A stretch of 64,000 nucleotides of DNA from Bosea sp. 685 (GTDB lineage: Bacteria; Pseudomonadota; Alphaproteobacteria; Rhizobiales; Beijerinckiaceae). Positions 1 through 64,000 of the stretch are shown here, piece after piece. The DNA lies in NCBI RefSeq assembly GCF_031884435.1, contig NZ_CP134779.1, positions 2,604,001 through 2,668,000 of the forward strand. The letters are read 5' to 3'. The notes under the pieces are model-generated. The model made no database searches, was not told the origin of the DNA, and worked only from the letters and a program-made list of their open reading frames with translations. The translations under genes were made by a program, and so were the position numbers. The number at the start of each line of letters is the position of its first letter. Position 1 is the stretch's first letter.

Positions 1-155
1 CGATCAGGCCGCTGCTCGACCGATTGCATCTGACCGTGGGCCGCCGGAATTGGGGCTATCAGCTCCGTTTCGGGCTTCTGGGTGTCGAGGCGCATGATTT
101 CGAGATCATCGCCTCCGCGATGTCGGCTCATGCGGTAAACGCAGATTCGCTGTAG
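1..155 (+). CDS. C-terminal fragment of an unidentified protein
   Basis: The window opens inside a reading frame (first full codon at base 3) that runs for 50 residues and stops with TAG at 153-155. The tail contains RRNWGYQLRFGLLGVE followed by a short acidic/alanine-rich end. I do not recognise the family from so short a piece. It is on the same strand as the following genes. Codon usage is GC-rich and typical of the window, so it is probably the true 3' end of a gene. Confidence 0.45.
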   Translation, partial: IRPLLDRLHLTVGRRNWGYQLRFGLLGVEAHDFEIIASAMSAHAVNADSL

Positions 156-288
156 TGCCGTTTGCTCGCAGAGCTCTCAGTATTGCTGGCTAAGCATCGT
201 CCTGTTGCATCACGGGGCGCGCGAGGCTAATCAGGCGACGGGTGGGGGAGGTAAAGTATGAAGATCATGCTTAGAATTATAACCAAGG

Positions 289-699
289 ATGGCCGAGATG
301 ACCTCTCCTAAGAATTTTATTTATATCGTCGCCGCGAGTGCTTTCCTGGCCTCAGGCGCATCGGCGCTGGCCCAGACCCCGACCCAGGCCGACCAGCTCA
401 AGCTCGCCTATCAGGCCGGGCGAAACCAGCTCGGCATTCTGAGCTATTGCAACGACAAGGGCTTCGTTGGCAGCGACGTCATCGACATCCAGAAGAAGTT
501 GCTCGGCATGGTGCCGGTTCCCGCCGACAAGAGCGGCGGCGATGCGGCTGAAGCCCAGGGCCGCACCGGCACCATCGCGGCGATGGGCATCCAACAGAAT
601 ATCGAGGCGATCGCCAAGGCGCAGAACGCCACGGCTGAAACCTACTGCAAGCAGATCGGCGCAGTGATCACGCAGATGGGCGCGGCCCTGCCGAAATAA
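289..699 (+). CDS. small exported hypothetical protein
   Basis: This 136-residue protein begins with a Sec-type signal peptide: a polar start, a hydrophobic stretch FIYIVAASAFLASGASA, and a likely signal peptidase I site at ALA-Q near residue 29. The mature part is mostly helical with two cysteines (SYCNDKGF and ETYCKQIG), which could form a periplasmic disulfide. Small secreted proteins of this appearance in Hyphomicrobiales are sometimes labelled pore-forming ESAT-6-like; I can only say the look is compatible. A second in-frame ATG lies at 298. Function unknown. It stands alone ahead of rpsB. Confidence 0.7.
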   Translation: MAEMTSPKNFIYIVAASAFLASGASALAQTPTQADQLKLAYQAGRNQLGILSYCNDKGFVGSDVIDIQKKLLGMVPVPADKSGGDAAEAQGRTGTIAAMGIQQNIEAIAKAQNATAETYCKQIGAVITQMGAALPK

Positions 700-730
700 G
701 GCTTGATCGCCTTCGCTAGAACGCGACGAC

Positions 731-767
731 CCCGGCCCCACGCAACGAGCTTGCGTCGCGGGCCGGG
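731..767 (+). other. GC-rich two-segment hairpin upstream of rpsB
   Basis: The arms CCCGGCCC (731-738) plus ACGCAA (740-745) pair with TTGCGT (751-756) plus GGGCCGGG (760-767). It follows the small exported gene by about 30 bp and precedes rpsB by about 185 bp. No T-tract follows, so it is not a canonical intrinsic terminator. It could be a Rho-assisted end, or part of the long rpsB leader. Confidence 0.4.
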
Positions 768-951
768 ACATTCATGCGGTTTGTGATCCCGCCAGCCGGC
801 GGGCACCTTGCATTCCCGCGCCATCCCCTGTATGGCGCAGCCCATCCCACATGGGGAGCATCGCTTCATACTCGAGGCGTTCCGGTGACTTGGCAGCTTA
901 TGCCTCGTTCATTCGCACCCCAGAGGCTCAACCGGAAGGACGTTTGATACC

Positions 952-1956
<1,005 letters not shown>

Positions 1957-1965
1957 TCTAAATTC

Positions 1966-1990
1966 CGCGACGCGTCATCGGCGCGTCGCG
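1966..1990 (+). other. rpsB-tsf intergenic hairpin
   Basis: A perfect 9-bp inverted repeat, CGCGACGCG (1966-1974) and CGCGTCGCG (1982-1990), with a 7-nt loop, lies 10 bp after the rpsB stop. There is no T-run. In the rpsB-tsf operons of other bacteria a structure here can reduce read-through or stabilise the upstream message; that role is inferred. Confidence 0.5.
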
Positions 1991-2134
1991 AAAGCGCATT
2001 CTTCAATGATGTGAGATGAGCGCCGGCGGCCGGAAACGGAGCGTCGGCGTTCTTCCTTCAAGTGATGTTTCGAGACGAATTGCGTGGCTGCCCCCGGTGA
2101 GGGCGCAGGCCGCATGACAATAAGGACAAGGCAA

Positions 2135-3058
2135 ATGGCAGCGATCACCGCCGGCATGGTGAAGGAACTCCGCGACAAGACCGGCGCGGGCATGATGGAC
2201 TGTAAGACCGCGCTCAGCGCCGTCGACGGCAACATCGAGGCCGCGATCGACTGGCTGCGCACCAAGGGCCTCGCCAAGGCCGCGAAGAAGGCTGGCCGCG
2301 TCGCTGCCGAAGGTCTCGTCGCTGTTGCGATCGTCGGCCATAACGGCGTTGTCATCGAGCTGAATTCGGAGACGGATTTCGTCGCGCGCAACCTCGAATT
2401 CCAGGCGCTCGCTCATGGCATCGCCAATGTCGCGCTTGAGCGCGGCGGCGACGTCGATGCGGTGCTCGCGCATCACTACCCCGGCGGCGGTACGGTTGCC
2501 GAGGCGATCGCCAACGCCATCGCCACCATCGGCGAGAACATGACGCTGCGCCGCGTCGCGCCGCTGAAGGTCTCGGCCGGCCTGATCGGCTCTTACGTCC
2601 ATGGCGCGGTCGCCGACGGCCTCGGCAAGATCGGTGTCATCGTCGCGCTGGAATCGACCGGCAATGCCGACGAGCTCGCCGTGCTCGGCCGTCAGCTCGC
2701 CATGCATGTCGCGGCGACCAACCCGGTTGCGCTCGATCTCGCTTCGGTCGATCCCGAGGTGCTGGCTCGCGAGAAGGCGATCCTGGCCGAGAAGAATGCC
2801 GGCAAGCCTGCCCATGTGCTCGAGAAGATCACCGAGAGCGGCCTGAAGAGCTACGCCAAGGAATATTGCCTGCTCGAGCAGGCCTATATCCATGACGGCT
2901 CGAAGTCGGTCGGCCAGGTGCTCAAGGAGATCGAAGGCAAGGTCGGCGCTCCGGTGAAGCTCACCGGCTTCGCGCGCTTTGCGCTCGGCGAAGGCATCGA
3001 GAAGGAAGAGCAGGATTTCGCGGCGGAAGTCGCAGCCGCCGGCGGCACGACGGGCTGA
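2135..3058 (+). CDS. tsf: elongation factor Ts
   Basis: EF-Ts is the guanine nucleotide exchange factor that releases GDP from EF-Tu. The 307-residue product has the N-terminal UBA-like domain with the family signature [16 protein letters not shown], then the [17 protein letters not shown] segment and two dimerisation domains. A longer reading frame begins 17 codons upstream. ATG 2135 is chosen because AAGGACAAG precedes it and [17 protein letters not shown] matches the family N-terminus. It is the second gene of the rpsB-tsf pair and is followed by a strong terminator. Confidence 0.97.
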
Positions 3059-3080
3059 AATGCCGGTTGACGATTGAGAA

Positions 3081-3108
3081 AAAGGCCGCGCCCAGCGCGG
3101 CCTTTTTT
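3081..3108 (+). terminator. intrinsic terminator of rpsB-tsf
   Basis: GGCCGCGC (3084-3091), loop CCA, GCGCGGCC (3095-3102), then six T residues (3103-3108); three A residues before the stem extend the pairing. It lies 22 bp past the tsf stop and separates tsf from pyrH. Confidence 0.9.
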
Positions 3109-3149
3109 GTAAGAAGATGGCTGCGGATACGAATCGAGTTCGCGTTAGC

Positions 3150-3195
3150 GCATCGGCCCGAAAAGTGGGAACCGGTTTTCGGGACAAGCCGATGC
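3150..3195. repeat. dispersed palindromic repeat, type A copy 1
   Basis: Arms GCATCGGC and GCCGATGC enclose an inner inverted repeat CCGAAAA/TTTTCGG around the core GTGGGAACCGG. The same core, AAAAGTGGG(A/C)ACCGGTTTT, recurs at 16652-16701 and 35289-35335. This is the sort of short REP-like element that is abundant in Hyphomicrobiales genomes. It lies between the tsf terminator and pyrH. Confidence 0.8.
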
Positions 3196-3207
3196 AAGAT
3201 TAAAGCC

Positions 3208-3250
3208 CTACAGCATCAGACCGAATACGATATTCGGTCTGATGCTGTAG
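3208..3250. promoter_or_regulatory. perfect 20-bp inverted repeat immediately before the pyrH RBS
   Basis: Arm 3208-3227 (CTACAGCATCAGACCGAATA) is the exact reverse complement of 3231-3250, with a 3-nt loop CGA. It ends 3 bp before the Shine-Dalgarno GGGAG (3254-3258) and 16 bp before the GTG start of pyrH. It could be an operator, a 5'-UTR hairpin, or simply the second half of a repeat element: a similar-shaped hairpin follows the type A repeat at 35361-35399. Confidence 0.75.
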
Positions 3251-3266
3251 CTAGGGAGACGAATCC

Positions 3267-3974
3267 GTGAGACCTAAACGCGTCCTTGTGAAGCTCTCCG
3301 GCGAAGCCCTTGCGGGACAAGCGGGATCTGGCCTCGACGGTCACACGCTGACGGCGCTGGCGGCTGATATTGCACATGCCGCACGCGAAGGCGTCGAGAT
3401 CGCCATCGTGGTCGGCGGCGGCAATTTCTTTCGTGGCCTGCAGGGCCTGAACAAGGGTCTCGATCGGCCGAGCGCCGATTCCATCGGCATGCTCGGTACG
3501 GTGATGAACGCGCTTGCCCTCGAACACGCGATCGAGACCGCTGGCGCCCCGGCGCGCGCGATGTCGGCCGTGCCGATGCCCTCGCTCTGCGAAAGCTATG
3601 CGCGCCGCCGTGCCCTCGACCATCTCAGCAACGGCAAGGTGGTGATTCTGGGCGGCGGTACCGGAAACCCCTATTTCACCACCGATACGGGCGCCGCGCT
3701 GCGCGCCGCCGAGCTCGATTGCAGCCACCTGCTCAAGGCGACGCAGGTCGATGGTGTCTACACTGCCGATCCCAAGATCGATCCGAAGGCGACGCGCTAT
3801 GACACGCTGACCCATGCCGAGGCGATCAAGCGCGACCTCAAGGTGATGGACACCGCAGCCTTCGCCCTGGCGCGCGATGCCGGCCTCACCATCGTCGTGT
3901 TCTCGATCGCCGAGACCGGCGCGCTTGCGGCCGTGCTGCGCGGCGAGGGCAGGGCGACATACGTCACTCCCTGA
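3267..3974 (+). CDS. pyrH: UMP kinase
   Basis: UMP kinase phosphorylates UMP to UDP in the cytoplasm. It is the bacterial amino-acid-kinase-fold hexamer, usually activated by GTP and inhibited by UTP. The 235-residue length is typical. Visible motifs are the N-terminal KLSGEALAG, the glycine-rich VVGGGNFFRG, and the later GGGTGNPYFTTDT. The start is GTG 3267 with GGGAG nine bases upstream. It belongs to the translation/envelope cluster. In many relatives frr follows directly, but here a repeat and an antisense VOC gene intervene. Confidence 0.97.
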   Translation: MRPKRVLVKLSGEALAGQAGSGLDGHTLTALAADIAHAAREGVEIAIVVGGGNFFRGLQGLNKGLDRPSADSIGMLGTVMNALALEHAIETAGAPARAMSAVPMPSLCESYARRRALDHLSNGKVVILGGGTGNPYFTTDTGAALRAAELDCSHLLKATQVDGVYTADPKIDPKATRYDTLTHAEAIKRDLKVMDTAAFALARDAGLTIVVFSIAETGALAAVLRGEGRATYVTP

Positions 3975-4019
3975 GGCTGGGCCGAGCCAGCCGGGCTGTC
4001 CGCTCAGGCGTGTGGGGTC

Positions 4020-4122
4020 AGAGTATTTCCACGTTTCTCCGAATCGCGGAAATGCTCTACCTCCTTGTTTTATCGCATTGTCTTCACGCGAACCGGTGTC
4101 CGCTTCGCTCGAAAATGCTCTA
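4020..4122. repeat. dispersed repeat, type B copy 1
   Basis: About 103 bp, from AGAGTATTTCC to GAAAATGCTCTAG, with an internal inverted repeat (CCGAATCGCGG) and the core CACGCGAACCGGTG near its end. A close copy lies at 16703-16806 (shared: TCTCCGAATCGCG, AAATGCTCTA, CTCCTTGTTTTA, TCTTCACGCGAACCGGTG, CTTCGCTCGAAAA). The distal end supplies the stop codon of the antisense VOC gene (CTA at 4120-4122). Confidence 0.8.
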
Positions 4123-4533
4123 GTAGCTGGCCCAGACACCCGGGCTCATCAGTTCGAGCAAGTGGCCATCCGGATCGCGGAGATAGAGGCTTTCTCCGCC
4201 GCGTTCCCAGCTCATGCGGCCCTCGATGGCGACGCCATGCTGGTTCAATCTGGTCTCCCAGGCGGGTAATTCTTCGGCGTCGACGGCGAAGCAGATATGC
4301 AGCGGTCCCGATCCGTCATGCGGGGGAATGATTCCGTTGGGTGATGTCTGACTGCTAAGTGATTCTCCACGCTGGAACAGCAGCAACACGCTCGACCCGC
4401 CTATGTCGTAAGCGTACAATGTCTTGGTGCGTAGCATCGCCTCAACTTCAAAAACGTTCTCGTAAAACGCTGCGGCGCGTTCGAGATCGTCGACGTAAAG
4501 TGCGGTCTCGATAATGCGATTCAGGCGTGGCAT
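4120..4533 (-). CDS. VOC-superfamily (glyoxalase-like) protein
   Basis: This 137-residue protein is one vicinal-oxygen-chelate domain pair. It starts IIETALYVDDLERAAAFYENVF, continues with PLHICFAV in the middle, and ends SLYLRDPDGHLLELMSPGVW. His-79 (LHI) and Glu-127 (LLEL) fall where VOC enzymes carry metal ligands. The substrate is unknown; lyase, dioxygenase and resistance roles all occur in this superfamily. It is transcribed against the flanking pyrH and frr. ATG 4533 is preferred over a longer frame because family homology begins there. Its stop codon lies in the end of a dispersed repeat. Confidence 0.85.
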   Translation of the reverse strand: MPRLNRIIETALYVDDLERAAAFYENVFEVEAMLRTKTLYAYDIGGSSVLLLFQRGESLSSQTSPNGIIPPHDGSGPLHICFAVDAEELPAWETRLNQHGVAIEGRMSWERGGESLYLRDPDGHLLELMSPGVWASY

Positions 4534-4723
4534 GGCCGACTCCGGTGTCTGGACTTGGTTCGGGGGGCTCGCCATGGCGGAACCGAATGAACGGGCGGTC
4601 AACCCCGCTGCGTCCAGCTGTTCCGTTCTGGAACCGCGGCGGCGCATGAAATCCTTGACCCTGCGCGGACCCGCCGCCATGGTCGCGCCCGGTTTCGTAT
4701 AAGCTCTCAAGGTCTTGAAGATA

Positions 4724-5287
4724 ATGGCCCAGACGACATTCGATCTCGCGGACGTGAAGCGCCGCATGCAGAGTTCGCTCCAGTCCTTCAAGGGCGATCT
4801 CGCCTCGCTGCGCAGCGGTCGCGCTTCCGCCAACATGCTCGACCCGATCCAGGTCGAGGCCTATGGCGCCCGCACGCCGCTCAGCCAGCTCGCGACCGTC
4901 AGCGTACCGGAAGCCCGCTTGCTCAGCGTCCAGGTCTGGGATCGCAGCATGACCGCGGCCGTTGAAAAGGCGATTCGCGAATCCGATCTCGGCCTCAACC
5001 CGCAGACGGAAGGCCAGGTGCTGCGCATCCGTATTCCGGAGCTGAACGAGCAGCGCCGCAAGGAGATGGTCAAGGTCGCCCATAAATACGCCGAGGATGC
5101 CAAGATCGCAGTGCGCCATGTCCGCCGCGACGGCATCGACCTGATCAAGAAGCTGGAAAAGGACGGCCACCTCACCAAGGATGACGTGGTGCGGCAGTCC
5201 GATCAGGTCCAGAAGGCCACCGACCAGCATATCGCCGAGATCGACCAGGCGCTGGCGGCGAAGGAAAAAGAGATTCTGCACGTCTGA
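4724..5287 (+). CDS. frr: ribosome recycling factor
   Basis: RRF, with EF-G, splits post-termination ribosomes. The 187-residue product has the three-helix-bundle family features: DVKRRMQSSLQSFKGDLASLRSGRAS near the N-terminus (helix 1 with the SLRSGRA signature), the PLSQLATVSVPEARLL hinge domain, and a long C-terminal helix with LTKDDV. A TTG three codons upstream (4715) is in frame, but ATG 4724 gives the usual length and has TGAAG just before it. uppS follows after 93 bp. Confidence 0.96.
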   Translation: MAQTTFDLADVKRRMQSSLQSFKGDLASLRSGRASANMLDPIQVEAYGARTPLSQLATVSVPEARLLSVQVWDRSMTAAVEKAIRESDLGLNPQTEGQVLRIRIPELNEQRRKEMVKVAHKYAEDAKIAVRHVRRDGIDLIKKLEKDGHLTKDDVVRQSDQVQKATDQHIAEIDQALAAKEKEILHV

Positions 5288-5380
5288 GGCACGGGTTTCC
5301 GAGACGAGGACTGAGATCAAGCCTGCGCGGGAATACCCGCGCGACGCTCATCACGGCGCTAGGCCGAACGAGGCATTGGA

Positions 5381-6142
5381 ATGTCAGCAGGCCAGCGTCA
5401 GGGGCAGCAGCCCGCAGGCCCCAGCCATGTCGCCATCATCATGGATGGCAATGGGCGTTGGGCGCAGATGCGCGGCCTGCCGCGTCAGGAGGGTCATCGG
5501 CGTGGGCTCGAAGCCCTGCGCCGCACGGTCAAGAACGCGGGCGAACTCGGCATCGCGGTGCTGACGCTCTACAGCTTCTCGACCGAGAACTGGCGCCGGC
5601 CCCAGGCCGAGGTCTCCTTCCTGATGGGGCTGCTGAAGCGTTTCGTCGAAAAAGATCTCGCCGAGCTCGACGCCTCCGGGGTGAAAGTCCGCATCATCGG
5701 CGGCCGCGAGGATCTCGCTCCTGATTTGCGCCGTCTGGTCGAGCATGCCGAGGCCATGACCTGCAACAATACCGGCATGACGCTCGCCATCGCCTTCAAC
5801 TATGGCTCGCGCGACGAGATTGTCCGCACGGCCCGCGCGCTGGCTGCCGAGGTCGCTGCCGGCCGCATTGCGGCGAGCGCGATCGACGAGGCCCTGTTCT
5901 CAAGCCGCCTGGACACGAGCGATCTGCCCGATCCGGAACTGGTGATCCGCACCTCCGGCGAGACGCGGATCTCGAATTTCCTGCTCTGGCAGGCAGCCTA
6001 TGCCGAATTTGTCTTCTCGCCGGTCCTCTGGCCGGACTTCGATCGCGCCGCTCTGGAAGACGCGCTCGCCGAGTATCGTCGTCGCGAGCGCCGCTTCGGC
6101 GGGGTGTCAGAGCCCGCAGACCGCAATGTGGGGGCAGCGTGA
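5381..6142 (+). CDS. uppS: (di-trans,poly-cis)-undecaprenyl-diphosphate synthase
   Basis: This cis-prenyltransferase condenses eight isopentenyl diphosphates onto farnesyl diphosphate to make the C55 lipid carrier for peptidoglycan and O-antigen. Catalytic [13 protein letters not shown] (Asp of MDGNGRW binds Mg/diphosphate) lies near residue 20. It is followed by [13 protein letters not shown] and the C-terminal [19 protein letters not shown] with conserved arginines. The 253-residue length is normal. Its stop overlaps the GTG start of cdsA (GTGA at 6139-6142), indicating translational coupling. Confidence 0.97.
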
Positions 6143-6963
6143 ATGAGCCCCGCTCCGACGCCGCGCCGGTCGCCTCCAGCGAACTGAAGCTGCGGGTTGC
6201 GTCGGCTCTTGTCCTGGCGGCGGGCATTCTTGCTGCGACGTTTTGGGGAGGCTGGCCGTTCCAACTGGTCTGGACGCTCGTGGCGGGCCTTGTCGCTTAT
6301 GAGTGGCTCTCGATCGTCAGCCGCCAGAACGCGGTTGCGGCAGGTATCGGGGTCGTGCTTGCGGGGCTGCTGCTCGGGTTTTCGCCGGCAAGCCCACCGG
6401 CGCTGGCGGGTGTCGCGGCTGCGCTGGCCCTGTGTGGAGCGGTGCTGACGCCCTTGACCCAGAATCGCCTGGCGCTCGAAATCTGCGGTGTCGCCTATGC
6501 GCTGGCCTTCGCGCTCGTCACGCCGGCCTTGCGCGCGGTTCCCGATCTTGGCCTGGCTCTGATCATCTGGAGCTTCGCGGCGGTCTGGTTCACCGACATC
6601 GCGGCTTATTTCACGGGCCGCACGCTGGGCGGCCCCAAATTGATGCCGCGTTTCAGCCCGAAGAAGACCTGGTCCGGCGCGATCGGCGGCACGATGGCGG
6701 GCACGCTCGGAGGCTATGCGGTCTGGGCGCTGACGCCTCAGGCGGCGACGGTCGTCGGGCCAGGCCTCGCGATTGCCGCGTCGTTCGCGGCCTCCGTCCT
6801 CAGCCAGGCTGGCGATCTCTTCGAATCCGCTATCAAGCGGCGCTTCGGAGCGAAGGATTCGAGCCGATTGATCCCCGGCCATGGCGGTTTCCTGGATCGC
6901 CTGGATGGCTATTGGGCCGTGCTGGTCTTCGCTGGGCTGCTGCTCTTCCTGACGCGTCTTTGA
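6139..6963 (+). CDS. cdsA: phosphatidate cytidylyltransferase (CDP-diglyceride synthase)
   Basis: CdsA converts phosphatidic acid and CTP to CDP-diacylglycerol, precursor of all phospholipids, at the inner membrane. The 274-residue protein is a chain of hydrophobic helices, with the soluble catalytic motif [26 protein letters not shown] near residue 155 and the C-terminal signature [13 protein letters not shown] plus [16 protein letters not shown] start 6139 overlaps uppS by four bases. dxr follows after 27 bp; a duplicated 11-mer GACGTTGAGAA lies in that gap. Confidence 0.96.
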
Positions 6964-6990
6964 CGTTGAGAATCGGACGTTGAGAACCTG

Positions 6991-8145
6991 ATGCTTCGCA
7001 CCGTCACCCTGCTCGGCGCCACGGGCTCGATCGGCCGCTCGACCCGCGAGGTCGTCGCCGAGAATCCCGATCGTCTCGCGATCTCGGCTGTTGTCGGCGG
7101 CAGGGATGCGGCGGCGCTCGCCAAGGTCGCCATCGAGACCGGGGCGCGTTTCGCGGCACTGGCCGACGAGGGCGGTGCGGCGGCGCTGGCGGCGGCTCTG
7201 TCGGGCAGCGGCATCGCTCATGGCGCGGGGCGCTCGGCCGTGTTCGATGCCGTGGCGATGCCGAGTGATATCGTCGTCAGCGCGATTTCCGGAGCGGCAG
7301 GGCTGGAGGCGACCTTTGCGGCACTGACGCCAGGCAGGGTTGTGGCGCTCGCCAACAAGGAAAGCCTCGTTTGCGCCGGCGCCGCCGTCATGGCGCGCGC
7401 GCAAGCGGTTGGCGTGCGGATACTACCGCTCGATTCCGAACATAACGCTTTGTTCCAAGTCCTTGGCACTGAGCCGATCTCGGCCATCCGCACCATGACG
7501 CTGACGGCTTCGGGCGGACCCTTCCGCACCTGGAGCGTCGAGCAAATCGCCGCGGCGCGGCCGGAGCAGGCGCTGGCTCATCCCAACTACGCGATGGGCG
7601 CCAAGATCACGATCGATTCCGCCAGCATGATGAACAAGGGGCTGGAGCTGATCGAGGCCTGCTTCCTGTTCGGATTGCGCCATGACCAGCTCGACGTGCT
7701 GGTGCATCCACAGCAGATCGTCCACGGGCTCGTGACCTTCCGCGACGGTTCGGTCAGCGCCGGCATGGCCGTGCCCGATATGCGGGTCGCCGCTGCCCAT
7801 TGCTTGGGTGTGGACGGCAGGCTCGATGCGCCGCCGACGCGCTTCCTGGACCTTGCACTGACAGCGCCACTCGCCTTCGAGCGCCCCGATCTCGTGCGCT
7901 TCCCGGCGCTCGGCCTTGCCATGGCGGCGTTGGCACAAGGCGGCGCCATGCCGGGGATCCTCAACGCGGCCAATGAGATAGCCGTCGCGGCTTATCTCGC
8001 CGGTGCGATCAATTTTCCTGGAATCGCTGCATTGGTGGAGGCCGTCTGCAGCCAATCGGCGCCGCAGATGGCGGCTCCGGCAGACGTTGCCGCTGCCCTG
8101 GCTATTGACCAAGATGCGAGAAAGCGCGCGCGGGCGCTCTTGTAG
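6991..8145 (+). CDS. dxr: 1-deoxy-D-xylulose-5-phosphate reductoisomerase
   Basis: Dxr makes 2-C-methyl-D-erythritol 4-phosphate, the committed MEP-pathway step to the isoprenoids used by UppS. The NADPH fold is at the N-terminus (LLGATGSIGRST). Then come ALANKESLVCAG, the metal/substrate region PLDSEHNALFQ, the flexible loop TASGGPFR, and NAANEIAVAAYLAG. The 384-residue length matches the family. It lies between cdsA and rseP on the same strand with short gaps, a common alphaproteobacterial order. Confidence 0.97.
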   Translation: MLRTVTLLGATGSIGRSTREVVAENPDRLAISAVVGGRDAAALAKVAIETGARFAALADEGGAAALAAALSGSGIAHGAGRSAVFDAVAMPSDIVVSAISGAAGLEATFAALTPGRVVALANKESLVCAGAAVMARAQAVGVRILPLDSEHNALFQVLGTEPISAIRTMTLTASGGPFRTWSVEQIAAARPEQALAHPNYAMGAKITIDSASMMNKGLELIEACFLFGLRHDQLDVLVHPQQIVHGLVTFRDGSVSAGMAVPDMRVAAAHCLGVDGRLDAPPTRFLDLALTAPLAFERPDLVRFPALGLAMAALAQGGAMPGILNAANEIAVAAYLAGAINFPGIAALVEAVCSQSAPQMAAPADVAAALAIDQDARKRARALL

Positions 8146-8192
8146 TAGACCCCTTTCGCTGTCACCTAAGGGCGACAGATCGGGAGTTGTTG

Positions 8193-9341
8193 ATGGAATT
8201 CGTAGCGACAATCTGGAATGCGGGTAGCTCCCTGCTGGGCTATGTCGTGCCGTTTCTGTTCGTCCTCGCCATTGTCGTCTTCATCCATGAACTTGGGCAT
8301 TTTCTCGTCGGCCGCTGGTGCGGCGTCGATGTGAAGGTGTTCTCGATCGGCTTCGGCCGCGAGATCTACGGCTTCAACGACAAGCACGGCACGCGCTGGC
8401 GCATCGCCCTGATCCCGCTCGGCGGCTATGTGAAGTTCTCCGGCGACGCCGACGCGTCGAGTGCGCCCGACAATGCCGAAGTCGCGCAGATGACGCCGCA
8501 GGAGCGGGCGCGTTCCTTCCCAGCGCAGTCGATCGGCGAACGAGCCGCCATCGTCGCCGCCGGGCCGATCGCCAATTTCCTGCTCGCGATCTTCATCTTC
8601 GCTGCCACCGTGTTCCTGTTCGGCAAGCAGGTCTTGATCCCAAGGGTCGATCAGGTCGTCGCCGGGGGCGCTGCCGAACGAGCAGGCTTGCAGGCGGGCG
8701 ATCTCGTCGTCGCGATCGACGGCCAGCCGATCGGCAGCTTCAGTGATATGCAGCGCGTCATCTCGGCGCGGCCCAATGAGGTGGTCTCGGTCACCATCGA
8801 ACGCGCCGGCGCCACACTCACGATTCCGGTGACGCCTGCCTTGACCGAGACGAAGTCGCCGCTTGGCAAGCAACGGCTGGGATTCATCGGAGTCCAGGCG
8901 TCGAGCAAGGCAGAGGATTGGAAAGTCCAGCAATTCGGGCCGTTGGAAGCGCTGCGCAACGGCGTCTCCGAGACCTGGTTCGTGGTCAAGCAGACCTATG
9001 ATTACATCGGCAAACTGGTCAGCGGGCGCGAATCGACGGACCAGCTGTCGGGGCCGATCCGGATCGCCCAGGTTTCCGGCCTGGTGGCGTCGAATGGCGG
9101 GTTTCTGGCCCTGATCAACCTGGCGGCGATCCTGTCCGTCTCGATTGGCCTGATGAACCTGCTCCCGGTCCCGATACTCGACGGCGGGCATCTCATGTTT
9201 TACGCGATAGAAACACTTCGCGGCCGGCCGCTCAGTGAACGTGCTCAGGAAATCGGCTTCCGCGTCGGGGCCTGTCTCGTCCTGATGCTGATGCTGTTTG
9301 TAACCTGGAATGACATCCTTCACGTCCGTTCGCAGCTTTGA
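8193..9341 (+). CDS. rseP: RseP-type site-2 membrane metalloprotease
   Basis: This M50 intramembrane protease cleaves anti-sigma factors and remnant signal peptides in envelope stress signalling. It is 382 residues long with four predicted membrane segments. The zinc motif HELGH is at residues 32-36 within the first segment, a PDZ domain is central (VVAGGAAERAGLQAGDLVVAIDG), and the second metal-ligand motif NLLPVPILDGGHL lies in the third segment. E. coli RseP has two PDZ domains; only one is evident here. ATG 8193 follows GGGAG at 8182-8186; two in-frame TTG codons precede it. bamA is next, after 225 bp. Confidence 0.95.
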   Translation: MEFVATIWNAGSSLLGYVVPFLFVLAIVVFIHELGHFLVGRWCGVDVKVFSIGFGREIYGFNDKHGTRWRIALIPLGGYVKFSGDADASSAPDNAEVAQMTPQERARSFPAQSIGERAAIVAAGPIANFLLAIFIFAATVFLFGKQVLIPRVDQVVAGGAAERAGLQAGDLVVAIDGQPIGSFSDMQRVISARPNEVVSVTIERAGATLTIPVTPALTETKSPLGKQRLGFIGVQASSKAEDWKVQQFGPLEALRNGVSETWFVVKQTYDYIGKLVSGRESTDQLSGPIRIAQVSGLVASNGGFLALINLAAILSVSIGLMNLLPVPILDGGHLMFYAIETLRGRPLSERAQEIGFRVGACLVLMLMLFVTWNDILHVRSQL

Positions 9342-9566
9342 CCGGATTTTCACGTCCTGGCCGCGCCGCTTTGCGGCGGAATCGCGGCAGGACGCGTGGC
9401 CTCCTGGCAACGAGGCGCTTAAAAATATTTTGTTAACGACAATGGCGGTTTGCGTCCTGCAGGAAACTTTGTAGAAGCGTTTGGACTGCAATGTCGCCAC
9501 GCCGCTGCCCCTAGGCGGTGGTCCCCGGTTGGGGTGGCGACCCGAGAAAATGGAATAGGCGACCCG

Positions 9567-12086
9567 ATGACGTCGACCCAAAAGAGCCTGTCTTTCAAGC
9601 TGCGGCTCTCTCGATCAGTCGGACTTTCGGCCTTCATGTTGGCCGTAAGCGGTGGCGTGGTGTTTGCGCAGGCCGTGATTGTCCAGGGCAACAGAAGCGT
9701 CGATGCGGAGACGATCCGCTCCTACGCGGCCGGGCAGGGCTCGACTGCCCCGCAGGATATCCGCCAGAATCTGATGGCTACCGGACTGTTCTCCAGCGTG
9801 CAGGTCAGCCGCCGTGGATCGCAGACCGTGATCGCGGTCAGGGAAAACGACACGGTCAATCGTGTCGCCTTCGAGGGTAATCGCCGCCTGAAGAGCGATG
9901 TCCTGCTCCAGCAGGTCCAGTCGAAAGCGCAGGGCCCGATGAGCCAGACGCTGATCGATGCCGACGTTCAGCGTCTGAAGGACGCCTATCGCCGCGCCGG
10001 CTACGGTCTGGCCTCTGTGAGCGGCCGTATCGCTCCGCTGCCGAACGGGCGCTCGGATGTGGTCTTCACCATCGTCGAGAGCGGCAAGACCGGCATCAAA
10101 TCGATCAATTTCAGCGGCAATGGCGTTTACTCGTCGGGTCGTCTGCGCGGTCTGATGACCTCGACCGAGTCGAATTTCCTCAGCTTCATCAAGACCTCGG
10201 ACGTCTATGACGCAGACCGGATCTCCTCCGATCTCGAGCTTGTCCGCCGTTTCTATCTGAAGAACGGCTATGCCGACTTCCAGATCGTCTCGAACAATGC
10301 CCGCTTCGACGAGGCGCAGGGCGGCTGGGTCGTCGACATCGCGGTCGATGAAGGTCAGCAATACCGCGTCGGCAATGTGGCGGTCGATTCCAAGCTGCCC
10401 GACATCGATCCCAATGCGCTGCAGCGCGTCATCGCGACGTCGGCCGGCGATACCTACAACGCCGAGGCGGTCGAGAAGTCGCTGGTGGCTCTGACGACGG
10501 AAGTTTCGCGTCGTGGCTATGCCTTCGCACAGGTTCGTCCGCGCGGCGACCGCGATTCCGCCGGGCGCCAGATCGGTATCACCTATGTCATCGACGAAGG
10601 CCCGCGGGTCTATGTCGAGCGCATCAATGTGCGCGGCAACACCCGTACCCGCGACTATGTCGTGCGCCGCGAGCTCGATCTCGGCGAGGGCGACGCCTAC
10701 AACAAGGTCCTGGTCGACCGCGCAGAGCGCCGCCTGAACAATCTCGGCTTCTTCAGCAAGGTGCGTGTCACCAACGAGCCCGGCTCGACACCTGACCGGG
10801 TCATCGTCAATATCGATGTCGAGGACAAGGCGACCGGTTCGTTCTCTGTCGCCGGCGGTTACTCGACCTCGGACGGCGTCATCGGCGAAGTTTCGCTGTC
10901 GGAGTCGAACTTCCTCGGTCGCGGCCAGTTCGTCCGTATCGCCGGCACGCTCGGCCAGCGCACCCAGGGCGTCGATTTCTCCTTCACGGAGCCGTACTTC
11001 CTCGGCCGCCGGATCGGGGCGGGTTTCGATCTGTTCTCGAAGTTCAACGACAACTACAACACGGGCCGTTTCGAAAGCCGTGTGAATGGCGGACAGGTGC
11101 GCCTGACCTTCCCGATCACGGAAGAGTTTTCGATCACGCCGCGCTATTCGCTCTATACGACCGAGATCACGGTTCCGAACACGGTATCGCGTCCCTATAA
11201 CGACTGCGCCGCGCCGCTGGTCGGCGTTACGCCGGGAACGGATGGGGCGATCGGGGCGGACAGGACCTATAACTGTGTCACCAATGGCGAGGCGACGATC
11301 GCGGTCAAGGAAGCCGTCGGCACCACGCTGACCTCGCTGGTCGGTCTGAACTTCAACTACAACTCGCTCGACAACTACCAGAACCCGCGCAACGGCTTCC
11401 TGGCCGAGATCAAGCCGGAATTCGCTGGCGTCGGCGGTGATTCGAAGTTCCTGCGCGTCGCGGCGGATGCCCGCTATTACCGCGAGATCTTCGACGACGT
11501 CGTCGGCTTCGCTCGTGTGCAGGGTGGCCACGTCCAGGCGACCAGCGGCGATCTGCGCATGATCGACCACTACTTCCTCGGACCGAGCCTGGTGCGCGGC
11601 TTTGCGCCCTCGGGTATCGGCCCGCGCGATATCGGCACGACGCTCAACCCGACCGACCCGACGACCAACGCGCTCGGCGGCACCACCTATTTCGGCGGCA
11701 CGCTCGAAGTGCAGTTCCCGATCTTCGGTTTGCCGCGTGATCTCGGCTTGCGCGGAGCGGTCTTCGCCGACGCCGGCACGCTGTTCAATTACGAGGGCGG
11801 CAACAAGGTGGCCCTGACGGGCTGCCCGTCCGGAACCGAGGCACGTCAGTTCAACGTAGCCTCGAACTCGACGTATCAGAGCAACCTCGCTTGCGTCCGC
11901 GACAAGAATATCATCCGGTCTTCGGTCGGCGTCAGCCTGCTCTGGCAGTCGCCGCTCGGCCCGATCCGCTTCGACTACGCTTACGCCCTGTCGAAGGATG
12001 ACGGCTATCGCGACCCGGCCTCTGGCGTGAAGCTCGGCGGCGACCGGCTGCAGGCCTTCCGCTTCTCCGGCGGCACGCGCTTCTGA
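9567..12086 (+). CDS. bamA: outer membrane protein assembly factor BamA
   Basis: BamA is the core of the BAM complex that folds beta-barrel proteins into the outer membrane. The 839-residue precursor has a signal peptide ending ...VVFAQA near residue 34. Five POTRA domains follow to about residue 430, then a 16-strand barrel with the VRGF-like motif (LVRGFAPSG) on loop 6. It ends in an aromatic residue (SGGTRF), as barrel substrates do. ATG 9567 is chosen over an upstream in-frame start because the signal peptide begins there. Two putative extracellular loops each carry a cysteine pair. skp/ompH, often next to bamA, is absent. Confidence 0.97.
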
Positions 12087-12091
12087 CGCGG

Positions 12092-12108
12092 CGGGGCAGG
12101 CTGCCCCG
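12092..12108 (+). other. small hairpin between bamA and lpxD
   Basis: CGGGGCA (12092-12098) pairs with TGCCCCG (12102-12108) around a GGC loop, and TTTT follows after 7 bases. It sits in the 37-bp bamA-lpxD gap. The T-run is short and detached, so at most it would be a partial terminator that tunes lpxD expression relative to bamA. Confidence 0.4.
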
Positions 12109-12123
12109 TCCCGGATTTTCTTG

Positions 12124-13185
12124 ATGTCAGACCCTCAGTTCTTTCCTTTGGCGACCTCGCTCAGCTTCGGCGAGGTCGCGGCCATTTCCGGCGCCGCTTT
12201 GCCGGAAGGCGCCGATGCGGCTCGCATGATCACGGGCGCAGCAGCGCTCGAGGCCGCTGGCCCATCTGATCTCGCTTATATGGACAACCCGAAATACACC
12301 GATGCCCTAGCGGCGACGGGGGCAGGGCTGTGCCTGGTGTCGTCGCGCTTCGCCATGCGGGTGCCGGCTGGAACCACTGCGCTGGTTTCCAACACTCCCT
12401 ATCATGCCTTTGCCCGGGTGCTCGCCCGCTTCTTCCCGACGGCGTTGAAGCCAGGCTCGATGTTCGGCTCGCAAGGCGTGGCGCCTGGCGCCTTCGTCCA
12501 CGCGACAGCCGTTCTGGAAGCCGGTGTCACGGTCGATCCCGGCGCGGTCATCGGTCCCGGCGCCGAGATCGGGGCAGGCACCGTGGTCGGCTCCCATGCC
12601 GTTGTCGGACCGCAGGTCCGCATCGGGCGCGACTGTGCGATCGGTTCAGGCAGCACGCTGCAATCGACCCTCATCGGCAACCGCGTCATCATTCACCCAG
12701 GCGTGCGTATAGGCCAGGACGGTTTCGGCTTCGCGATGAGCCCGAAAGGGCACATGAAGGTGCCGCAGATCGGGCGCGTCATCATCCAGGACGATGTCGA
12801 GATCGGCGCCAACACCTGCATCGACCGCGGCGCGAGCCGCGATACGGTGATCGGCGAGGGCACCAAGATCGATAATTTGGTCCAGATCGGCCATAACGTC
12901 GTCATCGGGCGCCACTGCGTCATCGTCTCCCAGGTCGGGATCGCCGGCTCGTCGACGCTGGAGGATTTCGTCGTCCTCGGCGGCCAGGTCGGCCTCGCCG
13001 GCCATCTGACGATCGGCATGGGCGCGCAGGTCGCAGCCCAAAGCGGTGTCGCGGGCGATGTGCCGCGCGGTGCGCGCTATGGCGGCTATCCGGCCCAGCC
13101 GGCGCTGAGCTGGGCGCGCGAGAGCGCCTTGCTGAAGTCGCTGGTCGCCAAGCGTGGCAAGACCTCGGATCGCTCAGACGTTTGA
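12124..13185 (+). CDS. lpxD: UDP-3-O-(3-hydroxyacyl)glucosamine N-acyltransferase
   Basis: LpxD adds the N-linked hydroxyacyl chain, the third step of lipid A synthesis. The 353-residue protein has an N-terminal uridine-binding domain ([23 protein letters not shown] split around residues 35-60) and a left-handed beta-helix of hexapeptide repeats. The helix includes QDGFGFA and the catalytic-region [13 protein letters not shown] with its conserved histidine. An in-frame TTG lies one codon upstream of ATG 12124. fabZ and lpxA follow in the order typical of Gram-negative bacteria. Confidence 0.96.
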
Positions 13186-13309
13186 CAAGATCCGTTGCTG
13201 TCGGCCATGGCATGACAGACAGGGATCGCATCACCTAGATTGCTCCGGCTCTAGAACGAATGGAAAATGCGGTGCCCAGCGCGTGGCCCGGATGGATAAT
13301 GGGGACACC

Positions 13310-13768
13310 ATGAACGACGCGACAAAAACCCTGGGTGTGGCGGACATCCAGAGGATCATGGCCTGCATTCCCCATCGCTATCCATTCCTGCTGGTCGACC
13401 GCGTCGTCGAGATCGACGGCGAGGATTCCGGCATCGGCATCAAGAACGTGACGATGAACGAGCCTCAGTTCACCGGGCATTTCCCCGGTCGCCCGGTTTT
13501 CCCCGGTGTGCTGATGATCGAGGCGATGGCGCAGACCGCCGGCGTCCTTGTCGTCAATGCCAGGGGCAGCGACGATCCGGCCGTCAGCACCGTGCTTTTC
13601 ACCACGATCGACAAGGCGAAGTTCCGCAAGCCGGTCATTCCGGGCGATACGCTGCGCTTCCACCTGACGAAGGTGACTCGCAAGCGCAACCTCTACTTCT
13701 ATCGCGGCGAGGCCCGGGTCGATGGCGTCCTGGTCGCCGAGGCCGATCTTTCGGCCATGGTCGTTTGA
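13310..13768 (+). CDS. fabZ: 3-hydroxyacyl-[acyl-carrier-protein] dehydratase
   Basis: FabZ dehydrates beta-hydroxyacyl-ACP in fatty-acid elongation and so competes with LpxA for the shared hydroxymyristoyl-ACP pool. It is a 152-residue hotdog fold with the PHRYPFLLVDRV motif, catalytic His-57 in GHFPGRPVFPG and Glu-71 in LMIEAMAQ. ATG 13310 is preferred because GGGGA lies about 6 bases upstream; the frame is open further upstream. It sits between lpxD and lpxA. Confidence 0.96.
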   Translation: MNDATKTLGVADIQRIMACIPHRYPFLLVDRVVEIDGEDSGIGIKNVTMNEPQFTGHFPGRPVFPGVLMIEAMAQTAGVLVVNARGSDDPAVSTVLFTTIDKAKFRKPVIPGDTLRFHLTKVTRKRNLYFYRGEARVDGVLVAEADLSAMVV

Positions 13769-13796
13769 CGATCAGCAAGGTCAGGACAGCGATTCC

Positions 13797-14606
13797 ATGA
13801 GCGTGACCATTCACCCGATGTCGGTCGTCGATCCGAAAGCGCGCCTTGGGGCGGGCGTTCAGATCGGCCCGTTTTGCACCGTCGGGCCCGACGTGACCCT
13901 GGCCGACAATGTCGAACTGATCAGCCATGTCGCGGTTTCCGGAATCACCAGCATCGGCGAGCGCACGAAGCTCTATCCTTTCGCATCGGTCGGCCACCCG
14001 CCTCAGGATGTGAAATATCGCGGCGAGCCGTCGACGCTGGTGATCGGCGCCGAGTGCCTGATCCGCGAAGGTGTCACTATCAATCCCGGCACCGAGGGCG
14101 GCGGCATGGAGACTACGGTTGGAGACCGTTGCTTCTTCCTCGCCAATTCGCATGTCGGCCATGACAGCCATATCGGCAACAACGTCATCTTCTCCAACAA
14201 CGTCATGTGCGCTGGCCATGTCACGGTCGGCAATTTCGTCATCGTTGGTGGTGGCACGGGCTTGCAGCAATTCATCCGCGTCGGCGATCATGCCTTCATC
14301 GGCGGTGGCGCCGGCGTCATGAACGACGTCATCCCTTTCGGCCTGGTTCGCGACAACCCGGCTCATCTGGCCGGTCTCAATCTCGTCGGGCTCAAGCGGC
14401 GCGGTTTCTCGCGCGAGCAGATTCATGAATTGCGTCGCGCCTACAGGCTGCTCTTCGCCGATGAGGGCACCTTGTCGGAGCGCGTCGAGGATGTTGCGGG
14501 CGAGTTCGCAGCCCATCCCCTGATTCACGAAATTCTCGATTTCATCCGCAACGGCAACGAGCGGGCGATCTGCGTTCCGCGCGACGTCAACGCGCCGGAT
14601 CGGTGA
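13797..14606 (+). CDS. lpxA: acyl-ACP--UDP-N-acetylglucosamine O-acyltransferase
   Basis: LpxA performs the first, reversible step of lipid A synthesis on UDP-GlcNAc. The 269-residue product is a left-handed beta-helix with hexapeptide repeats (VQIGPFCTVGPDVTL) and the catalytic histidine segment SHVGHDSHIGNNVIF. A C-terminal helical domain contains LVGLKRRGFSREQI. ATG 13797 gives the canonical N-terminus MSVTIHPMSVVDP. The stop overlaps the GTG start of lpxI (GTGA, 14603-14606). Confidence 0.97.
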   Translation: MSVTIHPMSVVDPKARLGAGVQIGPFCTVGPDVTLADNVELISHVAVSGITSIGERTKLYPFASVGHPPQDVKYRGEPSTLVIGAECLIREGVTINPGTEGGGMETTVGDRCFFLANSHVGHDSHIGNNVIFSNNVMCAGHVTVGNFVIVGGGTGLQQFIRVGDHAFIGGGAGVMNDVIPFGLVRDNPAHLAGLNLVGLKRRGFSREQIHELRRAYRLLFADEGTLSERVEDVAGEFAAHPLIHEILDFIRNGNERAICVPRDVNAPDR

Positions 14607-15469
14607 ACGCTGCTCATCCAGAGTCGGTGGCGGCGGCGCGCGGGCCTCTCGCTATTATCGCCGGCGGCGGCGATTTCCCGCCTGCTCTTGCTGAAATCGC
14701 AGCCCGGCAAGGTCACGGCCTGTTTGTCGCCGCGCTCGATGGTGCGGCTGACCCGGCCCGTTTCGGCGCGACCGAGGTCACCTCATACAGACTCGGCCAA
14801 CTCGGACGGCTGCTCGACGATCTGCGCCGCCGGGAGATCGCCGATCTCGTCCTGATCGGTTCACTGCCGCGCCCGAGCTTCGGCGCGCTGAGGCCGGAAG
14901 CCTCGACCTTGAAATATCTGCCTCATTTTGCCCGCGCTTTTCAGGGCGGAGACGACCATTTGCTACGCGGCGTCGTCCGCTTCTTCGAGGAGCGCGGCTT
15001 TCGCGTCCACGGTCCAGCCGAGATCGCGCCGGAATTGACAGTCCCAATCGGTGTGCTCGGTCGCAAGGCCGCCACGCCGGCTCAGCATGAATTGATCGCA
15101 CGCGGATTCTCCATGCTGTCGGCGCTCGCACCTTTCGATGTCGGTCAGGCGGCGATCCTGGCCGATCATCGCATCGTCGCGATAGAGGCGGCCGAGGGCA
15201 CAGATGCGATGATCCGGCGTGTCGCCGAACTCGTCTCCGGCGGGCGGCTCAAGATTGCCAGGGGCGACGGCGTCCTGGTCAAGGCTCCTAAGGAGGGCCA
15301 GGACCTGCGCGTCGACATGCCGGCGATCGGTCCCGATACCTTGCGCAACATCGCAGAGGCGGGCCTTGCCGGTATTGCGCTCAGGGCTGGCCGCGTGCTT
15401 GTCGGTGATCGCGGCAAACTCGGCCGGCTTGCCGACCAGTTCGGCGTCTTCGTCGAGGGTGTCATATGA
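14603..15469 (+). CDS. lpxI: UDP-2,3-diacylglucosamine pyrophosphatase, LpxI type
   Basis: LpxI (DUF1009) hydrolyses UDP-2,3-diacylglucosamine to lipid X. It replaces the unrelated LpxH in alphaproteobacteria. The 288-residue protein has the N-terminal LAIIAGGGDFPPALAE motif, LIGSLPRPS, a central GGDDHLLRGVVRFFEERGF stretch and the C-terminal GDGVLVKAPKEGQDLRVD with the residues typical of the catalytic domain. It overlaps lpxA by 4 bp at its start and lpxB by 4 bp at its end, so the three are translationally coupled. Confidence 0.95.
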   Translation: MNAAHPESVAAARGPLAIIAGGGDFPPALAEIAARQGHGLFVAALDGAADPARFGATEVTSYRLGQLGRLLDDLRRREIADLVLIGSLPRPSFGALRPEASTLKYLPHFARAFQGGDDHLLRGVVRFFEERGFRVHGPAEIAPELTVPIGVLGRKAATPAQHELIARGFSMLSALAPFDVGQAAILADHRIVAIEAAEGTDAMIRRVAELVSGGRLKIARGDGVLVKAPKEGQDLRVDMPAIGPDTLRNIAEAGLAGIALRAGRVLVGDRGKLGRLADQFGVFVEGVI

Positions 15470-16647
15470 GCCGGCCATTCCGGCTTGCCATCATCGCTGG
15501 CGAGGCTTCGGGCGATGCGTTGGCGACGCGTTTCCTCGTGGCGCTGCGCGCGCGCTTGGGCGAGCGGCCGCTCGAACTCATGGGCGTGGGCGGCGAGAGC
15601 CTGATCGCGCAGGGGCTCGTCCCGCTGTTCCCGCAAGCCGATATCGCCGTGATGGGGTTCGGGCCCGTCATCGCGCGCTTGCCACTGCTGCTGCGGCGGA
15701 TGTCGGATGCGGCGAAGGGCGTCGCCGCCTTCGCGCCCGATCTGCTGCTGACGATCGACAGCCCGGACTTTTCCTTGCGCGTCGCCAAGAAGGTTCGCGC
15801 CCGCGCGCCGGCGGTCCCGATCGTGCATTGGGTCTGCCCCAGCGTCTGGGCCTGGCGCTCGGGGCGAGCACGGCGCATGGCACCGCATGTCGACCGCATT
15901 CTGGCATTGCTGCCCTTCGAGCCGGCCGCATTGGCGCGGCTGCACGGGCCAAACACGGTCTATGTCGGTCACCCGCTGATGGAGCGCCTAGCCGATCTGC
16001 GCCCGAACGTCGATGAAGCTGCACGCCGCGCCGATAGCGGGCGACCGGAAATCCTGATTCTGCCAGGCAGCCGACGCTCCGAGATCAATCACCTGATGCC
16101 GGCTTTTGGGCAGGCCGTGGCGCTGATCGCCGCCGAACGGCCGCAAGTGCGCTTCGTCTTGCCGGCCGTCACACATCTTCGGGACCTGATCGGCGAAGCC
16201 GTCGCCTCCTGGCCCATCAAGCCCGAGATCGTCACCGGCGAAGCCCACAAGCTTGCAGCCTTCCGCGGGGCGCGCGCGGCGCTCGCAGCGTCGGGCACCG
16301 TCACGCTCGAACTCGCGCTGGCACAAATCCCCACGGTTGCAGCCTATCGCGGCGCCAATTGGGAAGCCGCGATCGCCAAGCGCTTGATCAAGCTGCCGAG
16401 CGTGATCCTGCCGAACCTGATCCTGGGGCGCAGCGTCGTGCCCGAATTCATCCAGGAGACGGCGACGCCTGAGACATTGAGCCGGGAGGTTCTGGCGATC
16501 ATTCCCGAGGGCGAGGTGCGCGCTCGCCAATTGGCCGGCTTCGACGAGGTCGAGACGATCATGCGTTCGGCTGGCGCGAGCCCGGCGGCGAATGCCGTCG
16601 AGGCTGCGCTGGCCTTGCTTGAATCAGGCGCCCCGGCGCCGGTTTGA
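15466..16647 (+). CDS. lpxB: lipid-A-disaccharide synthase
   Basis: LpxB is the GT19 glycosyltransferase that joins lipid X to UDP-2,3-diacylglucosamine, giving the lipid A disaccharide. The 393-residue sequence starts LAIIAGEASGDALATRF. It carries LLTIDSPDFSLRVAKK, WVCPSVWAWR, VGHPLMERL and LPGSRRSEI, all typical of the family. ATG 15466 overlaps the lpxI stop (ATGA). This ends the envelope cluster; a double repeat follows. Confidence 0.97.
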   Translation: MSRPFRLAIIAGEASGDALATRFLVALRARLGERPLELMGVGGESLIAQGLVPLFPQADIAVMGFGPVIARLPLLLRRMSDAAKGVAAFAPDLLLTIDSPDFSLRVAKKVRARAPAVPIVHWVCPSVWAWRSGRARRMAPHVDRILALLPFEPAALARLHGPNTVYVGHPLMERLADLRPNVDEAARRADSGRPEILILPGSRRSEINHLMPAFGQAVALIAAERPQVRFVLPAVTHLRDLIGEAVASWPIKPEIVTGEAHKLAAFRGARAALAASGTVTLELALAQIPTVAAYRGANWEAAIAKRLIKLPSVILPNLILGRSVVPEFIQETATPETLSREVLAIIPEGEVRARQLAGFDEVETIMRSAGASPAANAVEAALALLESGAPAPV

Positions 16648-16651
16648 GGCA

Positions 16652-16806
16652 AGAGCAGAATGCGAAAAAGTGGGAACCGGTTTTTCGCAGTGATCCGTCT
16701 CTAGCGCATTTCCGCGCTTCTCCGAATCGCGAAAATGCTCTATCTCCTTGTTTTAACACGTTTTCTTCACGCGAACCGGTGGCCACTTCGCTCGAAAACG
16801 CTGTAG
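16652..16806. repeat. tandem type A + type B dispersed repeats
   Basis: A type A unit (16652-16701, core GCGAAAAAGTGGGAACCGG TTTTTCGC) is followed directly by a type B unit (16703-16806), which closely matches 4020-4122. Together they fill the convergent gap between lpxB and the Bug-family gene, ending 2 bp before that gene's stop codon. The palindromic units may act as bidirectional transcription barriers here; that is inference. Confidence 0.8.
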
Positions 16807-16808
16807 GC

Positions 16809-17804
16809 TCATTCGAGCGCCGCGCCTGAAGCCTTGGCGATCGGGAACCATTTCGCCACCTCGATCTTGACGTGTTCGCCGAGCGCTTCGGGTGTCGAGC
16901 CGATGATCTCGGCGCTGACGTCGTTGAGGCGCTGCTTCACATTGGCGTCGGTCAGCGCCGTGTTCGCCACGCTGTTGAGCTTGTCGACGATGGGACGAGG
17001 CAGATTTGCCGGCCCAAACAGCGCATTCCAAGTATAGGTCTCATAGCCGGTCAGGCCGCCCTCGGCGATGGTCGGGATGTCGGGGAAGGATGAGACCCGA
17101 CCCTTGGTGGTGACGCCGATGGCGCGCAATTGCCCGGTGCGGATGAACTGCGCGGAGGAAGGCAGGTTGTCGAACATGATCGGTACCGCGCCCGAGACCA
17201 CGTCGTTCAAGGCGGGGCCCGCGCCGCGATAGGGCACATGGTTCATGCTGACGCCGCCGAGCGACTTGAACAGCTCGCCCGACAGATGCAGCGGCGTGCC
17301 GACGCCCGACGACGCATAGGCGTATTTGCCCGGGTTTTCCTTCAGCAGCTTGATGACTTCCGGCACTGTTTTCGCCGGGAAGTCCGGATGCACGACCATG
17401 ACGTTGGGCACTATGGCCAGCAGCGAGATCGGCGTGAAATCCTTGACCGGATCGAAGGTGACGGTCTTGAGGATCGCGGGATTGAGCGCATGGGTCGAGA
17501 TCGTGCCCATCAGGATGGTGTAACCGTCAGGCGCGGCGCGCGCCACGGCGGTGGAGCCAAGGTTGCCGCCCGCTCCGGCGCGGTTCTCGATGACGACCGA
17601 CTGCCCGAGCAGTTCACTCATCTTCTGGCCGACGAGGCGGGCGACGATGTCGGTGGAGCCGCCGGCGGCGAAGGGCACGATCAGCGAGACCGGTCGCGTC
17701 GGGAAGGTGGCTTGCGCCTGCGCGAGCGCGGGAAATCCGGCGACCGAAAGCGCCGAGGCTCCGGTCAGGAAAACGCGACGATTCAAGCCATTCTGGTTCG
17801 ACAT
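16809..17804 (-). CDS. Bug-family tripartite tricarboxylate transporter substrate-binding protein
   Basis: Proteins of this family bind carboxylates or other small metabolites in the periplasm and hand them to TctAB-type membrane units. The 331-residue precursor has a twin-arginine-like signal (NRRVFLTGASALSVAGFPALAQ). The mature part shows family motifs PVSLIVPFAAGGSTDIVARL, VVIENRAGAGGNLG, PDGYTILMG, VPYRGAGPALNDV and TTKGRVSSFPDIPTIAEGG. The substrate cannot be told. No tctA/tctB genes are nearby, so it is an orphan binding protein. ATG 17804 is chosen at the start of the signal. Confidence 0.92.
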   Translation of the reverse strand: MSNQNGLNRRVFLTGASALSVAGFPALAQAQATFPTRPVSLIVPFAAGGSTDIVARLVGQKMSELLGQSVVIENRAGAGGNLGSTAVARAAPDGYTILMGTISTHALNPAILKTVTFDPVKDFTPISLLAIVPNVMVVHPDFPAKTVPEVIKLLKENPGKYAYASSGVGTPLHLSGELFKSLGGVSMNHVPYRGAGPALNDVVSGAVPIMFDNLPSSAQFIRTGQLRAIGVTTKGRVSSFPDIPTIAEGGLTGYETYTWNALFGPANLPRPIVDKLNSVANTALTDANVKQRLNDVSAEIIGSTPEALGEHVKIEVAKWFPIAKASGAALE

Positions 17805-17875
17805 AAAGCTGCACTCCCAATTGATGGGGTGACGATAGCGTAGGCGCGAATGCGTCTCAGTTATCAATCGCGTGC

Positions 17876-17911
17876 AACAAAAAGGCCGCGACGATTGCTC
17901 GCCGCGGCCTT
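17876..17911 (-). terminator. intrinsic terminator of gltA
   Basis: On the minus strand AAGGCCGCG (17911-17903) pairs with CGCGGCCTT (17890-17882), followed by a T-tract. It begins 21 bp past the gltA stop and separates gltA from the Bug-family gene on the same strand. Confidence 0.85.
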
Positions 17912-17931
17912 CCAAGAGCTGGTCGGATGCG

Positions 17932-19221
17932 TCAGCGCCGGCCGATTGGGGTGTATTCGCGCGGGCCGGCGCCGGTATAGAGCTGGCGCGGACGGCCGAT
18001 GCGCTGGGACGGATCCTCGATCATTTCCTTCCACTGCGCGATCCAGCCGACGGTGCGCGCAACCGCGAACAGCGCCGTGAACATCGAAGTCGGGAAGCCC
18101 ATCGCCTTCAGCGTGATGCCCGAATAGAAATCGATGTTCGGATAGAGCTTCTTCTCGATGAAATAGGGGTCTGACAGCGCGATGCGCTCAAGCTCGATCG
18201 CCACGTCCAGCAGCGGATCGTCCTTGATGCCGAGCTCGTTGAGCACCTCATGCGTGGTCTTCTGCATGATCTTGGCGCGCGGATCGTAGTTCTTGTAGAC
18301 GCGGTGGCCGAAGCCCATCAGGCGGAAGGGATCATTCTTGTCCTTCGCCTTGGCGATGTATTTCGGGATGTTCTCAACCGAGCCGATCTCCTCGAGCATC
18401 TTGAGGGCGGCCTCATTGGCGCCGCCATGAGCCGGGCCCCAGAGGCAGGCTGCACCGGCCGCGATGCAGGCGAAGGGATTGGCGCCCGACGAGCCGGCGA
18501 GCCGAACCGTCGAGGTCGAGGCGTTTTGCTCATGGTCGGCGTGCAGGATGAAGATCCGGTCGAGCGCGCGCGACAGCACCGGATTGACCTTGTACTCCTC
18601 GGCCGGCACCGCAAAGCACATGCGCAGGAAGTTCGAGGTGTAGTCGAGCGAGTTCAGCGGGAACACGAAGGGCTGGCCGATGGTGTATTTGAACGCCATG
18701 GCAGCGAGCGTCGGCATCTTCGCGATCATGCGCATCGAGGCGATCATGCGCTGCTGCGGGTCGGAGATGTCGGTCGAGTCGTGATAGAACGCCGACATTG
18801 CGCCGATCGAGCCGACCATCACCGCCATCGGGTGAGCGTCGCGGCGGAAGCCCTGGAAGAAGCGGGCCATCTGCTCGTGCACCATGGTGTGGCGCGTCAC
18901 GCGATAGTCGAAATCGGCCTTCTGCGCGGCGGTCGGCAATTCGCCTTCCAGCAGCAGATAGCAGGTCTCGAGGAAGTCGCCATGCTCGGCGAGTTGCTCG
19001 ATGGGGTAGCCGCGATAGAGCAGGACGCCCTCGTCGCCGTCGATATAGGTGATCTGCGACTCGCAACTCGCCGTGGAGGTGAAGCCCGGGTCATAGGTGA
19101 ACATGCCCGTTTGCGAGTAGAGCTTGGCGATGTCGATGACCGAGGGGCCGATCGACCCCTTCTTGATCGCCATGTCGATGGTTTTTCCGTCGACCTGGAG
19201 CTGGCTGCTATTTCCGCTCAT
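17932..19221 (-). CDS. gltA: citrate synthase
   Basis: This enzyme condenses acetyl-CoA and oxaloacetate at the entry of the TCA cycle. The 429-residue length and N-terminal beta-domain ([22 protein letters not shown]) mark the Gram-negative type II enzyme. Active-site regions are visible: [13 protein letters not shown] (catalytic His), [14 protein letters not shown] (His/Arg) and NIDFYSG (catalytic Asp). Type II enzymes are often NADH-inhibited hexamers; that is family knowledge. It is monocistronic, with its own terminator and a 285-bp upstream gap to gltX that shows no other gene. Confidence 0.97.
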
Positions 19222-19506
19222 CGATACCGATCCTTTCAGGCTCGTTGCTGACCAGTCGCTGTTCCATCAGGCCCAACACCGAATTGTTGCGCACGAGACA
19301 TCTCTGTCATCCGAAGGCCTGGACGTGACGGCCCTGTGACGGAACGGCAAATGCGGATACGGGCAGGAAGGTGGTTCATCCAACTGATATTCAAGCAATA
19401 TTTGTGCCCCTTCCACCGCGCGGCGGAGCCGGTCACATGGCGCGTCACTAGACCATTTGCAGAGGCGGTTCAACAGAGCCGAAAGGGGGACGGAGCCCTC
19501 GCCACG

Positions 19507-20925
19507 TCATGACTGATCCGCTAGGCGCGCCAGCGTCTCCTCGCGGCCGAGCACCGCCATGACGTCGAACAGGCCCGGCGACATGGCGCGGCCGGTCAGG
19601 GCGGCGCGCAAGGGCTGCGCCGCCTGGCCGAGCTTGAGGCCATGCTCCTCGGCATAGCCGCGAACCACGGCCTCCAGCGCCTCCGGCGACCAGTCGTTCA
19701 CAGCCGAGAGTTTCGCCGCCAGGCCCGGCAGGCGCTGGCGTGCGGCTTCGTCGAGCAGGGCTGTCGCCTTCTGATCGAGCTGCAGCGGGCGCGGGGCATA
19801 GAGATAATAGGCGCTGTCGAGCAGTTCGATCAGCGTCTTGGCGCGCTCCTTCAAGCCAGGCATCGCGGCAAGGAAACGCGCCTCCAGCTCGGGCGAAAGC
19901 TCTGCCGGCACGCCGCGCGCCGGGCCGATCTCGGGCAGGATGATTTTGAGCGCATCGAGCAGGGCCTGGTCGCCGGACTGGCGCATATAGAGCCCGTTCA
20001 GGCTCTCCAGCTTGGCGTAGTCGAAGCGGGCCGGCGAACGGCCGATCGAGGACAGGTTGAACGCGTCGATCATCTCCTGAGTCGAGAAGATCTCCTGGTC
20101 GCCATGGCTCCAGCCCAGCCGCAGCAGATAGTTGCGCAGCGCCACCGGCAGGTAACCCAACGAGCGATAGGCATCGACGCCGAGTGCACCGTGGCGCTTG
20201 GACAGTTTTGCTCCATCCGCGCCGTGGATCAGCGGGATATGCGACATGCTTGGCACCTTCCAGCCCATCGCCTGGTAGATCTGGGTCTGGCGGGCGGCAT
20301 TGGTCAGATGGTCGTCGCCGCGAATGACATGGGTCACGCCCATATCGTGATCATCGACCACGACGGCGAGCATATAGGTCGGGTTACCATCGGAGCGCAG
20401 CAGGACGAGGTCGTCGAGATTCTCATTTTGCCAGACGACGCGGCCCTGGACCTCGTCCTCGACCACAGTCTCACCGGTCTGCGGCGCGCGCAGGCGGATG
20501 ACCGGCTTCACGCCGACCGGGGCCGTCGCCGGATCACGATCGCGCCAGCGGCCATCATAGCGCATCGGCCGGCCCTCGGCCTTGGCCTTCTCGCGCATCT
20601 CGTCGAGCTCGGCGGGCGTCGCATAGCAGTGATAGGCGTTGCCGCTCGCCAGCATCGCCCGGGCAACCTCGCGATGGCGCTCGGCGCGGGAGAATTGGTA
20701 GACGGTGTCGCCATCCCAATCGAGCCCGAGCCAGCTCAACCCGTCGAGGATCGCGGCGATCGCCGGTTCCGTCGAGCGCTCGCGGTCCGTATCCTCGATC
20801 CGCAACAGCATCTTGCCGCCATGGCGGCGCGCATAGAGCCAGTTGAACAGGGCCGTCCGCGCTCCACCGATATGCAGGAAGCCGGTGGGCGAGGGGGCAA
20901 AGCGCGTGACGACCGCATCACTCAT
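19507..20925 (-). CDS. gltX: glutamate--tRNA ligase
   Basis: This class I aminoacyl-tRNA synthetase charges tRNA-Glu, and in many alphaproteobacteria a GltX paralogue also charges tRNA-Gln for transamidation. The 472-residue product has the HIGH-like motif [19 protein letters not shown] and the KMSKS-like GAKLSKRHG, plus the C-terminal anticodon-binding helical domain. ATG 20925 is chosen since [15 protein letters not shown] is the expected N-terminus; the frame is open 27 codons further. It is divergent from comEC across 176 bp. Alphaproteobacteria often have two gltX genes; which one this is cannot be settled here. Confidence 0.96.
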
Positions 20926-21101
20926 GAAGGCTGGGCTCCGGCTGGGCTCGTGAATCGGCGGCCCAAAGGCAAAACAGGAAGGGAAAGCAAAAACGGGACA
21001 ATCCACCGGTCATGGCATGACAGCCGGCGTGGCCCCTGTAACATGGCTCGGCTGCCCGCGTTAAGCGCAAGATCGCGGGCCGGCAGGGGGAAGGGGCGGC
21101 G

Positions 21102-23369
21102 GTGCATATGGGACCGTCAGAGCAGATGAAATCACGCGGCGCGCCGGCCGGTGTCCTGCCGTCGCGCCTGCTTGTCTCCTGGCTCGGCATCGGTGCCGGC
21201 CTGACATGGCGGAATTGGCTTGGGCCCGCGCGACAGGCCTTTGCCACCGAGGCGGAGCGCCGGCGGCTCTTCCTCTGGTTCCCGGTCATGATGGGCATCG
21301 GCATTCTGCTCTACTTCGCCGCCGACCGGGAGCCCGCGCTATGGGCGCCGCTTGCTGGCGTCGCGCTTGCAAGCGGCCTCGCCATAGCTCTCCGCCGGCG
21401 GCAGCTCGCTTTGCCGGTTTGCCTTGGGCTGGTTGCGGTCTTCGTCGGTTTCTCGGCGGCGACCTGGCGCACCGCGACGATCATGGCGCCGATCCTGGAT
21501 CGTCCGCGCAGCGGCCAGCTCACCGGTTATGTCGAATCCGTCGAGACGCGCGATGCTGGCGCCAGGCTCGTCGTGCTGGTGACCGGGATAGCAGGCGTCG
21601 ATCCGGAGAGGCGGCCCAAGCGCGTTCGCGTCAACATCAAGGCGGAGACTGTCGCGCCGGGAGACCACATCACGGCCAATGCGCGCCTTCTGCCGCCGCC
21701 TGGTCCGGCGCGACCGGGCGGCTATGATTTCGGCCGCGACGCGTTCTTTCGCGGCATCGGCGCGGTCGGCAACATCCCCGGCAAGATCATGCTGACGCCG
21801 GCGCCGGGCCCGCCTCCGCCTGAACTCGCGAGAGCTGTGCTGATCGACCGTGCCCGCAACGCCCTGACCGCCCGCATCGCCAGCGTCGGCGGCGGGCAGG
21901 CCGGCGCGATGGCGGCGGCGCTGGTGACCGGCAAGCGCGGCCTGATCACGGAAACGACCAATGCCGACCTGCGTGCGGCGGGCATCTACCACGTCGTCTC
22001 GATCTCGGGCCTGCACATGGTGCTCGCCGCCGGCACGATCCTCTGGCTGGTGCGGGCGCTGCTGGCGCTCTCGCAGGCGCTGGCCTTGCATTGGCCGATC
22101 AAGAAGATTGCCGCCGTTGCCGCCATGATCGGAGCAACCGCCTATTGCGTCTTCTCCGGCTCCGATGTCGCAACCGTCAGGTCATTGATCATGACGCTGG
22201 TGATGCTCGGCGCAATCCTGATCGACCGCCCGGCGCTGAGCATGCGCAACCTTGCCTTGGCGGCCATCATCGTCTTGCTGCGCGAGCCCGACGCACTGCT
22301 CGGGCCGAGCTTCCAGATGTCATTCGGGGCGGTCGCGGCGCTCATCGCCTTTGCCGAGCGCTGGGACGAACGCAATCAGACCGCGCCGCCATCGCCGTGG
22401 CCCTGGCCGCTGCGCCCACTCTGGATCGCCGCCAGCGGCACCGTCATCACGACCTTGCTGGCGACGGCGGCGACGGCCCCGTTCGGCGCTTATCATTTCC
22501 AGACCTTCAATCCGTTCGGGCTGCTCGGCAATGCGCTCGCCTTGCCCTTCGTCTCGCTGTTCGTGATGCCGGCTGCGGTGTTCGGCGTGCTGGCCTACCC
22601 ATTCGGCCTCGACTGGCCGGCCTGGTGGCTGATGGGGGCGGCATCCGAGGTCGTGCTGCGGCTGGCCCACTGGGTCGCGGCGATCGACCACTCGACGCTG
22701 ATCATTCCCGCCTTTGGCGAGGCCGCGCTGGTCTGCCTTGCGATGACACTGCTCTGGCTGACGCTGTGGAGCACGAAGCTTCGGCTGCTCGCCATCGTGC
22801 CGCTGGTGATGGGCGTCACGGTCGCGGCCAAGCCGGACCGGCCGGATATCGTCATCGAACGCGACGGTTCCGGCCTCGTCGTGCGCGGACACGACGACCG
22901 TTTCATCCTGGCAGGCCGGCCAAGCAGCTTCGTGCTGCAACAATGGCTCACCGCCGATGGCGATGGGCGGCAGCCCACGGATGAGAGCCTGCGTAAGAAT
23001 GCAGCATGCGATGCGCAAGGCTGTGTCATCACCGCCCGCAATGGTCGCCGGATCGCTTATGCGAAAGACCGGCTCGCCGTCATCGAAGATTGCCTGCGCG
23101 CCGATCTCGTCGTCACGCCGATACCCTGGTCGGCTCCTTGCGCAGCGAAGCTGGTCGACCGGATGGCCCTGAACCGCGACGGCGCGACCTCCCTCATCGG
23201 CAGTGCAGGCGGCTGGCGCGTGGTCCAGGCAGAACGGCAGGATGCCGATCGCCCTTGGATGCGCAAACGCGCGGCGACAGGCCCAAAGCCCGCGCAGCCG
23301 CCGCCTGCGCGGCAGCCGGAGAGGAGCGATACGGGTGAAGTGGCAGCCGAGCCCGACCGGCTTCAGTAG
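21102..23369 (+). CDS. comEC: ComEC/Rec2-family competence membrane protein
   Basis: ComEC forms the inner-membrane channel for single-stranded DNA uptake. The 755-residue protein has N-terminal membrane segments and a DUF4131 OB-like region ([32 protein letters not shown]). The Competence-domain signature [13 protein letters not shown] near residue 300 is followed by a block of membrane helices. The C-terminal soluble part lacks a recognisable HxHxDH metallo-beta-lactamase motif, so any nuclease activity is doubtful. Start is GTG 21102 or ATG 21108, after AAGGGG. Its 3' end overlaps the lexA 3' end by 7 bp (convergent). Confidence 0.93.
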
Positions 23370-24081
23370 CGCCGCATCAGATTGACCAACCGGCCCTGGA
23401 TCTTGACCCGATCGGGGCCGAGCACACGGGTTTCGTAAGCGGGGTTTGCGGCTTCAAGCGCGATCGATGAGCCACGTTTGCGCAGGCGCTTCAGCGTCGC
23501 CTCCTCGTCATCGATCAGCGCCACGATGATGTCGCCGGTATTGGCCGTGTCCTGCCGGCGGATGACCACGGTGTCGCCGTCGAGAATGCCGGCCTCGACC
23601 ATCGAATCGCCGCGCACCTCAAGCGCGAAATGCTCGCCGGCACCGAGCATGTCCGCCGGCAGCGCCACAGTGTGGCTGCGGTTCTGGATCGCTGAGATCG
23701 GTGTGCCGGCGGCGATCCGCCCCATCACCGGGATTGCGATCGTGGCCCGCGCATCCTCTTCGGGACCAGGCGCCGGGCGCGCCTTGCCGAGGCCGCCGCT
23801 CTGGCCGAGGCCGCCTTGAACGATGGAGGGGCTGAAGGCGCGCGCGCGCCCTGTGGCGTGCCGACGCCGTCGGGAAGCTTGATCACCTCCAGCGCCCGGG
23901 CGCGATTGGGCAGCCGGCGAATGAAGCCGCGCTCCTCCAATGCCATGATCAGGCGATGAATGCCGGATTTCGAGCGGAGATCGAGCGCGTCCTTCATTTC
24001 GTCGAAGGAGGGCGGCACCCCGCTTTCACGCAGGCGTTCCTGGATGAAGCGGAGCAATTCGAATTGTTTGCGTGTCAGCAT
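23363..24081 (-). pseudogene. lexA: SOS repressor LexA, interrupted by a frameshift
   Basis: LexA represses DNA-damage genes and self-cleaves with RecA. The N-terminal winged helix ([38 protein letters not shown]) and the C-terminal S24 peptidase domain are both present. The latter has cleavage site AAG in [10 protein letters not shown], Ser in GDSMVEAG and Lys in ATLKRL. They are in different frames. The break falls in a (GC)6 run at 23838-23849; removing one GC (or adding one base) restores a 238-residue LexA whose linker reads [14 protein letters not shown]. As given, the first frame stops at 23725 after 118 residues. It may be an assembly error, a real mutation or slippage-prone expression. 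Confidence 0.85.
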
Positions 24082-24136
24082 GGTCCCCGCCAGCGCCCGT
24101 GGCGCGCATTCGAAACAAATCACGAACATCATACAC

Positions 24137-24151
24137 GTTCGTGTTGTGTTC
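24137..24151 (-). promoter_or_regulatory. SOS box (LexA operator) upstream of lexA
   Basis: GTTC-GTGTTGT-GTTC on the plus strand (GAAC-N7-GAAC toward lexA) is the exact direct-repeat operator known for alphaproteobacterial LexA. It lies 55 bp upstream of the lexA ATG and 11 bp after the moeA stop, so lexA has its own autoregulated promoter inside the moeA-lexA gap. Confidence 0.88.
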
Positions 24152-24162
24152 CGCAAGCAAGC

Positions 24163-25370
24163 CTAGCGGAGGCGGATGATCCGGCAGGGCGCGCCTTGTT
24201 TTGCCGGCTCTGCAAAGGCCGGGCGAATGACCAGCGCCCGAGCGCGCGCCAGATTGCCCAGCATCGAGGAATCCTGCTTGGCGAAGGGTGTGGCGAGCCA
24301 GCCGGCCTCGACGTGCTGAAGATCGGCGCGCAGATAATCCTCGCGCTCATCATTAGCCGGCATATTGATTCCGAGAATCGCCGGCTCGCTGCGGTCGCGC
24401 GCGGGATCGGGCATGCCGAGCAGCGCCTCGAGCAAGGGTGCCACGAACAGATGCCCGCAGACGATCGACGAGACCGGGTTGCCGGGCAGGCCGACGGCGA
24501 CCATGGCCCCGAGCCGTCCCATCATCATCGGCTTGCCCGGCCGCATCGCGATCTTCCAGAAGCCGAGCTCCATGCCCTGGCGCTTCAAGGCCTCCTGCAC
24601 GAGGTCATGCGCTCCGACCGAGGCGCCGCCGAGCGTGATCAGCACGTCAGCGCCGGCTGCTCGCGCCCGCTCGATCTTGGCGGCGAGATCAGGGTGATTG
24701 TCGCGCGCAATGCCGAGATCGAACGCCGTTCCGCCGATCTCCTCGACGATCGCGGCCAGGGAATAGCTGTTCGAAGCGACGATCTGGTCGGGGCCGACCA
24801 CTTCGCCCGGCAGGACGAGCTCGTCGCCTGTCGCCAGGATTGCGACCAGAGGCTTGCGCCGAACCGGCAGGGCAGGGTGCCTGGCTGCCGCCGCAAGGCC
24901 GAGCGCGGCACTGTCGAGCCGGCGCCCCGCCGGGAGGAGGACGTCGCCCTCCCGGAAGTCGAGCCCGGCAGGGCGAACGAAACGCCCCGGCTCGGCTCCT
25001 TCGCGAACGTGGATGACCGCGCCGCCGACACCGTCGGCATTCTCCTGGATCAGGATCGTATCGGCGCCGTCGGGCATCGGTGCGCCGGTGAAGATGCGAA
25101 TTGCCTCGCCGGGGCCGACCGTCCCCGCAAAGGCGCGCCCGGCTGCCGATTCGCCGATGACACGCAGTTCGTTTGCCGGCGTAAGATCTGCGGCTCGGGC
25201 GGCGTAACCATCCATGGCCGAATTGGCGAAGGGCGGCTGTGTCCTGAGCGCGACGATGTCGGCGCCTAATATGCGCCCCGCGCAGGAGGCAAGCGGAACG
25301 ATCTCGACGGGCGTGGGCCCGGGGACGCTGTCGAGCAGCGCCTGCAGTGCGACCTTGACCGGAGTCAGGC

Positions 25371-25374
<4 letters not shown>
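24163..25374 (-). CDS. moeA: molybdopterin molybdenumtransferase
   Basis: MoeA inserts molybdate into adenylylated molybdopterin. The 403-residue protein shows [10 protein letters not shown] in the N-terminal region, [17 protein letters not shown], the MoaB/Mog-like domain with ILATGDELV and the signature [17 protein letters not shown], then GLPGNPVSS and a C-terminal domain IV. ATG 25374 overlaps the moaC stop (ATGA, 25371-25374), indicating coupling. Gephyrin-type moeA next to moaC and trpC is a conserved Hyphomicrobiales order. Its 3' end adjoins the lexA SOS box. Confidence 0.96.
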
Positions 25375-25852
<478 letters not shown>

Positions 25853-25856
<4 letters not shown>

Positions 25857-26665
25857 GCCGCGGCCTCGTTGCCGGGCCGGGCGAGCAGAGTGCGCGTCGC
25901 CTGCGTCACATCTGCCTGGCGCATCAGGCTTTCGCCGACCAGGAAGGTGTCGACCCCGGCGCGCTGCAGCCTTGCGATATCGGCAGGGCTGAAGACGCCG
26001 CTCTCGCCGACGATGATCCGGTCATCGGGAATGCGCGGTGCCAGGCGTTCGGTGACGGCGAGGTCGACATGGAAGCTGCGCAGGTCGCGGTTGTTGATGC
26101 CGAGCAGGCGGCTGTCGATTGCCAGCGCGCGTTCGAGCTCGGCTTCGTCATGGACCTCGACGAGGACGTCCATGCCAAGGCCCTGCGCCGTGGCGTTGAG
26201 CTCGCGTGCCGTGGCGTCGTCGACACCAGCCATGATGATCAGGATGCAATCGGCGCCCCAGGCGCGCGCTTCGAACACCTGATAGGCGTCGTAGAGGAAG
26301 TCCTTGCGCAGCACCGGTAGGCCGGAGGCCTCGCGCGCTTGCGTCAGGAATTCCGGCTTACCCTGGAACGACGGAGCGTCGGTGAGCACGGAGAGGCAGG
26401 CCGCGCCGCCTTGCGCATAGGCTCGCCCCAGAGACGGCGGATCGAAATCCTCCCGGATCAGCCCTTTGGACGGGCTCGCCTTTTTGATTTCGGCGATCAA
26501 GGCCGGCTCGCCCGCGGCGTGCTTGGCTGTAAGCGCTGCGGCAAAGCCGCGTACCGGCGAGGCGGCCAGCGCCAGCCGCTCGATCTCGGCATGCGGGATC
26601 GCGGCCTTGGCGGCGGCGATCTCCTGGCGCTTATAGGCCTCGATCTTCGCGAGAATATCGGTCAT
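25853..26665 (-). CDS. trpC: indole-3-glycerol phosphate synthase
   Basis: TrpC closes the indole ring from carboxyphenylaminodeoxyribulose 5-phosphate. The 270-residue TIM barrel has the N-terminal helix common to IGPS. It carries the catalytic lysine motif [51 protein letters not shown] and VGESGVFS. It is monofunctional (no fused TrpF). It starts 7 bp after the trpD stop and its end overlaps moaC, so tryptophan and molybdenum-cofactor genes are read in one transcript. Confidence 0.97.
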
Positions 26666-26672
26666 CGCCGCC

Positions 26673-27686
26673 TCACGCGTTCGAACTGACGATCAGCGCA
26701 TCGAGCCGGGCCTTGGCGCGACCGCTGTCTAGCGCGGCGAAAGCCTGCGCCAGCCCGTCGCGCAGATCACCCGCCTTGCCGGCGACGACGAGGGCCGCCG
26801 CCGCATTGAAGGCCGCGATATCGCGAAAGGCGGTTTTCTGCCCGTCGAGCACTGCGCGCAGCGCGGCCGCGTTCTGCTCCGGCTCGCCGCCGCGCAGATC
26901 CGCGGGCTTCGCCAGCGCAAGCCCGACATCGCCGGGGCTGATCGTGAAGCTCTCGATCTTGCCGCCATCGAGCGAGACGACCCGTGTCGGTCCGGTCGTG
27001 GTGATCTCGTCCAGACCGTCAGAGCCGTGCACGGCCCAGATCCGCTGCGAGCCGAGCGAGGCCAGAACCTTCACCATCGGCTCCAGCCAGGTCTCGGAAA
27101 AGGCGCCGACGAGCTGCCTGGTCACACCGGCGGGGTTAGAAAGCGGCCCGAGCAGGTTGAAGATCGTGCGGGTGCCGAGTTCGGTGCGCACCGGCGCGAC
27201 ATGGCGCATCGAGGCGTGGTGCGTCGGCGCGAACATGAAGCCGACGCCGGCCTCCTTGATGCAGCGCTCGGTTGCCGCCGCGTCGAGCCCGACCTTGACG
27301 CCGAGCGCCATCAGCACATCGGCCGCGCCCGAGCGGGAGGAAGCGGCGCGGTTGCCATGCTTGGCGACGGGAACGCCGCAGGCGGCCGTGATGATCGCAG
27401 CCAGCGTCGAGACATTGTAGGAGCCCGACGAATCGCCACCGGTGCCGACGATGTCGATGGCATCAGCCGGAGCCTGGACCCTTATCATTTTGCCGCGCAT
27501 GGCGCTGACGGCGCCGGCAATCTCCTCGGTGGTCTCGCCGCGCACGCGCAGCGCCATCAGGAAGGCGGCGGCCTGGGCGTTGGTGACCTCGCCCGAGAGT
27601 ATCGTGTCGAAGGCGTCTCGGGCCTCGTCGCGCGAGAGCGTGGCTCCGGTCGCGACCTTGGCGATGAAGGGTTTGAAGTCGTCCAT
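26673..27686 (-). CDS. trpD: anthranilate phosphoribosyltransferase
   Basis: TrpD transfers phosphoribose from PRPP to anthranilate. The 337-residue protein carries the PRPP loop [15 protein letters not shown] and the anthranilate-site segment [21 protein letters not shown]. Also present are [18 protein letters not shown] and [14 protein letters not shown]. Length and order match the family. It starts 15 bp after the trpG stop and is followed 7 bp later by trpC. Confidence 0.97.
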
Positions 27687-27701
27687 GTGAACTCTGCGAA
27701 A

Positions 27702-28319
27702 TCAGGCGGTCTGGGGCAGGGCGGCGGGCTGGTGCTGCTGCGACCATCGCTCGGAAATTTCGAGGAAATTGCGCAGGATCGTCGCGCCATGCTCGGAGGC
27801 GATGCTCTCAGGGTGGAACTGCACGCCCTGCACCGGAAATTCGCGATGCGACAGCGCCATGATCAATCCGTCATCGCTTTCCGCCTCGATATCGAGTGAT
27901 GCAGGGCAGGTTTGACGGGAGACGACGAGCGAATGGTAGCGCGTCGCCTGGATCGGCCCGTTGATGCCACGGAACATGCCGCGCGATTGATGCCGGATCG
28001 CCGAGATCTTGCCGTGCATCGGCAGGGGGGCTCGCACGACATCGCCGCCGAAGACCTGGCCGATCGCCTGCAAGCCCAGGCAGACTCCGAAGATCGGCTT
28101 GATTCCGGCGCCCTCGCGCACGAGGTCGAGGCAGATGCCGGCCTCGTTGGGCGTGCAGGGGCCGGGCGACAGCACGATCGCGTCGTGATCGTCGGACAAC
28201 GCCTCGGCGACCGTGACCGCATCGTTGCGGCGCACCACGACGTCAGCCCCCAGCCCACCGATCAGGTGGACGAGGTTCCAAGTGAAGCTGTCGTAGTTGT
28301 CGATCAGCAGGATGCGCAT
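27702..28319 (-). CDS. trpG: anthranilate synthase glutamine amidotransferase component
   Basis: TrpG supplies ammonia from glutamine to TrpE. The 205-residue class I amidotransferase has MRILLIDNYDSFTWNLV at the start. SPGPCTPNEAG follows, then the nucleophile elbow PIFGVCLGLQAIG with the catalytic Cys, and VQFHPESIASEHG with His and Glu. Start ATG 28319 is selected over a longer frame. A 99-bp gap separates it from trpE, the largest gap in this string of genes; I saw no convincing leader peptide there. Some Pab/Trp amidotransferases serve both pathways, which cannot be excluded. Confidence 0.95.
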   Translation of the reverse strand: MRILLIDNYDSFTWNLVHLIGGLGADVVVRRNDAVTVAEALSDDHDAIVLSPGPCTPNEAGICLDLVREGAGIKPIFGVCLGLQAIGQVFGGDVVRAPLPMHGKISAIRHQSRGMFRGINGPIQATRYHSLVVSRQTCPASLDIEAESDDGLIMALSHREFPVQGVQFHPESIASEHGATILRNFLEISERWSQQHQPAALPQTA

Positions 28320-28418
28320 GGTTTCGAGCCGTGTTTTCGGGCGAAGGTCATGCACGGTCTAGGGCAGGGCGGTCAAGCGCATCGGTCATGGGCGCAGGCC
28401 GCGAGCCCCATATCGGTC

Positions 28419-29942
28419 CTATTGCCCGCGCCCGACCCGCGAGGCGAAGCGGATCGCCTCTTCCGCTGCCTTGAACAGGGCTTTCGCCTTGTTCACGCAT
28501 TCGGCCTGCTCGGATGCCGGGTTGGAATCGTAGACGATGCCGGCGCCGGCCTGGACATGCATGCGCTCGTCCTTGACCACCGCCGTGCGCAGCACGATGC
28601 AGGTGTCCATCTCGCCATTGGCGCCGAAATAGCCGATGCAGCCGCCATAGGCGCCGCGCGCATCGCGCTCCAATTCGTCGATGATCTCCATCGCCCGGAC
28701 CTTCGGCGCGCCCGAGACCGTGCCGGCGGGAAAGCCGGCGGACAGAGCGGCCAGCGCGTCATGCTGCGGGTCGATCGTACCCTCGACATTCGAGACGATG
28801 TGCATGACCTGGCTATAGCGCTCGATGAAGAAGGAATCGGTCACCTTCACCGAGCCGATCCGCGCGACCCGGCCGACATCGTTGCGGCCGAGATCGAGCA
28901 GCATCAGATGCTCGGCACGTTCCTTCGGATCGGCCAGCAATTCCTCGGCGAGTGCGTCGTCCTCAGCCACCGTCGCGCCGCGACGCCGCGTACCGGCGAT
29001 CGGCCGGATGGTGACGGTATCGTCGCGCAGGCGGACCAGGATTTCGGGGCTGGAGCAGACGATCTGAAACTCGGCGAAGTCGAGATAGCACAGGAACGGC
29101 GCCGGATTGACCCGCCTTAGTGCCCGGTAGAGCGCGAACGGAGGCAGTTGGAAGGGCGCCTCGAAGCGCTGCGACAGCACGACCTGGAAGATGTCACCGG
29201 CGCGGATATAGTCCTGCGCGGTGGCGACCATGGCGTGGAAATCCGCCTCGCTGGTGTTCGAGACGATCGCCGGCTCCGGCAAATTGGCGATGTCGATGGC
29301 GGCATCGGCTGGCAACGGCCCTTCGAGCGCCATCACCACGGCCTCCAGCCGCTCCTGCGCCTGCTCATAGGCCACGCGGGCCGCGATACCGGGCTGAGCC
29401 CGTACCGGGGTCACGACGTGGATCTCGTCGCGCACCGAATCGAACACGACCATTAGCGTCGGGCGGAGCAGGATGGCGTCGGGAACGCCGGTGCCGGTCT
29501 CCTTGGCCTCAGGCAGGCGCTCCATCAGGCGCACCATGTCGTAACCGAGATAGCCGAACACGCCGGCGGCCATGGGCGGCAGTTTCTCGCCTTCCGCCCC
29601 TTCGCTGTCGGGGATCGCGCTCTCCTCCAGCAATGAGCGCAGGCTCTCGAAAGCCGGGCGCGGATCGGTGAGGAAGCTGTCGCCGAGCGCCGGCCGGCAC
29701 AAAGCGGCCTCGCCGTGATGGCAGCGCCAGATCAGGTCCGGTTCGAGCCCGATCATCGAGTAGCGCCCGCGCACGGCTCCGCCTTCGACCGATTCGAGCA
29801 GGAAGGCCGGGCCCGTCGTCGCGTGCCGCAGCTTCAGGAAGGCGGCGACCGGCGTCTCGCAATCGCCGACCAGTACCTGTCTCAGCAATTGCGCCGTGCC
29901 GGCCTCGTAGCTTTGCGCAAAGCGTTCGAAAGGGGCTTGCAT
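28419..29942 (-). CDS. trpE: anthranilate synthase component I
   Basis: TrpE converts chorismate to anthranilate and is normally feedback-inhibited by tryptophan. The 507-residue protein has an N-terminal domain with FLLESVEGGAVRGRYSMIG (the LLES motif involved in tryptophan binding). Its chorismate-binding domain contains RPIAGTRRRG, ERAEHLMLLDLGRND, FPAGTVSGAPKVRAMEI and YGGCIGYFG. It is unfused, unlike the TrpEG fusions of Rhizobium/Sinorhizobium. ATG 29942 lies 2 bp after the ppiD-like stop, so it is coupled to that gene. Confidence 0.96.
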   Translation of the reverse strand: MQAPFERFAQSYEAGTAQLLRQVLVGDCETPVAAFLKLRHATTGPAFLLESVEGGAVRGRYSMIGLEPDLIWRCHHGEAALCRPALGDSFLTDPRPAFESLRSLLEESAIPDSEGAEGEKLPPMAAGVFGYLGYDMVRLMERLPEAKETGTGVPDAILLRPTLMVVFDSVRDEIHVVTPVRAQPGIAARVAYEQAQERLEAVVMALEGPLPADAAIDIANLPEPAIVSNTSEADFHAMVATAQDYIRAGDIFQVVLSQRFEAPFQLPPFALYRALRRVNPAPFLCYLDFAEFQIVCSSPEILVRLRDDTVTIRPIAGTRRRGATVAEDDALAEELLADPKERAEHLMLLDLGRNDVGRVARIGSVKVTDSFFIERYSQVMHIVSNVEGTIDPQHDALAALSAGFPAGTVSGAPKVRAMEIIDELERDARGAYGGCIGYFGANGEMDTCIVLRTAVVKDERMHVQAGAGIVYDSNPASEQAECVNKAKALFKAAEEAIRFASRVGRGQ

Positions 29943-29944
29943 GG

Positions 29945-31858
29945 TCAATTCTGCGCGCCGCCGGTGGCATTGCGGAATGCGGCCTCGTTGACGCTGACGC
30001 CGAGCTCGGACTGCCGCTTGCCGACATATTGCGACAGGATGTCCTCGCTGATGCTCGAAGCGAGCAGGCGGGCGAAATTCTCCGCCTCCTGCGTCGTGCG
30101 GGCATAGGGCTGCACGGTCGCGCTATCGACCTTGAACAGCACGCGCGCGCCATCGGCAAGCGCCGCCGCACCGCTCTTGCCGACCGCGGTGCCGAAGATC
30201 AGGCTGACCACATTGGCCGGCAATTCGGGGCGTTGCTCTTGCCGGCCGAGATCGGCGGCCTTCTCGATCGTGAGCCCGGCGGTCGAAGCGGCCGCGTCGA
30301 AAGCCTCGCCCTTGTCGAGCTGTGCGACGAGTTCGCGCGTCTTGGTCGAGAGCTTGCTCGCAAGCTCGTCGGCGCGCCATTGCGCCTCGACCTGCGTCTT
30401 GACCTCGTCGAAGCCCTGCGCGCGGCCGGGATCGATCTTGGTCAGATCGAACCAGACATAGCCCGCATCGCGCGGCAACCGGATCGCCTCATTGTCGACG
30501 CCGATATCCGAGCGGAAGATCGCCTGCACGGTCGCGTCGCCTCCAGGCACGGCCGTCTCGGTCGTGCCATCGGGCTTGCGCAAGCTCGCATCGACGGGGC
30601 CGAGCGTGCGCAAGGGCAGTTTCAATTCGCTCGCGATCTCGGCCAGCGGCTTGGCGGCAGCGCGCTGATCCTCGATCTTGTCGTGCAAGTCGGTGATCAG
30701 GCTCGCGGCGCGACTGGTCGCGATCTCGCTGCGCAGCTCGGCCGCGACCTCCTCATAGGGACGCACGCGCTCAGGCGTGATCGCGGTCACGCGCAGCAGG
30801 ACAGGGCCGAAGCCGCTCGTCACCGGAGCGCTGACCGCACCTTGCGCCAGCGCGAAGGCAGCGTCGCGTACGGCTGGATCGAAGACCTGGCTCTTGGTGA
30901 AGGTGCCGAGCGAGAGATCCTTCTCGGCGATGTTGCGCTGGGTCGCCACGGCCTCATAGGTCTCGCCACCCTCGATGCGGGCCTTGGCGGCCTGCGCCTC
31001 TTCCGGCGTCGGGAAGGCAATCTGCTGGATCGCGCGTGTCTCGGGCGAGCTGAAGCGCTGACCCTTGATCTGCTCGTAGCGCGCCTTGACGTCGCCCTCG
31101 CTGACCGAGGCCGGATCGGCAACCGTCTCGGCCGAGATCGAAAGCATGCTGGCGGTGCGGTATTCGGGCGCGCGGAAAGCGGCCTTGCGCTCGTCGAAGA
31201 AGGTCTTGAGCTGTGCCTCGGTGGGTGCGGCGATCTCACCTGCAGCGCTCACCGGCACGCGGGCGAAGGTGACGCTGCGCTTCTCGTTGCGCAGGCGGTG
31301 GCCGATCTCCTGCAGGGCCACGGGCGCGGCGACGGAGCCCACGACCATCTCGGCGAGCTGCTGGCGCAGGATCGTGGCGCGCTGCTCGCGGACATAGACC
31401 TGCTCGGTATAGCCGTTATTGCGCAGCAATTCGTTGAAGCGCGCCGGCGAGAAAGCGCCCGATGCGTCACGGAAGCTCGGATCGTCAAAGATCAGGTTGC
31501 GAATCGTCTCGTCGGATACGGCGAGCCGCATGCCCTGCGCCGTCTGGTCGAGCACCGCTTCCGTCACCAGCCGCGACAGCACCTGCCGGTCGAGTCCGAT
31601 CGCGCGCGCCATATCGGGCGTGATCTGGCGGCGCTGCTGGCGGGTCAGCGTCTGGATCTCGTTCTGATAGGCCGTGCGCATCTGTTCGAGGCCGATCTCG
31701 ACCTTGCCGACGCGAGCGACTTCATTGCGGCCATAGCCGCGGAAGATGTCGCCGATGCCCCAGATCGCAAAGGACAGGATCAGGAAGCCGAACGTTATGC
31801 TGATGATGAGCTTCCCGAGGAAACTCTGACCCGCCTTGCGGATGCCCTGCATCATCAT
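29945..31858 (-). CDS. PpiD-like membrane-anchored periplasmic peptidyl-prolyl isomerase
   Basis: The 637-residue product has an N-terminal membrane anchor (IISITFGFLILSFAIWGIGD, residues ~19-38). It is followed by a SurA-type chaperone helix region and a parvulin-like PPIC domain around residues 240-360. A second beta/helical region and a C-terminal segment complete the PpiD layout (E. coli PpiD: 623). Such proteins help folding of secreted proteins near SecYEG. Three consecutive ATG codons begin at 31858; the first is used. Placement directly upstream of trpE is a conserved alphaproteobacterial arrangement without an obvious functional link. It is divergent from tpiA. Confidence 0.9.
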   Translation of the reverse strand: MMMQGIRKAGQSFLGKLIISITFGFLILSFAIWGIGDIFRGYGRNEVARVGKVEIGLEQMRTAYQNEIQTLTRQQRRQITPDMARAIGLDRQVLSRLVTEAVLDQTAQGMRLAVSDETIRNLIFDDPSFRDASGAFSPARFNELLRNNGYTEQVYVREQRATILRQQLAEMVVGSVAAPVALQEIGHRLRNEKRSVTFARVPVSAAGEIAAPTEAQLKTFFDERKAAFRAPEYRTASMLSISAETVADPASVSEGDVKARYEQIKGQRFSSPETRAIQQIAFPTPEEAQAAKARIEGGETYEAVATQRNIAEKDLSLGTFTKSQVFDPAVRDAAFALAQGAVSAPVTSGFGPVLLRVTAITPERVRPYEEVAAELRSEIATSRAASLITDLHDKIEDQRAAAKPLAEIASELKLPLRTLGPVDASLRKPDGTTETAVPGGDATVQAIFRSDIGVDNEAIRLPRDAGYVWFDLTKIDPGRAQGFDEVKTQVEAQWRADELASKLSTKTRELVAQLDKGEAFDAAASTAGLTIEKAADLGRQEQRPELPANVVSLIFGTAVGKSGAAALADGARVLFKVDSATVQPYARTTQEAENFARLLASSISEDILSQYVGKRQSELGVSVNEAAFRNATGGAQN

Positions 31859-32056
31859 TGAATTTAAGTCTTTCCTGTCCGGATGCGGCGCAAGCGGGCG
31901 CGCCGCCGGTTTTTGTCGGTGCCGCTTATAGGAACCGCTTGCGCAACTCGCAATCATTCCTGAGTCGATCGGCCGTTCCTGAGTCAGTCGACTCGGCGGT
32001 GTTGCCGGGCGATTGCGGCAGGGTTACAGCCGGCGCAGCATATTGGGAGGCGAGAC

Positions 32057-32818
32057 GTGACACGCAACATCAGGCCGCTGGTGGCTGGCAATTGGAAGAT
32101 GAACGGGCTGAAGGCCGATCTCGCCATCGCGGTCGAGGTCGCCAAGGGCTATGACGCCGCGCTGAAGGCGGCCGTCGATCTTGCGATCTGCCCGCCTGCG
32201 ACCCTGCTCTATACCACGACTGCCTCATTGATCGGATCGCGCATCGCAACCGGCGGGCAGGATTGCAGCTCCAATGCCGGCGGCGCCTTCACCGGCGAGG
32301 TTTCGGCTGCGATGCTCGCCGATTCCGGCGCGAGCTTTGCCATTGTCGGCCATTCCGAGCGGCGCACGCTCCATGGCGAGACCAACGCCATCGTCAAGGC
32401 GAAGGCGCAAGCCGCGCGGGACGCCCTGCTGGTGCCGATCATCTGCGTCGGAGAGACCAAGGATGAGCGCGAGGCCGGCAAGGCGCTGGCGATCGTCAAG
32501 AAGCAGCTGCGCGGCTCGGTCCCGGAGGATTCGACGGCGGCTACTCTCGTCATCGCCTATGAGCCGGTCTGGGCGATCGGCACGGGCCTGACCCCGACGG
32601 CTGCCGACGTCGCTGAAATGCATCAGGCGATCCGCACGGAGCTCGGCCGGCTTCTCGGCAAGGGGGCAGCTGCCGGCGTTCGCCTGCTTTACGGCGGCTC
32701 GGTGAAGCCCTCGAACGCGGCGGAATTGATGAATGTCGCCCATGTCGATGGCGCGCTGGTCGGTGGCGCGAGCCTCAAGGCCGAAGACTTCCTGGCGATC
32801 GCGCGGGCCTGCTCCTGA
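32057..32818 (+). CDS. tpiA: triosephosphate isomerase
   Basis: TpiA interconverts dihydroxyacetone phosphate and glyceraldehyde 3-phosphate. The 253-residue barrel has [11 protein letters not shown] (catalytic Lys), [10 protein letters not shown] (electrophile His), [13 protein letters not shown] (catalytic Glu) and [15 protein letters not shown] for phosphate binding. Start GTG 32057 follows GGGAGGCGAG. It is followed 145 bp later by secG, a common linkage (tpiA-secG-pyrG). Confidence 0.97.
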
Positions 32819-32963
32819 GGCCGGGTGTCGCCAAGCGTGATTTGCCGGGTGGTGCGCTTCGTAGACGCGTGCTATGTGCGCCGCGACCTCTACAAGCCCG
32901 ATACGGGCAGACGGGGCGGGGCGCTCTTGCGGCGGCCCGCTCCATACCCATTTTCGTGAGACC

Positions 32964-33358
32964 ATGCAGAACGTTCTCATCGTCATCCATTTGATCATCG
33001 TGGTCGCACTCGTCGGCGTCGTCCTCCTGCAGCGCTCCGAAGGCGGCGGGCTAGGCATGGGCTCCGGCGGCGGCGGTGCCGGCGGCTTCATGACCGGCCG
33101 CGGCCAGGCCAACGCGCTGACCCGCGCTACCGCTATTCTGGCCGGCGCCTTCTTCCTGACCTCGATCGTGCTCGCGGTGATCGCGAATCGCAGCCGCGTG
33201 CAGCGTTCCATCATCGATGGCGCGCCCACGACGAGCGCGCCCGTCAACCCGGCCGGCCCGAGCGCCCCCAATGCCGGCGGCGTGCTCGACCAACTGCGGC
33301 AACTGCAAGGGCCGAGCGGCGGCTCGCAGCCGCCGACGCCTCCCGCGGCGCCGCAGCA

Positions 33359-33362
<4 letters not shown>
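32964..33362 (+). CDS. secG: preprotein translocase subunit SecG
   Basis: SecG is the small, inverting subunit of SecYEG. The 132-residue protein has two membrane segments: LIVIHLIIVVALVGVVLLQ at residues ~5-23, and TAILAGAFFLTSIVLAVIA near residue 60. They flank the glycine-rich cytosolic linker GGGLGMGSGGGGAGGFM. A proline/alanine-rich tail of about 55 residues follows, longer than in E. coli (110 aa total) but usual in alphaproteobacteria. ATG 32964 gives the family N-terminus. Its stop overlaps the ATG of a small ORF. Confidence 0.95.
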
Positions 33363-35271
<1,909 letters not shown>

Positions 35272-35288
35272 GCCGGCGGCGACGCCTT

Positions 35289-35335
35289 AGAGCAGGACGC
35301 GAAAAAGTGGGCACCGGTTTTTCGCATCCTGCTCT
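35289..35335. repeat. dispersed palindromic repeat, type A copy
   Basis: Outer arms AGAGCAGGA / TCCTGCTCT and inner arms GCGAAAAA / TTTTTCGC surround GTGGGCACCGG. It starts 17 bp after pyrG. It matches the type A units at 3150 and 16652 in the core AAAAGTGGG-ACCGGTTTT, while the outer arms differ in sequence but keep pairing. Confidence 0.8.
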
Positions 35336-35360
35336 CACTTTTTGATGAGAGACGGATTCA

Positions 35361-35399
35361 GATTTCAGACGGGATCACGAAGTGACCCCGTCTGAAATC
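35361..35399. repeat. 18-bp near-perfect hairpin following the type A repeat
   Basis: GATTTCAGACGGGATCAC (35361-35378) and GTGACCCCGTCTGAAATC (35382-35399) pair at 17 of 18 positions around a GAA loop. As at 3208-3250, a long-arm, 3-nt-loop hairpin follows a type A repeat at short distance (25 bp here, 12 bp there). It lies between pyrG and the DUF350 gene. Confidence 0.75.
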
Positions 35400-35472
35400 A
35401 TCCGGCTCTGGCGTCGCCGCGCAACTCACGTATAGTCACGGGACAGCTTATGGCGGCCCGGGGGCGAGCGGC

Positions 35473-35874
35473 ATGGCGATCTCGATGGCGGGGCTCCCCG
35501 CCTTTCTGCTCTATTTCGCGCTTGGTTCCGCATTGATCGCGAGCTTTGCCGCGATCTATTTGCGGATCACGGCCCATGACGAGATCGCGCTGATTCGCGC
35601 CGGAAATCTTTCGGCCGCGGTCGCGCTGGGCGGCAATCTGACGGGGTTTGCGATTCCGCTGGAAAAGGCGATCGCGCAGGCGAGCAGCATCGCCGACTGC
35701 GTGCTCTGGGCCATTGCCGCGATGCTGATCCAGTTTGCGGTCTATGGGCTCACCCGCCTCATCATTCCCGAGCTTTCGCACAAGATCGAGGAGGATCGTC
35801 TCCCCTCGGCGGCGATGCTGGCCGTCATCGCCGTGATTTCCGGCACGCTGGCGGCCGCCAGCATGACCGTCTGA
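35473..35874 (+). CDS. DUF350 membrane protein (first copy)
   Basis: The 133-residue protein has four predicted membrane segments: LPAFLLYFALGSALIASFAA, then a segment around NLSAAVALGGNLTGFAIPL, one around VLWAIAAMLIQFAVYGL, and AAMLAVIAVISGTLAAA at the end. Between them lies the DUF350 signature HDEIALIRAGNLSAAVALGG. Function is not established. DUF350 genes (E. coli yjfL type) often adjoin DUF1190 and glutathionylspermidine-synthase-like genes, exactly as here. A paralogue lies at 38664. Gap to the next gene is 12 bp, so co-transcription is likely. Confidence 0.85.
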   Translation: MAISMAGLPAFLLYFALGSALIASFAAIYLRITAHDEIALIRAGNLSAAVALGGNLTGFAIPLEKAIAQASSIADCVLWAIAAMLIQFAVYGLTRLIIPELSHKIEEDRLPSAAMLAVIAVISGTLAAASMTV

Positions 35875-35886
35875 GAGGGCGGCGCG

Positions 35887-36501
35887 GTGAAACGCTCGAC
35901 CCAGATCGGACTGGCGGCGGCGGGCGTGGTGCTGGTCGCGACCGTCTGGTCGTTCTCGGGCGACGACGATGACGACAGCCTCGTCTACAACACCCTGGCT
36001 GAATGCCGCGCGGGCGGGCAATTGAGCGCGAGCCAATGCGAGCAGCGCTTCAACGAGGCCTCCGTCAATCATTTGCGCGACGCCAGGAAATTCAGCAACA
36101 CCAGCGCCTGCGAGACTGAATATGGCGTCGGCTCCTGCCAGAGCGCGAGCTGGAACGGGGCGCAGGTCGTCGTTCCAGCGCTTGCCGGGATCATGCTGGC
36201 GCGCAGCCTGGCCCAGGGCGGTGGCGCGGCGCAGCCCCTGCTACCGCCGACGCGCGACGCCTGCCCGCCGGGCTCCCAGGCACAGGAATGCCAGCAGGCG
36301 CGCGGCTATGGGAACAGCTCTAACAGTAGCGGCAGAAGTTATTACGGCGGCAGCTCATCACGCGCCTATTCAACGAGTTCAGGACAAGCACTCGTTGCGC
36401 GAAGCGGCGGCTCCAGCAGCGGCGTCAGCACGACCAGCGTCGCTTCGCGCGGCGGCTTTGGCTCGACCTCGCATTCCTTCAGCTCCTCCTCCTCCTCCTG
36501 A
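35887..36501 (+). CDS. DUF1190 (YgiB/YjfM-like) protein
   Basis: The 204-residue product starts with a hydrophobic segment (IGLAAAGVVLVATVWSFSG) that may be a signal peptide or membrane anchor. It is followed by an acidic DDDDD patch and a DUF1190 core with four cysteines in the segment from AECRAGG to VGSCQSASW. Another pair follows (DACPPGSQAQECQQ), then a long serine/glycine-rich tail ending SSSSSS. Function unknown; the family sits next to ATP-grasp peptide-ligase-like genes. Start GTG 35887. The next gene begins one base after the stop. Confidence 0.82.
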   Translation: MKRSTQIGLAAAGVVLVATVWSFSGDDDDDSLVYNTLAECRAGGQLSASQCEQRFNEASVNHLRDARKFSNTSACETEYGVGSCQSASWNGAQVVVPALAGIMLARSLAQGGGAAQPLLPPTRDACPPGSQAQECQQARGYGNSSNSSGRSYYGGSSSRAYSTSSGQALVARSGGSSSGVSTTSVASRGGFGSTSHSFSSSSSS

Positions 36502-36502
36502 G

Positions 36503-37672
36503 ATGCGTCGCGTCGTCCTCGAAGCGCGCGCGGATTGGCAGACCCAGGTCGAGCGCCTCGGCTTTGCCTTCCACACCATCGACGGCGCGACCTATTGGGA
36601 TGAACGCGCGGCCTATGCCTTCACGCTGGAAGAGATCGAGCGCGATATCGAGGCGCCGACCGAGGCGATCGAGCAGCTCTGCTTCGCCTTCATCGAGAAG
36701 GCGATCGGCGATGACGCGGTCCTGACCCGGCTCGCCATTCCCGAAGCGCAATGGGCCTTCATCCGCGAGAGCTGGCAGAACGGCGAGCGCAATCTCTATG
36801 GCCGGCTCGACCTGGCCTATGACGGGCGAGGGCCGGCCAAGCTGCTCGAATACAATGCCGACACGCCGACCGCCCTGTTCGAATCGAGTGTCGTGCAATG
36901 GGATTGGCTCGAACAGGCGATGGCGAATGGCAGGCTGCCCGCCGGCTGCGACCAGTTCAATTCATTGCATGAGCGATTGATCGCCGCCTTTGCCGGGCTG
37001 CGTGCACCGTCACCCTATCGCTTGCATCTCGCTTGCGTGCAGGAGAGCGTCGAAGACAAGGGCACGGTCGATTACCTGCTCGATTGCGCCAAGCAGGCCG
37101 GGCTCGACGCCCGGTTCAGCTTCATCGAAGAGATCGGCCTGCTTACCGACGGCCGTTTCTGCGACGGTTCGAATGTGCCGATCGAGACCTTGTTCAAGCT
37201 CTACCCCTGGGAATGGCTCTTCCGCGAACGCTATGCCAGCGCGCTCGCTGGCTCGCGCTGCCAGTTCATCGAGCCGCCCTGGAAGGCGCTGCTCTCGAAC
37301 AAGGGTTTGCTCGCTTGCCTCTGGGAGATGGAACCCGGCCATCCCAACCTGCTACCGGCCTTCTTCGAGGGCGATCCTCGCTGCGAAAGCCTGTCGCCGC
37401 GCCGGGTTCGCAAGCCGCTCTATTCGCGCGAGGGCGCCAATATCACCTTGCTGGAACGCGGCAAGGTGCTGGACAGCGATGACGGTCCCTATGGCGCCGA
37501 GGGCTTCATCCTGCAGGACGCCGCGACCAATTTGTTCCAGTCCGATGGAAACTACGCGGTGATCGGCTCCTGGCTCGTCGCCTCGCAGGCCTGCGGCCTC
37601 TGCATCCGCGAGGATGTAACGCCGATCACCAAGAACACCTCGCGCTTCCTGCCGCACTATATCGAGCCATAG
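36503..37672 (+). CDS. glutathionylspermidine-synthase-like ATP-grasp protein (YgiC/YjfC type)
   Basis: The 389-residue protein matches the C-terminal synthetase domain of glutathionylspermidine synthase, without the amidase domain. Seen: YGRLDLAYDGRGPAKLLEYNADTPTALFESS (ATP-grasp core), TLFKLYPWEW, WKALLSNKGLLACLWEM, VRKPLYSREGANITL and AEGFILQDAA. YgiC/YjfC homologues form ATP-dependent amide bonds in principle, but their substrate is not known. It is tied to the preceding DUF1190 gene by a 1-bp gap. ATG 36503 follows the AGGAGGAGGA-like tract by reverse reading only weakly; homology sets the start. Confidence 0.9.
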   Translation: MRRVVLEARADWQTQVERLGFAFHTIDGATYWDERAAYAFTLEEIERDIEAPTEAIEQLCFAFIEKAIGDDAVLTRLAIPEAQWAFIRESWQNGERNLYGRLDLAYDGRGPAKLLEYNADTPTALFESSVVQWDWLEQAMANGRLPAGCDQFNSLHERLIAAFAGLRAPSPYRLHLACVQESVEDKGTVDYLLDCAKQAGLDARFSFIEEIGLLTDGRFCDGSNVPIETLFKLYPWEWLFRERYASALAGSRCQFIEPPWKALLSNKGLLACLWEMEPGHPNLLPAFFEGDPRCESLSPRRVRKPLYSREGANITLLERGKVLDSDDGPYGAEGFILQDAATNLFQSDGNYAVIGSWLVASQACGLCIREDVTPITKNTSRFLPHYIEP

Positions 37673-37751
37673 CTGCATCGCGCCATGACCTGCGCCCGAT
37701 GACCTGCTAGACAAGGGGCTGTCCGAGCCTCCTGCCTTGCGAGACATCGTC

Positions 37752-38627
37752 ATGCCTGCTGCCACCACCCCTCGCGGCCTCGACCATCTCGTCATCGGCG
37801 TGCGCGATCTCGACGCTGCCGGCGCCGTCTATGAGAAGCTCGGCTTCCGGGTTGGAGCACGCAACAGCCATCCCTGGGGCACGCAGAATCGGATCGTCCA
37901 GTTTCCGGGCTCCTTCCTGGAGCTGATCACCATCGGCGATGCCGAATCGATTCCGGAACCGGTGCCGGGTCGCTTCTCCTTCGGGGCTTTCGTGCGCGAT
38001 GCCCTGGAGCGCGGCGAGGGCATGTCGATGCTGGTTCTGGAAAGCCAGGACGCCAAGGCCGATAATCTCGCCTTCAAGGCCGCCGGCATCGGCGCCTTTG
38101 AGCCCTTCTTCTTCGAGCGGCAGGCGCGCCGCCCGAGCGGGGAGGAGGTACGCGTCGCCTTCTCGCTCGCCTTTGCCGATGATGCCGCCGCGCCTGAATG
38201 CGGCTTCTTCGTCTGCGAGCAGCACGAGCCGCAGAATTTCTGGAATCCGGCCTTCCAGCAGCATGAGAATGGCGCGACCGGGCTGTCCGCGGCGATCCTG
38301 GTGACGGACGAGCCCGAGCAGCACCGCGCCTTTCTCACCGCCTTCACCGGCGGGGCCGAGATCCTCGAGGGCAATGAGGATTACGTCCTGGACCTGCCGC
38401 GCGGTCGCATCGACGTGCTCGACGGCGAGGCCGCAAGCGCGATCTACCATGTCGAGCCGGACCCGACGCCGGCGCGCTTTCTCGGATTTTGTGTGTCGGT
38501 GTCGGATCTCGAAGCCGTCGCCGCGCGGCTGAGCGCAGCGGGCGTTCCTTTCGCACAGGGCGAAGAGCGCATTGTTGTGCCGGCGGCCGCGGCGCTGGGC
38601 TGTGTCATTGCCTTCGAGCAGGGTTGA
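37752..38627 (+). CDS. VOC-family protein (glyoxalase-like domain)
   Basis: The 291-residue protein has two VOC modules. The first starts GLDHLVIGVRDLDAAGAVYEKLGFRV, with FPGSFLELITIGD; the second contains LSAAILVTDEPEQHRAFLTAFTGG and ends in a short domain with FLGFCVSVSDLEAVAARL. His in LDHLV and Glu in FLELI are at metal-ligand positions. The enzyme activity is unknown. An in-frame TTG lies at 37737; ATG 37752 is preferred. It follows the ATP-grasp gene by 79 bp and precedes the second DUF350 gene by 36 bp, so it may belong to the module. Confidence 0.85.
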   Translation: MPAATTPRGLDHLVIGVRDLDAAGAVYEKLGFRVGARNSHPWGTQNRIVQFPGSFLELITIGDAESIPEPVPGRFSFGAFVRDALERGEGMSMLVLESQDAKADNLAFKAAGIGAFEPFFFERQARRPSGEEVRVAFSLAFADDAAAPECGFFVCEQHEPQNFWNPAFQQHENGATGLSAAILVTDEPEQHRAFLTAFTGGAEILEGNEDYVLDLPRGRIDVLDGEAASAIYHVEPDPTPARFLGFCVSVSDLEAVAARLSAAGVPFAQGEERIVVPAAAALGCVIAFEQG

Positions 38628-38663
38628 AGCCATCCTGGCCCGGCGCAGGAGACGGGGCCATCC

Positions 38664-39068
38664 ATGATAGCTGAAGCTTTGGCGAAACTTCCGGATTTCG
38701 CCCTGTTCTTCACCGGCTCGCTGGCGCTCGTGGGCCTCTATCTGCTGATCTATACGCTCGCGACCTCGCATAACGAGTTCGGCCTGATCCGTCAGAACAA
38801 CCTTGCTGCCGCACTCTCGTTGGGTTTGAGCCTCATCGGCTTTGCGTTGCCCTTGTCGAGCGCCATCGTCCATTCCACGACGATCGTGGATCTGGCGGTC
38901 TGGGGCATCGTCGCCATCATCGTGCAACTGGTCGTCTATGCGCTGGTGCGGCTGGTGCTGCCCAACCTGTCGTCGCGGATCGCTTCGGGGGAGCTCGCCG
39001 CGGCGCTCTTCCTCGGAGCCGCCTCATTGGCGGCCGGCGTCATCAACGCCGCCGCGATGAGCTACTGA
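38664..39068 (+). CDS. DUF350 membrane protein (second copy)
   Basis: The 134-residue protein has four predicted membrane helices and the family signature SHNEFGLIRQNNLAAALSLGLSLIGFALPL (seen in parts). It aligns along its whole length with the copy at 35473 (compare HDEIALIRAGNLSAAVALGGNLTGFAIPL), so it is a diverged paralogue rather than a recent duplicate. AGGAGACGGGG precedes ATG 38664. The 3' end is convergent with opgH, 35 bp apart. Confidence 0.85.
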   Translation: MIAEALAKLPDFALFFTGSLALVGLYLLIYTLATSHNEFGLIRQNNLAAALSLGLSLIGFALPLSSAIVHSTTIVDLAVWGIVAIIVQLVVYALVRLVLPNLSSRIASGELAAALFLGAASLAAGVINAAAMSY

Positions 39069-39103
39069 TCGCGCAAAGCTACTGGATCGCGCAAGACGCC
39101 GCT

Positions 39104-41290
39104 TCAGGCCGGTGCGCGCTCTTTGGGCAGGGTCGCGAGCAGGCCGACGAGCGCCCGGTCGTGCAGCACCACCATACGTTCCTTGGGCTTCAGCCAGATC
39201 GCGGCATCCTCGATCGTCTCGGCATCGACGAGCTTGGCCTGCGCCACGGCGCGGTCGGGCTCGATCTCGCCGCGCCGGCGCGGCTGGCCTTCCGGCAGCA
39301 TCATGTCATGGGCGTGGCGCAAAGCCGCGTCGGCATGAAGCGCCACGAGCCCGTCTGCCTCGTCGAAGCCAGCTTCAGCGAATTCAGCCTGCAGCGCGTT
39401 CGCCCGCAGCGCGATGGCTGGCGGGTCGCCTTCCTCCGGCGTCACCAGTAATTTGTGCCGCTTCAGCCAGAGGCCCAGCCCCAATTGTCCCGACGCCCAG
39501 GACAGGGGAATCGCCAGCACGAGGCCGACGATCGTCGGCGACATCCAGGCAAACAGCGATGTCGCGATCATGAAGGCTGAGATGCCGGCGACGACCCCGA
39601 GCACCGTGTGGGTCCGATGCCGGCGGATGATGTCCTTCAGCGGGATCGAACCGTCGTCGCGCCGCTGCGGATTCCAGCCGGTGTCGCGCCCGAGCAGGAT
39701 CTGGAAGACCGAGCCGGACTGGATCAGCATCATGATCGGCGCGAAGAAGGCGGAGAACAGGATCTCGAGCAAGGCCGAGAAGATCAGCCTGATCGCGCCG
39801 CCGCCGGCGCGCCGGAGCTTGCCGTTGACCAGGGTCAGGATCAGCCCGAAGCCCTTCGGCGCGAGCAGGATCGCCATGGTCAGCGCGAACAGGTTCAAGG
39901 CGCGCTCGGGGTCGAAGCGCGGCCAGACCGGGAAGAGCGTGAACTCCTGCGTGAAATATTCCGGCCGCGCGTAATTGACCTGCAGCACGATCAAAATACC
40001 CACGACCAGCTGCATCAACCAGAAGGGCGAGGCGAGATAGCCCATGATGCCGGTGGCGAAATGCTGGCGCGTCGACCAGACGAAACCCTTCGCCCCGATG
40101 ATGCGCGAATGCTGCAGATTGCCCTGGCACCAGCGTCGGTCGCGCACCGAGATGTCGATCAGCGAGGGCGGGCTTTCCTCATAGGATCCCGTCAGGTCGG
40201 GCAGCATATAGACCGACCAGCCGGCACGGCGCATCAGCGCCGCCTCGACGAAGTCGTGGCTCAGCACATGGCCGCCGAAGGGCGGCTTGCCCTTCAGGTC
40301 AGGCAGGCCGCAATGATCGGCAAAGGCTTTCGTGCGGATGATCGCGTTATGGCCCCAGTAGTTGCCGTCGCGGCCCGACCACATGGCGAGCCCGGTCGCG
40401 ATGACGGGGCCATAGACGCGGGCCGCGAATTGCTGGAGCCGCGCGAAGAAGGTGTTGCGGTTGATGATCAGCGGCAGCGACTGGATGATACCGGAATCGG
40501 GATCTGCCTCCATCGCCGCTGCAAGCCGGACGATGCAGGTGCCGGTCATCAGGCTGTCGGCGTCGAGCACGACCATATGCTCGTAATACCCGCCCCAGCG
40601 CGTGACGAAATCGGCGATGTTGCCGGCCTTGCGGTGGTGGTTCTTCGGACGATGCCGGTAATAGACGCGGGCTTCGGGACCGAGCTTTTCGCGCAGTGCC
40701 AGGAAGGCGCGTTCCTCGGCGATCCAGACATCGGCATTGGTCGTGTCGGAGACGATGAAATAATCGAAATGCGCGCCAAGGCCCGTCGCCTCGACGGATT
40801 CCTTGATTGCGGCGAGCGCAGCGAAGGTCCGCGCCGTCGATTCATTGTAGATCGGCATCACCACGACGGTGCGGTGCTGCAGCGTCTCGACCCGGCCTGT
40901 GCGTCCGCTTCCGACCAGAAGTCCGAAGAAACCCAGCAATGCGCTGGTGAAGGCGAGCGCGATCCATGAGAAATTGACCGTGAACAGCACGAGCAAGACG
41001 TACTGCAGCGAGGTCGTGCGGCTCACCGACACGACATTGTACATTTCCCAGGCGCCATAGGCGGTCAGCACCATGCCACCGCCGAAGACGAATAATCGTT
41101 TCAGCCAGGGCGTCGTCCAGAGCTTCGGCAAGGCGGGCTTGCGCCGGTCGGACGCCTTCCAGCTTCGAAAGGATTGCACCGGCATGAGCAGCCGGTTCTC
41201 GGGCGGTGTCGCTGGCTCGGCGCTGACCGCATAGCGTCGCGCTTCAGTCCCAGCGGCCGTATCCGGCCGCGCTGCGGTCACCACGTCCAT
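39104..41290 (-). CDS. opgH: glucans biosynthesis glucosyltransferase OpgH
   Basis: OpgH is the inner-membrane GT2 enzyme that builds the linear beta-1,2-glucan backbone of osmoregulated periplasmic glucans from UDP-glucose. The 728-residue product has membrane segments around residues 65-130. A large cytoplasmic GT domain carries [26 protein letters not shown] (DxD) and [12 protein letters not shown] (QxxRW-like). Several C-terminal membrane helices follow. ATG 41290 overlaps the opgG stop by 13 bp. A longer open frame upstream is antisense-to-nothing and ignored. E. coli OpgH is about 850 residues; this one is shorter at the ends. Confidence 0.95.
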
Positions 41291-42849
41291 CGATTCAACC
41301 AGGTTTCCGAGACCGGCTGACCGCCGGACTGCAAGACGAGCCTGAGCTCGCTCAAATTCTCCGTGCCGGGATCGACCTCGAAGCCGACGCGCATCAGCTT
41401 GCGCTCTGGATAGGGCCAGATCCGGACATTCTGGATCGTGCCCGGCGTCGCAGTGATGTTGGCGCGGGTGGAAGCGACCACCGCGGCATCGGCCAGGCGG
41501 TCGCCGGTGAAGTCGACGATGAAGCGGCGGCGGCGGGCTTGCGAGCCGCGTCCTTGCCGCACGCGCCCCGAGACCGCCAGCGCCGGCCGCTCCGGCGGCT
41601 GCCAGCACCAGGCCTGCCGATAGGCCAGTGTCGTCTCGCTGCCCGGTGCCAGCACCTGGCGCGGTCGCCAATAGAGGATGACGTTCTTGTTCACATCGGA
41701 ATCGCTGGGGATCTCGATGAGCTGCACCGAACCCGCGCCCCATTCGCCGAGCGGCTCGACCCAGACGCTCGGCCTCAATTCGAAACGCTGGTCGTCATCC
41801 TGGAACGCAGCAGGATCGCGCTCGCGCTCAACCAGGCCGAAACCGCGCGGGTTGGAGTCCATGAAGGACGAAACCTGCAAGGTCGCCGGATTGTTCACGG
41901 GGCGGTAGATCCATTCGCCATTGCCCGTCAGCATCTGCACCCCGGACACCTCATGCACGGAGGGGCGCAGATCGTCGAAGCTGCGCCGGCTCTGCGGGCC
42001 CGAGAGGAAGGTGCCCATCGTGCAGCCCAGGCCGACATGGTCCAGCGCCTGCCGTGCGAACAGCGTCATCTCGACATCGATCAGGGTGACGTCGCCAGGC
42101 CGCAACGTCATCCGCACCGCGCCGGTGAGGCTTTCCGAATCGAGCAATGCGTGGATGACGAGCGAGCCGGAAGCGGGGCTCGGCCGCTCGATCCAGAAGG
42201 CGCGGAAGAACGGAATCTCCTCACCGCGCGTCTCGCCCGGCCGCAGGATCAGCGCCCGCGCCGTCGAGCCATAATTCTGTCCGCGCGCCAGCGAACGAAA
42301 GAAGGTCGCGCCCTGGAAGATCGCAACCTCATAGGGCCGTTCCAGCCCGGTCGCGATCCGCATTCCGGAGAATTGCAGGTCGACATTCGCCGGCGGCGGG
42401 GTGACGCGGCCATAGTCGAACTTGCCGCGGTCGAAGGCGACGCGGCGCACGATCTCGTCCTCGACCGTGAACAGGCTGACCGGGCTGGAGAAGACGTAGC
42501 CGCGATGCAGCGGCTCGATGGTGAAGCCGCGATTCTCTCCGGCCCAGATCAGGCCGCCGGGTTGCGCCCTGATTCCCGAATACTGATCGAAGGGCAGGGT
42601 GGTATAACCGTCCGGCAGATCGGTCGCGACGATCGGCACCAACGGGCGGCGCGCCAGTTGCCGCGCGGTCTCGACGACCAGGGCTGGGTCGAATTTCTGG
42701 CCCTCGGCGATCACGGACTGAACGAGCGCCGCCCAGCTGCTTTGCGCAGCCGCCGGCGTCGCGCTGATCAGTGGCGCGGAGGCCAGGCCGATCGCCGCGC
42801 CTTCCAGAAACTGCCGACGATTCAAGGATTTCGACATGATATCCAACAT
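41278..42849 (-). CDS. opgG: periplasmic glucan biosynthesis protein (OpgG/OpgD family)
   Basis: This MdoG-domain protein modifies or branches periplasmic glucans made by OpgH. The precursor is 523 residues. It begins with a twin-arginine-type signal, [19 protein letters not shown], cleaved near AAAQS. A Tat signal is typical of OpgD rather than OpgG; the domain content does not separate the two, so the symbol is by gene order. Motifs include [47 protein letters not shown] and [13 protein letters not shown]. Starts at ATG 42849 or 42837 are possible. It is the first gene of a two-gene operon with opgH. Confidence 0.9.
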
Positions 42850-43152
42850 AGACGGGCGACGCCCTCGCCCTCTCGCGCTTCTAGAGCATTTCCCGGCGAT
42901 CTGAAAAGCGTTTGCGTCCGGAAAATGCAGATGGTCGCGTTCCTAGAGACTGTTTCTTACGTCGCCGTATACAATGCCGCCGTCTACCGACCGGGTGCGC
43001 CGCAACGGCAGCTTTCGGAAGCGACTTTGGCAAATGCCGGCAGGATCGGCTATCCACGGCGTTCGCAACACCACCATGCGCCAGATCGCCAGCGACGACC
43101 CGGGAAGTGGCCGGCAGGGTTTGCCGTTGGGGCGCCAAGGGAAACGATAATC
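42850..43152. other. 303-bp gap between opgG and glmU with a type-A/B-like repeat
   Basis: This divergent promoter region contains, at 42882-42946, a degenerate member of the dispersed repeat family (TAGAGCATTTCCCGG ... CCGGAAAATGC, ending CCTAGAG). The rest shows no gene. AAGGGA (43138-43143) is the glmU Shine-Dalgarno. An open frame antisense to opgG runs through the region into glmU, but it has no coding features. Confidence 0.6.
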
Positions 43153-44532
43153 ATGACCAAAATGCAGTCCGGCCGGTCCTGTCTCGCCATCATTCTCGCG
43201 GCTGGCGAGGGCACGCGCATGAAATCGCGGCGGCCGAAGGTGCTGCACGAGATCGGTGGCCGCTCGCTATTGGCTCATGCGCTCGCTGCTGTGGCGGAGG
43301 CCGGAGCCGATACGGTCGTGGTCGTGATCGGCCCCGACCGGCCCGATGTCGCAAGCGAGGTCCGCGCGCTGCTGCCCTCGGCTGCGATCGCGATCCAGGC
43401 CGAGCGGCGCGGCACGGCACATGCCGTGCTCGCGGCGCGCGAGGCGCTGTCGGGCAAGCATGACGACATCCTGGTCGCCTTCGCGGATACGCCTCTCATC
43501 CGGCCGCAGACTTTGCTCGGCCTCCGCAAGGCGCTGGCTGAGGGCGCGAGCGTCGCTGCGCTTGGCTTCGAGGCGCAAGATCCGGCTGGCTACGGGCGGT
43601 TCGTGTCCAGGGACGGCGAACTCGTGGCCATCGTCGAGCATAAGGACGCAACCGAGGCGCAACGCGCGATCCGCTTGTGCAATGCCGGGCTGATGGCACT
43701 CGACGGCCGGCAGGCGCTATCAATCCTGGAGGCGATCGGGAGCGCTAATGCGCAAGGCGAGTTCTACCTGACCGATGCCGTTAGCGTTGCGCGCGAACGA
43801 GGGCTGAAGGCGGTCGCGCTGCAGGCCGCCGAGAGCGAGGTGCAAGGCGTCAACGATCGCGCGCAGCTTGCTGCCGCGGAAGCTGAATTCCAAAAACGCA
43901 AGCGACTGGAGGCGATGAAGCAGGGTGCTACCCTGATCGCGCCTGAGACGGTGTTCTTCAGCTTCGACACGGAGTTGGGGCAAGATGTTCTGGTCGAGCC
44001 CAATGTCGTCTTCGGCCCGGGCGTCACCGTCGCTGACGGCGCAGTCATCCACGCCTTTTCGCATCTGGAGGGGGCGGAAGTCGGCCCTGGCGCGACGGTC
44101 GGCCCCTATGGCCGCCTGCGTCCGGGAGCAAAGCTCGGGGCCAATGCCAAGGTCGGCAATTTCGTGGAGATCAAGGCTGCCGATATCGGCGAAGGCGCCA
44201 AGGTCAGCCATCTCACCTATATCGGCGATGCCAGTGTCGGCGCCGATGCCAATATCGGCGCCGGCACCATCACCTGCAACTATGACGGCTTCTTCAAGTA
44301 CAGGACGTTGATCGGAGCCGGCGCCTTCGTCGGCTCCAATTCCGCACTGGTCGCGCCGGTGACGATCGGCGACCGGGCGATCATCGGCTCGGGCTCGGTG
44401 ATCACGAAGGATGTTCCAGCCGATGCGCTGGCTATCGGCCGCGGCCGTCAGATCGAGCGTGAAGGTTGGGCGAAGACATTCCGCGACAAGGCCGTGGCGA
44501 AGAAGTCCGCAGCCAAGAAAACGCCGGAATAA
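43153..44532 (+). CDS. glmU: bifunctional GlcNAc-1-phosphate uridyltransferase / GlcN-1-phosphate acetyltransferase
   Basis: GlmU makes UDP-GlcNAc, the shared precursor of peptidoglycan and of the lipid A built by the lpx genes upstream. The 459-residue protein has the N-terminal pyrophosphorylase signature [15 protein letters not shown] with [10 protein letters not shown]. Its C-terminal beta-helix of hexapeptides includes [29 protein letters not shown] and GTITCNYDG (acetyltransferase active site). A lysine-rich tail ends [15 protein letters not shown] 43153 is chosen with AAGGGA upstream; another ATG lies three codons later. glmS follows after 120 bp. Confidence 0.97.
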
Positions 44533-44652
44533 ACCTTAAAAACGGCTTTCCCTGCAAGCCGCCGTTCATAGTTCTACATTTAGAGTGATTGGGCATGTTC
44601 GCCGTTGCCCGCTATGCGGTGTGCCAACGGTAACGTCTGAAGAGGTTTTGGC

Positions 44653-46479
44653 ATGTGCGGCATCGTGGGCATTCTGGGCAAGGAAGCGGTCGCGCCGCAG
44701 GTCGTCGAGGCGCTGCGGCGGCTCGAATATCGCGGCTATGACTCGGCTGGCGTCGCGACGCTGGAAAACGGCCTGCTCGCCCGCCGCCGTGCCGAAGGCA
44801 AGCTCAAGAACCTCGAGATCAGGCTCTCGAACGAGCCGCTCGAAGGTCTGATCGGCATCGGCCACACCCGCTGGGCCACCCATGGCAAGCCCAACGAGAC
44901 CAACGCCCATCCCCACGCGACCGAAAAACTCGCGGTCGTCCATAACGGCATCATCGAGAATTTCCGCGAGCTCAAGGTCGAGCTCGAGGCCGACGGCTAC
45001 GTCTTCAAGACGCAAACCGACACCGAGATCGTTGCCCAATTGGTCACGCGCGAGCTCGATCGCGGCAAGAAGCCCGTCGCGGCAATCGCGCATTGCCTGC
45101 CGCGTTTGCGCGGGGCCTTCGCGCTGGCCTTCCTGTTCCAGGGTGAGGAAGACCTGCTGATCGGCGCGCGCAACGGGCCGCCATTGGCTGTCGGCGTCGG
45201 TGACGGCGAGATGTACCTGGGCTCGGATGCCGTCGCACTGGCGCCCTTCACCAATCTCATCGCTTATCTGGAGGAGGGCGATTGGGTCGTCCTCAACCGC
45301 AAGGGCGCGACCTTCTACGACAAGGCGAATGTCCAGGTCGAACGGCGCGCACGTCGCGTCGCCGCCGGCAGCATGCTGGTCGACAAGGGCAATCATCGCC
45401 ACTTCATGGCGAAGGAAATTCACGAGCAGCCCGAGGTCGTCGCTCACACGCTGACGCAATATCTCGACATGGCGGCCGGCACGCTGAGGCAGCCTTTCGA
45501 GCCCAGCGTGGAATGGAAAGACCTGTCCCGACTCTCCATTTCCGCCTGCGGCACGGCCTATTACGCCGGACTCACGGCGAAATACTGGTTCGAGCGGCTG
45601 GCGCGCCTGCCGGTCGAGATCGATGTCGCCTCCGAGTTCCGCTACCGCGAGGCACCGATGCCCGAGAACGGGCTCGCGCTCTTCATCTCGCAATCGGGCG
45701 AGACCGCCGACACGCTGGCCTGCCTGAAATATGCCAAGCAGGAGCGCCAGACGATCCTGTCGGTCGTGAACATGCCGACTTCGACCATTGCCCGCGAGAG
45801 CGATGCGGTTGCTCCCACGCTCGCCGGCCCCGAGATCGGCGTTGCCTCGACCAAGGCCTTCACCTGCCAATTGACCGCGCTTGCATGCCTGGCGCTTGCA
45901 GCCGCGCGCGCGCGGGGCACGCTCTCGGCGGAGGACGAGATCCGCCATGTCCAGCATCTGATCGCACTGCCCGGCCTGCTGGCGAAGGCGCTCGAGCTCG
46001 AACCCGAGATCGAAAGGCTCGCCCGCGAGCTCTCCAAGGCGAGCGACGTGCTCTATCTCGGCCGCGGCACGAGTTTCCCGCTGGCGCTCGAGGGCGCGCT
46101 GAAGCTGAAGGAAATCAGCTATATCCACGCCGAAGGTTACGCGGCGGGCGAGCTCAAGCACGGTCCGATCGCATTGATCGACGAAGACATGCCGGTCATC
46201 GTCGTCGCGCCCCATGACGCGCTCTTCGAGAAGACCGCGTCGAACATGCAGGAGGTCGCGGCGCGTGGCGGGCGGATCATCCTGATCACCGACGCCAGGG
46301 GCGCGGCCGAATGCGGAATCACCCCCGAGACGACGATCATCATGCCGGAGATGGACCCGCTCTTCGCGCCGATTGTCTACGCGCTGCCGATCCAGATGAT
46401 CGCCTACCAGACCGCCGTCTTCATGGGTAAGGACGTCGATCAGCCGCGCAATCTGGCGAAGTCCGTCACGGTGGAGTGA
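44653..46479 (+). CDS. glmS: glutamine--fructose-6-phosphate aminotransferase (isomerizing)
   Basis: GlmS makes glucosamine 6-phosphate from fructose 6-phosphate and glutamine, two steps before GlmU. The 608-residue enzyme has the N-terminal nucleophile Cys-2 (MCGIVGILG) with GHTRWATHG and VHNGIIENF in the glutaminase domain. Two SIS domains follow (SACGTAYYAG, SQSGETADTL, STKAFTCQLTAL), and it ends LAKSVTVE. No glmS ribozyme-like structure is apparent upstream, as expected outside Gram-positives. GAAGAGG precedes the start. Confidence 0.97.
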   Translation: MCGIVGILGKEAVAPQVVEALRRLEYRGYDSAGVATLENGLLARRRAEGKLKNLEIRLSNEPLEGLIGIGHTRWATHGKPNETNAHPHATEKLAVVHNGIIENFRELKVELEADGYVFKTQTDTEIVAQLVTRELDRGKKPVAAIAHCLPRLRGAFALAFLFQGEEDLLIGARNGPPLAVGVGDGEMYLGSDAVALAPFTNLIAYLEEGDWVVLNRKGATFYDKANVQVERRARRVAAGSMLVDKGNHRHFMAKEIHEQPEVVAHTLTQYLDMAAGTLRQPFEPSVEWKDLSRLSISACGTAYYAGLTAKYWFERLARLPVEIDVASEFRYREAPMPENGLALFISQSGETADTLACLKYAKQERQTILSVVNMPTSTIARESDAVAPTLAGPEIGVASTKAFTCQLTALACLALAAARARGTLSAEDEIRHVQHLIALPGLLAKALELEPEIERLARELSKASDVLYLGRGTSFPLALEGALKLKEISYIHAEGYAAGELKHGPIALIDEDMPVIVVAPHDALFEKTASNMQEVAARGGRIILITDARGAAECGITPETTIIMPEMDPLFAPIVYALPIQMIAYQTAVFMGKDVDQPRNLAKSVTVE

Positions 46480-46487
46480 CGGCTGTT

Positions 46488-46513
46488 CGCGAGCCGGCTT
46501 CGGCCGGCTCGCG
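46488..46513 (+). terminator. UUCG-capped hairpin after glmS
   Basis: CGCGAGCCGGC (46488-46498), loop TTCG, GCCGGCTCGCG (46503-46513): a perfect 11-bp stem with an extra-stable UUCG tetraloop, 8 bp after the glmS stop. No T-run follows, so it may protect the 3' end or work with Rho rather than act as an intrinsic terminator. Confidence 0.55.
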
Positions 46514-46643
46514 GCGAACTGACATCAAACGGCAATATGCCGGGGCGAGCTTGTTCGCCGGGCTGCGCCACGGTCGTTGAATTCTGCCGGGTCCTTGAAT
46601 TCTGCTGGGAGCGTTGGCACGTCTGTCGCATGGTGGCCGGCCA

Positions 46644-47390
46644 ATGGCGGCTGAACGCCCGACTGACCGGAACCTTCGCATGACCGCCGGCCCGCCCGAT
46701 CCCCGCCTCATCATCCAGACCGACCTGTTGCGCCCAAAGGCCGGCACGCGGCTGCGGCGCTATTTCCTGACCGGGCTCGTCATCGCGGCTCCTCTGGCGA
46801 TCACGGCCTCCGTGACCTGGTGGTTCATCACCCTGATCGACGGGCTGGTGAAGCCGCTGATCCCGAACTCCTATCTGCCTGATTCCTATCTGCCGTTTCC
46901 GATTCCCGGCCTTGGCATCATCATCGGCTTGATCGGACTGACGCTGCTCGGCTTCCTCACCGCCAACCTGGTCGGCCGCACCTTGATCGAGGCGGGCGAG
47001 GCGCTGCTCAATCGCATGCCGGTGGTGCGTAGCCTCTACAAGGGCGTGAAGCAGGTCTTCGAGACCATCTTCTCGCAATCGGGCACCTCGTTCCGAAAAG
47101 TCGGGATGGTGCAGTTCCCGCAGCCGGGCATGTGGTCGATCGTCTTCATCGCGCAGGAAGCCGCGCCCGAGATCGCCGAAAAACTGCCCGATGGAAATGA
47201 GCAGATCGGCGTTTTCCTGCCCTGCACGCCGAACCCGACGACGGGCTTCTTCTTCTACCTGCCGCGCAAGGAGGTCGTCGAACTGACGATCTCCGTCGAG
47301 GATGGCGCCAAGCTGATCATGTCGGCGGGGCTGATCCAGCCGGGGGAGGCCGCGCCGAAGCTGATGCCGGGCACGGATAGCGGCAAATAG
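46644..47390 (+). CDS. DUF502 family membrane protein
   Basis: The product (248 residues from ATG 46644; 236 from ATG 46680) has two N-terminal membrane segments, YFLTGLVIAAPLAITASVTWWF and GLGIIIGLIGLTLLGFLTANLVG. They are followed by a soluble domain with MPVVRSLYKGVKQVFETIFSQ and VGMVQFPQPGMWSIVFI, typical of DUF502. The family is widespread in proteobacteria and plant homologues exist (LCV/COV-like); its biochemical role is not known. The family-typical part starts at PDPRL, so the later ATG is plausible. It sits between glmS and convergent recG. Confidence 0.88.
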   Translation: MAAERPTDRNLRMTAGPPDPRLIIQTDLLRPKAGTRLRRYFLTGLVIAAPLAITASVTWWFITLIDGLVKPLIPNSYLPDSYLPFPIPGLGIIIGLIGLTLLGFLTANLVGRTLIEAGEALLNRMPVVRSLYKGVKQVFETIFSQSGTSFRKVGMVQFPQPGMWSIVFIAQEAAPEIAEKLPDGNEQIGVFLPCTPNPTTGFFFYLPRKEVVELTISVEDGAKLIMSAGLIQPGEAAPKLMPGTDSGK

Positions 47391-47476
47391 CTCACCGCTT
47401 CAGCACCAGCCATGACAGGCCCCACAAAGCGGCGGCACACTGGCCCGAACAGCCGGGGTGCACTTGATCGGGATTG

Positions 47477-49579
47477 CTACCCCGCGCGCAACAGCCTGAT
47501 CGCGACGTCGCGCTCGAACAGGTAGAGCAATGTCCTCACAGCCTCGCCACGCGGGCCCTCGAGATGCGGATCGCGCTCGATCAGCAGGCGGGCATCGTCG
47601 CGCGCGGCGGCGAGCAGATCGCCATCCGTTTCCGGTCGCGCGACCTGCCAGTCCGGCGAGCCCGACTGTTTTGTGCCCAGCATCTCGCCTTCGCCGCGCA
47701 GCCTCAGATCCTCCTCGGCGATACGAAAGCCGTCCTCGGTTTCGCGCATGATGGTCAGCCGTGCTTCGGCCACCGGCCCCAGAGGCCCCTTGTAGAGCAA
47801 GAGGCAGGTCGAGGCGGCCGAGCCGCGCCCGATGCGCCCACGCAATTGGTGAAGCTGCGCCAGACCGAAGCGTTCGGCATGTTCGATCACCATCACGCTG
47901 GCATTGGGCACATCGACACCGACCTCGATCACCGTGGTCGAGATCAGGATGCGCGTTTGGCCCGCCACGAAAGCCGACATCGCCGCATCCTTGTCGCGCC
48001 CCGGCATCTGGCCGTGCAGCAGCCCGACCTGGTCGCCGAAGAACTCACGCAGAGCATCGAAACGCTCCTGCGCGGCGGCGACATCGAGCGTGTCGGATTC
48101 CTGCACCAAGGGGCAGACCCAATAAACCTGGGCGCCGGCCTCGACCGCGCGCCCGACCGCGCCGACGACCTCGTCATAGCGGTCGAGCGAGATCGCCTTG
48201 GTCGCGATCGGCTTTCGCCCCGCCGGCTTCTCGGCCAGCACGGAAATATCCATGTCTCCGAACCAGGTCAGCGACAGGGTGCGCGGGATCGGCGTCGCCG
48301 TCATCACCAGGATATCGACCGCTTCGCCCTTGGAACCGAGCAGCAGGCGCTGATGCACGCCGAAGCGATGCTGCTCATCGACGATGGCAAGCGCGAGATC
48401 GCGAAAGGCGACCCCCTCCTGGAACAGTGCATGGGTGCCGACCGCGATCGCGATCTCGCCATTCGCCAGCCCCTCAAGCACGCGGGCCCGGCCCGGGCCC
48501 TTTTCGCGCCCGGTCAGCAATGCGAGCTTGAGGCCTGCGGCTTGCGCGAGCGGCGCCAATCGCTCGGCATGCTGGCGCGCCAGGATTTCGGTCGGGGCCA
48601 TCAGCACGGATTGCCGCCCGGCCTCGGCGGCGGCGGCCATCGCCATCAAGGCGACGACCGTCTTGCCCGAGCCGACATCGCCCTGCAGCAATCGCAGCAT
48701 GCGTTCGGGCTTTTCCATGTCGTCATGGATGTCTGTGAGGGCCTGCCGCTGGCCCTGCGTCAGCGTGAAGGGCAGGGCGCCCTCGATCCGCCGCCGCAAC
48801 ACACCATCCCCAGTGGTCGCCCGCCCGGCCAGCTTCTTCTGCTGCCGTCGCACCAGAGCAAGCGCGATCTGGCTCGCCAGCAATTCGTCATAGGCGACGC
48901 GACGACGCGCGATCGTGTCGCCCTCGATCGCCTTGAGATCGGGCGGATGATGCAAGGCCTGCATCGCCTCGAAGAAGGGCGGAAACCCGCTCTTCGCCAG
49001 GAAGCCCGGGTCCTGCCATTCCGCCAGATCCGGGCATTTTTCTGCAGCCGCGCCTGCTATCCGCGTCATCACCCGCGCACTGAGGCCTTCGGTCAGTCCG
49101 TAGACCGGTTCGATCGCCGGCAATGTCGAAGCAACTTTGGGGTCGAGGATGCGGTCGGGATGCACCATCTGGCGCATGCCGTCCCAGAGCTCCAGCTTGC
49201 CGGAGATGAGCCGATAGGCACCGATCGGCAGGGTCTGCAGGAGATGGCGCACATCGGCATGGAAGAACACCAGCGTCACGTCGCCGGTCTCGTCCTCGAC
49301 GATGATGCGATAGGGCGCCTTCGCCTTGGTGGGCGGTGCGGGGCGATGCTCGGTCACCTGCGCGTTGAAGGTCGCGACATCGCCGATCGGCGCATCGGCG
49401 ATCGAAGGGCTCGGCCGGCGGTCGATCGCACCGGTCGGCAAGCGAAACAGCAGGTCGATGACGCGTGCGGGGCGCGTCTCGTCGCCGAGGAGCTTGTCCA
49501 GCAGCTTGCCGAGCTTGGGGCCGACGCCCGGCAGCGTCGTCACCGGGGCGAATAGCGGGTCGAGAAGGGATGGGCGCAA
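47477..49579 (-). CDS. recG: ATP-dependent DNA helicase RecG
   Basis: RecG regresses stalled forks and branch-migrates Holliday junctions. The 700-residue protein starts LLDPLFAPVTTLPGVGPKLGKLL and has the wedge OB-fold domain. Helicase motifs include LLQGDVGSGKTVVALMA (Walker A), ALAIVDEQHRFGVHQR (DEQH box), MTATPIPRTLSLT (motif III) and QLHQLRGRIGRG (motif VI). Length is typical. It is divergent from sdhE across 170 bp. Confidence 0.97.
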   Translation of the reverse strand: MRPSLLDPLFAPVTTLPGVGPKLGKLLDKLLGDETRPARVIDLLFRLPTGAIDRRPSPSIADAPIGDVATFNAQVTEHRPAPPTKAKAPYRIIVEDETGDVTLVFFHADVRHLLQTLPIGAYRLISGKLELWDGMRQMVHPDRILDPKVASTLPAIEPVYGLTEGLSARVMTRIAGAAAEKCPDLAEWQDPGFLAKSGFPPFFEAMQALHHPPDLKAIEGDTIARRRVAYDELLASQIALALVRRQQKKLAGRATTGDGVLRRRIEGALPFTLTQGQRQALTDIHDDMEKPERMLRLLQGDVGSGKTVVALMAMAAAAEAGRQSVLMAPTEILARQHAERLAPLAQAAGLKLALLTGREKGPGRARVLEGLANGEIAIAVGTHALFQEGVAFRDLALAIVDEQHRFGVHQRLLLGSKGEAVDILVMTATPIPRTLSLTWFGDMDISVLAEKPAGRKPIATKAISLDRYDEVVGAVGRAVEAGAQVYWVCPLVQESDTLDVAAAQERFDALREFFGDQVGLLHGQMPGRDKDAAMSAFVAGQTRILISTTVIEVGVDVPNASVMVIEHAERFGLAQLHQLRGRIGRGSAASTCLLLYKGPLGPVAEARLTIMRETEDGFRIAEEDLRLRGEGEMLGTKQSGSPDWQVARPETDGDLLAAARDDARLLIERDPHLEGPRGEAVRTLLYLFERDVAIRLLRAG

Positions 49580-49749
49580 GCGGCTACTCGGGACATGTCA
49601 GGAGTGCGAAGATCTTCGGCGTTCTGCCGCTGACTTCGCCGGGTCGCAACGCTATATAGCGCGCGACGGCAGGCTCCGCGACGGGGCCGGCCCGATCGTC
49701 ATTGCACCGTTCCAGATTTCTTGCCCGATTTCTTGCCCGAGGTTTTCAC

Positions 49750-50046
49750 ATGAGTGGCTCGACGAGGACCAGCGCCGATCTCGACCCGCGCCGGCGAAAG
49801 ATCCTGTTTCGCGCCTGGCATCGCGGCATGCGCGAGACCGATCTGATCATGGGCCGCTTCGCCGACGCCGAGATCGACAAGCTGAGCGACGCCGAACTCG
49901 ATCTGTTCGAGCAATTGATCGAAGTGCTCGACCGCGACCTGCTGTCATGGATCACGGGCGAAGCCGAGGTTCCCGCGAATTACGACACCGAGGTGTTCCG
50001 GCGGCTGAAGGCGTTCCATCACCACGGCAAGCCGATTCATGTGTGA
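49750..50046 (+). CDS. sdhE: succinate dehydrogenase assembly factor SdhE
   Basis: SdhE (DUF339) assists covalent FAD attachment to SdhA. The 98-residue product carries the RGxxE motif in AWHRGMRETDLIMGRFAD and the helical continuation LDLFEQLIEVLDRDLLSWITG. ATG 49750 is used; the frame is open 16 codons upstream through a small tandem duplication (GATTTCTTGCCC twice, 49715-49738). The order recG / sdhE / mfd is conserved in many alphaproteobacteria. Confidence 0.94.
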   Translation: MSGSTRTSADLDPRRRKILFRAWHRGMRETDLIMGRFADAEIDKLSDAELDLFEQLIEVLDRDLLSWITGEAEVPANYDTEVFRRLKAFHHHGKPIHV

Positions 50047-50077
50047 GACGATGAGGCGCGCGCCCGCGCCCTCGTCC

Positions 50078-50151
50078 TGGTCGGGCTTGACCCGACCATC
50101 TCTGAAACCAGTGGTCCGTTGCCCCGAGATTCTCGGGACAAGCCCGAGAAT
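50078..50151. repeat. paired REP-like palindromes before mfd
   Basis: Two inverted repeats: TGGTCGGG/CCCGACCA (50078-50085 and 50091-50098) and ATTCTCGGG/CCCGAGAAT (50129-50137 and 50143-50151), each with a 5-nt loop. The CGTCATTCTCGGGCTTGTCCCG type of sequence is a familiar dispersed element in alphaproteobacterial genomes. It produces a spurious N-terminal peptide in the frame of mfd. Confidence 0.75.
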
Positions 50152-50163
50152 GACGCTTTCCAT

Positions 50164-53100
50164 ATGAGCATCCCGCCTCCCGCCCAACTCGCCAAACTCC
50201 AGAGCGATCGCATTCTCGATGCGCTGAATCGTGGCGACAAGCCGACGCTCGCCAGCGTTCCCGATGGATTCGACGCCGTCATCCTGGCCGATCTCGTACG
50301 CGCCCGGGCGAAGAAGGCCGAAGGCGCAGCCCTGCTCGTCTTCATCGCCCGTGACGGCCAGCGCCTGCAGGTGCTTGAGAACGCCTTGCAATTCGTTGCG
50401 CCCGATCTCGAGGTGATGTCCTTCCCGGCCTGGGATTGTCAGCCCTATGATCGCGTCTCGCCGGCCCCCTCGATCGTCGCGCATCGCATGACGACGCTGT
50501 CGCGGCTCGCCAAGACGAAGTCCGGCGACAAGCCGCGCCTGCTGCTGACCACCGTCAATGCGGCGCTCCAGCGTGTGCCGGCCTTCAGCAAGGTGGCCTC
50601 CGAGAGCTTTTCGGCCGCGCCGGGCAACATGGTCGATACCGAGCAGCTCGCGCGCTGGCTCGACATGAACGGCTACTTGCGCACCTCGACCGTGCGCGAG
50701 ACCGGCGAGTTCGCCGTGCGCGGCGGCATCGTCGATCTCTTCCCGCCGGGCATGCCCGCGCCGATCCGGCTCGATTTCTTTGGCGATACGCTGGAATCGA
50801 TCCGCACCTTCGATCCCGAGACACAGCGCACCACCGGGCAATTGCGCGGGCTCGACCTCGTGCCGATGTCCGAGGCGCAGATGACCAGCGAAAGCATCAA
50901 GCGCTTTCGCCAGAGCTACATCACGACCTTCGGCACGCCTGGCCGCGACGACACGCTCTATGAGGCGGTCAGCGAGGGCCGTCGCCCGGCCGGGCTCGAG
51001 CATTGGCTGCCGCTGCTGGCGGACAAGCTCGACACGCTCTTCGCCTATCTGCCCGATGTGCCGCTGGTGCTCGACGCCCAGGCCGAGGACGCCGTCGGCG
51101 AGCGCATCAGCCTGATCAAGGACTATTACGACGCCCGCAAGGCGGCGATGGACCAGCCGAGCGCCGGCGGCGCGCCCTATAAGCCGCTGCTGCCGAACGC
51201 GCTCTATCTCTCGCCGTCGGAATGGCGCGGTATCGCCGACCAGGCGGGTGTCGCCGCGTTGACGCCGTTCCAGTTGCCCGACAGCGACGGCAAGCTGATC
51301 GTCGATCTCGGCGCGCGTCAGGGCCGCAGCTTCGCCGCCGAACGCGCCGACAATGCCGGCAGCGTGTTCGATGCAGCCGTCGCCCATGTGAAGGCGCTGC
51401 AGGCCGATGGCCGCCGCGTCATCCTAGCCGCCTGGTCGGAAGGCTCGCGCGAGCGCCTGGCGCATGTGCTGGCTGATCACGGCCTGAAGACCGTGCAGAT
51501 GACGGGTTCGCTGCGCGCCGCCTTCGATCTCAAGCCCGGCACGACGGCGCTGGCTGTCTGGGGCTTCGAGACCGGTTTCGAGGCCGGCAAGCTCGCGGTC
51601 ATCGGCGAGCAGGACATCCTGGGCGACCGCCTCGTGCGCCCGCGCAAGAAGACGCGCCGGCCGCAGGATTTCATCGCCGAACTGTCATCGCTCAGCCCCG
51701 GCGATCTCGTCGTCCATGTCGATCACGGCATCGGCCGCTTCATTGGCCTGCGCACGATCACGGCGGTGGGCGCGCCGCATGACTGCCTCGAAATCCACTA
51801 TGCGGCAGATTCGAAGCTCTTCCTGCCGGTCGAAAACATCGAATTGCTCTCGCGCTACGGCTCGGAGGACACCGATGTTCCGCTCGACCGTCTCGGCGGT
51901 GGCGGCTGGCAGGCGCGCAAGGCCAAGCTGAAGCAGCGCATCCGCGAGATGGCGGGCAAGCTGATCGCGATCGCAGCCGCCCGCGCACTCAAGGAAGCCC
52001 CGCGCCTGGTCCCACAGGAAGGGCTCTATGACGAGTTCTGCGCCCGCTTCCCGTTCGAGGAGACCGAGGACCAGCAGGCCACGATCGATGCCGTGCTCGA
52101 CGATATGGCAGCGGGGAGGCCGATGGACCGGCTGGTCTGCGGCGATGTCGGCTTCGGCAAGACAGAGGTCGCGCTGCGGGCCGCTTTTGCCTGCGCGCTG
52201 AATGGCAAGCAGGTCGCGGTCGTGGTCCCCACCACGCTGCTGGCGCGCCAGCACTACCGCAATTTCGCCGAGCGCTTCAAAGGGCTGCCGGTCCATGTCG
52301 GCCAGGCCTCGCGCTTCGTGGCCGCGGCCGATCTCAAGGCGGTGAAGGCCGGCATCAAGGACGGCACGATGGATATCGTCGTCGGCACCCATGCGCTGCT
52401 GGGAAAGGCGATCGAGTTCAAGGATCTCGGCCTTGTCATCGTCGATGAGGAGCAGCATTTCGGCGTCAACCATAAGGAGCGGCTGAAGGAGTTCCGCGCC
52501 GAGGTCCATATGCTGACCCTGACGGCGACGCCGATCCCGCGTACGCTTCAGCTCGCGATGACCGGCGTGCGCGAGCTCTCGATCATCGCGACGCCGCCGG
52601 TCGACCGGCTTGCGGTGCGCACGTTCGTGACACCTTTCGACCCGCTGATCGTGCGCGAGGCGCTGTTGCGCGAGCGCTATCGCGGCGGGCGCAGCTTCTA
52701 TGTCGTGCCGCGCATCGAGGACATTTCCGACGTCAAGGATTTCCTGGACAAGCAGGTGCCCGAGGCCAAGGTCGGCATCGCCCATGGTCAGATGGCGGCA
52801 GGCCAGCTCGAGGACGTCATGACGGCCTTCTATGAGGGCCAGTACGACGTGCTGCTCTCGACTACGATCGTCGAATCGGGCCTCGATATTCCCAATGCCA
52901 ACACGCTCATCGTCCACCGCGCCGACATGTTTGGCCTCGCCCAGCTTTATCAGCTCAGGGGGCGTGTCGGCCGCTCGAAGATCCGTGCCTATGCGCTCTT
53001 CACCATGCCGGCCAACCGCAAGCTGACCGAGCAGGCCGAGCGCCGCCTCAAGGTCCTGCAGTCGTTGGACACGCTGGGCGCAGGCTTCCAGCTCGCCAGC

Positions 53101-53712
53101 CATGATCTCGATATTCGCGGCGCCGGCAATTTGCTCGGCGACGAGCAGTCGGGCCATATCAAGGAAGTCGGCTACGAACTCTACCAGCAGATGCTGGAGG
53201 AGGCGGTCGCGGCACTGAAGTCCGGTGTCGATTTCGAGAGCGACGCACAATGGTCGCCGACGATCCAGATCGGCGCGCCGGTGATGATCCCCGAGCATTA
53301 CGTCACCGACCTGACGCTCAGGCTCACGCTCTACAAGCGGCTCTCGACGCTGGACGACGATGGCGACATCCAGTCCTTCGGCGCGGAATTGGTCGATCGC
53401 TTCGGCCCGCTGCCGGACGAGGTGCAGCAGCTTCTGGAAATCGTCGCGATCAAGGCCCTGTGCAAACGCGCCAATGTCGAGAAGGTCGAAGCCGGCCCCA
53501 AGGGCATCATCGTCGCCTTCCGCGACAATGAGTTCGCCAATCCCGAGGGCCTCGTGGGCTATGTCGCCAAGATTGGCACATTGGCGAAGGTCCGCCCCGA
53601 CATGCGCGTGGTCTTCATCGACGATTTCGAGACGGCGGAAGCGCGCCTCAAGGGTACGCGCCGCCTGCTGACGGACCTGGCCCGGATTGCCGAGCGCAAG
53701 AAGGCGGCTTGA
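50164..53712 (+). CDS. mfd: transcription-repair coupling factor Mfd
   Basis: Mfd pushes RNA polymerase stalled at lesions off the template and recruits UvrA. The 1182-residue protein has the N-terminal UvrB-like region (LEVMSFPAWDCQPYDRVSP) and the RNA-polymerase-interacting CarD-like domain (SLSPGDLVVHVDHGIGRF). Helicase motifs follow: RLVCGDVGFGKTEVALRAAF (Walker A), LVIVDEEQHFG (DEEQ), TLTATPIPRTLQLAM and QLYQLRGRVGRS. The C-terminal TRCF domain is present. ATG 50164 is chosen because the upstream 15 codons are repeat sequence. It is preceded by sdhE. Confidence 0.97.
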   Translation: MSIPPPAQLAKLQSDRILDALNRGDKPTLASVPDGFDAVILADLVRARAKKAEGAALLVFIARDGQRLQVLENALQFVAPDLEVMSFPAWDCQPYDRVSPAPSIVAHRMTTLSRLAKTKSGDKPRLLLTTVNAALQRVPAFSKVASESFSAAPGNMVDTEQLARWLDMNGYLRTSTVRETGEFAVRGGIVDLFPPGMPAPIRLDFFGDTLESIRTFDPETQRTTGQLRGLDLVPMSEAQMTSESIKRFRQSYITTFGTPGRDDTLYEAVSEGRRPAGLEHWLPLLADKLDTLFAYLPDVPLVLDAQAEDAVGERISLIKDYYDARKAAMDQPSAGGAPYKPLLPNALYLSPSEWRGIADQAGVAALTPFQLPDSDGKLIVDLGARQGRSFAAERADNAGSVFDAAVAHVKALQADGRRVILAAWSEGSRERLAHVLADHGLKTVQMTGSLRAAFDLKPGTTALAVWGFETGFEAGKLAVIGEQDILGDRLVRPRKKTRRPQDFIAELSSLSPGDLVVHVDHGIGRFIGLRTITAVGAPHDCLEIHYAADSKLFLPVENIELLSRYGSEDTDVPLDRLGGGGWQARKAKLKQRIREMAGKLIAIAAARALKEAPRLVPQEGLYDEFCARFPFEETEDQQATIDAVLDDMAAGRPMDRLVCGDVGFGKTEVALRAAFACALNGKQVAVVVPTTLLARQHYRNFAERFKGLPVHVGQASRFVAAADLKAVKAGIKDGTMDIVVGTHALLGKAIEFKDLGLVIVDEEQHFGVNHKERLKEFRAEVHMLTLTATPIPRTLQLAMTGVRELSIIATPPVDRLAVRTFVTPFDPLIVREALLRERYRGGRSFYVVPRIEDISDVKDFLDKQVPEAKVGIAHGQMAAGQLEDVMTAFYEGQYDVLLSTTIVESGLDIPNANTLIVHRADMFGLAQLYQLRGRVGRSKIRAYALFTMPANRKLTEQAERRLKVLQSLDTLGAGFQLASHDLDIRGAGNLLGDEQSGHIKEVGYELYQQMLEEAVAALKSGVDFESDAQWSPTIQIGAPVMIPEHYVTDLTLRLTLYKRLSTLDDDGDIQSFGAELVDRFGPLPDEVQQLLEIVAIKALCKRANVEKVEAGPKGIIVAFRDNEFANPEGLVGYVAKIGTLAKVRPDMRVVFIDDFETAEARLKGTRRLLTDLARIAERKKAA

Positions 53713-53727
53713 AAGGCGGCTTGACGA

Positions 53728-54747
53728 TCAGCGCCTGCTGACGTCGATCTCCGCCGCCGAGCGGACATCGATGTCGACGATGGCGAGGTCGGGCCGGTCG
53801 AGCGCCGGCAAGGCGCGCCCGTCTCCTGGACGGTGTACCAGGACGACACTCGCCAGCGAGGGATCGGCGGCCAGCCGTGAGCGTGCCAGCGCGGGCTCCA
53901 TCGCGCCCGGCAGGACGAGATGCACATTGCGTCCACCCGCGACGCAGGCCTGCAGGTCGCCGAGGCTGAACAGGCCGAGCGGCAGCAATTCGACGCCGGT
54001 CAGCAGCGCCATGCCTGGCCCGCTCGCCAAAGCGACGAGGTCGCCGCCAACGAGCGTGGTCACGATCCGCGACGAGGCCAACGGCTTCAGCAGGCGCGAT
54101 ATCTCCAACGACTTGCCGAGCACGTCGCGCTCGGAAACCATCAAGGGCCCCGCCAGGCTCAGGGCATCGACGACCTGAAGAGCCGGACGCCCGCTTTGTT
54201 CGGGCAGCGGATGCAGGCCGGCGCTCGCCATCAGCGCATCGAGAGGCGCAACGCCGTCCGGGACATCCTGCCCGAAACCGCCCACGAAGCGCGTGCCGAA
54301 GGCCCGGACAGCGAGATTGCGCAGCACGATCAGCGGCCGCAGCGGCCCGACACGGCCGACGCCGAGCGCCATCACTGCGTTGGACGCCTCGATCAGCCCC
54401 AGCAATTCAAGCTCGTTGCCGTGCAATGGCAGCATCAGCGGCGACAGGCCCGCGCGCAGGCTGGCGAGAATGGCGACGATCGCCTCGGGACCGAGCGGCG
54501 CCAGGATCGCGACGGTCGCGCCCGGCTGCGCATGATTGACGGCGAGCAATCGTGCGAGTTGGTCGACGCGCTCCTCGAGCTGCAAGAAGCTCAGCGAGGT
54601 CGGGATCGTGTCGCTCCAGCCCCGGCGTCCCGGCGGGTCGCGCAGCGCCGCCTCATATCCCCGGCTGCGGGTCAGGGCTTTCAGCAGCGTGTCGAGGTCG
54701 AGCCCGTCGAGCAGGGCGGAAGCGGCATCGTCCTGTTCTGCCCGCAT
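53728..54747 (-). CDS. degenerate acyl-CoA-synthetase-like (ANL N-domain) protein
   Basis: The 339-residue product resembles the N-terminal part of AMP-forming acyl-CoA synthetases. Residues ~45-95 (SLSFLQLEERVDQLARLL, GATVAILAPLGPEAIVAILASLRAGLSPL in parts) match the usual start of that fold. Neither the P-loop-like ST-S-GTTG-PKG motif nor the C-terminal hinge domain is recognisable, so catalysis is doubtful. It could be a scaffold, a lipid-binding relic or a decaying gene. Its start lies 10 bp after the stop of the upstream peptide-binding gene, whose stop forms part of the Shine-Dalgarno (TGAAGG). Confidence 0.6.
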   Translation of the reverse strand: MRAEQDDAASALLDGLDLDTLLKALTRSRGYEAALRDPPGRRGWSDTIPTSLSFLQLEERVDQLARLLAVNHAQPGATVAILAPLGPEAIVAILASLRAGLSPLMLPLHGNELELLGLIEASNAVMALGVGRVGPLRPLIVLRNLAVRAFGTRFVGGFGQDVPDGVAPLDALMASAGLHPLPEQSGRPALQVVDALSLAGPLMVSERDVLGKSLEISRLLKPLASSRIVTTLVGGDLVALASGPGMALLTGVELLPLGLFSLGDLQACVAGGRNVHLVLPGAMEPALARSRLAADPSLASVVLVHRPGDGRALPALDRPDLAIVDIDVRSAAEIDVSRR

Positions 54748-54757
54748 CGGTTGGCCT

Positions 54758-56611
54758 TCAGTTGGCTGGCGCCGACGACGCCGGGCGGCGCGCCAGAGCT
54801 TCGGTGGCGAGGAAATAGGCCGGCTTGCGTGTTGGCAGGGTGACATCGCGTGAATGCGCCAGCCATGTCTCGGGCAGGTAATACAGCGGCACGACGTAGA
54901 AGCCCGAGAGCAGCGCCCGATCGAGCACGCGCACGGCGGCGACGAAATCCTCGCGTTCGCGCGCCGCCAGAATCGCCTGCAGGGCGACATCGACGGCCGG
55001 CGATTTCACGCCGGCATAATTCAGCGCGCCCTTGCGGTCGGCATTGACTGAGCCCCAGCGGCCAACCTGTTCGTTGCCGGGCGAGGCGGAGGCCGGCCAT
55101 GTCCACTGGATCATGTCGAAATCGAAGGCCGACAGCCTGCGCCAGTACTGCACATCGTCGATCAGCCTGACGCTGACCCCGACGCCTAGACGCCCGAGCG
55201 AAGCGGCATAGTTCAGCGCGAGCCGCTCCTGCGGCCGGTTGGTGACGGTGATCTCGAAGGCGAGGGGCTCCGCCGTCCTGGTATTGCGCAGAACCCCATC
55301 ATGAAGCTCGTATCCCGCGGTCTGCAGCAGATCGAGCGCCTTGCGGGCCTGTTCGCGGTCGCGACCTGAGCCGTCGGTTGCAGCCGGCACCCAGCTCCCG
55401 GCGAGAATATCGTCGCGCACGCTGCCCGGAAATGCGGCCAGCAAGGCTTTCTCCCGCGCATCGGCGGGGACACCGAGCGCCGACAACTCCGAATCGGAGA
55501 AGAAGCTGCCGGCACGGCGATAGACGCCGTGGAACAGGTTGCGGTTGACCCATTCGAAATCGAACATGATGCCGAGCGCTTCGCGGACGCGGACATCGGC
55601 GAAGGCTGGCCGGCGTGTGTTGAAGACGAGTCCGGTCATGCCCTTGGGGGCCTGGAAGCGCAGCGCCTCTCGCACGATGCGGCCATCGCGCACGGCAGGC
55701 ACGTCATAGCCAGTCATCCAGCGTGTCGGATCGGGTTCGAGCCGGATGTCGTAGAGGCCTGCCTTGAAGGCCTCGAACAAGGCGTTGGCGTCACGATAGA
55801 AATCGTAACGGATCTCGTCGGCATTGAAGAAGCCGCGCGTCAGCGGGTGGTCCTCGGCCCAGAAATCCTTGCGGCGCTTCAGCGTCAGCGCCTCGCCGGG
55901 CCTGACCTCGCTGACGAGATAGGGACCTGAGCCGAGCGCCGGTTTGAAGCTGGTTTCGCCGAAAGTGTCCGCGTTGGTGGCGTGCCTGGCGAAGATCGGC
56001 ATCGCGCCGATCACCAATGGCAATTCGCGGTTCGAGCCGTCGCCGAGCTCGAACACGACATAGCGCGGCGAGGGCGCTTCCGCCTTCGTCACGCGGCCGA
56101 GGCTGGAGCGGTGGAACGGCTTGCCCTTGATCTTCAGCATCTCGAAGGTGAACAGCACATCGTCGGCAGTGACCGGCGTCCCGTCGGAGAAGCGCGCTCT
56201 TTCGTCGATCTGGAAGGCGAGCCGGGTCCGCGCCTCGTTGAGCTCGACGCGGGATGCGAGCAGGCCATAAGCGGTGAAGGGCTCGTCGGCTGAGCGGTAG
56301 AGCAGGCTCTGCTGGACGTAGCGCGGCACGGCGTCGGGCGCGACGCCGAGCACGACCAGCGGATTCAGGCTGTCGAACGTGCCCTGCAAACCAAAGACGA
56401 TGCGTCCGCCCTTGGGGGCGTCAGGGTCGGCATAGGGCAGATGACTGAAGTCCGGCGGCAGGGCCGGCTCGCCATGCATCGCGATGGCGTGGGCGGAGGA
56501 GGGTGATTCGGCACGCGAATCCACGCCCATTGCCAGAATGAGCGTCAATGCAGAGAAGATTGCTTTGGCCGCAGTGCGCAATGCTGAGTGGCCCATGCGA
56601 GGCGAAGACAT
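54758..56611 (-). CDS. ABC transporter periplasmic peptide-binding protein (YejA/DppA family)
   Basis: The 617-residue SBP_bac_5 protein has a signal peptide (AIFSALTLILAMGVDSRAES). It contains AMHGEPALPPDFSHLPYADPDAPKGG, a sequence characteristic of the YejA subgroup, then GTFDSLNPLVV, LEPDPTRWMTGYD and FNTRRPAFADVRVREALG. YejA-type proteins deliver oligopeptides or microcin-C-like molecules to YejBEF. No permease or ATPase genes are adjacent, so partners are elsewhere. ATG 56611 is chosen; ATG 56596 is an alternative. It heads a two-gene unit with the ANL-like gene. Confidence 0.92.
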   Translation of the reverse strand: MSSPRMGHSALRTAAKAIFSALTLILAMGVDSRAESPSSAHAIAMHGEPALPPDFSHLPYADPDAPKGGRIVFGLQGTFDSLNPLVVLGVAPDAVPRYVQQSLLYRSADEPFTAYGLLASRVELNEARTRLAFQIDERARFSDGTPVTADDVLFTFEMLKIKGKPFHRSSLGRVTKAEAPSPRYVVFELGDGSNRELPLVIGAMPIFARHATNADTFGETSFKPALGSGPYLVSEVRPGEALTLKRRKDFWAEDHPLTRGFFNADEIRYDFYRDANALFEAFKAGLYDIRLEPDPTRWMTGYDVPAVRDGRIVREALRFQAPKGMTGLVFNTRRPAFADVRVREALGIMFDFEWVNRNLFHGVYRRAGSFFSDSELSALGVPADAREKALLAAFPGSVRDDILAGSWVPAATDGSGRDREQARKALDLLQTAGYELHDGVLRNTRTAEPLAFEITVTNRPQERLALNYAASLGRLGVGVSVRLIDDVQYWRRLSAFDFDMIQWTWPASASPGNEQVGRWGSVNADRKGALNYAGVKSPAVDVALQAILAAREREDFVAAVRVLDRALLSGFYVVPLYYLPETWLAHSRDVTLPTRKPAYFLATEALARRPASSAPAN

Positions 56612-56851
56612 CGTCAAACCTGATTCCCGTGCATGAGGATAACACGGCAACTTCGCAGTCACGCAGCTATTCGGGCTGGAATCCTGTAACGGAACTCGCT
56701 AAAGGCGACGCTAGGTGTCATGCAAACGCCTCAATCACCCCTGATGTGCTCGGCTTGCGGTGGCTGGCGCTGATATGCGATTGGGCTGTCGATGGTGGCG
56801 CGCGCGGCTTGCGAAGTCGTGGTCCCGAATTCGCAGATTAAGGAATGACAG

Positions 56852-57661
56852 ATGTCAGCTTCGTTTAGCTTGTCCTCGCGCGTTCTGGGCGTCGCCCTCA
56901 GCGCAGCGCTGGGCCTTAGCCCCGTAGCCGCCTTTGCCCAGGCACCGCGCCCCGCGCAGCGCCCGGCGCAGCCAGCCCAGCCGGCTCAGCAGCCCGCCGC
57001 TCCCCAGGGCGGACAGGCCGCGGCCGGCCCGACCGTCGTTCAGGTCAAGCCCGAGCCCTCGCAGACCAATTGGACCAAGGTCTGCGGCAAGGACCAGGCT
57101 GCCAACAAGGAAATCTGCTACACCACGCGCGATTTCGTCTCCGACCAGGGCCAGCCGGTGCTCGCGGTCGCCGTCTATGACGTCAAGGGCGATCCCAACA
57201 AGATCGTGCGCTTCCTGATGCCGCTCGGCCTGCTGCTGCAGCCCGGCATCCGCTTCGGCGTCGATACCGCGCAGCCCACCCCGGGCCGCTATGCGATCTG
57301 CTTCCCGAACGGCTGCTTCGCCGAGGCGCAGGTCAAGGACGACTTCATCAACGCGATGAAGAAGGGCACCAATCTCAGCATCAGCGTCCAGAACCAGGGT
57401 GCGCGCGAGGTCTCCTTCTCCATTCCGCTCTCCGATTTCGCCAAGGGTTTCGACGGTGCGCCGATCGATCCCAAGGTGCTCGAGGACCAGCAGAAGGCCC
57501 TGCAGGACGAGTTGGCCAAGCGTCAGGAAGAATTGCGCCAGCGTCTTGGCGGCAGCGGCGCCAACGCCACTCCGGGCGTCCCGGGAGCTGCGCCTGCCGT
57601 GCCGGGTGGGCTTTCGGCCCCGGGCGCCGCGCCGGCTCCGGGAGCTGCTCCCAAGCCCTGA
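56852..57661 (+). CDS. invasion-associated locus B (IalB) family exported protein
   Basis: The 269-residue precursor has a signal peptide ending AAFAQA near residue 30. A proline/alanine/glutamine-rich stretch (PAQRPAQPAQPAQQPAAP) follows, then the IalB domain from WTKVCGKD to SIPLSDFAKGFDG. It has four cysteines (VCGKD, EICYTT, AICFPNGCF) that probably form two disulfides. A glutamine/glutamate-rich helix (QQKALQDELAKRQEELRQ) and a second Pro/Ala-rich tail end it. IalB proteins are periplasmic or envelope-associated; the invasion name comes from Bartonella and does not imply virulence. AAGGA precedes ATG 56852. A strong terminator follows. Confidence 0.9.
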   Translation: MSASFSLSSRVLGVALSAALGLSPVAAFAQAPRPAQRPAQPAQPAQQPAAPQGGQAAAGPTVVQVKPEPSQTNWTKVCGKDQAANKEICYTTRDFVSDQGQPVLAVAVYDVKGDPNKIVRFLMPLGLLLQPGIRFGVDTAQPTPGRYAICFPNGCFAEAQVKDDFINAMKKGTNLSISVQNQGAREVSFSIPLSDFAKGFDGAPIDPKVLEDQQKALQDELAKRQEELRQRLGGSGANATPGVPGAAPAVPGGLSAPGAAPAPGAAPKP

Positions 57662-57701
57662 TAGTCCCGAGCCCTGTTGGGCGGAAGACGACGTCACAAG
57701 G

Positions 57702-57734
57702 AAAAGGCCGGTCCCAGGAGGGACCGGCCTTTTT
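57702..57734 (+). terminator. bidirectional intrinsic terminator
   Basis: A 14-bp stem, 57702-57715 with 57720-57733, loop AGGA, flanked by A and T runs. It lies 40 bp after the IalB-family gene and 44 bp from the hspQ stop on the other strand, so it can end both convergent transcripts. Confidence 0.88.
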
Positions 57735-57777
57735 CATGACCACATCGATGCGGGCTTCTATGCGTCGCGGGTTGGGT

Positions 57778-58107
57778 TCAGTTCAATCCGGCGCGATCGA
57801 TCTGGTATTGCCCCTTGCGATCGCGGCGGAAAAATTCCTTGGCTTGCGGGTGGCGGATCGGACGCCCCGACTCGTCGATCACGAGGTTCTGCTCCGAGAC
57901 ATAGGCGACGTATTCCGTCTCCTCGTTCTCGGCGAAGAGGTGGTAGAAGGGCTGGTCCTTCGACGGGCGCAGATTCTCCGGGATCGCCAGCCACCATTCG
58001 TCGGAGTTGGCGAAAACGGGGTCGACGTCGAAGATCACGCCACGGAACGGATAGACGCGGTGCTTGACCACTTGTCCGATCCTGAATTTCGCCGAACGTG
58101 CTTGCAT
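57778..58107 (-). CDS. hspQ: HspQ/YccV-like protein
   Basis: This 109-residue protein is one YccV-like domain: KFRIGQVVKHRVYPFRGVIFDVDP, then WWLAIPENLRPSKDQPFYHLFAE and EYVAYVSEQNLV. In E. coli HspQ is a heat-shock protein that binds hemimethylated DNA in vitro and acts as a specificity factor of Lon. Whether the alphaproteobacterial protein has the same role is unknown. It is a single gene, convergent with the IalB-family gene. Confidence 0.92.
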   Translation of the reverse strand: MQARSAKFRIGQVVKHRVYPFRGVIFDVDPVFANSDEWWLAIPENLRPSKDQPFYHLFAENEETEYVAYVSEQNLVIDESGRPIRHPQAKEFFRRDRKGQYQIDRAGLN

Positions 58108-58234
58108 CGTAGGCTTTGGTCCATGCTGGGGCGGGTAGGCGGAAGAGGCGCCCGGCCAAAATATTGTCAGGCGCTTGCTTGAGGATTGCGTCGCAAATAC
58201 GTCAAAATCAACAAGTTCCCACTGAATTCAGTAA

Positions 58235-59284
58235 TTATAAGCCATAACGTTCCGCAAGTGCCGGGTCGCGTCCAGCGACTTGTTTCGCCAGATCGACGAT
58301 GACCTTGGCCTGTTTCCAGGTCGCGTCGTCCTGCATCTTGCCGTCGATCATCACAGCGCCGGAGCCATTCGGCATCGCCTCCAGGATGCGCTTGGCAAAG
58401 GCGACCTCGGCGGGATCGGGGCTGAAGACGCGTTTGGCGATTTCGATCTGCGAGGGATGCAATGTCCAGGCGCCCGAGCAGCCGAGCAGGAAAGCGTTGC
58501 GAAACTGAGCCTCGCAGGCGGCCGTATCGGCGAAGTCGCCGAAGGGACCGTAGAATGGCTTGATGCCGGCCGCCGCGCAGGCATCGACCATCTTGGCGAG
58601 CGTGTAATGCCAGAGATCCTGCTGGGCGACGGCGCGCGCGGCGCCATCCGTCGTGGGATCCGCGATGACCTTGTATTCCGGATGGCCTCCGCCGACGCGC
58701 GTCGTCTTCATCGCGCGCGAAGCCGCGAGATCGGCCGGCCCCAGGCTCATCCCATGCATGCGCGGGGAGGCGGTTGCGATCGTATCGACATTCTTCACAC
58801 CCTCGGCGGTCTCGAGGATGGCGTGGATCATGATCGGCTTGGGCAGGTTGTGCCGGGCCTCGAATTGGGCCAGCAGCTGGTCGACATAATGGATGTCCCA
58901 TGGCCCCTCGACCTTGGGCACCATCACGACATCGAGCTTGCCGCCGATCTCCGCCATGATCGCGGTGATATCGTCGAGGAACCAGGGCGAGTTCAGCGCG
59001 TTCACCCGCGTCCACAGCCCGGTCTTGCCGAAATCGACGGCTTTGCCCATCGCGATGAAGCCGTTGCGCGCCGCCTGCTTCGCCTCGACGGGAATGGCGT
59101 CCTCCAGGTTGCCGAGCACGATATCGACCTGGCCCGCGAGCTCACCGACCTTGGCACGCACCTTCTCGAGATGCGGCGGCACGAAATGGATCATCCGTTC
59201 CAATTTCAGCGGGAGCTCGCGGAACGGCTCCGGCGCGCCGATGGCGAGCGGACGGAAGAACTGGCGCGGCGTCTTGACGGTCAT
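58235..59284 (-). CDS. HpcH/HpaI-family CoA-ester lyase (malyl-CoA lyase-like)
   Basis: The 349-residue TIM-barrel protein resembles L-malyl-CoA/beta-methylmalyl-CoA lyases, which split malyl-CoA to acetyl-CoA and glyoxylate. Visible: [19 protein letters not shown] (acidic metal ligands), [45 protein letters not shown] and [13 protein letters not shown], the last typical of CitE-like lyases. In serine-cycle methylotrophs this is Mcl, but no serine-cycle genes adjoin, so the substrate is only inferred. It is divergent from an AEC carrier and a CoA-transferase gene across a region holding a pair of dyad sites. Confidence 0.88.
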
Positions 59285-59377
59285 GGCGAGGCTCCATGGT
59301 GCAATGCAGCGACTGTGCCGAAGGTCGCCAATCCCGTCCATCGTCCATTATGTGTGCAGGGTAAGGTGGAGATTTAT

Positions 59378-59427
59378 TTCCTGGGAATTATTACCTAATA
59401 CGTTTAGTGGGTCTAAATTCCCAGGAA
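59378..59427. promoter_or_regulatory. paired dyads between divergent genes, candidate operator
   Basis: TTCCTGGGAA (59378-59387) and its reverse complement TTCCCAGGAA (59418-59427) are each a TTCC-N2-GGAA dyad, centred 40 bp apart. They sit in an unusually AT-rich stretch within the 286-bp gap between the malyl-CoA-lyase-like gene (-) and the AEC carrier (+). The surrounding bases are also partly mirrored (GGAATTATTACC and GGAATAATACCC). Two identical sites four helical turns apart between divergent promoters look like a regulator-binding pair; the regulator is unknown. Confidence 0.5.
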
Positions 59428-59570
59428 TAATACCCTTGCCCGGCGGTGGCTGACTGGCGGCACGGCGCAAACGCGCTTGCTCCCATGCATGAAGCGACTA
59501 AACGGCAGGCAACGCCGTCATTTCGGCCAAGCGCGGGCCGCTGTGCCCGTCTCAGGTAGCTCTCATCCGC

Positions 59571-60542
59571 ATGGCCGACCTCGCCGGTATCTTCAATCTC
59601 GTCGCGCCCTTTTTCGGGTTGATCCTGCTTGGCTTCGTCATCGGGCGTTACAAGCGATTGCCGGAGGCGGGGCTCGCTTGGCTGCAGTTCTTCCTGATCT
59701 ATGTCGCGCTGCCGCCTTTGTTCTACCGGCTGATCGCCGACAAGCCGCTGAGCGAGCTCAGCAATTGGCGCTTCGTCATCGCCACGACGCTGTCGACCTT
59801 CTGCGCCTTCGCGCTGTCTTTCGCGATCGGGATGAAATTCACCCGCCGCGACATACCCCAGTCGGTGATGCAGGGCGTCGCCGGCTCCTACTCCAATATC
59901 GGCTATATGGGCCCGCCATTGATCCTGGCCGCGCTCGGCCCGGCATCGAGCGCGCCGCTGGTGCTGGTCTTTGTCTTCGACAGCATTCTTTTGTTCTCGC
60001 TGGTCCCTTTCCTGATGGCGATCGCCGGTGTCGAGAAGAAGAGCCTGCTCGCCACCACGGGCGAGATCGTCTGGAAGGTGCTGACCCACCCCTTCAACCT
60101 TGCCACGGCGGCGGGGGTGATCGCGGCCTTCACCCATCTCGAATTGCCGACGGCGATCGACAAGATGACGCTCTGGCTCTCCCAGGCGGCCGCGCCCTGC
60201 GCGCTCTTCCTGCTCGGCGTTACGGTGGCGTTGCGGCCGATGAAGGCGATGCCCGGCGAGGTGCCGCTGCTGGTGCTGATCAAGCTCGTGCTGCATCCGC
60301 TGCTGGTCTGGGTGCTGCTCTCGGCCATTGCCGATGTGCCCGACCAGTGGATCTTCACCGCCATCATCATGGCCGCGCTGCCGCCGGCGCTGAACATCTT
60401 CGTGATCTCGACGCAGTACAAGGTCGGCGTCGAACGCGCCTCGGCCTGCATCCTGGTCGGTACCATCGTCTCGATGGGCACGTTGACGGGCTTCCTGTGG
60501 CTGGTGAAGACGGGCAGGATGGTCGCCGACCTGTTCCCCTGA
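59571..60542 (+). CDS. AEC-family transporter (auxin efflux carrier-like)
   Basis: This 323-residue protein has about ten predicted membrane segments in two halves, with the AEC signature GVAGSYSNIGYMGPPLILAAL near residue 105 and the second-half ALPPALNIFVISTQYKVG. Bacterial members move dicarboxylates such as malate or malonate. Its position divergent from a malyl-CoA-lyase-like gene and 35 bp upstream of a CoA-transferase gene suggests transport of an organic acid that is then activated to its CoA ester; that link is inference. Confidence 0.9.
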   Translation: MADLAGIFNLVAPFFGLILLGFVIGRYKRLPEAGLAWLQFFLIYVALPPLFYRLIADKPLSELSNWRFVIATTLSTFCAFALSFAIGMKFTRRDIPQSVMQGVAGSYSNIGYMGPPLILAALGPASSAPLVLVFVFDSILLFSLVPFLMAIAGVEKKSLLATTGEIVWKVLTHPFNLATAAGVIAAFTHLELPTAIDKMTLWLSQAAAPCALFLLGVTVALRPMKAMPGEVPLLVLIKLVLHPLLVWVLLSAIADVPDQWIFTAIIMAALPPALNIFVISTQYKVGVERASACILVGTIVSMGTLTGFLWLVKTGRMVADLFP

Positions 60543-60577
60543 GCGCGTGGCCAAGCCAGCGCCGAAGCGAGGCGCCG

Positions 60578-61702
60578 ATGCTGCCGCTGGACGACCTGCT
60601 GGTTCTGGATTTCTCGACGCTGCTACCGGGGCCGCTGGCGAGCCTGTTCCTGTCCGAGGCAGGCGCGCAGGTGATCAAGATCGAGCGCCCGGGCGGCGAG
60701 GACATGCGCCGCTTTCCGCCGCGCTTCGGCGAGACCTCCGCCCCCTTCGCCGTGCTCAACCGCGGCAAGGCGAGCCTCGAAATCGACCTCAAGGCGGCGG
60801 ATGCGCTGGCGCAACTGACGCCGCTGATCACGCGCGCCGATATCCTGATCGAGCAGTTCCGGCCCGGCGTGATGGAGCGGCTCGGTTTCGGCTTCGAGGC
60901 GTTGAAGGGGCTCAATCCACGCCTGATCTATTGCTCGATCAGTGGCTTCGGCCAGACCGGCCCGCGCGCGCAGGAAGCCGGCCACGACATCAATTACCAG
61001 GCTATCGGCGGGCTGCTCAGCCAGTCGCTGAAGCGCGGCGCGCCCGCGCCATTGCCGCCCGCGCTCGTCGCCGATATCGGCGGCGGCACGATGCCGGCCG
61101 TGCTCAATATCCTGCTCGCCTTGCGCCAGCGCGAGCGCAGCGGCGAGGGCTGCCATCTCGACATCGCCATGTCGGACGCGATGCCGGCCTTCGCCTGGTA
61201 CGGCATGGCGCAAGGCCAGGCGGCCGGACGCTATCCCGCCGGCGGGGAGGGTCTCCTGACCGGGGCAAGCCCGCGCTATGGGCTCTATGCCACTCAGGAC
61301 GGCTGGTTTCTCGCGGTCGGCGCTCTGGAGCCGAAATTCTGGGACGGCTTCTGCGAGGCGGTCGCTCTTGAAGAGCGCTTGCGCGACGACAGAGCCGATC
61401 CGGCCGCCACGAAAGCCGCCATCGAAGCGATTATCGCATCCGCCCCCGCAGCGCATTGGCGCGATCTGCTGGAGCCGCTCGATTGTTGCTGCACGGTCGT
61501 GCGCACGCTGGAGGAGGCCGTCACGGACCCGCATCTGACCGCGCGCGGCCTGCTTGATGCACAGGCCGAGGAACCGGGCGGACGGCGCCTCGTGTCGACG
61601 CCGCTGCCGCTCGCGCCGGTCTTTCGCAATCGGGCCCAGGCTTTGCGCAAGGTTGCCGCTAGCGGCGCGGAAACGGATGAACTGTTGAAGCCCACGGGGT
61701 AG
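60578..61702 (+). CDS. CaiB/BaiF family (class III) CoA-transferase
   Basis: Class III CoA-transferases move CoA between carboxylic acids through an aspartyl intermediate. The 374-residue protein has the family start LVLDFSTLLPGPLASLFLSEAGAQVIKIE (in parts). NRGKASLEIDLKAADAL, LIYCSISGFGQTGP, ADIGGGTMPAVLNIL and HLDIAMSDAMPAF follow, the last containing the probable catalytic Asp. The start ATG 60578 is set by homology within a longer open frame. Alpha-methylacyl-CoA racemases share this fold, so racemase activity is an alternative. It probably shares a transcript with the AEC carrier. It is convergent with the UbiH-like gene, 6 bp apart. Confidence 0.92.
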   Translation: MLPLDDLLVLDFSTLLPGPLASLFLSEAGAQVIKIERPGGEDMRRFPPRFGETSAPFAVLNRGKASLEIDLKAADALAQLTPLITRADILIEQFRPGVMERLGFGFEALKGLNPRLIYCSISGFGQTGPRAQEAGHDINYQAIGGLLSQSLKRGAPAPLPPALVADIGGGTMPAVLNILLALRQRERSGEGCHLDIAMSDAMPAFAWYGMAQGQAAGRYPAGGEGLLTGASPRYGLYATQDGWFLAVGALEPKFWDGFCEAVALEERLRDDRADPAATKAAIEAIIASAPAAHWRDLLEPLDCCCTVVRTLEEAVTDPHLTARGLLDAQAEEPGGRRLVSTPLPLAPVFRNRAQALRKVAASGAETDELLKPTG

Positions 61703-61708
61703 CGCGCT

Positions 61709-62884
61709 TCAGCGGGCAGTCCCGCCCGCCAGCCCCTGCCGCATGACGAATCGGCGCAACGGGCCGATCCGCGACAGCGCCAGAAGCCCGGCACCGCGCA
61801 ACAGATCGGCCGGCAGCAGATCGGTCAGCAGCGTGCGATTCAGCGCATCGACCGCGCCGGTGCGCAAGCGCACATCGCTCTGGCGCGCCCGGTCATAGGC
61901 CGCCATCACGACATCGTCGCCCGGATCGTCCGAGCCGAGCAGCGCCTCGCGCAAGGCCATCACATCGCGCAGGCCGAGATTGAGGCCCTGTGCACCGATC
62001 GGCGGAAACACATGCGCGGCCTCGCCGACCAGCGCCATGCGGCTGGCTGCGAACCGCTCGACCGAAAGCCCGCCCATCGGAACGCGCCCGCGCGGGCCGG
62101 CAAGGCTCATCGCGCCGAGCAGCGAATGCGTCTGCGTCTCGACCCGGCGGGCGAAGCCGGCATCATCCAGCGCGGTGACCGCCTCTGCCTCGGCAGGGTC
62201 GAGCATCCAGACCAGCGATGAGCGTCGGCCGGGCAGGGGCACCAGCGTGCAGGGTCCCTTGCGGGTGTGGAACTCGGTCGAAGTCTCGTTGTGGTCGCGG
62301 CGGTGATTGAGGATCGCCGTCAGCGCGGCCTGCGGATAGCGCCAGTCGCGCGCGGCAATGCCCGCGGCGGCGCGCACCCGCGATTGGCGACCATCGGCCC
62401 CGACGACGAGGCGGGCGCGCAACGGCGAAAAGCCCTCGCCGGTGAGCGTCACGCCATCCCGATCCGGGACGATCGCCGAGACCAGGCTTTCGACCAGCCG
62501 GATGCCGCCATGCCGGCGCGCCGCGCTCCCCAATGCCGCCACAAGCTCGGCGTTCTCGACGTTCCAGCCGAAAGCTTCGAGCCCAGCCTCGGAGGCCCGG
62601 AATTCGACCGGCGGCTGGCGGAACAGGCTGCCGGTGTCGTCGACGAGCCGCATCACTTCCAGCGGAGCGGCCTTGCCGGTGAGCGCATCGGTCAGCCCAA
62701 GCTCGGCGAGGAGCCGCCAGGAGCCGTCGAGCAGGGCCACGGTGCGCCCGTCGCGCGCCGCGGTGAGGGGGCCGAGCACCGCGACGCGCCGCCCGTCCTT
62801 GGCCAGCGCGAGCGCGGCAGTGAGACCGACGGCCCCGGCGCCGACGATCGCGACATCGACATCGTGATCTTCAGAAGAACTCAT
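61709..62884 (-). CDS. UbiH/Coq6-family FAD-dependent monooxygenase
   Basis: This 391-residue flavoprotein has the Rossmann motif VAIVGAGAVGLTAALALAKDG at the start and the LVVGADGRQSRVR (DG) motif near residue 155. The FAD-ribityl motif is ALVGEAAHVFPPIGAQGLNLGLRD. These match the ubiquinone-ring hydroxylases UbiH/UbiF/UbiL, which act at positions C1, C5 or C6. Which carbon is oxidised cannot be told, and a catabolic hydroxylase is possible but less likely. It is monocistronic or followed by nothing on its strand; upstream is a tiny ORF. Confidence 0.9.
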   Translation of the reverse strand: MSSSEDHDVDVAIVGAGAVGLTAALALAKDGRRVAVLGPLTAARDGRTVALLDGSWRLLAELGLTDALTGKAAPLEVMRLVDDTGSLFRQPPVEFRASEAGLEAFGWNVENAELVAALGSAARRHGGIRLVESLVSAIVPDRDGVTLTGEGFSPLRARLVVGADGRQSRVRAAAGIAARDWRYPQAALTAILNHRRDHNETSTEFHTRKGPCTLVPLPGRRSSLVWMLDPAEAEAVTALDDAGFARRVETQTHSLLGAMSLAGPRGRVPMGGLSVERFAASRMALVGEAAHVFPPIGAQGLNLGLRDVMALREALLGSDDPGDDVVMAAYDRARQSDVRLRTGAVDALNRTLLTDLLPADLLRGAGLLALSRIGPLRRFVMRQGLAGGTAR

Positions 62885-62938
62885 GCTGTGTCGCTAGCTG
62901 AAGCGGGCGGACTTGGCCATCGGCCGCCGCGTCGCAGC

Positions 62939-63082
62939 TCAGGCGTTTGCGACCGTGAGGCCGGCCGGAGCATCGGCCTTCAACCTGTCGGAGCCATAGC
63001 CTTCATGTAGTGCCGAAACGAGCTTGGGAGCGAACTGCGTGAGGATATCGGCATCGCCGCTACGGACCATCGGCTCGGTCAT
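62939..63082 (-). CDS. small hypothetical protein (47 aa)
   Basis: A short frame from ATG 63082 encodes a 47-residue soluble peptide (MTEPMVRSGDADILTQFAPK at the start, ending GLTVANA). It is acidic and helix-rich, with KLVSALHEGYG in the middle. It fills the gap upstream of the UbiH-like gene on the same strand, 54 bp away. Composition fits coding sequence, but there is no recognisable family; a longer start at 63136 is open. Confidence 0.4.
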   Translation of the reverse strand: MTEPMVRSGDADILTQFAPKLVSALHEGYGSDRLKADAPAGLTVANA

Positions 63083-63219
63083 GTCACGCGCCCGCCCCGT
63101 ATGTGTAAGTTTCGCGAGGCCGACTCGGCGTCCCACGCCGGTCCCCCGCGCAGTCCAGCCGTTGCACGGGACGGATGCAAGTCCCTATGGTCTCCTGACC
63201 AAGTCAGGGAGTTGAATTC

Positions 63220-64000
63220 ATGGTCAAGGCCATCCGCGTTCACAAGGTCGGCGGCCCCGAAGTGCTGCAATGGGACGATATCACGCTGCCCCAGCCGGGG
63301 CCGGGCGAGGTGCTGGTCAGGAACCGCGCCATCGGCCTGAACTTCATCGACACTTATTTCCGCACGGGCCTCTACGCCGTCCCGCAACTGCCCTTCGTGC
63401 CCGGCAATGAGGGAGCAGGCGAGGTTCTGGCGGTCGGTCCCAATGTCACCGAGTTCAAGCTTGGCGACCGCGTCGCCTATGTCGCGACGCTCGGTTCCTA
63501 TGCCGAGGAGCGCATCGTCGCGGTTAATTCGGTCGTGGCGCTGCCGGATGCCGTCTCCTATGAAGCCGCCGCCAGCATGATGCTGAAGGGCATGACGGCG
63601 GAATACCTGCTCCACCGCACCTATAAGGTGAAGTCGGGTGATACCGTGCTCGTCCATGCCGCGGCCGGCGGCACCGGGCTGATCCTGTGCCAATGGGCCA
63701 AGGCGCTGGGCGCAACCGTGATCGGTACGGTCGGCTCGACGGAGAAGGCCGCGCTCGCCAAGGCGCATGGCGCCGACCACACCATCCTCTACCGCGAGGA
63801 GAACTTCCCGGCCCGCGTCAAGGAGATAACCGGCGGCAAGCTCTGCGCGGTGGTCTATGACGGCGTCGGCAAGGACACCTTCCTGCCCTCGCTCGATTGC
63901 CTGAGCCCCTTCGGCGTGCTGGCGAGCTTCGGCAACGCGTCTGGTGCTGTCGAGCCCTTTAATCTCGGCCTGCTCGGGCCGAAGGGCTCGCTCTACGTCA
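63220..64000 (+). CDS. NADPH:quinone oxidoreductase / zeta-crystallin family (5' part)
   Basis: The first 260 residues of a medium-chain dehydrogenase of the QOR type; the gene runs off the window. It lacks the zinc ligands of alcohol dehydrogenases. It has the family features GLNFIDTYFRTGLY, PFVPGNEGAGEVLAVG and AASMMLKGMTAEYLLHRTY, plus the NADPH-binding motif VLVHAAAGGTGLILCQWAKALG. CAGGGAG at 63204-63210 is the Shine-Dalgarno, and part of it lies in a short hairpin (TCCTGAC-CAA-GTCAGGG). It is divergent from the small ORF. Confidence 0.93.
   Translation, partial: MVKAIRVHKVGGPEVLQWDDITLPQPGPGEVLVRNRAIGLNFIDTYFRTGLYAVPQLPFVPGNEGAGEVLAVGPNVTEFKLGDRVAYVATLGSYAEERIVAVNSVVALPDAVSYEAAASMMLKGMTAEYLLHRTYKVKSGDTVLVHAAAGGTGLILCQWAKALGATVIGTVGSTEKAALAKAHGADHTILYREENFPARVKEITGGKLCAVVYDGVGKDTFLPSLDCLSPFGVLASFGNASGAVEPFNLGLLGPKGSLYV

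Follow-up and report, generated by a model that had tools for sequence, protein, structure and literature searches.

Is lexA of Bosea sp. 685 broken in the organism, or only in its assembly? The DNA that we studied, called the window here, is a stretch of 64,000 nucleotides (G000:C2:2604001-2668000) in the chromosome contig, 6,582,294 bases long, of an assembly that comprises two contigs and 6,795,213 bases in total. In this window lexA lies on the minus strand, from 24081 to 23363, with its helix-turn-helix (HTH) domain and its S24 protease domain in different frames. An earlier note on this DNA had offered three explanations: a consensus error, a true lexA-null strain, or slippage-based expression of a free HTH repressor fragment. 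We consider it likely that the split is a residual one-nucleotide consensus error in the assembly. The likelihoods attached here to this and to three other readings are matters of judgement and were not computed.

The two pieces of lexA and their operator

The first frame runs on the minus strand from an ATG at 24081 to a TGA at 23727-23725. Its 118 codons (23725..24081; frame translation and Pfam) encode a winged-HTH domain followed by an out-of-frame basic tail, and residues 2-63 match Pfam LexA_DNA_bind (PF01726) with an E-value of 9.9e-17, as a LexA winged HTH does. The C-terminal piece, in the other frame of the same strand (23363..23728), contains a complete S24 autoprotease domain (Pfam Peptidase_S24, PF00717, E 1.5e-32). 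In its translation an Ala-Gly motif, the Ser in GDSM and the Lys in ATLK can be seen by eye, and we take their roles to be those of the equivalent residues in E. coli LexA. When scored against the NCBIfam lexA model TIGR00498 (cut-off 110.95 bits), the N-terminal piece falls below the cut-off with 56.7 bits and the C-terminal piece exceeds it with 119.1 bits, as compared to 179.2 bits for the LexA of an intact relative; a single frame encoding the whole protein is thus not found. These results bear out the earlier description of a gene divided between two frames with both of its domains complete.

The SOS operator, which had been called intact, is so: a pattern match finds GTTC-N7-GTTC at 24137..24151, 56-70 nt upstream of the lexA start codon. 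The same pattern occurs within 160 nt of the lexA start in all 36 Bosea upstream regions compared (35 relatives and Bosea sp. 685), so that, as far as sequence can tell, the gene has the upstream operator expected of an autoregulated lexA. LexA sites in alphaproteobacteria are treated in the part of PMC6473078 available to us. Two further genes of the expected regulon carry the pattern. recA lies in a 365-residue open frame with a GTTC-N7-GTTC about 0.14 kb upstream of the matched domain (G000:C2:1787392-1787406), and ssb is preceded by one that lies 73-87 nt before its listed start codon (G000:C2:2205711-2205725; L246 1711-1725). Both of these sites have a T-rich spacer, and from their sequence and position they are probably SOS operators. 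Genome-wide, the plain pattern shows no enrichment (129 matches vs 152 for the control), and the assessment of operators was accordingly confined to lexA, recA and ssb.

A second intact lexA elsewhere, which the earlier note had named as a finding that would lower the impact of the split, was looked for genome-wide and not found: the only LexA DNA-binding domain detected in the whole genome is that of lexA itself. A genome search with the LexA of an intact relative returned the two lexA halves and one distant S24 protein (around G000:C2:5001983; L226 1486-2115, minus strand). This protein was excluded as a second LexA, having no match to PF01726. It is a 209-residue member of the S24 family whose N-terminal part matched no Pfam model, and by its sequence it looks like a second autoprotease regulator of the LexA/CI type.

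The break and the intact genes of relatives

The earlier note had suggested a comparison with lexA of close relatives. The three nearest relatives (G001, G008 and G020) are 94.4-94.8% identical to Bosea sp. 685 over 362-388 kb aligned and syntenic with it across the window. In each of them lexA measures 720 nt including the stop codon, vs 719 nt here. The alignments place the missing nucleotide at a 12-nt alternation of G and C (23838-23849), contained in a self-complementary G/C stretch (23837..23850). The tract is interrupted in all three relatives, and among the four genomes the pure run occurs only in Bosea sp. 685. The position of the break had been read correctly, with the alternation and the alignments in agreement. 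Of the two repairs named in the earlier note, however, the removal of one GC finds no backing in the relatives, from which lexA here differs by a deficit of one nucleotide. This repair would yield a protein of 238 residues that lacks the arginine preceding the linker Phe, a residue found by eye in 35 of 35 Bosea relatives.

An undivided gene is the rule in the genus. In 35 of 36 congeneric genomes the LexA match lies in an open frame of at least 243 residues; the exception, G032, has a short LexA match in a 63-residue frame. The closest named relatives of the protein are from Bosea, and the four LexA proteins that we read from a protein search (among the 120 best of 7998 scored candidates) were all intact, none of them being known to come from the same species as Bosea sp. 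685. We also examined the substitutions that separate lexA from its counterparts in the three nearest relatives. Third positions account for 13 of 16 before the break and for 34 of 43 after it; the bias holds on each side and exceeds what chance would give. Substitutions private to Bosea sp. 685 comprise eight synonymous and one nonsynonymous, the latter in the linker, and within the S24 domain there are four synonymous and none nonsynonymous. At the level of sequence, neither half of lexA has decayed. The break is therefore either very recent or absent from the organism.

Frameshifts elsewhere in the assembly

A first survey of frameshifts, by tblastn of long ORFs, was dropped: in a genome so rich in G+C, shadow ORFs dominated its results. 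The surveys that replaced it used only ORFs with a third-position substitution bias. The strict survey covered 464 kb, in which 287, 299 and 297 genes were testable from the three relatives. It yielded 28 frame-switch groups in Bosea sp. 685, ten of them backed by at least two relatives; eight of these ten were set aside, one side lacking coding bias, which left two private internal frameshifts, in lexA and mltG, each seen against all three relatives. mltG encodes an endolytic transglycosylase (named by TIGR00247 and PF02618) and is one nucleotide short in mid-gene at G000:C2:2574038 (L152), outside the window. Under the same rule 1 of 6 groups was left in G020, 2 of 5 in G008 and 2 of 7 in G001, that is, one, two and two internal frameshifts. 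Consequently, the frameshift rate alone does not mark the assembly as poor. A laxer survey, of 864 kb and 427 genes against G020 alone, found ten frame switches in nine genes here and three in 431 genes in G020. The clear cases were mltG, lexA and aspS; a fourth switch, unpolarised, puts the C-terminal third of a GNAT acetyltransferase gene (G000:C2:2994270, L233) in a different frame from that of G020, and in the other six one side was short or weakly coding.

Measures of overall quality point the same way. Private isolated indels of 1-2 nt number 18 here vs 18, 10 and 11 in G020, G008 and G001, and of the 13 comparable G/C runs that reach at least 10 nt in the 464 kb, the 12 besides that of lexA all match the relatives in length. 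Thus, neither a raised load of small indels nor systematic faults in similar runs were found in the DNA surveyed. The spectra of G/C homopolymers, drawn up as a check for undercalling, were given no weight as evidence: runs of five have a frequency 14-22% below that of the relatives (456 per Mb vs 532, 533 and 585), while runs of six (75 vs 87, 87 and 69) and of seven (7.5 vs 7.9, 8.9 and 11.4) are not clearly depleted. All in all the assembly is good, and any errors left in it should be few. One more private difference lies within the window, at 59313, where one nucleotide is extra relative to all three relatives, 35 nt inside their longest frame of the gene at 58235-59348; it may be upstream of that gene's true start.

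The break in aspS serves to calibrate the assembly. This gene, for aspartate--tRNA ligase (AspRS; identified by NF001750 and TIGR00459), occupies G000:C2:3036660-3038428 (L235, about 8660-10428) and lies outside the window. A difference of one nucleotide at G000:C2:3037057, beside a run of six G, divides it between two frames. The genome has no AspRS match other than the two halves of aspS, whose open frames comprise 503 and 230 residues. aspS is normally indispensable, and cells lacking AspRS would not be expected to grow. The relatives searched numbered 36, including 22 Bosea, and in every one of them the AspRS match falls in a single long frame (597-696 residues); one internal TAA is reported in the aspS of G048, a genome of another family. 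The G run in aspS ends in a -1 slippery heptamer that, read by eye, is in register, and frameshift suppression in an essential gene has a precedent in E. coli rpoB, according to the portion of PMC7022156 available to us. This heptamer may conceivably allow suppression of the aspS frameshift, which slightly weakens the use of aspS as a calibration. Letters resembling CC(A/T)GG adjoin the mltG and aspS breaks, and not that of lexA (L152, L235; read by eye); at mltG and aspS they may hint at base-calling faults linked to methylation.

Readings of the split and known systems

A consensus error is the likeliest reading because an indispensable single-copy gene, aspS, is broken likewise in the same assembly, and this makes it the best supported of the three options in the earlier note. 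It is further favoured by the deficit of just one nucleotide, by the kept operator, by the lack of decay in lexA and by the full-length frame in 35 of 36 congeners. The strain would then carry an ordinary, intact and autoregulated lexA, and one nucleotide would have been lost from the consensus in the linker of LexA, at the self-complementary stretch of alternating G and C, presumably during sequencing or polishing. According to the accessible part of PMC11017572, many single-frameshift pseudogenes of public bacterial genomes are assembly errors. Counted against this reading are the normal indel load and normal G/C runs, strict-rule frameshifts at the level of the relatives, and the possible suppression in aspS. 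On balance the split is likeliest an ordinary fault and not a real feature, unless the reads differ.

It is also conceivable, and in our judgement unlikely, that Bosea sp. 685 is a genuine and very recent lexA-null strain, in which the linker has lost one nucleotide, so that translation stops after 118 codons and the SOS regulon is on without DNA damage. An HTH fragment is a poor repressor when the S24 dimerisation domain is missing; repression by the 118-residue product should therefore fail, given that this domain is absent from it. The genome fits a null strain in several respects: the assembly looks sound for the most part, the frame of recA is open, recA and ssb each lie downstream of a GTTC-N7-GTTC, which provides a regulon to derepress, and no second LexA DNA-binding domain could stand in. 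Nor would viability alone exclude a null, since ΔlexA strains of Caulobacter are viable, being filamentous unless sidA is removed, in the part of PMC13384398 that we could consult. Opposed to it are an S24 domain free of decay, the full-length frames of 35 of 36 congeners and a corollary: taken at its word, the assembly would leave the strain without AspRS as well. What a null would amount to, with the same low probability, is a natural Bosea that has recently lost LexA and still grows with an unrepressed SOS response, its lexA operator, recA and ssb intact and its S24 piece possibly re-initiated.

A third reading, that a working LexA is made in split or recoded form, through a frame change in the linker or through re-initiation, so that HTH and S24 pieces are both produced, is in our opinion very improbable. 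It draws on the integrity of both pieces, on the overlap of their open frames for about 300 nt, and on the stop of the first frame, which overlaps an ATG in the S24 frame (TGATG, 23723..23727, minus strand; from the sequence and the stop positions) and makes this overlap a possible point of re-initiation for the S24 piece. However, the three intact relatives share these letters and read them in frame as ordinary coding sequence, and with a separately made S24 piece the HTH would still be unlinked to its dimerisation domain. Programmed -1 frameshifting was rejected as well: in the part scanned, the sole heptamer of the form XXXYYYN is out of register, and the first 360 nt of the gene contain no homopolymer of five or more. 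For these reasons, and given a difference of one nucleotide and the absence of a pure run from the three relatives, the slippage option of the earlier note, in which a free HTH fragment is expressed, is not supported. Finally, a reversible switch in which gain or loss of a GC unit turns lexA on and off, as at a contingency locus, has in its favour the 12-nt dinucleotide run at the break and next to no likelihood, the difference from the three nearest relatives being one nucleotide and not a unit of two, the run being interrupted in G001, G008 and G020, and the 12 other comparable G/C runs (10-12 nt, over 464 kb) being equal in length to those of the relatives; the tract was thus rejected as a phase-variable repeat.

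The two leading readings differ in what they imply. If the frameshift is real, Bosea sp. 685 would be a natural alphaproteobacterium with constitutive SOS expression, raising the question of how a free-living bacterium tolerates it permanently and with what effect on mutation rate. If it is a consensus error, the case is a warning: read plainly, this assembly describes a bacterium without LexA, MltG and AspRS, and with the last of these losses it should not be viable.

Three comparisons place the locus. The engineered ΔlexA Caulobacter crescentus, as presented in the available portion of PMC13384398, is what a real null would resemble, a viable alphaproteobacterium without LexA; it differs in that its deletion was engineered and its filamentation runs through SidA, whereas Bosea sp. 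685 is known here from sequence. With the LexA orthologues of other Bosea (e.g. that of Bosea psychrotolerans, P0001) the gene shares the same two domains and a GTTC-N7-GTTC operator upstream, and its private substitutions are nearly all synonymous; unlike theirs, its domains are not in one frame and it has 719 nt instead of 720. The spurious single-frameshift pseudogenes, as described in the accessible text of PMC11017572, differ from Bosea sp. 685 in that its overall indel load is not above that of its relatives. Like them, lexA here is conserved apart from one small indel, which lies in a G/C-rich repetitive context, and the assembly of Bosea sp. 685 also breaks an indispensable gene.
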